Shown piece by piece: positions 1 through 43,669 of a DNA stretch of 43,669 nucleotides. The stretch comes from Methanomassiliicoccales archaeon (GTDB lineage Archaea > Thermoplasmatota > Thermoplasmata > Methanomassiliicoccales > JACIVX01): positions 1-43,669 of the forward strand of contig JARYLV010000015.1 of assembly GCA_029907465.1 (NCBI GenBank). The letters are read 5' to 3'. Made by a program: the position numbers and the translations under genes. Position 1 is the stretch's first letter. Every line of letters starts with the position of its first letter. Under the pieces are notes generated by a model. It had not been told where the DNA came from and ran no database searches. It was given only the letters and a program-made list of their open reading frames with translations.

Positions 1-2455
1 TGAAAAATTGAAGTCGATGGCCACCAACGCCCATAAGATCGAGCACTCTCTTTGCCACTTCTACTCTCTTAGCCGCGTCTCTATTTCCATCGATGAAATG
101 GCATTGACCATCGAGGCACGCAGCGATCATGACCCCTTTCGCGCCATATTCAAAAGGAAGCAACATTTGTGCGAGCGATACCCTTCCGCTACACGGCACC
201 TTAACAATTTTTATCGCTGTTGAATAATAATATTTTGCCGCACCAGCAAGGTCTGCCGCATTATACCCACACTGTTCGCATGCGTAGGCGATAATCGAAT
301 CGGTATCATATTCAATGATGCCAGCAGCTGCCGATTCCAGTTGAAGATCGTTGTTGAATCTGAGGTCAATCGCGTTTGAAGGGCAGTCCGCTGCACATTT
401 GCCGCATGCCTTGCACGCAATTTCGATCACTTCGTATTTGCCTTCATCATTTCTGATGGCATCATATGAACATATTTCGGCGCACTTTCCACACCGGATG
501 CAACGCGCCTGGTCGATTACTGCGGTGACCAAATCAACGATAAGTCCGTCTTCCTTCAGGAAATTTGAAGTGCGAGATGCAGCGGTTCCAGCATCAGTAA
601 TGCATTCCTGTATCGGCTTCGGGGCTTCGGCCGTTCCGCAAACGAAGATACCGGACAATGCAGTGTCAACGGGTGCGATTTTCACGTGGACTGGCGCGAT
701 AAAACCATCCTTCCCTGTGACCAGCGAAGCGATCCTCGCAATTCGCTGCGTACCTTCAGACGGCTCCATTGCAACTGAAAGCACAACGAGATCACTAACG
801 ATTTCACGTGGCCGACCGAGGAAGGTATCTTCACACTTGACGACTAGCTGATGGCCGATTGGAACGATCTCGCCAACATTTCCACGTATAAACTCAACAC
901 CGATCTCCCTCGCTCTGTCGAAGTATTCCTCATATCCTCTGCCAGAAGCTCGCAGATCGATGTAGCAAACTTTCACATCGATTTCAGGATGATCTCTCTT
1001 AATGAGACTCGCATTCTTCACCGCATACATGCAACAGATTTTCGAGCAGTACTCTCTTCGTTTCGTATCCCTCGATCCTGCGCATTGTACGAACGTCACA
1101 CTCTTCGGCGCTGTTCCATCGCTGGGCTTCACCAACTTGCCCTGTGTTGGTCCGGCTGGACTCAACATCCGCTCAAGTTGCAATCCTGTAATGACGTTTG
1201 GATGCTCGGTTTGATACTCGCTCCCACTCAGATCATACTCCCTATATCCCGTTGCAACAATGACAGCCCCTACCGTGATTTCAAAAACCTGTTCCACATC
1301 CCCATCACGGATTGCACCGGGCCCGCATACCTCGATGCAACCCCTGCAGTCCATCAGTCCCTTTAATCTCAAACAATGATCTGGATCACGCAGATATTTC
1401 AAAGGGACGGATTGCGGATTTGGTATGTAGATTGCTTTTCTTAGACCAAGACCAAGGTCGAATTCATTTGGAACAACGACGGGGCAGACATTGATGACTG
1501 ATATCGCGTCGAACCGACACACTCTGACACAATCCCAGCATCCGTTGCATTTCAAGGTATCGTATTTCGGTTTCTCCTTTGGTGCAGGTTGGGTGAGTGC
1601 GGCCGTCCCACATTTTTTCACACAAGCTCCACAACCAGTGCATCTTTCGGGGTCGATGCGGAGCCGGTCGACCAAATACGGTTCCGCGGGTAGGGGCCAC
1701 CTGACCTCAAGGTCACCTTTCGAACAGTTGCCACAACCCGTGCACTTGTCGTAATCGACAAACCTCGCTCTCCTTTTCAATCGAATGTGGTACTCACCAG
1801 GCCGACCGCGCACCTCCTCGACGTCCGTCATCGTCCACAATCTGATCTTTCGGTGCATCATCACCCTGTTCAAGATTGGTGAAATCGTGCACATCGCGCA
1901 GTCGTCTGTCGGGAAAGTGCGGTTGAGTCTAACCATATTCCCGCCGATGATTGGCTGCATTTCAATAAGTTCAACGTCGATGCCCTTGTCCGCGAGTTCA
2001 AGCGCCGCATGAATCCCCGCAATGCCAGCCCCTATCACAGCAACGCTCCTTTTGAGAGGGACCCTGATTGAGTAAATTGGCTCATGAAATTTCACCCTCT
2101 CGACCGCACCGTGGATGAGTGCTTTCGCCTTCTCGGTCGCAAGGGATTGGTCGCTCGTCGTCCAAGCACATTGTTCCCTGATATTGACCATTTCCCACAG
2201 ATAGGGGTTGATAACTTGACCTAGGCATTCTTTGAAAATCTCACCGTGATGCTTCGGCGAACAAGCGGCAATGACAACCTTGTCGAGATGATTCTCCTTT
2301 ACTGCATTGATAATCATCTCTTGGCCAGCCTTCGAGCAAAGAAAAAGGTGATCCAGCACATATGTGCTCTCCGATGAGAAATGTTCTTTCAGCGACTCTA
2401 TGTTGACGACACCAGCGATATTCGTTCCGCAATGGCAGATGAAGAGGCCGATCAT
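1..2455 (-). CDS. hdrA: HdrA-MvhD fusion, heterodisulfide reductase subunit A type (C-terminus cut by window edge)
   Basis: At least 818 codons are open from ATG 2455 to the left edge, with no in-frame stop. The protein is a soluble FAD/Fe-S electron-transfer subunit of the HdrABC-MvhD type, which bifurcates electrons between ferredoxin and a disulfide or equivalent acceptor. It starts with the HdrA N-terminal cluster domain (C7, C9, C40; second Cys-containing segment near 65-96). The FAD-binding GAGIAG follows at 142-147. An extended ferredoxin-like insert spans about 238-345 (CTGCGNC, CTGCGAC, CNGCWDC, CRGCIEVC). Two 4Fe-4S motifs lie near 653-695 (CIRCGKCAEIC, CKACGKC). From about 735 an MvhD domain (CEQCGYNAAD, then GQCHFIDGN) runs off the window. 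It is last in the minus-strand hdr cluster, 215 bases after the HdrCB-like gene. The MvhD fusion is seen directly; the electron partners are unknown. Confidence 0.93.
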   Translation of the reverse strand, partial: MIGLFICHCGTNIAGVVNIESLKEHFSSESTYVLDHLFLCSKAGQEMIINAVKENHLDKVVIAACSPKHHGEIFKECLGQVINPYLWEMVNIREQCAWTTSDQSLATEKAKALIHGAVERVKFHEPIYSIRVPLKRSVAVIGAGIAGIHAALELADKGIDVELIEMQPIIGGNMVRLNRTFPTDDCAMCTISPILNRVMMHRKIRLWTMTDVEEVRGRPGEYHIRLKRRARFVDYDKCTGCGNCSKGDLEVRWPLPAEPYLVDRLRIDPERCTGCGACVKKCGTAALTQPAPKEKPKYDTLKCNGCWDCVRVCRFDAISVINVCPVVVPNEFDLGLGLRKAIYIPNPQSVPLKYLRDPDHCLRLKGLMDCRGCIEVCGPGAIRDGDVEQVFEITVGAVIVATGYREYDLSGSEYQTEHPNVITGLQLERMLSPAGPTQGKLVKPSDGTAPKSVTFVQCAGSRDTKRREYCSKICCMYAVKNASLIKRDHPEIDVKVCYIDLRASGRGYEEYFDRAREIGVEFIRGNVGEIVPIGHQLVVKCEDTFLGRPREIVSDLVVLSVAMEPSEGTQRIARIASLVTGKDGFIAPVHVKIAPVDTALSGIFVCGTAEAPKPIQECITDAGTAASRTSNFLKEDGLIVDLVTAVIDQARCIRCGKCAEICSYDAIRNDEGKYEVIEIACKACGKCAADCPSNAIDLRFNNDLQLESAAAGIIEYDTDSIIAYACEQCGYNAADLAGAAKYYYSTAIKIVKVPCSGRVSLAQMLLPFEYGAKGVMIAACLDGQCHFIDGNRDAAKRVEVAKRVLDLMGVGGHRLQFF

Positions 2456-2670
2456 TACTTTCCCTTCTGTTCTTGTCTTTGATTCTTCTCCTGAGAAAAC
2501 AACACTCCATTGACCAGAATCACAAGGATCTGAGTTCCATGCATGAGAGGCGTTTTCCGCATTGCCCGAGAGGATGATGAGCTACTCGACAGCATGATAT
2601 CAAAGTCGATACAGAACACCGATCTAATTCAACTTTTCCCGCCTTCGGGATTAAAACTACGCTTTTTATT

Positions 2671-3807
2671 TCACTCGGTTGAAAATATCCGGGAGGCCGC
2701 AAGGACATGGATATCGACGATGTCAAATCGACGGGATTCGCCGCAGCTATTCTTTTCATATTGAGCACAAGAGAGGTGCGCTAGACATTTTGGGCATGCT
2801 GTAACGAGTGCTCCAGCTCCCGTTGCCCTGGCCTCTTCAATTCGCTCAAGCTGCCAACGCTTTGTCCACGAGTCACAGTTCACCCAAGATGCGACACCAC
2901 AACATACGCTTGTATGCCTGGACCTGGGCATTTCAAAGAATCTGCCGATCGCCCGTAAGACCCTCCTCGGTTCCTCGATAATATTTGAATGCTTGGCTAG
3001 CCTACATGGATCGTGAAACGTTGTCGACAGACTGCTATCTTCTGTCAGAGAAAGAACTCCACTATCAACTGCGTCTCCCATCATCGCCGTCAGATTCCTG
3101 ACCTCGAAATCGAGGGAGCCGAAAAACCTTGGGTAAACGAACTTGAGCGTTGAGTAACACTCTGGGCAGAACGTGATGACTTCTTCGGCCCCTGATGATT
3201 CAATCGCTTTCAAATTCAAACCAGCGAGCTGAATAAATAAGTCGTCATTGCCAAGCCAGTACTGATCGTGCCCACAACACCTTTCCGATTCTAGGACACG
3301 CGGCTCAATTCCGACCGCATTGAGCAGCTTCACCGCTGCTCTAGGGATTTGAAGGAAATCGATATTGAGGTTTTTGAAAATGATATTAAGATAGGGCGTG
3401 CAGCCAACGAACAATAGCGCTCTCGAGTCCTCGCTAACTTTTATATCAGGAGATAACCAGTTCAAAGTCCTAGGTCGGAGATACGGCTTTGAAGAGAGCA
3501 GTGAAATGAAATTGAATATATCGCCGTGGGTGATCATTGGTGATGCACGCTCGACGGATAGTTTTCTGACCGTTCTCATGAACTCATGGAATTTAACGTT
3601 AGAGTTGCAAAGAGCACTACAGGTCCCACATGTGACGCAGTCCCACATCTCTCTTCCCAGCAGCTTCTTATCGCCAACCAAGAGATTTTCGACGATCGAT
3701 CGTGGCGAAAAATCGTTCTCGCGGTGGGACACTGGACAAGCCCAGGAACACTTCCCGCAGTCAATACATTGTCTTATCCCATATTCTTCAATCCTATCTT
3801 TGTCCAT
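2671..3807 (-). CDS. HdrC-HdrB fusion (HdrD-like) iron-sulfur subunit with two CCG domains
   Basis: A 378-residue protein combining an HdrC-like N-terminus and an HdrB-like C-terminus in one chain, the arrangement of HdrD. Two classical 4Fe-4S motifs lie at C14/C17/C20/C24 and C57/C60/C63/C67. Two complete CCG (PF02754) units follow: C136, C177-C178, C214, C217; and C268, C302-C303, C338, C341. In HdrB these units bind the non-cubane clusters that reduce the CoM-S-S-CoB disulfide. No membrane helix or HdrE-like cytochrome partner is visible, so a soluble HdrABC-type role is more likely than the membrane HdrDE type. I chose ATG 3807 over GTG 3819 because GAGGTGA sits 8 bases upstream of it. 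The start overlaps the end of mvhD by 14 bases. The natural disulfide substrate cannot be told from sequence. Confidence 0.92.
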   Translation of the reverse strand: MDKDRIEEYGIRQCIDCGKCSWACPVSHRENDFSPRSIVENLLVGDKKLLGREMWDCVTCGTCSALCNSNVKFHEFMRTVRKLSVERASPMITHGDIFNFISLLSSKPYLRPRTLNWLSPDIKVSEDSRALLFVGCTPYLNIIFKNLNIDFLQIPRAAVKLLNAVGIEPRVLESERCCGHDQYWLGNDDLFIQLAGLNLKAIESSGAEEVITFCPECYSTLKFVYPRFFGSLDFEVRNLTAMMGDAVDSGVLSLTEDSSLSTTFHDPCRLAKHSNIIEEPRRVLRAIGRFFEMPRSRHTSVCCGVASWVNCDSWTKRWQLERIEEARATGAGALVTACPKCLAHLSCAQYEKNSCGESRRFDIVDIHVLAASRIFSTE

Positions 3808-4216
3808 CTTGAGGTTCACCTCTTAAAGGACCGAGCGACCGTATCACTTCTGTGAAATCCTTTGCAGTTTCGGCAAAGAGGGCGCCTTCAGATGCAGATA
3901 TCCATTTTAACAGAAGCCTTCTCTTGTCGATGCCAAGGATCTCCATGATCTCCAAGGTCATTTCAATTCTGCTTTTTGCAGATTCATTGCCCGAGATGTA
4001 ATGACAATCGCCTGGATGACATCCGAGAACCATCACACCATCGGCGCCCTGCTCAAAACAATTGAGAATCATTGAAGGTTCAATCCGACCTGTGCACATC
4101 ACGCGGAGAATTCTGATACTCGGAGGATATTGAAATCTTGACAGCCCTGCTGTGTCTGCACCCGCATAGGCACACCAGTTACAACAAAATGCGATGATTT
4201 TCGGAAGCCAAGTCAT
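3794..4216 (-). CDS. mvhD: MvhD/FlpD-type [2Fe-2S] electron-transfer protein
   Basis: A 140-residue FrhD/MvhD-family (PF02662) protein. In methanogens MvhD passes electrons from a hydrogenase or formate dehydrogenase to HdrA. The family pattern is complete: CCNWCAYAGAD near residues 11-21, C41 followed by GR, then GCHPGDCHY with C66 and C71. The ATG overlaps the stop of the upstream hdrA by four bases (ATGA), and its own end overlaps the HdrCB-like start, so translation is probably coupled. This is a second MvhD module, besides the one fused to the HdrA at 1-2455. No hydrogenase or formate dehydrogenase subunit is encoded in the window, so the electron donor is unknown. Confidence 0.95.
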   Translation of the reverse strand: MTWLPKIIAFCCNWCAYAGADTAGLSRFQYPPSIRILRVMCTGRIEPSMILNCFEQGADGVMVLGCHPGDCHYISGNESAKSRIEMTLEIMEILGIDKRRLLLKWISASEGALFAETAKDFTEVIRSLGPLRGEPQDGQR

Positions 4217-7194
4217 TCTGACCCCTCAAGCAACGCCGTGATCATCTCTTTCATTTGATCGTGCGTGAACCCCTTTACCTCAATCGCATTCGCGGGGCAG
4301 GAAGCTGCACATGTGCCACAGCCTTTGCAAATCGTCCCGTTGATTCTTGATTTTCTGACAGTCCCTTCAGTTATCAGGCGAGCTGCCCCGAATTTGCAGA
4401 TCGCCTCACACTCACCGCATCCCCTACATCTGCTCTCGTCCACAACACAGATCATCGGGGACGTCAGAATTCTTTTATGTGAGAGGATAGTAGCAGCCTT
4501 TGCCGCGGCCGCAGAGCCCGCAGTTATCGCTTCGTCGAGATTCTTCGGGTACTGGGCACAACCAGCAACGAAGAGTCCTTCAGTCGAAAATTCGACTGGG
4601 GCGAGTTTTGGATGTTTTTCCAAAAAAAATCCCTCTTCGTCCGTCGAAACCCTCAAGATTTTACTTAGATCTGCGATTGAATCACCAGGGATAAGGATAT
4701 CAACTTCAACAACAAGATCTGTTTCCAATGAAATCAGCCCGTCATGGACGGAGTTAAAAAGGAGACGGTTATTCTGAAAGTCAATGATCGTGTCGTATTC
4801 AAAAAAACGCACGCCTTTGAGACACGCCTCGTAATATAATTCTTCCGCGCCCCGCTCATAGTACATTAGGTCTGTATATAAAATGTTGACTTCTTTCCCC
4901 CGCCTACGCAGTTCGATTGCCTGGTGCAGAGTCTTATAACAACAAAATCTTGAGCAACCGCGTGTCTCATTCCTTGCACCGATACATTGGATGAATGTGA
5001 TACGATCTGGGAGTGATTCACTTTGTCTGATTTTCTCATCGAGTTCCACACTTGTAATCGAACCCTTGATGATCTTCTGGTCATTACACTTGAGCGATGC
5101 ACCAGGCGCCAGGATAATTACCCCGGCGTGAATCTCGATGCCATTAGAAAGGACGATGCTGAAATCGCCAACCCCACCGTTAACTGCCTTCACGGTGCAG
5201 TTTGTCCATATCTTGAACTTCTCCTTATTGACCGGAGAAATAAGCGCTCGAAGCACTTCGCCCTGATCTGGACCGACATCATGATGCTCGATCGAAAGCA
5301 GCGAACCACCGAGTTTGTCGGATTTTTCCACGAGAACTACCTCGAACCCCTGTCGAAGGAGATCCGATGCAGCCTTCAGGCCAGCGGGTCCTCCCCCAAC
5401 GACTAGCGCTCGATTCGTCACATCGGTTTGCCCGGGCTCCAGCGGCTCGAGCAACAACGCCTTAGCGATTGCAGCCCTGATCAATGTGATCGCCTTTTTC
5501 GTCGCTTTTTCTTTTTCCTTCATATGGACCCATGCGCAGTGTTCTCTGATGTTGACCATTTCAAAAAGATACGGATTAAGTCCGCTCTTCTCGATCGAGG
5601 CGCGGAACAGGGATTCATGTGTTCGTGGCGTACACGACGCGATAACAATCCTGTTGAGCCTTTCCTGATTGATCGCTTCTGACAGCATCTTCAAGGCACT
5701 GTCAGAACACATAAAAAGGTGCTCATTGACATATGAAACCCCAGGAGTGTTTTTCAAAGCCTCAACGACTTTGTCGATATCAACAACTGACGCGATATTC
5801 GTGCCACATCTACAGACGAAAACACCAACTCTCCTTTCCTCCGATCTCGAGGGCTCGATTTTTCTTTCTTCCGTGACTGTTTTTATCTCGGTTCCGCTCT
5901 CCAACTTCCATGATTCCCGTGAAACCATAAGAGCATAGGATGCAGCTGCAGACGCTGTGGCGACACTGTCTGAGATGTCCTTTGGACCCGTGCAACACCC
6001 TGCCGCGTAGACACCATCCCTCGTCGTTTTTACAGAAAAAGGTTTCTCAACAGCGATAAAGCCATCCGCGGCAATTTTGATGCCGAGGGCTTTTGCAAGG
6101 TCCGAAAGTCCCTTTGGCGGGGATGCCGCAACGGCAAGGACGACCATATCGGCCTCAATTGATTCAACCGTCCCAGTTCTTACATTCTCGACTCTGACTT
6201 GAAGTCCTTCCCCATTCTCCAGAATTTCCGCGACTTTTCCCTTAACAAATTTGATGCCCTCCCGCCTTGCCCTTGCCAGATAACGGTCAAATCCTTTGCC
6301 ATAAGTTCGAAGTCCCATATGGCAAATCCAGATGCTTTGGATTGACGGGTCGTGCTCAAGCGCAACCAGTCCCTGTTTAATGGATGCCATACAGCAAAAT
6401 CTTGAGCAATAAGGGCGAAATCTCAAATCCCTTGAGCCAACACACTGGGCGAAAACGATGCGCTTCGGCACCGAGTTTATCGACGGAACGACCAATTTTC
6501 CGCCCGTGGGGCCGGATGCACTCAGCAGGCGTTCGAACTCGAGAGAAGTAAGTATGCGAGGGTGCTGCGAACACTGTAGGTGGGGGAGTTCCTGCGGTGT
6601 TAAGAGTTCGAAACCAGCAGCGACAATGACCGACGAGACCTCCAGCACTTCAGTCGTAGACCGCTCATCAAAATCAACCGCATTCGCAGGACAAATCTTA
6701 CTGCAGACACCGCACCTCTTCTTGTTCAAATAAAGGCAGTGCGACGAATCAATAAGGTACTTGAGGGGGGTGGCCTGTGGATAGGGAAGATAGATCGCCT
6801 TCCTTTCGCTCATACCTTCGTCGAATTCATTTAGTACTTTTACTGGACATTTCTCTGCACAGGCCCCGCATGCCACGCATCGATCCTCACGCACATATCG
6901 AGGCGTCCTACGGACCGTCAATTTGAAGTTCGGCGCCTCACCGTCTAGGGCGATGACCTCCGCCATCGTCATGATCGTGATCAGTGGGTGCCTACTCGCC
7001 TCAACTAACTTCGGAGATAGGATGCAAGCGGAGCAATCGTTCGTCGGGAAGGTCTTGTCGAGTTTGGCCATGTGGCCGCCCAGGGCTGGCCCCCTTTCAA
7101 TCAACAGTACCCGTACTCCAGCATTCGCAACGTCGAGTGCGGCCTGGACGCCGGAAATGCCCCCTCCAATGACCGCGACTGGCTTAATCGACAA
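4213..7194 (-). CDS. hdrA: Double-module HdrA (two FAD/thioredoxin-reductase-like halves)
   Basis: At 993 residues this is longer than a standard single HdrA (about 650). The N-terminal half has an FAD motif GGGISG (10-15), then ferredoxin motifs C106/C109/C112/C116 and C153/C161/C164/C168. A second unit starts near 455 with the HdrA N-domain (VCRCGTN, C461/C463), followed by another FAD motif GGGPAG (600-605). A C-terminal two-cluster ferredoxin holds C923/C926/C929/C933 and C956/C959/C962/C966. Bifurcating HdrA proteins use FAD to split electron pairs; two FAD sites in one chain suggest an HdrA dimer equivalent. The TTG start at 7194 has GAGGTG five bases upstream. A TATA-like TTTATTAAT lies near 7268-7276, just past the end of the next gene. 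It is the first gene of the cluster and overlaps mvhD by four bases. Confidence 0.93.
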   Translation of the reverse strand: MSIKPVAVIGGGISGVQAALDVANAGVRVLLIERGPALGGHMAKLDKTFPTNDCSACILSPKLVEASRHPLITIMTMAEVIALDGEAPNFKLTVRRTPRYVREDRCVACGACAEKCPVKVLNEFDEGMSERKAIYLPYPQATPLKYLIDSSHCLYLNKKRCGVCSKICPANAVDFDERSTTEVLEVSSVIVAAGFELLTPQELPHLQCSQHPRILTSLEFERLLSASGPTGGKLVVPSINSVPKRIVFAQCVGSRDLRFRPYCSRFCCMASIKQGLVALEHDPSIQSIWICHMGLRTYGKGFDRYLARARREGIKFVKGKVAEILENGEGLQVRVENVRTGTVESIEADMVVLAVAASPPKGLSDLAKALGIKIAADGFIAVEKPFSVKTTRDGVYAAGCCTGPKDISDSVATASAAASYALMVSRESWKLESGTEIKTVTEERKIEPSRSEERRVGVFVCRCGTNIASVVDIDKVVEALKNTPGVSYVNEHLFMCSDSALKMLSEAINQERLNRIVIASCTPRTHESLFRASIEKSGLNPYLFEMVNIREHCAWVHMKEKEKATKKAITLIRAAIAKALLLEPLEPGQTDVTNRALVVGGGPAGLKAASDLLRQGFEVVLVEKSDKLGGSLLSIEHHDVGPDQGEVLRALISPVNKEKFKIWTNCTVKAVNGGVGDFSIVLSNGIEIHAGVIILAPGASLKCNDQKIIKGSITSVELDEKIRQSESLPDRITFIQCIGARNETRGCSRFCCYKTLHQAIELRRRGKEVNILYTDLMYYERGAEELYYEACLKGVRFFEYDTIIDFQNNRLLFNSVHDGLISLETDLVVEVDILIPGDSIADLSKILRVSTDEEGFFLEKHPKLAPVEFSTEGLFVAGCAQYPKNLDEAITAGSAAAAKAATILSHKRILTSPMICVVDESRCRGCGECEAICKFGAARLITEGTVRKSRINGTICKGCGTCAASCPANAIEVKGFTHDQMKEMITALLEGSE

Positions 7195-7280
7195 ATCAGC
7201 ACCTCGCGACCTCTCGTGTTAGGTGCCGATTAATGAAAAATCTTTTGATCGGATCTAAAAAAATGATCGATTAATAAAAT

Positions 7281-8567
7281 CTAATGAATCTGATATGTCC
7301 GTTTAGCTTCCTTCGCGATGTGGTGCCTTAAGGAGGTGAAGTAGCAATTGAAGAAGTGCGCAGAACAAGATGCAAGGATTGTCAAAAGCTGCTCAGCGCG
7401 CATTGACCCTTGAATTCCTCCTTTTAGGGCTCTCATCTGGCGCATCAAAGAGATGCATTCTTCGAATCCTTCAATTAACTCATCCTGGCAATCAATTCGC
7501 AGACCAATTTCTGTAGCCTTCCTCAATCGCTTCCATATAGCATCAAAAAAATACCCAAAACGCTCGCTGTCCCAAACCTTCCTCCCAATCCGCCATTCCA
7601 TCCCATCCATTCCAAAACACATTAACCTGGCCGATGAAACGCAGGACCGTAACTCTCTTGAAACTGGCTGCATCTCGGCTGGTTTAAAATCCTCCGGTGA
7701 GTAATGTCGTTGATCGCGGAGTTCCGCTTCGTAATTGATCACACTTCCAATCAGGGAGTTCCCCACCATATTGCCGGGGTATTCAAGATGCGGCCCAAAT
7801 AGGTAAAGAGTGCCCCTACCATGGGACTTTCTCAATGCTGCAATCTTATCAATAACGGTTTTGCTGGCCATTTCCTCAGAAACCAAAAAGATCGTCTTTT
7901 CAGTAAAAGATCGATAGCGTGCCATAATCTCAGCATCTGAAACATCACACCAACATGGTCCACCATAAAGATGTGTCGTGAACTCAGTAGCAAGAAACTC
8001 GACTACCAGCGGCCCTCGAACCGGTTGAAAGACGTAGGAGGAGCCATACTTCGTCACGAACCTTTCGTCACCATAAAATTGGCCATCGAGGTTATTAGTT
8101 ATATTGCTTAACTTTCCCTTAACGAGGTTGAATTGGTTCAATGGGCTCAGTGAAGAATGCAGAGGAAGATATGCGCCAGCGCAGATACCAATGTATTGTC
8201 CTCCACGAACGATCCATTCTTGCAGATCGTGGAGACGTGATGGTCCGATTGCATCCGCAAGGCCGAATGTGTCTCCACCAGATATAAAGAGGACATCTGC
8301 CAGCATGTCTGAACAGATGTCCTTCTCCCGGATGAATCTCAAATTGTAATAACCCAATTTTTCGAGTGAGTCGACCAGCCAGATCCATGAATGTGACGCC
8401 CCACGACCAGTGTAAATCGCGATTCGTGACAATTCTCCATCTACCAGTCTACGCAAATTTCCCTGAACGCACTCCTCGACCGATAGAAGTTTCATCGATT
8501 TCAAAATGAAAATGTCAACACAAAAATAAAGGTCTTCGTTGATTTTCGCTCTTCTCTGACCTGTCAT
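7281..8567 (-). CDS. BPL_N / class I glutamine amidotransferase-like protein with unknown helical C-terminus
   Basis: A 428-residue protein. Residues about 48-260 resemble the biotin-protein-ligase N-terminal (BPL_N, PF09825) fold. They include FISGGDTFGL near 94-103, a nucleophile-elbow-like GICAGAY with C129, and a His-Glu pair in FGPHLEYPG matching the GPHPE-type motif of the family. These residues suggest a class I glutamine-amidotransferase-like hydrolase, but no ligase or biotinyl domain follows. The last 170 residues look helical and I do not recognise them. ATG 8567 has no clear Shine-Dalgarno; ATG 8495 (Met25) is an alternative that starts closer to the conserved domain. The gene diverges from the radical-SAM gene at 8609 and is transcribed towards the hdr cluster. 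Its substrate is unknown. Confidence 0.75.
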   Translation of the reverse strand: MTGQRRAKINEDLYFCVDIFILKSMKLLSVEECVQGNLRRLVDGELSRIAIYTGRGASHSWIWLVDSLEKLGYYNLRFIREKDICSDMLADVLFISGGDTFGLADAIGPSRLHDLQEWIVRGGQYIGICAGAYLPLHSSLSPLNQFNLVKGKLSNITNNLDGQFYGDERFVTKYGSSYVFQPVRGPLVVEFLATEFTTHLYGGPCWCDVSDAEIMARYRSFTEKTIFLVSEEMASKTVIDKIAALRKSHGRGTLYLFGPHLEYPGNMVGNSLIGSVINYEAELRDQRHYSPEDFKPAEMQPVSRELRSCVSSARLMCFGMDGMEWRIGRKVWDSERFGYFFDAIWKRLRKATEIGLRIDCQDELIEGFEECISLMRQMRALKGGIQGSMRAEQLLTILASCSAHFFNCYFTSLRHHIAKEAKRTYQIH

Positions 8568-8608
8568 GACAAGAGTAATTTATCTGTGATGTTCATTTCG
8601 GAGAGGCA

Positions 8609-9310
8609 ATGAAAATTGTAGGGTTTTCCAAAACATCATTGATCGACTGGGACGGATGCGTCGCCTCGACTGTCTATCTTCCAGGGTGTAATTTTCGCTG
8701 TCCCGCCTGTCACAACAGGGACCTTGTCATCGACCCCGACAGCCTCGAAGAGATTCCGACCCAGGAGATAGAATCATACCTCAGGGCAAATGGGGATTTT
8801 ATCGACGGTGTCGTCATCACTGGCGGTGAGCCAACGATCCACAGGGACTTGAGAGAAGTGATCACATGGCTCCGCAGCCTGGGAATGAGGATCAAACTCG
8901 ACACCAACGGGAGCCGCCCTGAGGTGATCGAGGAGTTGCTGGAAGACGAACTCCTTGATTTCATTGCAATGGATATCAAAGCCCCGCTCAACGACAAATA
9001 CGAGGACGTCTGTGGGACAACAGTACCGCTCGAAAAGATAAAGAGATCGATCTCCTTGATTATGGAATCTGGGATCGACTACGAGTTCAGGACGACCGTT
9101 GTGCCAATTTTCCTTAATGAGAACGATATTGAATCGATCGCGGCGTTCATCGGCGGAGCGAAAAAATACGCACTCCAGCAATTCCGACCGAAGAATACGA
9201 TTGATGAACGGTTGACGGCCCTTAATCCATATCCTGCAGAGAAGATTAGAAAAATGGCCGAGGTCGCGAAATCATACGTAAAAAGGGTAGTCATCCGGGG
9301 GGAGGTCTAA
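8609..9310 (+). CDS. Radical SAM activating enzyme (NrdG / pyruvate-formate-lyase-activase-like)
   Basis: A 233-residue short radical SAM protein. The cluster-binding motif CNFRCPAC has C27, C31 and C34, the CX3CX2C signature, and TGGEP at 71-75 is the SAM-binding segment. Size and the N-terminal lead (KTSLIDWDGCVAST) match the activases of anaerobic ribonucleotide reductase or related glycyl-radical enzymes. Such activases abstract H from a glycine in the partner. No nrdD or other glycyl-radical enzyme is in the window, so the target is unknown. GGAG lies five bases before the ATG. A TATA-like TAATTTAT at 8576-8583 would give a very short leader. The gene probably stands alone, because an inverted-repeat-containing spacer separates it from the next gene. 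Confidence 0.85.
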   Translation: MKIVGFSKTSLIDWDGCVASTVYLPGCNFRCPACHNRDLVIDPDSLEEIPTQEIESYLRANGDFIDGVVITGGEPTIHRDLREVITWLRSLGMRIKLDTNGSRPEVIEELLEDELLDFIAMDIKAPLNDKYEDVCGTTVPLEKIKRSISLIMESGIDYEFRTTVVPIFLNENDIESIAAFIGGAKKYALQQFRPKNTIDERLTALNPYPAEKIRKMAEVAKSYVKRVVIRGEV

Positions 9311-9339
9311 GTTTAATATCAAAAGTGATACTTGTTTCC

Positions 9340-9376
9340 AATATCTTTTAGTATCATTCATTATATGAAAGATATT
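9340..9376 (+). promoter_or_regulatory. Inverted repeat spanning a TATA-like box upstream of the KaiC-like cluster
   Basis: AATATCTTT (9340-9348) and AAAGATATT (9368-9376) are perfect 9-base inverted repeats separated by 19 bases. The spacer contains a TATA-like CATTATATG near 9359-9367. An overlapping TGATAC/GTATCA pair lies at about 9325-9355. A transcription start about 25 bases downstream would leave a leader of about 36 bases that includes the GGAGGGG ribosome site at 9411-9417. The placement suggests an operator controlling the KaiC-like genes. The binding protein is unknown. Confidence 0.45.
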
Positions 9377-9422
9377 AGATCAGCATGAACGGCGTTCGGA
9401 GAGTCGGCTCGGAGGGGTTTGA

Positions 9423-10136
9423 TTGAGTTCAAATGAAAAGATAAAGACCTTTGTTGACGGTTTTGACAAAATACTGGAAGGGGGAATACCCACTGGTCAC
9501 ATTGTTCTCATTGCTGGCACTCCTGGAACTATGAAGTCCTCACTCACGTATTACATTCTTTACCATCATGCACTCGAGAACGGGAAAACTGGTGTTTACG
9601 TGACCTTGGAGCAATCACGAGAAAGCCTCCTTCGACAAATGGAAAAAATGGGAATGCCGACAGAACCCGTCAAGGACAAGTTGCACGTTCTCGACCTCAG
9701 TTTAATAAGAAAGAAATTGAGGCAGATCTCTGGTGCTGGCTCATGGCTCCAAGTTTTCAAAGCCTACCTCCAGAATTTGAATGAAAATCTGAGATATGAA
9801 CTGCTGGCAATCGATTCGCTCGATGTACTTGAAACGATGTCAGAAATATCAAACAGGAGGACAGAGCTTTTCTATTTGTTCCAATGGATGAAGGAACTCA
9901 AATCTACCGTTTTCCTGATTTCTGAGGCTTCGCCTGAAAAGATCCTCGAGGGTACTTATGACGAAGGATATCTCTCTGATGGGGTTATCACCCTGAAAAT
10001 GCAAGTTGTTAGGGATGTTGAGACTCAAAGGCGCATCAGATGTGTCAAGATGAGAGAGACAAACCACGACCCTTCATACTATACCTTGTTGTTCAGCGGT
10101 AATAAGTTCCAGGTAACAAAAGTCATAAGCGAATGA
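9423..10136 (+). CDS. KaiC-like RecA-superfamily ATPase, copy 1
   Basis: A 237-residue single-domain KaiC/RAD55-like P-loop ATPase. Walker A is GTPGTMKSS (32-40) and Walker B is LLAIDSLD with D131. The position of the catalytic Glu pair of KaiC reads TLEQS (E63, Q64), so the second Glu is Gln. Archaeal KaiC relatives are mostly regulatory ATPases linked to signalling or motility, and this is not a clock protein by sequence alone. The start is TTG 9423, supported by GGAGGGG five bases upstream and by alignment with copy 3. The stop overlaps the next start by four bases (ATGA). It is first of three related genes. A precise role cannot be assigned. Confidence 0.85.
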   Translation: MSSNEKIKTFVDGFDKILEGGIPTGHIVLIAGTPGTMKSSLTYYILYHHALENGKTGVYVTLEQSRESLLRQMEKMGMPTEPVKDKLHVLDLSLIRKKLRQISGAGSWLQVFKAYLQNLNENLRYELLAIDSLDVLETMSEISNRRTELFYLFQWMKELKSTVFLISEASPEKILEGTYDEGYLSDGVITLKMQVVRDVETQRRIRCVKMRETNHDPSYYTLLFSGNKFQVTKVISE

Positions 10137-11671
10137 GGCCTGGTGAATCGATGAAAAAGCGCTATGAATGCCCGAGATGCGGCGCTGGCATTAGGCCTGA
10201 TGATATCCAATGTGATCGATGCGGCGAGATTTTGAAGCCAATCGAGCCGCAGGCCGATACGATGCCCGTTTCGGTTACTGTCGAGAAAGTCATCAGCGAG
10301 GAGGAAATACCTATCGTATTCGGACAGTCGGAGTACTTGTCACTCTCAAGACAGAAGCAACTACTGGCCCAAAAGGAAAAAGAGATCGCAAAAAGAGAAA
10401 AAGAGTTAATGGAAAGAGAAAATCGACTGATGGAGGCGATCGAATCCCTCGAGAGGGATAATCGTGCACTTGAAGAGGCGATGAAGCGGTGCACGGAATT
10501 TGAGGCGGAACTCCGCGCCCGTGAGAAGATACTTAGGGACAGGGAAAAGGAACTGGACGCACTTGCAGAGAAACTTGAAAGGAGCATGAGGGAACTCGAA
10601 ATCTCGACGGATTCAGGCAGGAAGATGAGAGTCAGTACAGAGGAATTTGAGAAGCTCCTCGCGTTGAGGGAAGATTATCAAAAAGCGATAGAAGAAGGAC
10701 TATCAAGAATGAGAAAACAGGTGGAGGAGGAGCTGCGAGAGAGATTTGAGAAGCTTTCGCAACTTGAACAGCAGCTCAGAGCGGCAGAAGCTTCCTTTGA
10801 GAGAAAGATCACATCGGCGACAGAAATTGCTGAGAGAGGAGTTGCCGAAGAGCCAGAAGAGTCCGTTGCTAGCATTGTAGATATCAGTAAGATCGTCGAC
10901 GAGCTCAAAAAGGAAATCGACGTCCAGATCGGGGCGGGATTCGCAGAGAAGCCTAAGGATGTGAAAATCCGTACACACATCGAAAGGCTCGATGTGGCTC
11001 TCGATGGTGGAATACCGAAGGGAAGCGTTGTGCTTGTCAACGGCATCGCGGGCACGATGAAATCGACACTCACCTATGCGATCCTCCACAACTGCGCTGT
11101 CCTGGATAATATTAACAGCATGTATTTTTCGCTTGAACAGAGCCGAGAATCACTTATCCGGCAGATGGAACGACTGGGAATGCCGAGAGAGAAATCTAGG
11201 GACAGGTTGATGGTTGTAGATATGATCGATTTACGCAAACGGATGGCAAAGGAAAAGGGGGACTGGCGTAGTATCCTCATGAGATACGTGAGCAACGTCA
11301 AGAAAGAATGGGACTTCCAGCTGTTCGTGCTCGATTCACTAGACTCTTTCAAGTCGCTAGCTGATTACGAACTCACGAGACAGGATCTGAAGGATATTTT
11401 CGACTGGTTCAAATCACTAGACATAACTGTCTTCTTGATTTCTGAAAAACCCATCGCTTCAATGCTTGAAAACTCCGAGAGCGAAGTTTATCTGGCTGAT
11501 GGAGTGATCGAACTCCACATGAAGGAACTGGATCATGGACGAATGCAGCGATGGCTGAGGGTGATGAAGATGAGGGGTTCGAACATCGATCCGCGCTACT
11601 TTTCGTTCTCGCATGACGGGACTCGGTTCAGCATCTCAGTGCCGATCGTGAACAGAGATGGTCCCTCCTGA
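10133..11671 (+). CDS. Zinc ribbon-coiled coil-KaiC-like ATPase, copy 2
   Basis: A 512-residue composite protein. A zinc ribbon at the N-terminus has C13, C16, C27 and C30 (CPRC, CDRC). A highly charged Glu/Lys/Arg-rich coiled coil runs about 68-235. A KaiC-like ATPase domain covers about 278-505, with Walker A GIAGTMKST (304-312), SLEQS (E335, Q336) and Walker B FVLDSLDS near 398-405. The ribbon and coil probably mediate partner or nucleic-acid binding and oligomerisation, placing the ATPase in a larger assembly; this is inference. It overlaps copy 1 by four bases, so the two are translationally coupled. ATG 10151 (Met7), four bases after GGTGA, is an alternative start. I know no characterised protein with this exact order of parts. 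Confidence 0.85.
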   Translation: MRPGESMKKRYECPRCGAGIRPDDIQCDRCGEILKPIEPQADTMPVSVTVEKVISEEEIPIVFGQSEYLSLSRQKQLLAQKEKEIAKREKELMERENRLMEAIESLERDNRALEEAMKRCTEFEAELRAREKILRDREKELDALAEKLERSMRELEISTDSGRKMRVSTEEFEKLLALREDYQKAIEEGLSRMRKQVEEELRERFEKLSQLEQQLRAAEASFERKITSATEIAERGVAEEPEESVASIVDISKIVDELKKEIDVQIGAGFAEKPKDVKIRTHIERLDVALDGGIPKGSVVLVNGIAGTMKSTLTYAILHNCAVLDNINSMYFSLEQSRESLIRQMERLGMPREKSRDRLMVVDMIDLRKRMAKEKGDWRSILMRYVSNVKKEWDFQLFVLDSLDSFKSLADYELTRQDLKDIFDWFKSLDITVFLISEKPIASMLENSESEVYLADGVIELHMKELDHGRMQRWLRVMKMRGSNIDPRYFSFSHDGTRFSISVPIVNRDGPS

Positions 11672-11705
11672 GAATCCACAATACGAAGAGGACAGCGACG
11701 AAAGA

Positions 11706-11713
11706 TTAAATAT
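11706..11713 (+). promoter_or_regulatory. TATA-like box before KaiC-like copy 3
   Basis: TTAAATAT is centred about 42 bases before ATG 11752. The predicted transcription start near 11735 leaves a 17-base leader containing GGATGG. Copy 3 may therefore be transcribed on its own as well as by read-through. Confidence 0.4.
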
Positions 11714-11751
11714 TCCAGATGCCCTAATTGGTATCCACGGGATGGAAAAGC

Positions 11752-12468
11752 ATGGTGCACATTGAAAGAGTCAGGACTTTCATCCATAATTTTGATGAGA
11801 ATCTCCAAGGGGGTATTCCAAAAGGGCAAGTCGTCTTGATCACGGGAACGCCTGGGACGATGAAGTCCTCCCTTGCATATAGTATCCTCTACCATAACGC
11901 GCTCCAAAACGGGATCAAGAGCGTCTACATGACACTCGAGCAATCGAAAGACAACCTGATGCAACAGATGACGAGTATGGGCATGGATGATGAAAGAGCA
12001 AAGGAGTTTATTCATATTCTGGACCTCGGGCTTATCAGAAAAAGTCTAACCCAGTTGAGCGCAAAAGGGACATGGTTGCAGGTCTTTAAAATGTATGCGG
12101 ACAGTCTCAAACGTAGCATCGGTTATGAGCTACTGGTGGTGGACTCCCTCGATGTATTGGAAATGGCTGCCCAGATAGGCGAAAACAGGCGTACCGAGCT
12201 CTTCTATCTCTTCGAATGGCTGAGGAATCTCGGCGTCACCTCATTCCTTATATCTGAGACGTCTCCAGAAAAAATGCTTGAAAACAAATATGACGAAGGG
12301 TACTTAGCAGATGGTGTTATCAGCTTGAAACTGCAGGAAATTGGCGAGACGGACATTCAGCGGAGGATTAGGGCGGTCAAGATCAGAAGTACGAACCACA
12401 AGACCGGGTACTTCTCCTTGCTCTTCAGCGATGGTGTGTTCAGAGCGACTCAGGTTATAACTGAATGA
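11752..12468 (+). CDS. KaiC-like RecA-superfamily ATPase, copy 3
   Basis: A 238-residue close relative of copy 1. Walker A GTPGTMKSS is at the same positions (32-40) and TLEQS again has Glu63-Gln64. Walker B is LLVVDSLD, and the C-terminal half carries a matching YDEGYLADGVI segment. The reading frame extends to TTG 11728, but ATG 11752 aligns exactly with the start of copy 1 and has GGATGG six bases upstream, so I chose it. It is separated from copy 2 by 80 bases with a TATA-like box. Copies 1 and 3 are more alike than either is to the ATPase domain of copy 2, which suggests duplication with copy 2 inserted or extended. Function is unknown beyond ATP-dependent regulation. Confidence 0.85.
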   Translation: MVHIERVRTFIHNFDENLQGGIPKGQVVLITGTPGTMKSSLAYSILYHNALQNGIKSVYMTLEQSKDNLMQQMTSMGMDDERAKEFIHILDLGLIRKSLTQLSAKGTWLQVFKMYADSLKRSIGYELLVVDSLDVLEMAAQIGENRRTELFYLFEWLRNLGVTSFLISETSPEKMLENKYDEGYLADGVISLKLQEIGETDIQRRIRAVKIRSTNHKTGYFSLLFSDGVFRATQVITE

Positions 12469-12494
12469 TGGCCGACACGTAGAAGACCGTCAAA

Positions 12495-12502
12495 CATTAA
12501 TA
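12495..12502 (+). promoter_or_regulatory. TATA-like box of tRNA-Val
   Basis: CATTAATA is centred 28 bases before the mature tRNA 5' end, the spacing expected for an archaeal TATA box. Confidence 0.4.
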
Positions 12503-12526
12503 GAGGGTTGATCTTTTTCGGATTCT

Positions 12527-12619
12527 GGGCTCATGGTCTAGTGGTTATGACGTCGCCCTCACATGTCATCTGGTGACTGAGAGCGGCGAAGTTCCCCGGT
12601 TCGAATCCGGGTGAGCCCA
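12527..12619 (+). tRNA. tRNA-Val (anticodon CAC) with a 20-base BHB intron
   Basis: The acceptor stem GGGCTCA/TGAGCCC pairs fully with discriminator A12619. The T arm is CCCGG TTCGAAT CCGGG. The anticodon stem TCGCC (12553-12557) pairs with GGCGA (12585-12589). The loop reads CTCACA before the intron and C after it, giving anticodon CAC at 12560-12562. The intron at 12564-12583 interrupts positions 37/38. It folds as a canonical archaeal bulge-helix-bulge: anticodon stem, 3-base bulge AGC, 4-bp CTCA/TGAG helix, 3-base bulge CAT, 4-bp GTCA/TGAC helix and a 5-base loop. Cleavage by the tRNA splicing endonuclease is expected at CA^T and AG^C. The 3' CCA is not encoded. A pyrimidine-rich tract follows. 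Confidence 0.95.
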
Positions 12620-12781
12620 CCTTCTTTCCTCCTCCTTTAGGTAAACATGGTTTCGCATTTCGACTAGGTATTCCATCAAAACAAGGCATCCCAAACAGTC
12701 CTGCAAATTCCAGCGGTAAATAAGCAAGCCTCACGTGGAGTCAATCCCATTGAGGTTGTAAAAATTGTTCAAATGTTGAGA

Positions 12782-13876
12782 TCAATCGAGATAGATACGG
12801 GATCTCGGAATCGAGAGCCCATCGATGATGACTTTCTCATAAAAGGCCAATGCATGATCGACATCAACCATACCCTCGATCACCGCTACCCCACTCTTCA
12901 AAAGACTGACTTTTGTACCCGGAACAGGACTGAAAGCCACACCGAGTTTTGCATTTATCTGGATCGCAATTTTTTCTTCCGACAGATATGCCTTCAGCTT
13001 TCTCATATTGATGTTGAGATCATTTCTCGGTGCGATGAGGAAGCTTCTTTTCCCGTTCCTTGCACATAGTTCTGTTACGATCGGTTCTTTCAATGTTTCT
13101 GGCATTGATGGCTTGGATCCGCAGACTCGGCAGTCCTCGGACCTTTGGATCTCTATTTCATCGAACTTCATGTCCCAAACATCACAGCAAAACAGCTTGT
13201 CTGACAACTGGGGCTTTTCTCCAAGTGCAATCCTGACGACTTCTGAGACTTCGATACTGCCGATGATCCCTAATACTGAGGGATGAACGCCAACGACTGA
13301 ACACTTCTCAACATTTTCCTCCCCAATACCACCCTGGAAGCATTCAAGGCACGCAGTCTCGTGAGGGATGATAGTTTTCGCTATCCCATAAGTCATGATC
13401 GCTGCTCCGAAGACATACGGAATCGATGCTTTCATACATGCTCTGTTTATCGCGTATCGGGGCGTAATCCGATCTAGGCCATCAACAACAACATCCATAC
13501 CTTTGATGATCTCCACTGCTGTGTTGGAGTTCACAGCAACTGTTTTTGGTTCAATTTTAATCTCAGGATTTAGCTCATGTATCTTTTCTGCCGCAACTTC
13601 TGCTTTAGGATAACCTAAGTCGTTGACATTGTATAGATACTGCCGGTGAAGGTTTGACAGCTCAACGACATCACAATCGACCAGACGAAGGTGGCCGAGT
13701 CCCATCGCCGCCAATTGAAAGACGATGGGGGAACCTAATCCGCCCAGGCCGACAACGCAGACCTTCGTGTCAATGAGCCGTCTCTGTCCACGGTAACCGA
13801 TTTTGTCCAACACGATCTGGCGTGAGTACCGTTCTATCTGCCCGTTGGAAAGGCGATGCAAATCTTCACTTTTCAT
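12782..13876 (-). CDS. E1-like adenylyltransferase (ThiF/MoeB/HesA family)
   Basis: A 364-residue E1-like enzyme that adenylates the C-terminal Gly-Gly of a ubiquitin-like sulfur carrier (ThiS or MoaD type) for thiamine, molybdopterin or tRNA thiolation. The nucleotide loop is GLGGLG (43-48). D67, R78 and K91 match the ATP-binding residues and D132 lies in VDGLD. A structural zinc site is formed by CLEC (176-179) and CRVC (249-252). C192 in EKCSVVGVHPS aligns with the catalytic Cys of ThiF. A C-terminal extension of about 110 residues resembles a small alpha-beta domain that I cannot assign. Its start overlaps the end of a small upstream ORF by 11 bases. No sulfur-carrier gene is visible nearby, so the pathway is undecided. 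Confidence 0.88.
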   Translation of the reverse strand: MKSEDLHRLSNGQIERYSRQIVLDKIGYRGQRRLIDTKVCVVGLGGLGSPIVFQLAAMGLGHLRLVDCDVVELSNLHRQYLYNVNDLGYPKAEVAAEKIHELNPEIKIEPKTVAVNSNTAVEIIKGMDVVVDGLDRITPRYAINRACMKASIPYVFGAAIMTYGIAKTIIPHETACLECFQGGIGEENVEKCSVVGVHPSVLGIIGSIEVSEVVRIALGEKPQLSDKLFCCDVWDMKFDEIEIQRSEDCRVCGSKPSMPETLKEPIVTELCARNGKRSFLIAPRNDLNINMRKLKAYLSEEKIAIQINAKLGVAFSPVPGTKVSLLKSGVAVIEGMVDVDHALAFYEKVIIDGLSIPRSRIYLD

Positions 13877-14114
13877 CAGACTCGCCCCAAACTCTCCTCT
13901 TTGTGATAATCATGTACGCTCTCCTCGTTGAACCTTTTCCTTTAGAGCCATTTGCCTTCACCTCATCAACAAGCAATCGAGGCCAAAGTCTTTTGAGCCC
14001 CACTTTACTGATATTTTCTCCAAGTCGAGGATCCGCGCTTCGAAATTTCAAAGAGAGAATCTTATTCCAATTCTGTATGGCGATTAATCGAATCAAAAAA
14101 ATCTGTGATATCAC
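13866..14114 (-). CDS. Possible small basic protein upstream of the ThiF-like gene
   Basis: An 82-residue open frame ending inside the first codons of the ThiF-like gene (11-base overlap), the kind of overlap seen in coupled translation. The protein is basic and ends in a Lys/Arg/Ser-rich tail. It lacks a C-terminal Gly-Gly, so it is not an obvious sulfur carrier for its neighbour. I do not recognise a domain, and an equally long frame exists on the other strand. Without comparative data it could be spurious. Confidence 0.35.
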   Translation of the reverse strand: MISQIFLIRLIAIQNWNKILSLKFRSADPRLGENISKVGLKRLWPRLLVDEVKANGSKGKGSTRRAYMIITKRRVWGESDEK

Positions 14115-14249
14115 TCAGTTTGTTCTAGGATGGTCTGCTGTCCAACACTCCGATGATTTGAATTAGTCTTTCATTGATTATCAAATTCTCAGTTATGGTA
14201 GCAGTTCTTACTTAAGCTAAGAAAGACATGACTCTATCGGGTGGGAAAG

Positions 14250-15827
14250 ATGAAAGTAACCACCGTAGCTCAAATGAGGGAAATGGATCGACAGGCCATT
14301 GAAAAATATGGGATCGATGAGCTTCTGCTCATGGAGAACGCAGGTCTCGCTGTATATGAAGTCATTATGAAGGAATTAGACGGCGTCGCCGGAAAGAATT
14401 TTGTCGTGTTTTGTGGCCCAGGGAACAACGGCGGCGACGGTCTTGTTGTCGCCAGAAAGATCGATTCGAGCGGCGGCAGAGTTAAGGTCTTTCTACTGCG
14501 CCCGAAGGACGAATTCAAGGGGATCGCCAAGAAGAACCTCGAGATGGTCGAACGTAGGAATCTGGAAGTCGTTGTAATCGACTCCGCTGAAGATGCATCC
14601 CCGGCAATTGCCCAGTGCGATGCGGTCATCGATGCGATCCTCGGCACGGGAATTACAAAGGAGATTGCAGGGATTTTCAGAGAAGTTATAGAACTCATTA
14701 ATCGTTGCAAGAAACCAGTCTTCAGCGTCGATATCCCATCTGGCATTAATGGAGATAGCGGACTCGTCATGGGAGTCGCGGTGAAAGCAAATTACACGAT
14801 TACATTCGGCCTACCGAAGATCGGCAATGTCATTCACCCAGGGTATGAACACTCAGGAAAATTGTTCGTTTCGCATATTTCTTTTCCTCCAGAACTATAT
14901 AATAACGATTCAATAAAGGTCGAAATTAACATCCCTGCGGAAATCCCACCAAGAAAACAGGACGCTCACAAAGGAACTTTCGGTGAGATGCTGTTTGTTG
15001 CTGGTGCCAAAGCGTATCTTGGTGCTCCTTACTTCTCGGCCATGAGCTTCCTTAAGGCTGGTGGGGGATACTCAAGACTAGCGACACCGATCTCTGTATC
15101 ATCTTTCATTGCCAGCAAGGGAAGCGAGATCGTTATCATTCCTCAAAAGGAAACCGATACTGGTAGCATAGCGCTCGAAAACAAGGAGTCGTTGCTTGAT
15201 CTTGCGAATCGAATGGATATGGTGATCGTTGGTCCAGGTCTTTCGTTGAACGAGGAGACACAGGAACTGGTAAGATGGCTGACTGAAAGAATCGAAAAAC
15301 CTCTTCTCATTGATGGCGACGGTATCACAGCCGTCACAAAGAATCTCGATTGCGTCAGAAGGAGGAGAACGACGACAATTCTCACCCCCCATACGGGCGA
15401 GATGTCGAGGATTACTGGTATAAAGACCTCTGAAATCAGAAAGGACAGGATTGGCCTCGTTCAAAAGACCTCGGCGGATTTGAACGCGATCACGGTCCTG
15501 AAGGAAGGGATCTCATTCATAGGCTATCCAGATGGCAGGGTGTTTATCAATATGACTGGCAACTCGGGGATGTCAACAGCTGGCAGTGGCGATGTTTTGA
15601 CGGGAAGCATCGCGGCGATGTACGGACTCGGAATGCCAATCGAGGAGGCTGTAAAAGCTGGTGTCTTCATACACGGACTCGCCGGCGATATGGCTGCGGA
15701 GGCGATCGGACAGGACGGTATGACGGCCCAGGACGTACTGAACTTCATGCCAGCGGCGGTGAAATATTACAGATGCCATTACGAAGACATTCGCAAGACG
15801 CTATACGGAAAGATCACTGTCATTTGA
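14250..15827 (+). CDS. nnr: Bifunctional NAD(P)H-hydrate epimerase / ADP- or ATP-dependent dehydratase
   Basis: A 525-residue Nnr that repairs hydrated NADH/NADPH. The N-terminal YjeF_N domain (about 1-215) interconverts R and S epimers of NAD(P)HX; it has GPGNNGGDG and SVDIPSGINGDSG. The C-terminal ribokinase-like dehydratase domain (about 225-510) has TPHTGEMSR and the nucleotide-binding AGSGDVLTG. The length matches bifunctional enzymes. The frame extends to GTG 14241, but ATG 14250 follows GGTGGGAAAG and gives the usual family start, so I chose it. The gene stands alone: 135 bases separate it from the divergent upstream ORF, and a 293-base spacer follows. This is a housekeeping function in the cytosol. 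Confidence 0.95.
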   Translation: MKVTTVAQMREMDRQAIEKYGIDELLLMENAGLAVYEVIMKELDGVAGKNFVVFCGPGNNGGDGLVVARKIDSSGGRVKVFLLRPKDEFKGIAKKNLEMVERRNLEVVVIDSAEDASPAIAQCDAVIDAILGTGITKEIAGIFREVIELINRCKKPVFSVDIPSGINGDSGLVMGVAVKANYTITFGLPKIGNVIHPGYEHSGKLFVSHISFPPELYNNDSIKVEINIPAEIPPRKQDAHKGTFGEMLFVAGAKAYLGAPYFSAMSFLKAGGGYSRLATPISVSSFIASKGSEIVIIPQKETDTGSIALENKESLLDLANRMDMVIVGPGLSLNEETQELVRWLTERIEKPLLIDGDGITAVTKNLDCVRRRRTTTILTPHTGEMSRITGIKTSEIRKDRIGLVQKTSADLNAITVLKEGISFIGYPDGRVFINMTGNSGMSTAGSGDVLTGSIAAMYGLGMPIEEAVKAGVFIHGLAGDMAAEAIGQDGMTAQDVLNFMPAAVKYYRCHYEDIRKTLYGKITVI

Positions 15828-16120
15828 GTCATCATTTGTGAACGACGCCTGGGGGGCACCCCATTCACCCTGATCGTTTAAGTGAAATTGGGCATGAAAT
15901 GCTTGATTATTTCTGCTATTTTTTCTCAAAGGATAGGGGTTCTTGTAGGTTCCATCGCATCTCATAAATTTCTCTTAGATCAAGAACATAGCTCTGATTT
16001 CTTGCAATTCGCCTTCGCATCCATTTATTCGACTGTTCTAATGAGCAATTTCTCCTCGATCTTCAAACATGCCTTAATTTAATATCTTACCTTCACTATG
16101 CAGAGGCAGAGGGTTAGCTC
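15828..16120 (+). other. Spacer before the DapA-Fae genes
   Basis: About 290 AT-rich bases. It holds a small hairpin TGGGG-GGCA-CCCCA near 15851-15864 just after nnr, without a T-tract. At its 3' end lie the TATA-like box and ribosome site of the next gene. A 66-codon frame inside (15882-16082) has no Shine-Dalgarno and no recognisable domain, and I do not call it. Confidence 0.5.
16078..16085 (+). promoter_or_regulatory. TATA-like box of the DapA-Fae operon
   Basis: TTTAATAT lies within an AT-rich tract at 16074-16088. The centre is about 39 bases before ATG 16121. The predicted transcription start near 16108 leaves a leader of about 13 bases that includes GAGGG at 16109-16113, seven bases before the start codon. 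Confidence 0.5.
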
Positions 16121-17548
16121 ATGAGTAAGAAATTTAGACTTCGAGGTGTCTATCCAGCACTCGTAACCCCTTTTGACAAGAAAGAAGAGGTCAACGAGGA
16201 AGCTTTCCGCACTCTCATTAGGAGTGTTTTCGATCATGTGGACGGTTTTGTCCCATGTGGTACGACTGGTGAATTTGAATATATGAAATATGAAGAGAGA
16301 AAGAAGATATTTGACATTTGCATCGATGAAGCCAATGGCAAAAAGCCAGTTATTGCTGGGACAGGCGACCCGTGCACACGGCGTGTCATCGAACTATCAA
16401 AATATGCTCAGGACGCCGGCGCCGATGCATGCCTCGTCGTCACACCATACTTCCTTCACCCTTCAGACAAAGGCATCTACGAGCACTTCTATCAGATATC
16501 GCGAGCGGTCGACATACCGATCATCATGTACAACATTCCCCAGACAGTTGGCGGCTATCTCCCGAGAAGGGTCATTGAAGATCTCGCAGAACTTGACAAC
16601 ATTGTCGGGTTGAAGGATTCGTCTGGGAACTTGACATATACGATGGAAGTTTTGGAAAAAGTCGAAGGGAAAATCGACGTCGTGGTAGGACACGACGAAG
16701 TTGTACTTCCAGCACTTGCCGGTGGATGCAGTGGGATGATCCTAGCGAGTGCTCAAATATACCCTGATATTTGGCAAAAGGTCTATAGGGCGGTCAAAGA
16801 GGGAGATCTCGAGGAGGCGAGAAGACAGCAGTTGAAGGTTCAGAAGCTTTCGAGAATCTTCTGCAGATACGGCGGGCCTGTGCCAATAAAAATCGCTCTC
16901 AAGTATATGGGAATCGACATGGGAAAAACAAGGAGTCCGCTGAAAGAAGGTGGTGTCATACTCCACGAGGACCGGGAAGAGATTAGGCTCGAGCTCGAGA
17001 AAATTGGTAAGGTCCCAGTCTCAGAGCCGCCTGTCGAAGCCCCCGAGCTCCCGCTCGAGAAGAGGTTCGAGGATATCGGAATTTCCCCTGCTGACGTGAG
17101 CAATGACGGGATTTATATCGGTAGTGCCAGCGCAGGTACGGGGATCAATAAGGTCAGAGTGGACCTTGTTACCGGTCAGAAGGACGGTGCAGTCGGTCTG
17201 GCATTTGCATCCCAACTGGTCTATCTCAGAAGGGGGTATGAAGCGCTACCCGCGATTCTTGAGCCGAATCTGTCTGCAAAACCAAGCTGCCTCATAGTGC
17301 CTACCGTCGAACTTAAGAATCTGCGTCAGGCAAACATCATGTATGGTCCAGCCCAGGCGGGGATCGCGAAAGCGATCGCAGACAAAGTGGAGATGAACGT
17401 GATCCCGAAAGATATCATCGACACCCATGTAATGCTCGTTAAGGCTTTCGTTCATCCAAATGCACTCGAACGCGGGATCCTTTACAAGAATTTCTACGAT
17501 GCGACAATGCGTGCGATTGATATGGCGTTCGGAAGGAAGGTGATGTAA
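16121..17548 (+). CDS. DapA-family aldolase fused to a formaldehyde-activating-enzyme (Fae) domain, protein A
   Basis: 475 residues with two domains. Residues 1-295 are a class I DapA/NAL-family aldolase: GTTGE (47-51), Y110, catalytic Tyr Y137 in YNIP and Schiff-base Lys K165 in GLKDSSG. The Arg that follows YNVPS in true dihydrodipicolinate synthase is absent (QTVGG), so DHDPS activity is unlikely. Residues about 330-475 match Fae (methylene-H4MPT-forming formaldehyde-activating enzyme). Matches include AFAS, EPNLSAKPSCL (381-391), YGPAQAGIA (408-416), VIPKDIID and AFVHPNA. The Fae catalytic His is replaced by R346 (NKVRVDLV). The stop TAA directly abuts the next ATG. Inference: a pyruvate-type aldol reaction handling formaldehyde is coupled to a C1-carrier site. 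The exact substrate is unknown. Confidence 0.88.
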   Translation: MSKKFRLRGVYPALVTPFDKKEEVNEEAFRTLIRSVFDHVDGFVPCGTTGEFEYMKYEERKKIFDICIDEANGKKPVIAGTGDPCTRRVIELSKYAQDAGADACLVVTPYFLHPSDKGIYEHFYQISRAVDIPIIMYNIPQTVGGYLPRRVIEDLAELDNIVGLKDSSGNLTYTMEVLEKVEGKIDVVVGHDEVVLPALAGGCSGMILASAQIYPDIWQKVYRAVKEGDLEEARRQQLKVQKLSRIFCRYGGPVPIKIALKYMGIDMGKTRSPLKEGGVILHEDREEIRLELEKIGKVPVSEPPVEAPELPLEKRFEDIGISPADVSNDGIYIGSASAGTGINKVRVDLVTGQKDGAVGLAFASQLVYLRRGYEALPAILEPNLSAKPSCLIVPTVELKNLRQANIMYGPAQAGIAKAIADKVEMNVIPKDIIDTHVMLVKAFVHPNALERGILYKNFYDATMRAIDMAFGRKVM

Positions 17549-19015
17549 ATGCCTAGGGCCGAATGGTTAAAGGGAATCTATCCAGCGATCGTAACACCTT
17601 TTAAGAAGGATGAAACGATCGACGAGGAGGCGTTGAGGAATCTTGTTGACTTTCTCATCAAAGATGTCAACGGTTTCGTCGTTGCTGGGACGACAGGGGA
17701 ATTCGTTTATCTGACAGATGAAGAAAGATTAAAGACGCTTGAGATTGTCATCGATCAGGTCAACAAGAAAGTTCCTGTGATTGCGGGTACTGGTGCGAGT
17801 AGCACAAAGGCAACTGTGGAGTTGACACAGAGAGCCAAGGATATGGGGGCGGATGCAGCCCTCGTCGTCACTCCTTATTATTTCAACCCAACATGGAAAG
17901 AAATTTATGAGCATTTTGATGCGGTCAACGAGGTAGGTCTTCCCATCATCCTGTACAACATTCCGCAATGTGCTGGCATGCACCAGCAGTGGTGGACAAC
18001 AGAAGGGCTTGCGTATCTGGATCATGTCATCGGCGTCAAGGACTCGAGTGGCGATTTGCCGTACATGACCGCGCTCTTCGAGAAGATACGAGGAAAAATC
18101 AATATTCTCTGCGGTTACGACGAGGTGGGGACTGCCGCACTGCTCAGCGGTGCGGATGGGTTGATCCTCGCGAGTGCGAACCTCATCCCCGATATTTGGC
18201 AGAAAATCTATCAGCACGTCCAAAAAGGTGAAATCGAGGAGGCGAGACAGCTCCAGCAAAAAATCCAGAAGCTCGTCAGGATCATCGCGAGAACCAGTGG
18301 AAACCAGGCAGTTAAGGAAGGACTTTGGATGATGGGCATTGATGTTGGGTACTCTCGGAGACCGACGATGCCCGGAGACGCATTTAGGCACGAAGATAGG
18401 GAAGAGATGAGAATCGAACTCGAGATCCTGGGTAAGATCAAGCCGAGAGAGACTACCTATATTCTCGGAAACCGAAAGGTGGTCACTAGAGTTCCCGCGA
18501 CACCTCAAACGCCAACAGTCGTTGAGAATTTCTCGCTCAAGGTCGGAGAAGGTTACGCAGGACCGCCGTACCACGAGATCGCACATACGGACCTATTGAT
18601 CGGCATAAAAGGTGGCCCGGTCGATATCGCGATAGAGAGAGCTCTCCAGGCTGACGCAGGCCAGGGAAAAATGAGGATCGTTCACGATCTGCCGAGGACC
18701 CTCCTCGTCCCGACAGTCACGCCGAGGACGAAGAAACAGGAAGAACTCTTATATGTTCACGCCGTCGCTGGACTTAAATGGGCTATTGAGGCAAGCATCC
18801 AGGACGGTTTCCTTCCGAAAGAAATCCTCAACGACATCGTCCTCCTCGCGAACGTTTTTGTTCACCCCGCAGCCGCTAACAGGCACAGGGTGAAGGTCAA
18901 CAACTACAAGGCTGCGAGATATGCGATCAGGAAGGCAATCGAGGGGAGGCCAACGCTCGATGAGATCTTCTATCAGAAAGAATCGGTGAGGCACCCGTTC
19001 AAGTACACGCCGTGA
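17549..19015 (+). CDS. DapA-family aldolase fused to an Fae domain, protein B
   Basis: A 488-residue paralogue of protein A, starting on the base after its stop, with GGAAGGTGA as ribosome site inside the end of gene A. The aldolase domain keeps GTTGE (47-51), Y110, Y136 (YNIP) and Schiff-base K164 (GVKDSSG), and also lacks the DHDPS Arg. The Fae domain (about 328-488) keeps the catalytic-type His as H346 in EIAHTDLLIG. It also keeps VFVHPAA and the C-terminal HPF element seen in Fae. However, the Pro-Asn-Leu-Pro-x-Lys-Pro and Gly-Pro-Ala-Gln segments are replaced (VHDLPRTLLVP, VHAVAGLKWA). Residue retention is therefore complementary to protein A, which suggests the two chains assemble and share composite Fae sites. 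A terminator-like hairpin follows. Confidence 0.87.
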   Translation: MPRAEWLKGIYPAIVTPFKKDETIDEEALRNLVDFLIKDVNGFVVAGTTGEFVYLTDEERLKTLEIVIDQVNKKVPVIAGTGASSTKATVELTQRAKDMGADAALVVTPYYFNPTWKEIYEHFDAVNEVGLPIILYNIPQCAGMHQQWWTTEGLAYLDHVIGVKDSSGDLPYMTALFEKIRGKINILCGYDEVGTAALLSGADGLILASANLIPDIWQKIYQHVQKGEIEEARQLQQKIQKLVRIIARTSGNQAVKEGLWMMGIDVGYSRRPTMPGDAFRHEDREEMRIELEILGKIKPRETTYILGNRKVVTRVPATPQTPTVVENFSLKVGEGYAGPPYHEIAHTDLLIGIKGGPVDIAIERALQADAGQGKMRIVHDLPRTLLVPTVTPRTKKQEELLYVHAVAGLKWAIEASIQDGFLPKEILNDIVLLANVFVHPAAANRHRVKVNNYKAARYAIRKAIEGRPTLDEIFYQKESVRHPFKYTP

Positions 19016-19039
19016 CCGAGCTGCGAACCAAAAGAAAGC

Positions 19040-19069
19040 AGAGGCTTCGCGCCTCTCAACTTATTTTTT
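19040..19069 (+). terminator. Hairpin plus T-tract terminator after the DapA-Fae pair
   Basis: AGAGGC (19040-19045) pairs with GCCTCT (19051-19056) around a 5-base loop, followed by TTATTTTTT at 19061-19069. It lies 25 bases after the stop of protein B and between convergent genes, so it probably ends the DapA-Fae transcript. Confidence 0.65.
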
Positions 19070-19160
19070 GAATATAGATTGATTTTAGCTACACTGGAAG
19101 GCCATACGTAACTCTCGAGAACATACAGATTCGAGTCGCAGGAACCGCTTCAATCCCGGA

Positions 19161-19955
19161 TCAGACATGGCTCTTTATTGCTGGTTCGACTAGATACTTG
19201 CAATGGCTATAACCACTTGCAAGGCACTCCGCATCGACCATGATGTTCAAACACATGCCCATGCGGCTCTCAAGGATTGCCCCAATAATTCCCTCGTTAA
19301 GGATGCAGAAACTTCTTCCCGTCTCGGGCATCCGATGACAATTGTATTCATCCCTTATTATCAGGACAAGAGGCCTAACAGAGTAAACGCAGACCTCACC
19401 GAGCTCGTGTAGTTGGTAAAACTCTTGAATTTCCTTGATAAGTTCCTCGAGGGAGTTCGATTTCATCCGTTTCGAAACCTCTGTTCCGATCATCTTCCCG
19501 ATGTCCTTGAGCATCGGCTCCATTCTGAGTCCTATCGACTCCATGCCGAGGATAATCGATCTGATCACCCCCTTAAGAAAAGTACTTGGCATGCCGATGG
19601 AACCCGCGATCGTTTTTCCGATCGCATCTTTCAAATCTTCCCTTGGGCTAGTCGAGGAGCCGATGGGCTTCGATATCAAATGATAAATTTTCCTTCTGCT
19701 GTCGGTCGGATCCTCCCTACACGCGATTAGCTTTTCCCTGACCAGTTCTTCTAGATGTCCCGAAATTGTTGACTGGGCCTTACCTGTGATGCTCGCGATG
19801 TCGCTGAGGCTCAGTTCCCTAGCTTGTAGTTCGCTCAGAATCCTTTGACGCAGAGGGTTTGAAATTTGTCTCAGACCATTTGAAGTCAAATAGACCTGGA
19901 AGAAACGATCCGTTCTTACATCACCGGTGTTCGGGGCTACAAATGAGTCTGACAT
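19161..19955 (-). CDS. HTH-V4R transcription regulator (MsvR-like architecture)
   Basis: 264 residues. A winged-helix, ArsR-like HTH covers about 20-95 (LRQRILSEL; DIASITGKAQSTISGHLEEL), followed by a helical linker. A C-terminal V4R (4-vinyl-reductase) domain follows from about 185, with the family's spaced Gly/Cys pattern: CHRM, SFC, IIGAI, then AEC and SHCKY. The same HTH+V4R order occurs in MsvR, a methanogen redox regulator whose V4R cysteines sense oxidation; the several cysteines here would allow a similar role. The open frame extends to TTG 19967, but ATG 19955 is more natural and has a TATA-like CTTATACT about 35 bases upstream. It is convergent with the DapA-Fae operon and divergent from mtnA, so either could be its target. 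The ligand is unknown. Confidence 0.8.
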   Translation of the reverse strand: MSDSFVAPNTGDVRTDRFFQVYLTSNGLRQISNPLRQRILSELQARELSLSDIASITGKAQSTISGHLEELVREKLIACREDPTDSRRKIYHLISKPIGSSTSPREDLKDAIGKTIAGSIGMPSTFLKGVIRSIILGMESIGLRMEPMLKDIGKMIGTEVSKRMKSNSLEELIKEIQEFYQLHELGEVCVYSVRPLVLIIRDEYNCHRMPETGRSFCILNEGIIGAILESRMGMCLNIMVDAECLASGYSHCKYLVEPAIKSHV

Positions 19956-20154
19956 AGGGGGATTCAAATTTTACACTTCAATAGGAGTATAAGAATCATT
20001 CCCTAGCTGGATGGTTCATCCATATTAAACGATTGATAACCTCGAAGATGCTGGAAATTTGATAATTTAATGTTTTTATGGCCAGACGAGGCATATTTCA
20101 GGTGGAGAATATATCCATCTTGACGAAGCCTATATTTTTTCTATACTGAGGTCA

Positions 20155-21177
20155 ATGTCAGGATGTGAGAACTTGAGGGTTATTGTTGAAGGAAGGGTGG
20201 CTGAGGTAAGAGCGGTATGGTTCGAGGACAATAAGGTAAAGATGATCGACCAGCGGACGTTACCCCACGAATTCAGGATTTTATCATTTTGCAGATGCGA
20301 CGAAGTGGCCGAAGCGATAAGGAACATGACGATTCGTGGGGCCCCTTCAATCGGTGCAGCTGCAGCGTACGGCCTCGCTCTCAGTGCTCTCAATGGTGAT
20401 GATTTAGAGACAGCGGCGAATATGATGAGGCGAACGCGCCCGACCGCAAACGATCTCTTTTACGCGGTTGACTACATGCTCAAGGCTATAACGTCTGGTG
20501 AAGAACCAGTCACGGCTTCAAATGCCTATGCCGATGCGATCGTCGAGAAGTGCAAAAGGATCGGAAAAAATGGGTCTTCGCTCATAAGAGATCATTCTAA
20601 GGTGATGACGCACTGCAACGCAGGAGCACTCGCTTCTGTAGATGTTGGCACAGCCCTCGCACCGTTGCGCATTGCACGCGATGAGGGAAAGGATTTCTTT
20701 GTTTATGTTTCGGAGACAAGGCCTCGCCTCCAGGGCATGAGGCTCACTTCATGGGAGCTGCTGAACGAGGGAATTCCCCATGCTATTATCGCTGATGCCG
20801 CCTCTGGACACTACATGAAAAAAGATGTTGACCTCATCATCGTAGGTGCCGACAGAATCGTGTCGAATGGAGATTTCGCGAACAAGATTGGAACATTTGA
20901 AAAAGCAGTCCTTGCCAAAGAGCTCGGAATACCTTTCTATGTTGCGGCACCCGTGTCAACATTCGACTTCTCTATTGAAAGCGGGGACGAGATACCTATT
21001 GAGAGTAGGAGCGAGGATGAAGTGACGGAAATTGAGGGGAGAAGAATTGCGCCAGAGGGTGCAAGAGCGCTCAACCCTGCATTCGATGTGACGCCAAGCA
21101 GGTATGTAACTGGATTTATCACAGAAGTCGGCATCCTCAGGCCGTCGGAAATCTCCAAAGTGAAACTAAAGGGATGA
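20155..21177 (+). CDS. mtnA: S-methyl-5-thioribose-1-phosphate isomerase
   Basis: A 340-residue member of the MtnA/eIF2B-like family, which isomerises 5-methylthioribose-1-phosphate to the ribulose-1-phosphate form in methionine or 5'-deoxynucleoside salvage. It has RGAPSIG (61-67), THCNAGALA with C154, ETRPRLQG (187-194), GADRI with D232 and GDFANKIGT. These are the sugar-phosphate and catalytic Cys/Asp residues of MtnA rather than the ribose-1,5-bisphosphate isomerase variant. A TATATTTTTT tract ends about 15 bases before the ATG and would give a nearly leaderless mRNA; GAGGT is present but very close. The stop overlaps a class II aldolase start (ATGA), which points to a shared pathway. Confidence 0.92.
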   Translation: MSGCENLRVIVEGRVAEVRAVWFEDNKVKMIDQRTLPHEFRILSFCRCDEVAEAIRNMTIRGAPSIGAAAAYGLALSALNGDDLETAANMMRRTRPTANDLFYAVDYMLKAITSGEEPVTASNAYADAIVEKCKRIGKNGSSLIRDHSKVMTHCNAGALASVDVGTALAPLRIARDEGKDFFVYVSETRPRLQGMRLTSWELLNEGIPHAIIADAASGHYMKKDVDLIIVGADRIVSNGDFANKIGTFEKAVLAKELGIPFYVAAPVSTFDFSIESGDEIPIESRSEDEVTEIEGRRIAPEGARALNPAFDVTPSRYVTGFITEVGILRPSEISKVKLKG

Positions 21178-21806
21178 AAAGAATGACTATAGAAGAACTG
21201 AGAAAAGAAATCGTCAGATACGGAAGATTGCTCTACGAAAGAGATTTGACCGCCGGTCTGGCGGGCAACCTCAGTGCGAGAGTCGATGACGATCGCATAC
21301 TGATCACACCCTCTGGTCGATGCAAGGGTTTTCTGAAAGAGAAGGAGATCCTAGTCGTGAAGATAAGAAGTGGAAAGGTCTCCGGAAAGGGGAAACCGTC
21401 CATCGAGACCCCCATGCACGCCGCGATTTATAAAAAAAGGAAGGACGTTGGGGCGGTGATCCACGCCCATCCCCCCTACTCGACTGTCCTTGCGGTTGCT
21501 GGCGTACCTCTGAAGACCGCATTGACGCCTGAGGGGGCTCTCGTTCTAGGAGAAGTGCCACTCGTACCGTTCAGAGTGCCAGGCACACACGACCTCGGCG
21601 AGTCCGTCGCGACAGCGATCGAAAAAAACAACGCTTGCTTGCTGGAAAAACATGGCGCTTTGTCGGTTGGTTCGGATCTTGAGGAAGCTTTCTTGCGCCT
21701 TGAGACACTCGAATTCCTCGCAAAGGTCCAAGTTCACCTCAAGCATTTCGGCGAAGTCGAAGAGTTGTCAGAGGAAGCGTTGAGAGGAATCAACACGAAA
21801 AGATGA
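21174..21806 (+). CDS. Class II aldolase (FucA-type; probable 5-deoxy/5-methylthioribulose-1-phosphate aldolase)
   Basis: A 210-residue class II aldolase/adducin-family protein. The zinc and catalytic residues of L-fuculose-1-phosphate aldolase are all present: E78 (IETPMH), H97 and H99 (HAHPPYS), H160 (EKHGAL). The N-terminal GLAGNLSAR phosphate-binding segment is also there. It overlaps mtnA by four bases. MtnA plus this aldolase type is the gene pair of the DHAP shunt, in which a 5-deoxy- or 5-methylthio-ribulose-1-phosphate is split to DHAP and an aldehyde. M. jannaschii uses a homologous pair for 5'-deoxyadenosine recycling. That role is inferred from context; plain fuculose-phosphate aldolase is the alternative. 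ATG 21183 is an alternative start. Confidence 0.88.
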   Translation: MKRMTIEELRKEIVRYGRLLYERDLTAGLAGNLSARVDDDRILITPSGRCKGFLKEKEILVVKIRSGKVSGKGKPSIETPMHAAIYKKRKDVGAVIHAHPPYSTVLAVAGVPLKTALTPEGALVLGEVPLVPFRVPGTHDLGESVATAIEKNNACLLEKHGALSVGSDLEEAFLRLETLEFLAKVQVHLKHFGEVEELSEEALRGINTKR

Positions 21807-21843
21807 CAGCAAAAAGAAAAGGGAGCATCGATATTTACTACTA

Positions 21844-22875
21844 ATGATCCTCATCACAAAATGGTTTGGAGTCTTTCTTTGCGAGGGACAAAAAATCAAG
21901 AGATACATCCTTTTCGAGAAGAATCCGAAGGCTATTGCACAGAAGCTCGCTTCTATCCAGAGAGGTGAAATTCTACCAGAAGAGAGGGAGCTCGCACAGA
22001 AGAGAGTGCAGGTCACAGATATCCGACTCGCTGAACTCGGAAAGCCAGTGTATGTTGACACTTCCTTCATCAAACCAGATGATTTTTCCTTCTCAGAAAC
22101 ATTGATGCACGAGGCGATGGTCGAATTGGGTAAACTGAGGACCAGGGAATCAGTTCAACCTGATCGGCTGATCGTGCAGGCGATCAGGGCGATCGATGAC
22201 ATCAATGAATCGATCAACGTGATGAGCGAAAGACTGCACGAGTGGTACGGCCTTCACTTCCCAGAACTCAACGACTATGCGAAGGACATGAAATATGTTG
22301 ACCTCATCGCCAGACACGGCAGACGCGAGAACATACTGAACGAGATTGGTGTCGAAATCGAATCAATTGGAGGGGAGGTGTCAGATGAGGATCTTAGTGC
22401 GATCAGAATGCTCGCGTCCTCAATTCTCCAATTTTACGAAACAAAAGAACACTTTGAAAACTACATTTCCCGCAAAATGGAAGAAATCGCACCGAACTTG
22501 ACAACATTGCTTTCCGCGAATTTAGCTGCCAGAATGATATCTCTTGCGGGGAGTCTCGAAAGGCTGTCGAAACTTCCATCGAGCACAGTCCAACTGCTCG
22601 GCGCTGAAAAAGCCATGTTTCTTCATTTAAGAAGTCATAAGAAACCACCAAAACACGGAATCATATATCAGCATCCCGCCGTTCACAGGGCTCCCTACTG
22701 GCAGAGGGGAAAGATCGCGCGCTCCCTCGCATCGAAGATCACGATTGCGGCGAGGGTCGATTACTGGCGAGGAGAATTCATCGGCGACAAACTCGTTGAA
22801 GAGCTGGACAAGAGGATAAGGGAAATTGAAGAGAAATACCCGGCACCACCAAAAAAACCTCATGGGAAGCGCTGA
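21844..22875 (+). CDS. nop5: Nop5 (NOP56/NOP58 family) C/D-box sRNP core protein
   Basis: 343 residues. Archaeal Nop5 bridges L7Ae-bound C/D guide RNA to fibrillarin for rRNA 2'-O-methylation. The N-terminal domain (1-120) is followed by the coiled coil and the NOP domain at about 130-300. The NOP domain carries the signature LLGAEKAMFLHLR, PPKHGIIYQHP and then KITIAARVDYW. The C-terminus is a short Lys/Pro-rich tail. In many archaea fibrillarin directly follows nop5, but here the next gene is eIF5A, and no fibrillarin is in the window. The start ATG lies 37 bases after the aldolase stop, so it is probably in the same transcript or has a weak promoter of its own. Length is slightly short for the family because of the short tail. 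Confidence 0.93.
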   Translation: MILITKWFGVFLCEGQKIKRYILFEKNPKAIAQKLASIQRGEILPEERELAQKRVQVTDIRLAELGKPVYVDTSFIKPDDFSFSETLMHEAMVELGKLRTRESVQPDRLIVQAIRAIDDINESINVMSERLHEWYGLHFPELNDYAKDMKYVDLIARHGRRENILNEIGVEIESIGGEVSDEDLSAIRMLASSILQFYETKEHFENYISRKMEEIAPNLTTLLSANLAARMISLAGSLERLSKLPSSTVQLLGAEKAMFLHLRSHKKPPKHGIIYQHPAVHRAPYWQRGKIARSLASKITIAARVDYWRGEFIGDKLVEELDKRIREIEEKYPAPPKKPHGKR

Positions 22876-22886
22876 CATGAGCAAAC

Positions 22887-22895
22887 TATTTAAAT
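22887..22895 (+). promoter_or_regulatory. TATA-like box of eIF5A
   Basis: TATTTAAAT is centred 33 bases before ATG 22924. The predicted start near 22917 gives a leader of only about 7 bases, so eIF5A is probably transcribed separately from nop5 and nearly leaderless. Confidence 0.5.
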
Positions 22896-22923
22896 CACAT
22901 TCCGTTACCAATGGCGGATAGAC

Positions 22924-23310
22924 ATGACGTGGACGCAGGCTGAGGTTAGAGAACTCAAAGAGGGAAGGTACATCCTCATTGACGATGAACCATGCAAGAT
23001 CATTTCGATCACGACATCAAAGCCAGGGAAGCACGGTGAAGCGAAAGCTAGAATCGATGCAATCGGGATATTTGACGAGCAGAAGAGAAGTATCGTTCAC
23101 CCCGTCAAACACAAGGTCCAGGTTCCTATCATTGACAAAAGGAAAGCGCAAGTTCTGGCGATCCTCGGTGATGAGGCACAGCTCATGGACCTTGAGACAT
23201 ACGAAAACTTTCAGCTGCATATTCCGGAAGAACTCAAGGGACAGTTGAAACCTGGCGAGGAAGTCATGTACCTCGTTGCAATGGGTAAGAGGAAGATCAC
23301 CAGGGTCTGA
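22924..23310 (+). CDS. eif5A: Translation initiation factor 5A (eIF5A / IF5A)
   Basis: 128 residues. The hypusination loop SKPGKHG places the modified lysine at K36. The N-terminal SH3-like and C-terminal OB-like halves have standard archaeal length. eIF5A relieves ribosome stalling and helps termination; deoxyhypusine synthase modifies K36 using spermidine. The gene is followed after one base by agmatinase, an enzyme of polyamine synthesis, so the modifier precursor and its target are co-transcribed. Confidence 0.97.
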
Positions 23311-23311
23311 T

Positions 23312-24169
23312 ATGAATATTTCAAATCTGCGGTTCGCTGATGCGAACGCTTCCTTTGAGGATGCATCATTTGTCATTATGGGCATTCCATTTGATAGGAC
23401 AACTTCATTCCGCCCAGGCGCCCGGCATGCTCCGAACGCGATAAGAGTCTCCTCCTACAACTTCGAGACATTCCTTTTTGAGCACGGGATTGACCTTGTT
23501 GATGTCCCTATACACGATGCTGGCGATTTCGAGGAAGTCGGAACTGTTGACGATATGGTCGACGGTGTTCTCCCAGTCGCAAAAGAGATCGTGAAAGCTG
23601 GGAAGTTCCCCCTCTTCATGGGTGGGGAGCACTCCGTGACGATACCGGCAGTCCGGCCATTCAATGACATAGGTGTGATCATAATTGACGCACACCTTGA
23701 CTATCGGGAAAGTTATCTGGGCTTGAAAAACAGCCACGCCTGTGTCACGAGAAGAATTTCTGAACATGTTGGTTTAGATAATGTTGTAGTTTTTGGCGTG
23801 CGTTCGATCTCTTCCGATGAAATAGGAGATCAAATGCCAAGATACTTCGACGCGTTCACGATCAAGGAGATGGGGGTCGAAGAGGCTTTCAGGAAGGCGT
23901 TGAACTCAATAAAAAAGGACAGGATTTTCTTCTCTTTGGACATCGATGGGATTGATCCAGCATATGCTCCTGGAACCGGCACCCCAGAACCTTTCGGTCT
24001 TTCCCCCTACGACGTGAAGAAATGCCTTAACATCGTCGCCCCCAAACTTGTTGGCTTTGATGTGAGTGAGGTGTCACCACCGTACGACAACGGGAACACT
24101 GCCGCTCTCGCAGCAAGGATGATAAGAGAAGTGATCGCAGTCGTGTGGAAACAGCGATCGTTGCGGTGA
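23312..24169 (+). CDS. speB: Agmatinase / ureohydrolase family protein
   Basis: 285 residues. All six manganese ligands of the arginase/agmatinase fold are present: H107 (GGEHSVT), D126/H128/D130 (DAHLDYR), D210 and D212 (SLDIDGIDP). Agmatinase hydrolyses agmatine to putrescine and urea, the archaeal route to spermidine. I chose ATG 23312, directly after the eIF5A stop. The longer frame beginning at 23276 would lie inside eIF5A and adds residues without family similarity. Position next to eIF5A supports a polyamine role. Guanidinobutyrase or another ureohydrolase cannot be excluded by sequence. Confidence 0.92.
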   Translation: MNISNLRFADANASFEDASFVIMGIPFDRTTSFRPGARHAPNAIRVSSYNFETFLFEHGIDLVDVPIHDAGDFEEVGTVDDMVDGVLPVAKEIVKAGKFPLFMGGEHSVTIPAVRPFNDIGVIIIDAHLDYRESYLGLKNSHACVTRRISEHVGLDNVVVFGVRSISSDEIGDQMPRYFDAFTIKEMGVEEAFRKALNSIKKDRIFFSLDIDGIDPAYAPGTGTPEPFGLSPYDVKKCLNIVAPKLVGFDVSEVSPPYDNGNTAALAARMIREVIAVVWKQRSLR

Positions 24170-24173
24170 TCAA

Positions 24174-24746
24174 ATGGATCTTGCGCCGCTTGTCTCCGCC
24201 TTCGTTCTGATCGCATTGACGGAGATAGGCGACAAGACGATGATCGCCGTCATTACCCTCTCCTCCAAGCATTCCCGCCAGTCCGTCTTTATCGGGTCAA
24301 TGCTCGCCCTCGGGACTGTCTCTGCCATTGGCGTTTTAATCGGAGATGCCCTTTTCGAAGTTATTTCGAGAGAAATCATCGAGGTCGCAGCAGGCGTTTT
24401 ATTTATTCTCGCCGGTCTAATAGTACTACTCATGCCGGAAAAAGAGGGGAGGATTGAAAAAGTAAAATATGAGCGAATGGGCGGTCTCCTTGGGTCCTTC
24501 GTTTTCGTGACACTGATGGAACTCGGGGATAAAACACAGCTCTCCGTCATCGCCCTTTCTGCTGAGTCTGGTGCAGGCCTACTCGTGTTCATCGGTGCAA
24601 TGGCGGCATTCGCCCTCATCACGCTCATCGAGGTCTTTTTCGGTGGCGAGATAGGCAAAAGGGTCGACCGGAAGTACATAAAAATAGCTAGTGGCGTTGT
24701 TTTTCTGATCTTCGGCCTCATTTTCATGATCCAGGCATTGGTATAA
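24174..24746 (+). CDS. GDT1/TMEM165 (UPF0016) family cation/proton exchanger
   Basis: A 190-residue membrane protein of six predicted helices in two repeats. Each repeat has the family signature E-x-G-D-K-T: EIGDKT at 17-22 and ELGDKT at 116-121. Members export Mn2+ or Ca2+ in exchange for protons. The central loop (about 88-103) is charged and separates the two halves. GGTGA lies close before the ATG, four bases after the agmatinase stop, so it is probably the last gene of the eIF5A-agmatinase transcript. Manganese export next to an Mn-dependent agmatinase is suggestive but may be chance. Confidence 0.9.
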   Translation: MDLAPLVSAFVLIALTEIGDKTMIAVITLSSKHSRQSVFIGSMLALGTVSAIGVLIGDALFEVISREIIEVAAGVLFILAGLIVLLMPEKEGRIEKVKYERMGGLLGSFVFVTLMELGDKTQLSVIALSAESGAGLLVFIGAMAAFALITLIEVFFGGEIGKRVDRKYIKIASGVVFLIFGLIFMIQALV

Positions 24747-24766
24747 GCAGGTGCTGTCGGCCAAAA

Positions 24767-26131
24767 TCAATCATTGAACCTTTGAATGATCTCCTGAAGA
24801 GCCGCTTTGAATTCCGCAAAGTAGCGTTTCGCGACCGCCTCGGATATGCCCTCGACGATAAGACGAAAGATCGGCTCGGTACCAGATGGTCTGAGGAGCA
24901 CCCAACCATCGTCGAAGAAAATCTTGATGCCATCTGTCCTATCAATCTTTTTTTCACGAAAGAGGTCGCCCACCTCTGCCAGGACATCCTGCTTGATCTC
25001 GTTTCTGCATTCGACTTTACCCTTGATTAAGGAGTACTGGGGTATTTCATCCAAAAGTCTAGACAATCTCCCTTCCTTCGCCACTACCTCAAGCATCTTC
25101 GCAGCGGTCATGAGGCCATCACGACAATACTGGTGCTCAGGGAATATCAGGCCACCATTCTCTTCGCCACCGAAGACGGCCCCTGTGCTCTTCATCTCCC
25201 TCGCGACGATCGGGGCGCCGACTTTCGTGTATTTTATCTGACCTCCCGCTGCGATGACGACGTCCTCAACGCAACGCGAAGTACTCACAGGTGTGACAAC
25301 AAGACCTCCTCCTCTTGATCTAACAATACTTCGCGCAATCAGCGCAAGACTTCGATCACCATGCACAAAATTCCCATTCTCATCGATGAAAATAGTTCGA
25401 TCAGCATCGCCATCGTGTGCAATCCCAAGATCCGCAGAGGTCTTCTTCACAAGTGCAATCAAATCCGAAAGATTCTCTTCTGTTGGTTCACTCAGCCGAC
25501 CTGGAAAAGTCCCCTGTGGGTTGCAGTTGAGCGTGATGGCCCGGACCCCGAGCGATTCGAGAAGCTTGGGCGTTGTGACGGAGCCTGCGCCATTCGCGCA
25601 ATCGACGACGACCGTCATCGACGCCTTTCGAATCGCATCCCTATCAACATGTCCTGCGACCGCGTCAAGATATAAATTGGAGGCGTCTGATCGATAATGC
25701 AATGATCCGACCCTGTCCCATTCTTTGACGGCAAAGGAACGGTCAAAAAAGATCTTCTCAATCCTCTCTTCGTCTTCTCTTGCCATTTCTGTGCCATCTG
25801 CCGCGATACACTTAATGCCGTTGAACTCTGGTGGATTGTGAGATGCCGTGATCACAACACCGCCATCTAATCCTCGTGCCCTGACATAGTACTGGAGCGC
25901 CGGCGTTGGGAGCATCCCAAGATCAAACACCTGCACACCCGTTGACATCAACCCTGCAGACACGGCACACTTGAGCATTTCTCCAGAGATGCGTGAATCC
26001 ATTCCGACCGCAAGCTTTCCTCCGATCGCAGTGCCAATAGCCTTGCCTAAATCCATTGCGAGCTCGGTGCTCAATTCCGAGTTGACAATTCCCCGTACGC
26101 CGTTCGTCCCGAAGAGTCTCCGCGTCACCAA
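24767..26131 (-). CDS. glmM: Phosphoglucosamine mutase / phosphohexomutase, copy 1
   Basis: 454 residues of the alpha-D-phosphohexomutase family. The phosphoserine is S97 in TASHNPP, the Mg2+ loop is DGDADR (240-245) and the sugar-binding loop is GEENGG (322-327). The phosphate loop is RPSGTEP (414-420). Archaeal GlmM interconverts glucosamine-6- and glucosamine-1-phosphate; related enzymes act on mannose or glucose phosphates. TTG 26131 or GTG 26128 starts the protein just after the DUF47 stop, with GAGGTAGGGG upstream. Specificity between GlmM and phosphoglucomutase/phosphomannomutase is not certain. A second paralogue with a different sugar loop is at 41288. Confidence 0.88.
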   Translation of the reverse strand: MVTRRLFGTNGVRGIVNSELSTELAMDLGKAIGTAIGGKLAVGMDSRISGEMLKCAVSAGLMSTGVQVFDLGMLPTPALQYYVRARGLDGGVVITASHNPPEFNGIKCIAADGTEMAREDEERIEKIFFDRSFAVKEWDRVGSLHYRSDASNLYLDAVAGHVDRDAIRKASMTVVVDCANGAGSVTTPKLLESLGVRAITLNCNPQGTFPGRLSEPTEENLSDLIALVKKTSADLGIAHDGDADRTIFIDENGNFVHGDRSLALIARSIVRSRGGGLVVTPVSTSRCVEDVVIAAGGQIKYTKVGAPIVAREMKSTGAVFGGEENGGLIFPEHQYCRDGLMTAAKMLEVVAKEGRLSRLLDEIPQYSLIKGKVECRNEIKQDVLAEVGDLFREKKIDRTDGIKIFFDDGWVLLRPSGTEPIFRLIVEGISEAVAKRYFAEFKAALQEIIQRFND

Positions 26132-26138
26132 CGATCCC

Positions 26139-26825
26139 CTACCTCGCGCGGTGCTGTTCTGCTGTTAGAAGTATGTGTATAATGTCCGCCGCATCTTTGC
26201 AGCTGTCAGCCGAATTCTCGATTCCATGCAGTATATCTCTCATGAGGAAAATCGCCCTGGGATCCATTTCTGCAAAAAGGATCTGTTTCTTCGTGTCGAA
26301 ATACATATCATCAAGGTTGTGTTCCGCAGTCTCAACCTCGCGCTCGTGCTTGACAACCTCCTCCTCATTAACACCGAGGTTATCGATACTCATTTTCAGC
26401 ATCCGTGTCGCGCGCTCAAGTTCAGCCGTCATCGCATGGTACTTCTCCCATAGAGACTTCGGCACCTCCACGCCCGCTTCGATTACCATCCGTAAATTCA
26501 ACGCTGCCTCTTTGCCCCAATCCGCCACGTAGTCCATCCTGCGCACAAGATGCATCAAATCCTCTCTCTCCCTCGCATCGAGATCGCCCTTGCTGAGCTC
26601 CTCGCTAATCGTCGACTCATAGAAATCTGCTTCTTTTTCGGAGACGAGAAGCCTCTGTATCGCCTCAAGCGCCTTCGCCCTTTCACCATCACCGATCGCT
26701 GCAATCGCCCTGTTGAGTTCCGCGATCGTGTCGCTCACGCGGAGCGCATGATTTCTAATCCCGTTCATCACCACAGACTCACGACGTTTGCTGAACCAAT
26801 CCAATAGTGATCTCTTTTCACTCAA
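26139..26825 (-). CDS. DUF47 / PhoU-like protein (TIGR00153 family)
   Basis: 228 residues, almost entirely helical, with the PhoU-like DUF47 pattern (WFSKRRE near the start; repeated E/D-rich helices; TKKQILFAEMDP). DUF47 proteins usually accompany Pit-type phosphate transporters and are thought to regulate them. Here it follows an ABC transporter instead. The start is TTG 26825, overlapping the ABC ATPase stop by eight bases and preceded by GGAGG with about 8-base spacing. The context suggests regulation of the adjacent ABC importer or of phosphate uptake elsewhere. This is inference. Confidence 0.85.
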   Translation of the reverse strand: MSEKRSLLDWFSKRRESVVMNGIRNHALRVSDTIAELNRAIAAIGDGERAKALEAIQRLLVSEKEADFYESTISEELSKGDLDAREREDLMHLVRRMDYVADWGKEAALNLRMVIEAGVEVPKSLWEKYHAMTAELERATRMLKMSIDNLGVNEEEVVKHEREVETAEHNLDDMYFDTKKQILFAEMDPRAIFLMRDILHGIENSADSCKDAADIIHILLTAEQHRAR

Positions 26826-27903
26826 GACTTATCGCCTCCTCGATCCCGCCCGGGCCTCTCGCGAACACGAGCGCCGAGTCCTTTTCGAATGATAAATGAA
26901 TTTCATCCCCAATATTATATTCACGTTTTTTCGACGTCGGGATGTCAAATTCAATGGTTTCCTCCGTTCTTGCCTTGGCAATCACACGAATAAAGGTGCC
27001 AATATATCTCATATCGGTAATGACCGCCTCGATCCCGTGTTCAGACGAAAAGAGATTCTCCGGTCTGATTGAGACAACGACAGCATCCCCCTCCCTGAAA
27101 TCTGAAGAAGAGGCAACAATCGCCGTTCCGTCTCTCAATTCAACCTCCGTCTCGTTTTCACAAGTACGTGTTACCCAGCCTTCAAGCAAATTCGTTTCTC
27201 CAATGAAATTGGCCGTGAAAATATTCTGTGGTCTTGTATAAATTTTCATCGGCGTTCCGATTTCAACGATTCTCCCGCTTCTCATGACCACAATTCTGTC
27301 TGAAACACTCATCGCCTCTTCCTGGTCGTGAGTTACATGAAGTGCCGTGAGACCGAGGGACTTGACGAGTCTTCTGAGTTCATATCTTAAGTCAACCCTA
27401 ACCCTTGCATCAAGCGCAGAAAGCGGTTCGTCAAGAAGGAGGAGTTTCGCACCTGTTGACAGGGCGCGTGCAAGCGAAACTTTTTGTTGCTCCCCACCAC
27501 AGAGGGAAGGAGGGAACATCTTCATCTTGTCGAGCAACTTGACAAGATCGAGATACTGCCGCGGTATTTTTTCCAGTTCCTCTTGATCGGCACCCTTGAC
27601 CCTGAGACCGTAAGCGACATTGTCATAAACATCGAGATGCGGGAAAAGAGCGATGTTCTGGAAGACGTATCCAATATCGCGTTCTTCTATTGGTACGCCC
27701 CTCATATTCTTGCCGTCAATGAACACCTCACCGGAACTGGGTTCGAAGATGCCTGCGATGATTTTCACGAGTGTTGTCTTACCACATCCAGAAGGGCCAA
27801 GGATCGTCACATATTCCCTGTCCTCAATCCTCAAATTGACGTCCTCCGCTGCAGTAACACGCCCCCACTTCATCGTGACGTTCCTTAATTCGACCGTCGG
27901 CAT
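26818..27903 (-). CDS. ABC importer ATP-binding protein (CysA/PotA-like), second ATPase
   Basis: 361 residues. Walker A is GPSGCGKTT (36-44), Q-loop FQNIALFPH, signature LCGGEQQ (134-140) with Cys in place of the usual Ser, Walker B LLLLDEP and switch His in HVTHDQEE. A TOBE-like C-terminal domain (about 240-355) is typical of ATPases serving sulfate, molybdate, iron, thiamine or polyamine importers. It lies one base after the other ATPase gene of the same operon, so the pair probably forms a heterodimer. The single Ser-to-Cys change in the signature may be neutral. Substrate unknown. Confidence 0.9.
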   Translation of the reverse strand: MPTVELRNVTMKWGRVTAAEDVNLRIEDREYVTILGPSGCGKTTLVKIIAGIFEPSSGEVFIDGKNMRGVPIEERDIGYVFQNIALFPHLDVYDNVAYGLRVKGADQEELEKIPRQYLDLVKLLDKMKMFPPSLCGGEQQKVSLARALSTGAKLLLLDEPLSALDARVRVDLRYELRRLVKSLGLTALHVTHDQEEAMSVSDRIVVMRSGRIVEIGTPMKIYTRPQNIFTANFIGETNLLEGWVTRTCENETEVELRDGTAIVASSSDFREGDAVVVSIRPENLFSSEHGIEAVITDMRYIGTFIRVIAKARTEETIEFDIPTSKKREYNIGDEIHLSFEKDSALVFARGPGGIEEAISLE

Positions 27904-27904
27904 C

Positions 27905-28996
27905 TCATTCCACCTTCAACTCCTCATCAAGGTTGCATTTCTCGAGTGAAAAGATAGAGGCCTTCTCGGCATCCCAGCGTATACCGACCTCGTCTCCTAC
28001 CTTGATCTTATCGAGGAATTTCGCTGGCATCTTAGACGAACATCGCCCCGTTTCCTTGATCGAGATGTCAACAAAGAGATTGCGCCCTTCGAACAAAATC
28101 CGCTCGACCGTGCCAGTCAAATAACCATCACTGGATTTCACGATCTCGGTGTTGCCGACCTTAACCGCTATAGCAACGCAGTCGCCTGGTTTGAAATTCG
28201 AACGCCGGGCAGGCATTACCCTCCCCCTATCATCTTTGATGAGCGTCACATCACTATTGCTCACAACGGTGCCTCTAAAGAAATTCGACTGGCCGACAAA
28301 ATTTGCCACAAACGGTGAATCTGGGTGATCAAAGATCTCCTCGGGCGTACCAATCTGTGCAATCTTTCCCTTCCTGATCACTGCAATTCGATCAGCCATG
28401 ACCAATGCCTCTTCTTGATCATGAGTCACATGAATCGTCGTGATGCCGAGGGACTTTGCGAGGGAACGGAGCTCCCGACGCAGACCTAATCGCAGCCGCG
28501 CGTCGAGAGCCCGAAGTGGTTCATCCAGTAGGAGAACTTCCGCACCCGATGCGAGTGCCCTTGCGAGTGCTGTGCGCTGCTGCATCCCCCCACTTAATTC
28601 TCTCGGATATGCGTCGGCTCGGCGCGAGAGACGGACGAGGTCAAGCATCTCGGCCAATGTCCGCTTTTTCATTTCCTCTGGCCAGTCCCTGATGTCGGGC
28701 CCAAAAATGATATTCTCTGCGACCGTCATATGAGGGAAGAGCGAGTATGTCTGTGACAAGAAAACCGCCTTCCGGTATTCTGGTTCCACGTGTGTCACCT
28801 CTCTACCATTGAAATAAATCTTCCCAGAGTCGGGGCTTGTAAGGCCAGCGATGATCCTCAAAGTCGTCGTTTTGCCAGCTCCGGTTGGTCCGAGGAGACA
28901 TAGATACTCCCCGTTGTGAACAGTGAGATCGAGATTATCGAGAGCCTGAGTGGAACCGTAAGATTTGCTGATACGTTCGAGTCGTATCTCAGGCAT
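27905..28996 (-). CDS. ABC importer ATP-binding protein, first ATPase
   Basis: 363 residues. Walker A is GPTGAGKTT (36-44), the Q-loop is LSQTYSLFPH, the signature LSGGMQQ (134-140) is canonical and Walker B is VLLLDEP, with HVTHDQEEA. A C-terminal TOBE-type domain follows from about 240. It starts directly after the fused permease stop and ends directly before the second ATPase. Two different ATPases with one two-domain permease imply an asymmetric importer. No substrate-binding protein is encoded next to it. Confidence 0.9.
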   Translation of the reverse strand: MPEIRLERISKSYGSTQALDNLDLTVHNGEYLCLLGPTGAGKTTTLRIIAGLTSPDSGKIYFNGREVTHVEPEYRKAVFLSQTYSLFPHMTVAENIIFGPDIRDWPEEMKKRTLAEMLDLVRLSRRADAYPRELSGGMQQRTALARALASGAEVLLLDEPLRALDARLRLGLRRELRSLAKSLGITTIHVTHDQEEALVMADRIAVIRKGKIAQIGTPEEIFDHPDSPFVANFVGQSNFFRGTVVSNSDVTLIKDDRGRVMPARRSNFKPGDCVAIAVKVGNTEIVKSSDGYLTGTVERILFEGRNLFVDISIKETGRCSSKMPAKFLDKIKVGDEVGIRWDAEKASIFSLEKCNLDEELKVE

Positions 28997-30649
28997 CTAG
29001 ACAGTCCTCCTCTTCCTTCTCGTGAGGTAACGCAGTAGGAGCATTGCAGCGTAGGACACGGAAATGAGCGCGATGCAAGCCAGACCAGCAAGGTAGTATT
29101 CCTGGCCTTTCACAAGCTCAACGATATAAACAGGTGCGGTCAACGCCTCGCTGACGACCGCCTGCGTCGCACCGGTCTCACCGAGACTTCTGGTAAAGGC
29201 CATGATCGAACCAGCGAGGATGGAGCTCTTGATCATTGGATAAAGCACACGACGGAATGCCTGGATCGGTTTCGCGCCGAGCGTCCTCGCAGTTTCTTCA
29301 TACGAGGGGTCGATCTCTTCGATCGCACCAGCAACATTCCTGACGACGAGGGGATATGTGAAAGCGACGTGAGCCATGATGATGAGCAGTGTCGGAATGG
29401 CAGGAATGAAGGGTTGGTCACTGTAGAATTGACCGAGGGAGAACCCTAGCGCTGCCGTTGGGACGATCAAGGGCACATTGACAAGGACATCGAGTGCGCT
29501 TGATAGTTTCCTTGATTCACTCCTCACGATGAAAAACGCAAGCGGAATCCCAAAAGAGAGGTCGATGAGGGTCACGATGAATGCGATCCCGAAGGAATAG
29601 ATGAGGCTGCTCCAGAACCCGCCCCAGTCACCACTAGTTGGTGAAGCCGTTGCGACAAAAGAAAAAATGAAAAAAGAGGGGAGCAAAACGAAGAAAACAA
29701 GAAAAATGAGAGAGAGCGCGTCTTTCATCTTCGGGGCGAAGCCCCGACTCAAAATCTTTTCTGGTCGGGGCCAGACCTTCCCGAACGGCAATCTCACCTT
29801 CATCACGATGACCTTCAATATAGCGAGAAGAACGAGTGCGATGATGATGAGCAAAATACTGACGAACGATAGTTGCGGGATCAACTCAGGATGAGTCACT
29901 GACAGTCTCTTCCATTCACCTATGAGAGTTGGGCCTGTGTTGAACCCAGCCGCATTCGCCATCGTCGCGAGCGCGATCATCGTTCCGCCTGTTTCGCTCA
30001 GACTGCGAGAAAAACAAAGAATGATGCCGGTCACGAGACCTGCCCTGAAAAGGGGAAGGGTGATGGTCCTTGCCGCGGTCAGCTTGCTTGCACCGAGCGT
30101 CTGTCCTGCGATTTCATATGTGACGTCGATCTGTTCGAGAATCGCTGCAAGTGATCTTACCATGTAGGGATAAGAGAAGACGATGTGCAGGAGAATGACG
30201 AGGAGCATAGGCGACGAGATTGCTCCGAGTGCGAAGGGCGGTGTCTCGACCGAGGGGGACGTCGTTGCCCAGAAAATTGCGCTCGAGAAACCGAGTGCAG
30301 CGGTGGGAACAGCGAGTGGCATATCGATCAATGTGTCGAGGAATCTTTTGCCTCTGAACTCCTTACGCACAAGGAGCCATGCGAGGGGGAGGCCGACAAT
30401 GAAATCGACGACGGTGACGACCGCTGCGATTTCAAATGAGACAAGAATCGAGCTAAGTATGATGTTAGTTGTTTCGCGGTCACTGAGTACATTGTTTTCG
30501 ATCGCACTCCAGTGTGTGAAGACATATGAGAGGATATAGATAGTTGGGAGTATGACAAAGACGAGGAAGAAGAAAACAATGAAAGCGTTCCAGCCCCTCC
30601 GAAATGACTTTCTGCTGATGATATTGAGTATCGTGTCGCTGAAACTCAT
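28997..30649 (-). CDS. ABC importer permease with two fused transmembrane domains (FbpB/ThiP-like)
   Basis: 550 residues with about 12 predicted membrane helices in two homologous halves. Each half has an EAA-type loop that couples to the ATPases: EIAGQTLGASKLTAAR in the first, ETARTLGAKPIQAFR in the second. Fused permeases of this layout import ferric iron, thiamine, phosphonate-like or other small solutes. AGGGA lies seven bases before ATG 30649. It is first gene of an operon with two ATPases and DUF47. The absence of a binding protein in the operon is unusual for an importer; it may be encoded elsewhere. Confidence 0.9.
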   Translation of the reverse strand: MSFSDTILNIISRKSFRRGWNAFIVFFFLVFVILPTIYILSYVFTHWSAIENNVLSDRETTNIILSSILVSFEIAAVVTVVDFIVGLPLAWLLVRKEFRGKRFLDTLIDMPLAVPTAALGFSSAIFWATTSPSVETPPFALGAISSPMLLVILLHIVFSYPYMVRSLAAILEQIDVTYEIAGQTLGASKLTAARTITLPLFRAGLVTGIILCFSRSLSETGGTMIALATMANAAGFNTGPTLIGEWKRLSVTHPELIPQLSFVSILLIIIALVLLAILKVIVMKVRLPFGKVWPRPEKILSRGFAPKMKDALSLIFLVFFVLLPSFFIFSFVATASPTSGDWGGFWSSLIYSFGIAFIVTLIDLSFGIPLAFFIVRSESRKLSSALDVLVNVPLIVPTAALGFSLGQFYSDQPFIPAIPTLLIIMAHVAFTYPLVVRNVAGAIEEIDPSYEETARTLGAKPIQAFRRVLYPMIKSSILAGSIMAFTRSLGETGATQAVVSEALTAPVYIVELVKGQEYYLAGLACIALISVSYAAMLLLRYLTRRKRRTV

Positions 30650-30688
30650 CTCAGTCCCTGGTACGCATTACCCGAAACCGTTCTTAAC

Positions 30689-30700
30689 ATAAATATATAA
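30689..30700 (-). promoter_or_regulatory. TATA box of the ABC importer operon
   Basis: On the minus strand it reads TTATATATTTAT, centred about 45 bases before ATG 30649. The predicted transcription start near 30668 leaves a leader of about 19 bases with AGGGA as ribosome site. Confidence 0.55.
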
Positions 30701-30810
30701 CTTACTTGAGACTTGCATGATATCTGGACTGTCTGGACAGGAGCTCGCCAAAGAGATTCCGAGCTGGTGCGGATTTGGTCTGTACATGCGACCCACTATT
30801 AGATTTGAGA

Positions 30811-31767
30811 TCATACCAAGATCGAATTCTCCACGATCTCTCCGTCGCCCACGCGCACATTTGGCCCGACGATCGAATTCCTCACGACGGCCCCTCTTCC
30901 GACGACACTCCCTTCCATAAGCAGGCTACACGAAACCTTTGCCCCATCATGAACCACTGAGCGTCCGCAAATACAGACACAAGGACCGACAGTCGCGGAA
31001 CCGATCTCAGCATCGGTAATGAAATTCGGAGAAACGATTCTCGCCTTCGCATCGATTCTTGAATCCAAACAGACCTCGCCCCTCTCGCTGAGGAGTATCC
31101 GTTGTGCCTCGAGGAGATTTTCCCTCACACCGCAGTCAACCCAGTAGCCATCGAATGAATAACCGTAGAGGCCACGGTCAAGAATCTTCGGAAAGACTTC
31201 ACGCTCCAGTGATACAAAGCCGTCCCCAATGCAGTCGAGGATCTCTGGCTCGAAGACATAGATCCCTGCGTTGATGAGATTCGAACACGCTTCACCCGGT
31301 TTGGGCTTTTCCTGGAAGAGCTCGATCCTCTTGTCCTCTGATAAGCTAACAGCCCCAAAGGCGCTGGGATCATTTACACGCCATAAGGCAATCATGCCAA
31401 TCCCACCTTTCTGGCGGTGTTCCTCGATCATTGCTGCAACATCTATCGATGAGATGATGTCACCGTTGCACGCTACAAACGTATCATCGAGATAACGGCT
31501 TACGTTCTTCAGGGCACCGCCCGTTCCCAGCGGCTCTCGCTCCTCGACGAGGATGACTTTTCTACCATGAGTCTTTTTAAAGTAATCCTCTAGGACATCC
31601 TTTTTATAATTGACAGCGAGGAAAACTGTATCAATGTAGCGGGGAAGGGAGTCGATGATGTGCGAGATGAGCGGCTTATCGACTAAGGGGATGAGCGGTT
31701 TTGGTATTATATTTGTCAACGGTCTGAGACGTGTGCCCATCCCTCCAGCGAGGATTACTGCCTTCAT
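30811..31767 (-). CDS. NDP-sugar pyrophosphorylase with C-terminal left-handed beta-helix
   Basis: 318 residues. The N-terminal nucleotidyltransferase domain has LAGGMGTRLRPL, the activating lysine in PKPL, GTGGA (81-85) and the metal-binding Asp in CNGD (100-103). From about 235 hexapeptide-type repeats form a short left-handed beta-helix. The family makes NDP-glucose, NDP-mannose or UDP-GlcNAc for glycans and cell-surface sugars; the base and sugar used cannot be told. The short helix lacks an obvious acetyltransferase active site. ATG 31767 lies 51 bases after the LSm stop and has no clear Shine-Dalgarno, so it may be read through from the LSm promoter. Confidence 0.88.
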   Translation of the reverse strand: MKAVILAGGMGTRLRPLTNIIPKPLIPLVDKPLISHIIDSLPRYIDTVFLAVNYKKDVLEDYFKKTHGRKVILVEEREPLGTGGALKNVSRYLDDTFVACNGDIISSIDVAAMIEEHRQKGGIGMIALWRVNDPSAFGAVSLSEDKRIELFQEKPKPGEACSNLINAGIYVFEPEILDCIGDGFVSLEREVFPKILDRGLYGYSFDGYWVDCGVRENLLEAQRILLSERGEVCLDSRIDAKARIVSPNFITDAEIGSATVGPCVCICGRSVVHDGAKVSCSLLMEGSVVGRGAVVRNSIVGPNVRVGDGEIVENSILV

Positions 31768-31818
31768 GGTCTGCGAGCCACTTCGTCGGGACTACTGACC
31801 CAATATGATTGTCAAATT

Positions 31819-32034
31819 TCACAGCGGAGCGATGCTGACGACGTTGTTTCCCCTTAGTATAACAGTGCCCAAGCGCCGTGTCTGATCAGCTGTGCGCTCT
31901 TCGGTGTCTTCGAGAACCATATTCATATAATCATCATATCCCGCGAGTCTTCCTTCCAATATCCTGTTGTCCTTCAACAAGAGTGATATTTTCTTGTTCA
32001 TTGACTTCTCTAACAGCGCAAGCGGCATTACCAT
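31819..32034 (-). CDS. Sm-like archaeal protein (LSm)
   Basis: 71 residues from ATG 32034. The Sm1 part has KNRILEGRL-type residues (LKDNRILEGRLAGYD) and MNMVLED; the Sm2 part has GTVILRGNNVV, the RNA-binding Arg-Gly motif. LSm rings bind U-rich RNA and act in RNA processing. The frame is open to 32097, but a TTTAAA box at 32069-32074 predicts transcription starting near 32046. The ATG at 32034 with AAGGGAT upstream, giving the usual family length, is therefore the better start. The next gene downstream is the NDP-sugar pyrophosphorylase. Confidence 0.92.
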   Translation of the reverse strand: MVMPLALLEKSMNKKISLLLKDNRILEGRLAGYDDYMNMVLEDTEERTADQTRRLGTVILRGNNVVSIAPL

Positions 32035-32344
32035 AGTATCCCTTAATCCAGTCATCGTAGGTAAAGAATTTAAACCTTTCTTTTTGAAAAAATTCAAGGT
32101 ATTTTCTGGACGCGCAGATACCTTCTGTTAGAGGGGGCCGAGCATCCTGTAACCTGATCTATTTTCACTTAACTACAATAAGAAATCATCGAGCAAAAGA
32201 GTGTTATGTTATTAGATGCGATGACGCACAGACGATTTGACTTGGTGAAACGATATCAGAAACATTTCAGATGGAAGTAATGTCGGTATTTGAGGGATTC
32301 TACTCGCTAAGTTGACTGCGGTTTGATATCTCCAACCCATATGA
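32035..32344. other. Spacer between LSm and scpB
   Basis: About 310 bases. The part next to LSm contains its TTTAAA promoter box (32069-32074, minus strand). The remainder, 32100-32344, shows no open frame of note, no tRNA-like fold and no convincing C/D-box RNA. I see nothing else in it. Confidence 0.5.
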
Positions 32345-32854
32345 TTATTCCTGTCCGGACTTATTTACCTGGCTCTCCATCCATTTCCTGATATCCTCTT
32401 GCGTCGAGCCTGCGATGCCGAAATACTCGAGGAAACGCCTCGTCGTTCTCAGTTCGAGCGTCTGACCCTTCTTTCTCGCTGCGACCAGGCCCATAGACCT
32501 GAGCGTCTTCACGCCCTCGTACACATCTGCCCCAAGCATCTTCGCAAGGTCGCTCTGGAGTACCGGCTGATGATACGCGATCATGGCGGCGACCCTGAGC
32601 ACGCTATCAGGCAACTCCCGCTCAGCGAAGGGCGTCGCATAATCGTGATACTCTTTCCTGAGCTGCATTGAATAACGGCTGCGTATCTTGACGATTTCAA
32701 TCGCTGATTTCCGTTCATCATACTCGGCGACAAGCGTCTTCAGCGCTTTTCGAACCTGGGAGGGCGGTAACTGCGTCGCTGTGGCAATTTCGGAGACGCT
32801 GATCGGCTTCGTGGAGGAGTAAAGCACTGCTTCGACGACCCTCACAGGATCCAC
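32345..32854 (-). CDS. scpB: Segregation and condensation protein ScpB
   Basis: 169 residues with two winged-helix domains (about 1-80 and 85-150) and the family segment RVAAMIAYHQPVLQSDLAK. ScpB binds the ScpA-SMC complex in chromosome organisation. GTG 32854 lies one base after the scpA stop, with GGTGATGTGAT around it. It is the last gene of the smc-scpA-scpB operon, and the C-terminus ends in a short polar tail. Confidence 0.93.
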   Translation of the reverse strand: MDPVRVVEAVLYSSTKPISVSEIATATQLPPSQVRKALKTLVAEYDERKSAIEIVKIRSRYSMQLRKEYHDYATPFAERELPDSVLRVAAMIAYHQPVLQSDLAKMLGADVYEGVKTLRSMGLVAARKKGQTLELRTTRRFLEYFGIAGSTQEDIRKWMESQVNKSGQE

Positions 32855-32855
32855 A

Positions 32856-33773
32856 TCACATCACCGCTTCACCGTTCGAAAATGTGGTTTCAGGTGTCAC
32901 TGCATCCTCAATCGCGCCGATGTCCCACGGCACCCTGGCCTCGACGAAGATCTGGCCGTACGGTAGGTCGTCCTGCGTGAGAGAGATTTTACCCATTTTC
33001 GCGAGGAAGAGGAGTGAAACGAAGACCATGACTCGGTCTTCTTTCGATTCTTCCCAAAGGTCCTCGATGCTGATCACGCCAGGACCGCAACGCTGGATCC
33101 GTTGCCAAACGATCTCGACGTCCTTTTCGACGTCCTCAGAATGCGATTTTTCATCGAACTTGATCCCGGCCTTTTTCATCTCCTCCCTGATCGCTGCCCT
33201 CCTGAGATTCGCTTCAGCTTCTTTCCGCGCCTCATCGAAGGCGTCGAGGAGTTCGACGAGTGAGACCGGCCGTGAGCTACCACGTCTGATAGCTTCTGTA
33301 AGTTCGACATGATCCAAGATATCGCATTCAAGTGGCATCGAATCCGTTGAGTTCGTCAACATGTCAAGATGATCGAAATCCCAATCACTACAGAACAAGT
33401 CATAAGCCTCTGCTCTGCGGTGCATCTCGAGGACTTTTTCGCTTTGCAGGCGGAGGATCATCCACGCCATAAACATGAGCTTACCAGCGACAATGAAATT
33501 GATTTCCTCGTCCTGCATTTTTTCAGTGTAGAGCTTAGTGAACTGCACCAGGTCAATATCCCAAGGATCGAGATTATTCGAGATCACGAGCTCGAAGACC
33601 AACTGTACCGCCCTGTCAAGAGGATTCGTTGTGATGAGGGAGGCCTGAGACTCGGCTTGATGCAGAAGTTCAAGGTAATGGTCAATCCTCATTGCGCGAT
33701 CCCCGTCATCGATGATCGCTTTATGGAAGAGAAGGTGGTCGAGGATCGATGCTGCGTTTTCACACAACGTCAT
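32856..33773 (-). CDS. scpA: Segregation and condensation protein ScpA (kleisin)
   Basis: 305 residues. The N-terminal helix bundle that contacts the SMC neck contains PLDRAVQLVFELV and NNLDPWDIDLVQF, the classic ScpA motif. A central Glu/Lys-rich linker (about 180-225) and a C-terminal winged helix (FVSLLFLAKMGKISL) that binds the SMC head follow. The ATG overlaps the smc stop by four bases. An N-terminal extension of about 25 residues precedes the usual start; internal ATG codons exist, but the overlap favours 33773. Confidence 0.94.
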   Translation of the reverse strand: MTLCENAASILDHLLFHKAIIDDGDRAMRIDHYLELLHQAESQASLITTNPLDRAVQLVFELVISNNLDPWDIDLVQFTKLYTEKMQDEEINFIVAGKLMFMAWMILRLQSEKVLEMHRRAEAYDLFCSDWDFDHLDMLTNSTDSMPLECDILDHVELTEAIRRGSSRPVSLVELLDAFDEARKEAEANLRRAAIREEMKKAGIKFDEKSHSEDVEKDVEIVWQRIQRCGPGVISIEDLWEESKEDRVMVFVSLLFLAKMGKISLTQDDLPYGQIFVEARVPWDIGAIEDAVTPETTFSNGEAVM

Positions 33774-36700
33774 GCAACCCCCTCCGCGGCATTACCATTC
33801 GACTTGGCAGCATCCTCATGGAAGTCTGCTATGTCGCTGATGTTTGGTCTCATGATGACCGTACTGATACCTCCCTCTTGTTTCGTCACGCCAATGATAT
33901 GATCGGCCTTATTTAACGTGACCTTCCTCAGTGAAATCTGTATGAACTGGGCGGTCTTCGACGCGCGCTGTATCCTATGAGCTACCGTGTCTGCATTGAC
34001 TGCATCGAGGAACATGTCCACCTCATCGAGCAGATAAAACGGTGACGGTTGATATTCCTGAATGGCGAAGATAAATGCGAGTGCAGTGAGACTCTTCTCC
34101 CCTCCACTGAGTGCCTCCAGCCTCAGCGTCTTCCCATTCTTTGGCTTCGCCCTGATGATTAAGCCTCCCTGGAAAGGCTCTTCTGGATTTTCAAGGACAA
34201 GTTCCGCCTCTCCACCACCAGACAATTCAGCATAAGTCCTCTTGAAGTTCTCATTGACGGCTTCGTAGACCTTGAGGAGACCTGTCTTCTTCTTTTCATT
34301 CAGATCTGCCATGAGCTTCAGGAGATCATTTCTCTGGTCCGAGAGCCTTTGCATTTCCGATTTTAGCTCGTCATACCTCGCTTTCTTCGCGTCGTAGTCT
34401 TCAATTGCCTTTAGATTGACGGCGCCCATCGAAGCAAGTTGCCTCTCACATGAGTTGATCTTTTCCTTCAACGACTCGGAGGATGGTAGCGGGTAGACGA
34501 TTTGTACATTGTACTGCTTGATCTCCTCGTCGACCTCCTTAAGCTTATCCTCTGCGACAGCCAGCTTTGTTGTCAGTCCAACGGAGAAATCCTTGATCGT
34601 TTCAATTCTCGACTGCAATTTATCTTTTTCTGCCTCGAGATTCGTTTTTTCTTTGAATAGCTCATCTCTCCTTTCCCTCAACTCGTTGATCTCCTTGCCC
34701 ATTGATTCCTCGATCTTGAGTAACGCTGAGAGCTCGACCTTGAACCGCTGTTCTTTTTCCGTCGCTTCCTTCGCTTCAGTCATTAATCTTTCAATCTTTT
34801 CCTTCGCCTCCGCTTCCATCACGCCAAGGTCTTCGAGTCTCCTCCTCACCACTTGCAACTTCCCCGAAACCGCCTCCCGCTGAGACTTCAATTCGGAGAC
34901 CTCGTTAATGAGTTCAACGACTTCTGCCTGAAGATCCTTGAGCTTTTTCGAGAGATCCATCGGGGCCAGTTCGCACATCCTTTTCTTTTCCTGTTCTCTT
35001 AGCTCAGAGGCCTCGGCAATTTCCTTCGTGATAAGCTCTGTTTTCTCCGCGATAAAAGTAAGAGATTTCTCGACCTCCTCCTTTTCCTTCCTCCGCGTTT
35101 CAAGTTCGTTCTTAACCTTGAGGAGCCTCGCTTTGACCTCCTCTTTTCGTGACTCGAGGGCCTTCAGGCGCACATCGTTCGCACCACCAGCGCTGTTCAA
35201 TTCGCGGATCCTATTTTCAATTTCAATAAGTTCAGCCCTGACCTTTCTCAACTCCTCCCCGACTTTCTCAGCCTCGTCGGTCGCCTTTCTTAACTCTTCA
35301 CCAATTTCGTCAAGCTTGCTCTTTGAGGCAGACCCGAATTTGACCTGAGTTCCCTCGATCGTCCCCCCGATCATCGCACCAGAAGCTTCTAGCAACTCGC
35401 CCTCGAGTGTCACGAGGCGAACTCCTCCCATGAACCTTCTTGCTTTTTCGAGCGTTTCCATAACAACGGTGTCGCCGAAGACATACCAGAATGCTGGCCT
35501 ATACTTTTCATCGAATTTCACGAGATCAATCGCGTAACCGAGGGATTCCTTTTCTGCAAGAATCGCCTTACCCCTTGGCTTTCCATCGAGCATCTTGTTG
35601 AGCGGTAAGAAGATCGCCCTGCCGAGGTTATTCTTTTTCAAATATTCGATCGCCTGTGCGGCCACCTCATCATCGTCAACAACAATTGACTGCATTCTTG
35701 CGCCTGCGGCGACATTCAGCGCTGTTTGGTATTTTTCGTCGACCTCAGCGAGTTCTGCAATCGTCCCGTGAATTCCCTTAAGTTCCCTTCGATCACGCGC
35801 TTCAAGGATGCTGCGAACCGCACGTGTATATCCCTTCGCGACGCTTTCGAGAGCTTCCTGCTCAGCCTTCAAGTGATTGTATTCTCGCGTGAGACGCTGA
35901 ATTGCCTGCTCAAGCTCATCCGCCTGACGGCTCAATTTTGACTCGAGATTCTTTTTCGAAAGATACTGCTCCTGGAGCGCTTTTATTTCCTTCACTGAAT
36001 CTTTATCGGCGCTCCTGAGGGTCTTGATATTCCATTCGGCATCGTTGATTTCAAACTCAAGGCTCTTTCTCGATTCCTCGAGGAGGGAAATCTCTGATTC
36101 AATCCTGCTCTTTTTCTCCTCCAGTCTCTCCCGCTCCATCGAAAGCGCGTGGAGATTCTCCTCTTTTGCTTTGATTTCCTCCTCGAGAGAAGAGATCTTT
36201 TGCTGCAACGATTGAAGTTCTTCGTCGAACGCGCCAACTCTGTTCTGAATCTCTTCAAGAGCTTGTTTCTTTGACGAGAGTAATTCAGACCTGCTCTGCA
36301 GCTGCGAATCGAGATTCTTCAACTCGCTTTCCAGTCGCTCGACTTCAGGGGAAAGCTGCTCCCTTTCCTCTTTTTTAGTTTGTAAAGATTCTTCAATTTC
36401 TTTTGTACTTTCCAGAGCTCTTTCGGCTTGATCGCGCAACCTGGCAATCTGGATCTTCGCAAAATCGATTTTCTCCTTGAGTTCCTTGAAACTCTCCCCG
36501 CCTTTTTTCGACGCTTCGTCTTCGATTTCTTTTATCCGGAGTTCCATTTCGTTGATCTTTTTTGATATTTCGTCCTTTCTCAGCTGATGATCGTTGAGTT
36601 CCCGATCATATTGTTCAATCTGGCTCTTTATCGAATCGATCTCAGTGAGAACACTTTCTCTCCTCTTGTGCGCGAGCTGCGCTTTTGAAAGACTGAGGGT

Positions 36701-37375
36701 GTTTTTAATTTCGAGGTACTTAAGCGCTGATTCCCTCTCCCCCTTAAGTTGCTCGATCTGCTTTTCGAGTTCATTCATGATGATGGTGATTCTCTCAATA
36801 TTCTGCTCTGCTTCCTTCCTTTCATTTTCTGCCTTTGCTATTTCTTCATCATACCTGCTGATACCAGAAATATCATCGAGAATTCTTCTTCTCTCAATAT
36901 TTGACATTTCAACGATCTTCGTCACATCGCCCTGCTGGACAAAATTGTATCCATCAGCACTGATTCTTGCATGTGATAACAACGATTCAAACTCCGTTAG
37001 TGTTGACTTTCGATCATTGACATAGAAATATGAATTATAACCATCTCCTGCGTCCGAAAGCTTGACGAGCCTTGTCAGCTTGACAGTATCGGAATCAATG
37101 GGGATGAGCCGGTCTTTATTATCAAAAATGAGCGAGACTTTTGTATATTTTGCTGGCTGTTTTGAATTGCCGCCGTTGAAAATGAGATCTGTGAGTTTAC
37201 CAGCCCGAATTGCCCTTGAACTTTTCGGACCGAGCACAAAGAGAATTGCATCGGAGATGTTCGATTTTCCAGATCCATTTGGTCCCGTCACGGCGGTGTA
37301 CCCTTCTAAAAGGGGGATCGTTAACTTCTTGCCGAAAGATTTGAAATTTTCCAGTTCAATTTGCTTCAAGAACAT
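33770..37375 (-). CDS. smc: Chromosome segregation ATPase SMC
   Basis: 1201 residues, full length. Walker A is GPNGSGKSN (31-39) and the Q-loop is near QQGDVT (147-152). Two long coiled coils flank a hinge at about 530-670 that has the Gly-rich GAMIGG element. The C-terminal head has the signature LSGGEKSL and Walker B YLLDEVD. It organises and segregates the chromosome with ScpA and ScpB, which follow in an overlapping operon. ATG 37375 is preceded by GGGGGA with 6-base spacing. There is no sign of truncation. Confidence 0.97.
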   Translation of the reverse strand: MFLKQIELENFKSFGKKLTIPLLEGYTAVTGPNGSGKSNISDAILFVLGPKSSRAIRAGKLTDLIFNGGNSKQPAKYTKVSLIFDNKDRLIPIDSDTVKLTRLVKLSDAGDGYNSYFYVNDRKSTLTEFESLLSHARISADGYNFVQQGDVTKIVEMSNIERRRILDDISGISRYDEEIAKAENERKEAEQNIERITIIMNELEKQIEQLKGERESALKYLEIKNTLSLSKAQLAHKRRESVLTEIDSIKSQIEQYDRELNDHQLRKDEISKKINEMELRIKEIEDEASKKGGESFKELKEKIDFAKIQIARLRDQAERALESTKEIEESLQTKKEEREQLSPEVERLESELKNLDSQLQSRSELLSSKKQALEEIQNRVGAFDEELQSLQQKISSLEEEIKAKEENLHALSMERERLEEKKSRIESEISLLEESRKSLEFEINDAEWNIKTLRSADKDSVKEIKALQEQYLSKKNLESKLSRQADELEQAIQRLTREYNHLKAEQEALESVAKGYTRAVRSILEARDRRELKGIHGTIAELAEVDEKYQTALNVAAGARMQSIVVDDDEVAAQAIEYLKKNNLGRAIFLPLNKMLDGKPRGKAILAEKESLGYAIDLVKFDEKYRPAFWYVFGDTVVMETLEKARRFMGGVRLVTLEGELLEASGAMIGGTIEGTQVKFGSASKSKLDEIGEELRKATDEAEKVGEELRKVRAELIEIENRIRELNSAGGANDVRLKALESRKEEVKARLLKVKNELETRRKEKEEVEKSLTFIAEKTELITKEIAEASELREQEKKRMCELAPMDLSKKLKDLQAEVVELINEVSELKSQREAVSGKLQVVRRRLEDLGVMEAEAKEKIERLMTEAKEATEKEQRFKVELSALLKIEESMGKEINELRERRDELFKEKTNLEAEKDKLQSRIETIKDFSVGLTTKLAVAEDKLKEVDEEIKQYNVQIVYPLPSSESLKEKINSCERQLASMGAVNLKAIEDYDAKKARYDELKSEMQRLSDQRNDLLKLMADLNEKKKTGLLKVYEAVNENFKRTYAELSGGGEAELVLENPEEPFQGGLIIRAKPKNGKTLRLEALSGGEKSLTALAFIFAIQEYQPSPFYLLDEVDMFLDAVNADTVAHRIQRASKTAQFIQISLRKVTLNKADHIIGVTKQEGGISTVIMRPNISDIADFHEDAAKSNGNAAEGVA

Positions 37376-37929
37376 ATAATTCCCCCGGTATGAGGTAATA
37401 AAAAGGCTCTGCTCGATGAATTAACAAGCACTTTCACATCCCATCCCACTAGTCCGACGGTTGTCGGACAAATTTGTTATTTATTCTTTGATATTTAAAT
37501 GTTAGGTAAAGTATCTCATATTATGAAAAGGTATTGGCTATTTTTAGGAAAACCACTATGATGCGATAGAAAGCGACAAATTGGTAAATTTTACTTTCAC
37601 AAACAATGAGATATCAGGAATTTAAGAGAACGATTGTCTTTTTTTATTTCAAGTCTAGAAGATTAATACCGCTCATGCCCCAGTGTAGAAGGCGATTTTA
37701 ACCGCTTATTTTTCAGCTTCATTGAAATCTTCGTATGTGAGCAAATCACCCAGCATATTCAAGATTCCTCATGGTCTTTTTTTCAAAAGATACAAACTAA
37801 GACAAGAAATGAGACTTCCAGATAATTTATTCTTGAGAACTCGATGAAGCCAACGACATTTTAGAAAAGATTATTGAAGAGATCTTGCTATACTCGGCTT
37901 CAATCTCTAAAAAAACAGGATGGGGTGCG
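37376..37929. other. 554-base gene-free region between divergent smc and MFS genes
   Basis: AT-rich. It contains the smc ribosome site (GGGGGA), a TATA-like TTTTTATTA near 37397-37405 on the smc side and the perfect palindrome at 37452-37469. Several TATA-like tracts lie at 37485-37530, and a TATA-like CTATACT lies before the MFS gene (about 37887). No credible gene is seen. A frame running from TTG 37885 joins the MFS gene, but its first 15 residues are probably untranslated. Confidence 0.55.
37452..37469. repeat. Perfect 7-bp palindrome near smc
   Basis: GTCCGAC (37452-37458) and GTCGGAC (37463-37469) pair perfectly around GGTT. It is GC-rich within an AT-rich region, 77 bases upstream of the smc start, and has no T-tract on either side. 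It fits an operator or an RNA hairpin; which of these is not decided by sequence. Confidence 0.5.
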
Positions 37930-39252
37930 ATGAAGAAGAACGAAGAGAGCTGGTACTACACATTCTTGCCATACAACATTGCGGGTGGAAGCACCTCTCC
38001 ACTCATTCCGCTCTTTGTTACTGAGGGACTTAAAGGTAGTCTAACCCAGGTGGGCATCGTCAGCGCTATTTCATCGATCGCCTCTGTCCCGGGCAATATT
38101 CTCTGGGGGAATTTATCAGATACAACGAAAAAACGTCGCCCCTTCGTACTCCTTGGATTCGGAGGCATGGCGTTTGCATTGTTCATGATGGCGATTTCCA
38201 CGACCATTTCCTCCTATTATCTCGCCAACTTTTTCTTCGGTCTTCTTGCATGTGCCGCAGCACCTGTGGGCACTGTGCTCGTTCTTGAATCGTTTGGAAA
38301 GCATGAATGGGCAAGAAGATTAGGAGATTTCAGTAAAGTTGGCGGTATCGGTTGGGTTGCTGGTCTCATACTAGGTTCTTTATGGCTGGAATTCATGCCA
38401 GGGGCAAAAGAATCAGTTTTTTCCTTACGAGGGCTCTTCCTCGTCGCGAGCTTGCTCGCCCTCGCCTCGTTATTCCTCGCGTTGAAATGGGTTCCTGAAC
38501 CGGAAGAGAAGGTCAGGAGGGAACACATTGAAAAAAATATTTTGGATCAGCCACTCATCGTCTTCGAAAAAGTCAAATATTTTCCTCACAGGCTTCTTCA
38601 TATTCTTCGAATCAGCACAAGAAATCTCAGCATGCGAAATTTTCCTTCGAATTTAAAAAAATATTACATCATGACATTTCTTGCATTCACGGGTTTTCTC
38701 ACGTTCTATGTGGGTCTTCCAATTTATCTGAGAAACTATGTTGGTATTTCTAACTCAGAAGTTTTCGTTGTTTTTCTCGCGAGCTCAGCGGTTTCAGCGA
38801 TTACCTACTCGATTGCGGGGAGATGGGTTGCACGTTTTGGCGGAAAGAAGACGCAACTGGCTGCGTTTGTTGGAAGAATCGTCCTTTTTCCGTCTTTCTT
38901 CGCTGTCACCTTCCTTCCTCTGACCAAAGAGTGGCTAATCATCACTCTTTGCATCCTTCACGGACTGATCGGTTTTTGCTGGGCAAACCTCAGTGTCGCG
39001 GGAAACGCGCTCGTCTCGAACATGTCGTACTCGGAATTTCGAACAGAATCTCTCGGTATTTATAGCGCAATCCAAGGTCTTGGATCGATCATGGGATCAT
39101 TCATCGGAGGTATCATAGCTGAGTATTTCGGTTTCTTTGCGACATTCGTCATCGCATCCCTTTTTGTCCTCTGTGCGGCAATCATTCTAATGATCCTCGA
39201 TGTGGAAAAAGGACCGTCAGAACAAGCAGATCAGCACGCTATTCATACATGA
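37930..39252 (+). CDS. Major facilitator superfamily transporter
   Basis: 440 residues with about 12 membrane helices and a charged central loop (about 195-245). The MFS motif A between helices 2 and 3 reads GNLSDTTKKRRP. The second half begins with YYIMTFLAFTGFL and has a weaker motif-A equivalent, GRWVARFGGKK. The sequence gives no substrate; drug or metabolite efflux would be typical. The open frame starts at TTG 37885, but ATG 37930 directly follows GGATGGGGTG and fits the start of helix 1, so I chose it. It is monocistronic and ends 14 bases before a convergent flavodoxin gene. Confidence 0.88.
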   Translation: MKKNEESWYYTFLPYNIAGGSTSPLIPLFVTEGLKGSLTQVGIVSAISSIASVPGNILWGNLSDTTKKRRPFVLLGFGGMAFALFMMAISTTISSYYLANFFFGLLACAAAPVGTVLVLESFGKHEWARRLGDFSKVGGIGWVAGLILGSLWLEFMPGAKESVFSLRGLFLVASLLALASLFLALKWVPEPEEKVRREHIEKNILDQPLIVFEKVKYFPHRLLHILRISTRNLSMRNFPSNLKKYYIMTFLAFTGFLTFYVGLPIYLRNYVGISNSEVFVVFLASSAVSAITYSIAGRWVARFGGKKTQLAAFVGRIVLFPSFFAVTFLPLTKEWLIITLCILHGLIGFCWANLSVAGNALVSNMSYSEFRTESLGIYSAIQGLGSIMGSFIGGIIAEYFGFFATFVIASLFVLCAAIILMILDVEKGPSEQADQHAIHT

Positions 39253-39266
39253 AGGAGCATGAAAGA

Positions 39267-39722
39267 TCATTTCTGTCTGATTGCACCCGCGATTTTTCTT
39301 CCAAAAGTAACGGCTTTGGCCTCTTCTCCAGGTGCAAGAGGCCCCTTCATGTTCTCGACGATAAACCATTCTCCGGGTACGGCAATTTTCATTCCAGCAC
39401 GTTCCATCATTTTCTGAATCTTCTGAGCGCCGCCTTTCGAAGCCTTGTCGAATCTCGTATCAAAGGCCGCTCCAATCTTTCCGGACGCACCAGTTTTAAT
39501 TGCAGATTTCAAAACTTTCTTAATCGCTCCAGTTGCACTTCCAACATGAGTAGGACTTCCCAAGACCCAAACATCTGCAGATTTGAAATCATCCGCTGTG
39601 ACCGAATCCGCTTTTTTGCAAGTTACATCGTTGAGGCCAACTTCCTTCATGCCAGCGCATATGGACAAAGCAATCTTTTCCGTATTCCCATATGACGAAT
39701 CATAAACGACCAGGACTTTCAC
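39267..39722 (-). CDS. Flavodoxin family protein
   Basis: 151 residues. The FMN phosphate loop is SSYGNTEKIA (9-18) and a second FMN-contact segment is LGSPTHVGSATG. It is a small soluble electron carrier that may replace ferredoxin. The start is GTG 39722, with GGTGAT just upstream and TATA-like TTGTATAAG about 37 bases upstream. It could donate electrons to radical SAM enzymes or to Hdr-type complexes, but nothing in the position shows a partner. Confidence 0.9.
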   Translation of the reverse strand: MKVLVVYDSSYGNTEKIALSICAGMKEVGLNDVTCKKADSVTADDFKSADVWVLGSPTHVGSATGAIKKVLKSAIKTGASGKIGAAFDTRFDKASKGGAQKIQKMMERAGMKIAVPGEWFIVENMKGPLAPGEEAKAVTFGRKIAGAIRQK

Positions 39723-39938
39723 GATATCACCAATAATTGATCATTGATACCTTCCCTTATACAATTTGCGTATCTTTAGGGTGGAACATCGAAGGAATTC
39801 TGAAATCACTATTGAAATTTAAAAGACGAATACAGTCGACTCTATATCCAGATTCACGAGCTACCACTGAATTCCTTATTACCAAAGAATACTAAAATCA
39901 CGAACAAAGAATCATTCCAAAATCGTAAATAAAGAAAG

Positions 39939-40023
39939 TGCAGGGAGGAGGATTTGAACCCCCGAACGCCTACGCGACGAGACCCTGAATCTCGCACCGT
40001 TGGCCAGGCTTGGTTATCCCTGC
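39939..40023 (-). tRNA. tRNA-Leu (anticodon CAG)
   Basis: 85 bases. Acceptor GCAGGGA/TCCCTGC with discriminator A. The anticodon stem CGAGA/TCTCG encloses the loop TTCAGGG, giving CAG. A long variable arm marks it as a class II tRNA. The T arm is GGGGG TTCAAAT CCTCC with one G-T pair. There is no intron and no encoded CCA; a T-rich tract follows. TATA-like TTTTAGTAT lies about 35 bases upstream. Confidence 0.95.
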
Positions 40024-40071
40024 AACTAGATTAAGAAAGAGAGATACTGTCGCGATACTAAAACCTTACCC

Positions 40072-40092
40072 AATACTCAATCCATGAGTATT
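40072..40092. repeat. 8-bp inverted repeat upstream of tRNA-Leu and the phosphoesterase gene
   Basis: AATACTCA (40072-40079) and TGAGTATT (40085-40092) pair perfectly around ATCCA. It sits about 50 bases upstream of tRNA-Leu on one strand and 125 bases before the phosphoesterase gene on the other. Either an operator or a hairpin is possible. Confidence 0.35.
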
Positions 40093-40216
40093 TAGGGCTT
40101 GAGTTCAAGCCGTTTGATTTAGTAATCCTGACATTTTATTTGGATAAGTAAAGGAAAAGCAACACGCAATGATGCCTGATTTATAGGAGTTCGTCAAATT
40201 CAGAATATTGAGAGAG

Positions 40217-40666
40217 ATGGCGCTCGACGAATACAAGAAAAAGAGAAATTTTATCATAACCCCGGAGCCAGAGGGAAGCGTTCAAGGGATTGAGGATGAG
40301 TTTGTCATTCAAGAACATCATGCCTCGCACTTGCATTTCGATTTTCGCCTTTCCCTTGACGGCGTTCTGAAAAGTTGGGCTATTCCAAAAGGTGTCCCTT
40401 TGGAAAAGGGCGTCAAGCGTCTCGCTGTCGAAACAGAAGATCATCCAATTGAATATCTTAATTTCGAGGGCGTGATTCCCGAAGGCCAATATGGTTCCGG
40501 AGAAGTGAAGATCTGGGATAGAGGGAAATTTCATCTTGTCGAGAGAACCCCTGACAGAATCGTTATTGACATCGAAGGCACGAAACTGAGAGGCCGATAT
40601 GCACTGATCAGATTTAAGGGAAAAGAAAAAGATGTAAAGAACTGGCTCCTCATCAAGACGAAATAA
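40217..40666 (+). CDS. Stand-alone LigD-type 3'-phosphoesterase
   Basis: 149 residues, the phosphoesterase (PE) domain of bacterial LigD without ligase or polymerase. All six active-site residues of LigD PE align: H34, H40, D42 and R44 (EHHASHLHFDFR), H76 and Y80 (EDHPIEY). The enzyme trims 3'-phosphates and 3'-ribonucleotides at DNA breaks. Free-standing archaeal PE proteins are known and active. ATG 40217 is chosen over TTG 40208. No Ku or ATP-dependent ligase gene is in the window, so it probably acts in a separate repair route. Confidence 0.92.
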   Translation: MALDEYKKKRNFIITPEPEGSVQGIEDEFVIQEHHASHLHFDFRLSLDGVLKSWAIPKGVPLEKGVKRLAVETEDHPIEYLNFEGVIPEGQYGSGEVKIWDRGKFHLVERTPDRIVIDIEGTKLRGRYALIRFKGKEKDVKNWLLIKTK

Positions 40667-40778
40667 TTAACAGAAACGATTTGATTCGAGACGAATTTGA
40701 TCTGATTTTTTCGAAAAAAAACTCGAGACAAAATTATCAAAAGAGACCAAGATAAGAGAAAAACAATAAAAAGAAAAA

Positions 40779-41003
40779 TTACTTGGATTTCTTCATGATT
40801 TTCATCCAGCCGCCGCTCTCGTATACGGCAAGTCCTCTCTTCGCGAGCGTCTTCTCAAATTCTTCCCATGAGATGATCTCGAGGCGAGGATTGTTTCCCT
40901 TTGTGAATTGGACACCAGTTGTTCCCTTGACACGTCCGGGCTTCAATCCTTTCTTCTTAGCAATTTCTTTTGCCTTATCCAGGCTTATTTGTTCCATTAC
41001 CAA
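40779..41003 (-). CDS. Small basic protein of unknown function
   Basis: 74 residues from TTG 41003, or 72 from ATG 40997. It is rich in Lys/Gly, with an N-terminal helix (SLDKAKEIAKKKGLKPGRVK) and an ISWEEFEKTLAKRGL segment, ending YESGGWMKIMKK. I recognise no domain, although the HTH-like first half could bind nucleic acid. Support for a real gene is good: GGAGGG lies seven bases before TTG 41003, and a TATA box lies about 80 bases upstream. The spacing favours the TTG start over the ATG. Confidence 0.7.
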   Translation of the reverse strand: MVMEQISLDKAKEIAKKKGLKPGRVKGTTGVQFTKGNNPRLEIISWEEFEKTLAKRGLAVYESGGWMKIMKKSK

Positions 41004-41080
41004 TTCTTTTCCCTCCTATTTTTGCAAGTCAATTTCGGCCAGCAACAGGCCATATGACTGGTTAGTAATGCTTTATGCTC

Positions 41081-41090
41081 ATATATAAAA
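41081..41090 (-). promoter_or_regulatory. TATA box of the small basic protein gene
   Basis: On the minus strand it reads TTTTATATAT, predicting a start near 41059 and a leader of about 56 bases. The leader contains a GGCC-N7-GGCC repeat and the GGAGGG ribosome site. Confidence 0.5.
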
Positions 41091-41287
41091 TTTTTCATAT
41101 AATGCTCTTTATCCAGTGCCTATCCCTTTTAAAAATCTATCTCTCGCCGAATCAACAAACCAGATATATGGCTAATACTGGCAGGCAATCTGATCCGTTT
41201 TCACGACTCTCCTAACCCTCTCCTATTTACAAATATTGCGATTAAAAAGCTTTATTTCCGGCAATTTTCTTTTAATGGCGATCTAAC

Positions 41288-42595
41288 GTGACATCACTTT
41301 TCGGCTCCTCAGGCATCCGCGGTCTTGTCAATCATGAAATGACAATTGATTTGGCACAAGCGGTTGGCGCTGCCATCGGTGGTCAGTATCGCAGGGTTGT
41401 CATCGGGAAAGATGTTCGAACGAGTGGGGACATGATCGCTTGCGCTCTCTCTTCTGGAATCATGTCATGTGGTGGTGATGTTTACGATGCTGGCATAGTA
41501 CCAACGCCTACCCTCGCGCATGCGACAAGAGATTACGATTGCGGTATAATGATCACGGCCTCCCATAACCCACCAGAATACAACGGAATTAAGATATGGA
41601 ATCCCGATGGATCCTCATTCGATGATGATCAGATGGAAGACATCGAAAACGTGGTGAGATTGCTAAAGTTCAAAAAGGTTAACTGGAGAAGCGTCGGGAC
41701 GAAGTTCACACATGAGGGCGCGGTCGAGTCTCACATCGAAATCATTTCAAGACTTGTCGACCCAATTGCGGCAAAGGTTGTCGTTGATTGCGGATGCGGT
41801 GCTACCTCTATCATCACGCCCCGCCTTCTTAGAGAACTCGGTTGTAAAGTCATCTCGATCAATTCGCACCCAGATGGCTTTTTTCCAGGAAGATTGCCAG
41901 AACCGACAGAAGATCAACTGGTGCGATTGAAAGATATCGTTCTCAACGAGCATGCCGATATCGGCATCGCCCACGATGGTGATGGCGATCGGGTTGTGAT
42001 TATCGACGAGAAGGGACGATTTATCGGGGGCGACAAATTGCTTGCCCTGCTGACTGCAATGTTTGGAAAAGGCGGAGTGGTGACGACGATCGATTCCTCG
42101 ATGATCATCGACGAATTGGTTGGGGGCAAAGTGGTAAGGACAAGAGTTGGTGACGCGTACGTCTCGACCATGATGAAACAAACTGGGATCGAGTTTGGCG
42201 GGGAGCCTTCGGGCACTTTCATTTTCGCGAAGAATTCGCTTTGTCCCGACGGGATTTATGCCGCTGCTCTCCTGGTTAAAATCGCCTCTGAAAATAAAAT
42301 TTCTGAAATCGTTGACTCGTTGCAAATCTATCCATCATTTAGAGGTTCTTTCAATTTCGAGCATGCGAGAAGGAGAGAAATCGAAAGCAGGCTCGCGCAA
42401 GAAATTGAAAAGGTGAAGTGCGATAATCTGTTAACGATGGATGGATTTAGAGCCGAATTCTCAGATGGTTGGTTCCTTATTCGATTATCTGGGACGGAGC
42501 CAAAAATGAGGATCACAGTCGAAGCGCGTACAGAAGAAGCGCTCACGAGGCTCAAGACCATTTCGACAGAAATCGCAAGAAGGTGTATTTCATGA
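41288..42595 (+). CDS. glmM: Phosphoglucosamine mutase / phosphohexomutase, copy 2
   Basis: 435 residues. The phosphoserine is S92 in TASHNPP, the metal loop is DGDGDR (230-235) and the phosphate loop is RLSGTEP near 396-402. The sugar-specificity loop reads GEPSG (305-309), unlike GEENGG in copy 1, so the two enzymes probably act on different hexose phosphates. GTG 41288 is the only in-frame start near the conserved N-terminus. Its stop overlaps the next start (ATGA) of a GlmU-like gene, so glucosamine-1-phosphate formation followed by UDP-GlcNAc synthesis is the natural reading. An alternative is phosphoglucomutase/phosphomannomutase. Confidence 0.88.
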   Translation: MTSLFGSSGIRGLVNHEMTIDLAQAVGAAIGGQYRRVVIGKDVRTSGDMIACALSSGIMSCGGDVYDAGIVPTPTLAHATRDYDCGIMITASHNPPEYNGIKIWNPDGSSFDDDQMEDIENVVRLLKFKKVNWRSVGTKFTHEGAVESHIEIISRLVDPIAAKVVVDCGCGATSIITPRLLRELGCKVISINSHPDGFFPGRLPEPTEDQLVRLKDIVLNEHADIGIAHDGDGDRVVIIDEKGRFIGGDKLLALLTAMFGKGGVVTTIDSSMIIDELVGGKVVRTRVGDAYVSTMMKQTGIEFGGEPSGTFIFAKNSLCPDGIYAAALLVKIASENKISEIVDSLQIYPSFRGSFNFEHARRREIESRLAQEIEKVKCDNLLTMDGFRAEFSDGWFLIRLSGTEPKMRITVEARTEEALTRLKTISTEIARRCIS

Positions 42596-43669
42596 AAGCG
42601 CTTATTTTAGCCGCAGGCGAGGGGACGAGGCTCAGACCTTTGACATCGAACATTCCGAAACCGCTGCTACTCGTTGCTGGAAAACCATTTCTCAGTCATT
42701 TGATCGCCGCTCTGAAAGACGCTGGTATCAAAGAAATCAGTCTTCTCGTTGGCTGGAAGAGCAACAGAATTAAGGAATTTTATGGTGACGGTTCGGCTGA
42801 AGGCGTCATCATCGAATATCTTGAACAGAAAGAGAGAATGGGCACAGCGCACGCGATCGGCATCGCTGAGAGCGCCATGAAAGATTCATTTCTCTGCGTC
42901 AACGGCGATATCGTCGTCTCTGCATCGGACCTCAAAGAGATGATCAGTCTCCATCGCAAATATGGATCAATCGTTATGGGAGCTGTGACAGTCGAGGATC
43001 CATCGAGGTTTGGTGTCATCGAGACATCGGGAGAAAAACTTTTGAAAATTATTGAAAAGCCAAAAGTTCCAACATCGAAACTCGTCAATGCTGGTGTGTT
43101 TATCTTCACACCAGAAATTTTTCAATGGATCAGGAAGACAAAACGATCGCCGAGGGGAGAATATGAGATCACGGACAGCCTCAACATGATAGCCGCATCG
43201 CATAACGTGATCGTTTATCCTTTGAAAGAAGGTTGGATTGACGTTGGAAGACCATGGGATCTTCTCCAAGCAAACGAAATTCTGATGAGTAAAATCAAAA
43301 AACAAATCGAAGGTGTGGTGGAAAATGGTGCAACGTTGATCGGCGATGTCGTCGTTGAAAAAGGTGCGAGGGTGAGAAGCGGCTGTTATATCGAGGGACC
43401 TGTGTTCATTTCGAAGGAATGCGACATCGGACCGAACTGTTACATCAGGCCTGCGACTTGTCTTGGCAGGGGTGTGAGAGTCGGGAATGCTGTGGAAATA
43501 AAGAATTCGATCATTATGGCAGAAACGCACATCGCCCATCACAACTATGTCGGTGACAGCATCATCGGGGAGCGGTGCAATCTCGGTGCGGGGACGAAAG
43601 TGGCCAATCTTCGTTTTGACGGGAAGTCGATCAAACTGACAATGAACGGTGTTTTGATCGACTCAGGTA
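42592..43669 (+). CDS. glmU: GlmU-like sugar-1-phosphate nucleotidylyltransferase/acetyltransferase (cut by right edge)
   Basis: At least 359 codons are open from ATG 42592 to the right edge. The uridylyltransferase domain has LAAGEGTRLRPL (7-18), PKPLL, the QKERMGTAHA substrate segment and the metal Asp in VNGD. A left-handed beta-helix follows from about 240, with IIMAETHIAHHNYVGDS, the histidine segment of bifunctional archaeal GlmU that supports N-acetyltransfer. NLGAGTKVANLRFDG is also typical of that group. It probably makes UDP-GlcNAc from glucosamine-1-phosphate made by the overlapping upstream mutase. The C-terminus lies outside the window. Confidence 0.92.
   Translation, partial: MKALILAAGEGTRLRPLTSNIPKPLLLVAGKPFLSHLIAALKDAGIKEISLLVGWKSNRIKEFYGDGSAEGVIIEYLEQKERMGTAHAIGIAESAMKDSFLCVNGDIVVSASDLKEMISLHRKYGSIVMGAVTVEDPSRFGVIETSGEKLLKIIEKPKVPTSKLVNAGVFIFTPEIFQWIRKTKRSPRGEYEITDSLNMIAASHNVIVYPLKEGWIDVGRPWDLLQANEILMSKIKKQIEGVVENGATLIGDVVVEKGARVRSGCYIEGPVFISKECDIGPNCYIRPATCLGRGVRVGNAVEIKNSIIMAETHIAHHNYVGDSIIGERCNLGAGTKVANLRFDGKSIKLTMNGVLIDSG

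Follow-up and report, generated by a model that had tools for sequence, protein, structure and literature searches.

The question raised by this locus was why an archaeal genome should carry two adjacent genes that both join an aldolase to a formaldehyde-activating enzyme (Fae) domain, and what the two products do together. Cells that produce formaldehyde, a toxic compound, hold it in bound form, and the familiar example of an aldolase with its own formaldehyde trap is Fae-Hps. The window analysed was a 43,669-nt stretch from an uncultured, methanogenic Methanomassiliicoccales archaeon (contig JARYLV010000015.1), in which a first-pass annotation had claimed a tandem pair of fusions between Fae and a different, DapA-type aldolase.

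Both genes were located on the forward strand, subunit A (475 aa) at 16121-17548 and subunit B (488 aa) at 17549-19015. The two ORFs adjoin without a spacer, the TAA of A (17546-17548) being followed directly by the ATG of B at 17549, with GGTGAT immediately 5' of the B start codon. In A, an aldolase domain (PF00701, residues 7-276, 16139-16948, E = 2.6e-70) preceded the Fae-A domain (residues 333-471, 17117-17533, E = 1.4e-37), and in B the aldolase domain (residues 7-277, 17567-18379, E = 3.5e-76) preceded the Fae-B domain (residues 332-484, 18542-19000, E = 3.5e-28). All DHDPS and Fae matches were well over the Pfam curated cut-offs, with Fae (PF08714) scores of 129.6 bits for A and 99.1 bits for B against a cut-off of 27, and the HMM search bore out both the joined architecture and the identity of the C-terminal parts. 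With the NCBIfam model TIGR03126 (one_C_fae, cut-off 118), A passed at 137.9 bits and B was just below at 114.3 bits. The AlphaFold2 model of B, built from 27 sequences, had a mean pLDDT of 88.6 and a pTM of 0.86 with both domains confident. The source genome (1.72 Mb, 96% complete, McrA present) contained no Fae domains other than those of A and B.

No description of a DapA-Fae fusion was found in open-access full-text searches, which did return Fae-Hps fusions, in agreement with the annotation's statement that none was known; the fusion was also not named in the main text of a survey of archaeal fusions (PMC11237513). In Fae-Hps (NF009833, PMC5241800), Fae is likewise joined to an enzyme of the aldolase type that forms or consumes formaldehyde, and the analogy drawn with this protein proved a good one, since the same Bathyarchaeota and Asgard genomes that carry DapA-Fae have Fae-Hps as a separate gene. 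However, Fae is N-terminal in Fae-Hps and C-terminal in DapA-Fae, where the partner is a class I aldolase of the DapA/NAL type. The Hps (OMP decarboxylase-like) domain that follows Fae is absent in A and B, in which the partner is PF00701 and the order is reversed, and the Fae site of the window pair is divided between two proteins. The Fae-Hps proteins of Bathyarchaeota (L121, L124, L127) also showed about 90 extra N-terminal residues of helix-turn-helix-like character (TIAGTAKxLxxHRDTLYxWxKEF).

In the order Methanomassiliicoccales the pair was present in 7 of 101 genomes, belonging only to families f1 and f4, and a phylum sample (390 genomes) showed it in two further families. A Fae-B domain scan of 84,980 species genomes gave 91 candidates, of which the best 80 loci were taken. 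Among the matches listed, about 35 were from Chloroflexota and about 35 from Bathyarchaeota, together with Thermoplasmatota, Baldrarchaeum, Hermodarchaeota, one Brocadiia and one labelled Proteobacteria. All listed loci with enough sequence were DapA-Fae fusions and no viral carriers of the fusion were found. The survey for both domains in one chain, which the annotation had proposed, showed the same architecture kept across several phyla, and the DapA-Fae fusion is an old family spread through uncultured archaea and bacteria.

Two forms of the fusion were distinguished. Form S, a single gene of about 492 aa that resembles A and B equally, was found in Bathyarchaeota and Hermodarchaeota, and the form in which A is followed by B occurred in the remaining carrier lineages. 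A and B were present together in 40 loci and S was never accompanied by either of them; most of the loci with only A or only B end at a contig edge, and the completely surveyed pair genomes had exactly two DapA-fused Fae domains each. In the aldolase-domain tree, B and S each formed one supported clade, as did A except for a long-branched Baldrarchaeum copy. The Fae-domain tree placed A and B each in one clade at a support of 100, and all fusions apart from Fae-Hps and stand-alone Fae with a support of 100/98. The simplest reading of these sequences would be one fusion and one duplication, after which A and B were inherited and transferred together; long outgroup branches leave room for more than one placement of the root among the three forms.

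The genes around the pair were also inspected. Downstream of the pair in f1, the family of the source genome, and in f4 come an MsvR-like regulator on the opposite strand and then MtnA and a class II aldolase. In the window the regulator (19161-19967, reverse strand) is divergent from the downstream genes and scored 212 bits against an NCBIfam cut-off of 220, and the MtnA-like isomerase and class II aldolase (20155-21806, forward strand) are a possible ribose/deoxyribose phosphate salvage pair. An MtnA-like gene was near the pair in genome G111 as well. In 15 loci from several phyla (L048:5641-6576, L100:5080-6024, L030:4998-5945 and 12 more), the fusion was preceded by a member of an orphan protein family with a length of about 312 aa and 70% mean column identity. 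The model of this family was a TIM barrel that resembled class II aldolases and methylisocitrate lyase only weakly (TM about 0.45). As a linked pathway gene this family was rejected, as it gave no match in Pfam and NCBIfam searches, no convincing match in a PDB sequence search and only this weak structural likeness, and was not found in the source genome. Overall, the pathway of the pair is not named by its neighbours in f1 and f4 or in other phyla. Further upstream in the window, ARAGORN called a forward-strand tRNA, perhaps intron-bearing, at 12527-12621, whose anticodon of two bases (ca) was unreadable, and 10133-12468 (forward strand) encodes two adjoining KaiC-like ATPases, one of which has a zinc ribbon and is much extended at its N-terminus.

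Stand-alone Fae of M. extorquens (PDB 1Y5Y/1Y60) matched Fae-A at 3.4e-21 and Fae-B at 1.4e-17, and unlike A and B it is an H4MPT-dependent enzyme with a single subunit type that holds all site features. The Fae domains of 42 A, 47 B and 35 S proteins were aligned to it, with residue numbers counted from Met1. His22, Asp24, Leu53, Lys71, Thr73 and Gln88 were taken as its annotated site residues, and outside the stretch covered by the PDB alignment the reference sequence was likewise partly assumed. The catalytic His22 was present in all 47 B and all 35 S and in 4 of the 42 A (L031, L034 and L102 among them), the substitutes in A being Gln, Arg, Gly, Ser, Thr, Ala or Ile, a variety that would be expected of a freed position. 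Asp24 was retained in 47/47 B and 39/42 A. The Gln of the GPxQ motif (Gln88) showed the opposite distribution to His22, with 42/42 A, 0/47 B and 35/35 S, and the PNL loop was deleted in every B (47/47) and in no A or S (0/42 and 0/35). A C-terminal HPF tail was found in 45/47 B and 35/35 S and in none of the 42 A. In addition, Lys71 was Thr in S, B and most A, and Leu53 and Thr73 were variable, although Thr73 was retained in 44/47 B; the ligand pocket has therefore changed even where the site layout was retained.

The window pair followed this division. The His of the E-x-A-H-x-D motif is present in B (His346, 18584-18586, forward strand, as are all codons given here) and is Arg in A (17156-17158). 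Fae-A has the P-N-L-x-x-K-P loop, as LEPNLSAKPS, and the G-P-x-Q motif, as GPAQ with its Gln (Gln412) at 17354-17356, and lacks the HPF tail. Fae-B has the catalytic Asp and the HPF tail, the LEPNL loop is deleted and GPAQ is absent, with Val at the position of the Gln (18764-18766). The Fae domains of A and B have lost complementary halves of the site, which is whole in the single-gene relatives. Both domains named in the annotation were recognisable, but neither one alone has all the Fae active-site features, and two independent bifunctional enzymes are probably the wrong picture. Fae is reportedly a homopentamer with the ligand in a cleft between adjacent subunits. Retention of complementary halves in all aligned pairs is what a Fae site shared between A and B would lead one to expect, and such a composite site is the probable arrangement, although the four A proteins with His22 and the altered ligand pocket speak against it. 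A pentamer is unable to alternate A and B evenly, so an A/B assembly must differ from the known Fae.

The aldolase domains showed the features of the DHDPS/NAL superfamily (PF00701 match, Schiff-base Lys, Tyr and GTTGE), and the catalytic pair was intact as claimed, with K165 (16613-16615) and Y137 (16529-16531) in A and K164 (18038-18040) and Y136 (17954-17956) in B. The fold, Schiff-base Lys, Tyr and two Thr are common to A/B and DapA (4-hydroxy-tetrahydrodipicolinate synthase), and Thr44, Thr45, Tyr133 and Lys161 (E. coli DapA numbering) were 100% retained in A, B and S. Unlike DapA, A and B have Fae fused and lack Arg138, a position which was Arg in 0/117 aligned fusions and Val, Thr, Cys or Ala instead (Thr in A at 16544-16546, Cys in B at 17969-17971). 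In DapA, the carboxylate group of aspartate semialdehyde is held by Arg138. The absence of this residue points to a pyruvate-type aldolase whose acceptor site does not bind a carboxylate and would fit a small aldehyde without charge, and the attached Fae makes formaldehyde the natural candidate; a formaldehyde-linked aldolase is on balance slightly favoured. The N-terminal domain of the B model superposed on DHDPS structures at about 1.4-2 Angstrom, and DHDPS, YagE and NAL superpositions were about equally good. The fold and the Lys/Tyr chemistry on pyruvate are shared with the YagE/N-acetylneuraminate lyase/KDG aldolase branch, but A and B were far below the NCBIfam equivalog cut-offs for NAL and KDG aldolase.

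The leading candidate reaction is pyruvate + formaldehyde <-> 4-hydroxy-2-oxobutanoate, and another aldehyde could be the substrate. Formation of 4-hydroxy-2-oxobutanoate from pyruvate and formaldehyde is a side activity of the class II aldolases RhmA/YfaU (PMC8879981, PMC7918591). These enzymes carry out the reaction proposed for A/B as a promiscuous activity and have no Fae, whereas A and B are class I with Fae. Two metabolic roles were considered and rejected over 25 genomes. A 4-hydroxy-2-oxobutanoate route replacing homoserine dehydrogenase did not fit, as HSDH was found in the source genome and the pattern over the 25 was mixed, and neither did a role as C1 source in place of serine hydroxymethyltransferase (SHMT), which was found in 23/25 and missing only from two Chloroflexota.

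The annotation had named tetrahydromethanopterin as the acceptor. The pterin-enzyme survey covered 25 genomes, including 4 S genomes and 18 pair genomes. All four S genomes were Mch-positive and FolD-negative, and tetrahydromethanopterin should be the pterin of the single-gene archaea. Among the pair genomes 17/18 were without Mch and 15/18 had a FolD match over the cut-off; G003 (73% complete) had none, G441 had a weak match only, and Baldrarchaeum carried the pair while being Mch-positive and FolD-negative, so the split can exist where folate is not used and does not coincide with folate use in a simple way. Beta-RFAP synthase was over the cut-off only in Baldrarchaeum, Hermodarchaeota and G108, and its absence is weak evidence since the search missed the Mch-positive Bathyarchaeota. 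Profile searches of the source genome found neither Mch nor beta-RFAP synthase, and FolD was present, which makes tetrahydromethanopterin unlikely here and tetrahydrofolate likelier, contrary to the annotation. Methanomassiliicoccales are described as being without ftr and mch and using the folate branch (PMC10804542). Folate as the acceptor in the source genome is put at slightly less than an even chance, and tetrahydrofolate would most likely also serve in the other FolD-positive, Mch-negative pair genomes.

The Fae domains of the pair may be non-catalytic relics, kept for oligomerisation or for sensing of a pterin or other ligand, with only the aldolase active. Each domain is missing features that canonical Fae requires, the residues Leu53, Lys71 and Thr73 are altered, and H4MPT enzymes are missing from most pair genomes, all as relics would have it. 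However, the losses were not random, with His22 and Asp24 in 47/47 B and the loop and GPxQ in 42/42 A, and such retention across distant phyla is unexpected without catalytic constraint, which leaves this explanation rather unlikely.

The identity of the aldehyde allows two other explanations. The aldolase may act on a larger aldehyde (e.g., glycolaldehyde or a 2-keto-3-deoxy sugar acid, like KDG aldolase or NAL) while Fae takes formaldehyde from another source or as a stray by-product. DapA-fold enzymes are chemically diverse, and the about equal superpositions on DHDPS, YagE and NAL agree with this, as do the MtnA and class II aldolase genes that adjoin the pair in f1 and f4 and could free glycolaldehyde or acetaldehyde from ribose phosphates. 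Yet that neighbourhood is not general, and the fused Fae, whose attachment was kept across several phyla, favours formaldehyde; the larger aldehyde is considered unlikely, somewhat more so than relic Fae domains. A and/or B could also be the DHDPS of lysine synthesis with an accessory domain, given that both were over the NCBIfam DapA equivalog cut-off and that some S and pair genomes had no other PF00701 protein. Against this, Arg138 is missing from every aligned fusion, and elsewhere in the source genome (G000:C3) a separate, ordinary DapA with Arg138 adjoins a DapB-like ORF, so that lysine synthesis is already served. The lysine role was rejected as very improbable.

The preferred explanation is a formaldehyde-passing heteromer. 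A and B would be its obligate subunits, descended from one DapA-Fae fusion that was duplicated, and their packing would form the composite Fae site, to which B gives the catalytic His/Asp and the tail and A gives the loop and GPxQ. The aldolase domains would produce or use formaldehyde, the partner being pyruvate or a closely related compound, and the Fae site would load the formaldehyde onto a tetrahydropterin, or unload it, in the methylene form, like Fae in Fae-Hps. A composite site and a formaldehyde-linked aldolase holding jointly is judged an even chance. The fuller proposal, in which a Fae-type site for formaldehyde transfer was divided between two paralogous aldolase fusions and adapted to tetrahydrofolate, is tentative and has clearly less than an even chance.

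DapA-Fae is a second, unrelated aldolase to have acquired Fae, and it occurs in Bathyarchaeota, Anaerolineae, Thermoplasmatota and Asgard. The fae genes of Bathyarchaeia that were interpreted as methylotrophy markers (PMC11631310) may in part be this fusion. The A+B form is a clear example from nature of duplicates that lost complementary parts of a single active site, and the majority of its carriers are folate rather than methanopterin users. To our knowledge, Fae-type formaldehyde transfer has so far been linked to tetrahydromethanopterin. If the split site is indeed re-tooled for folate, the pair would be an enzyme that shuttles formaldehyde between a 2-oxo acid and methylene-tetrahydrofolate with none released, and it would give folate-using archaea and bacteria a C1 entry or exit route distinct from serine hydroxymethyltransferase.
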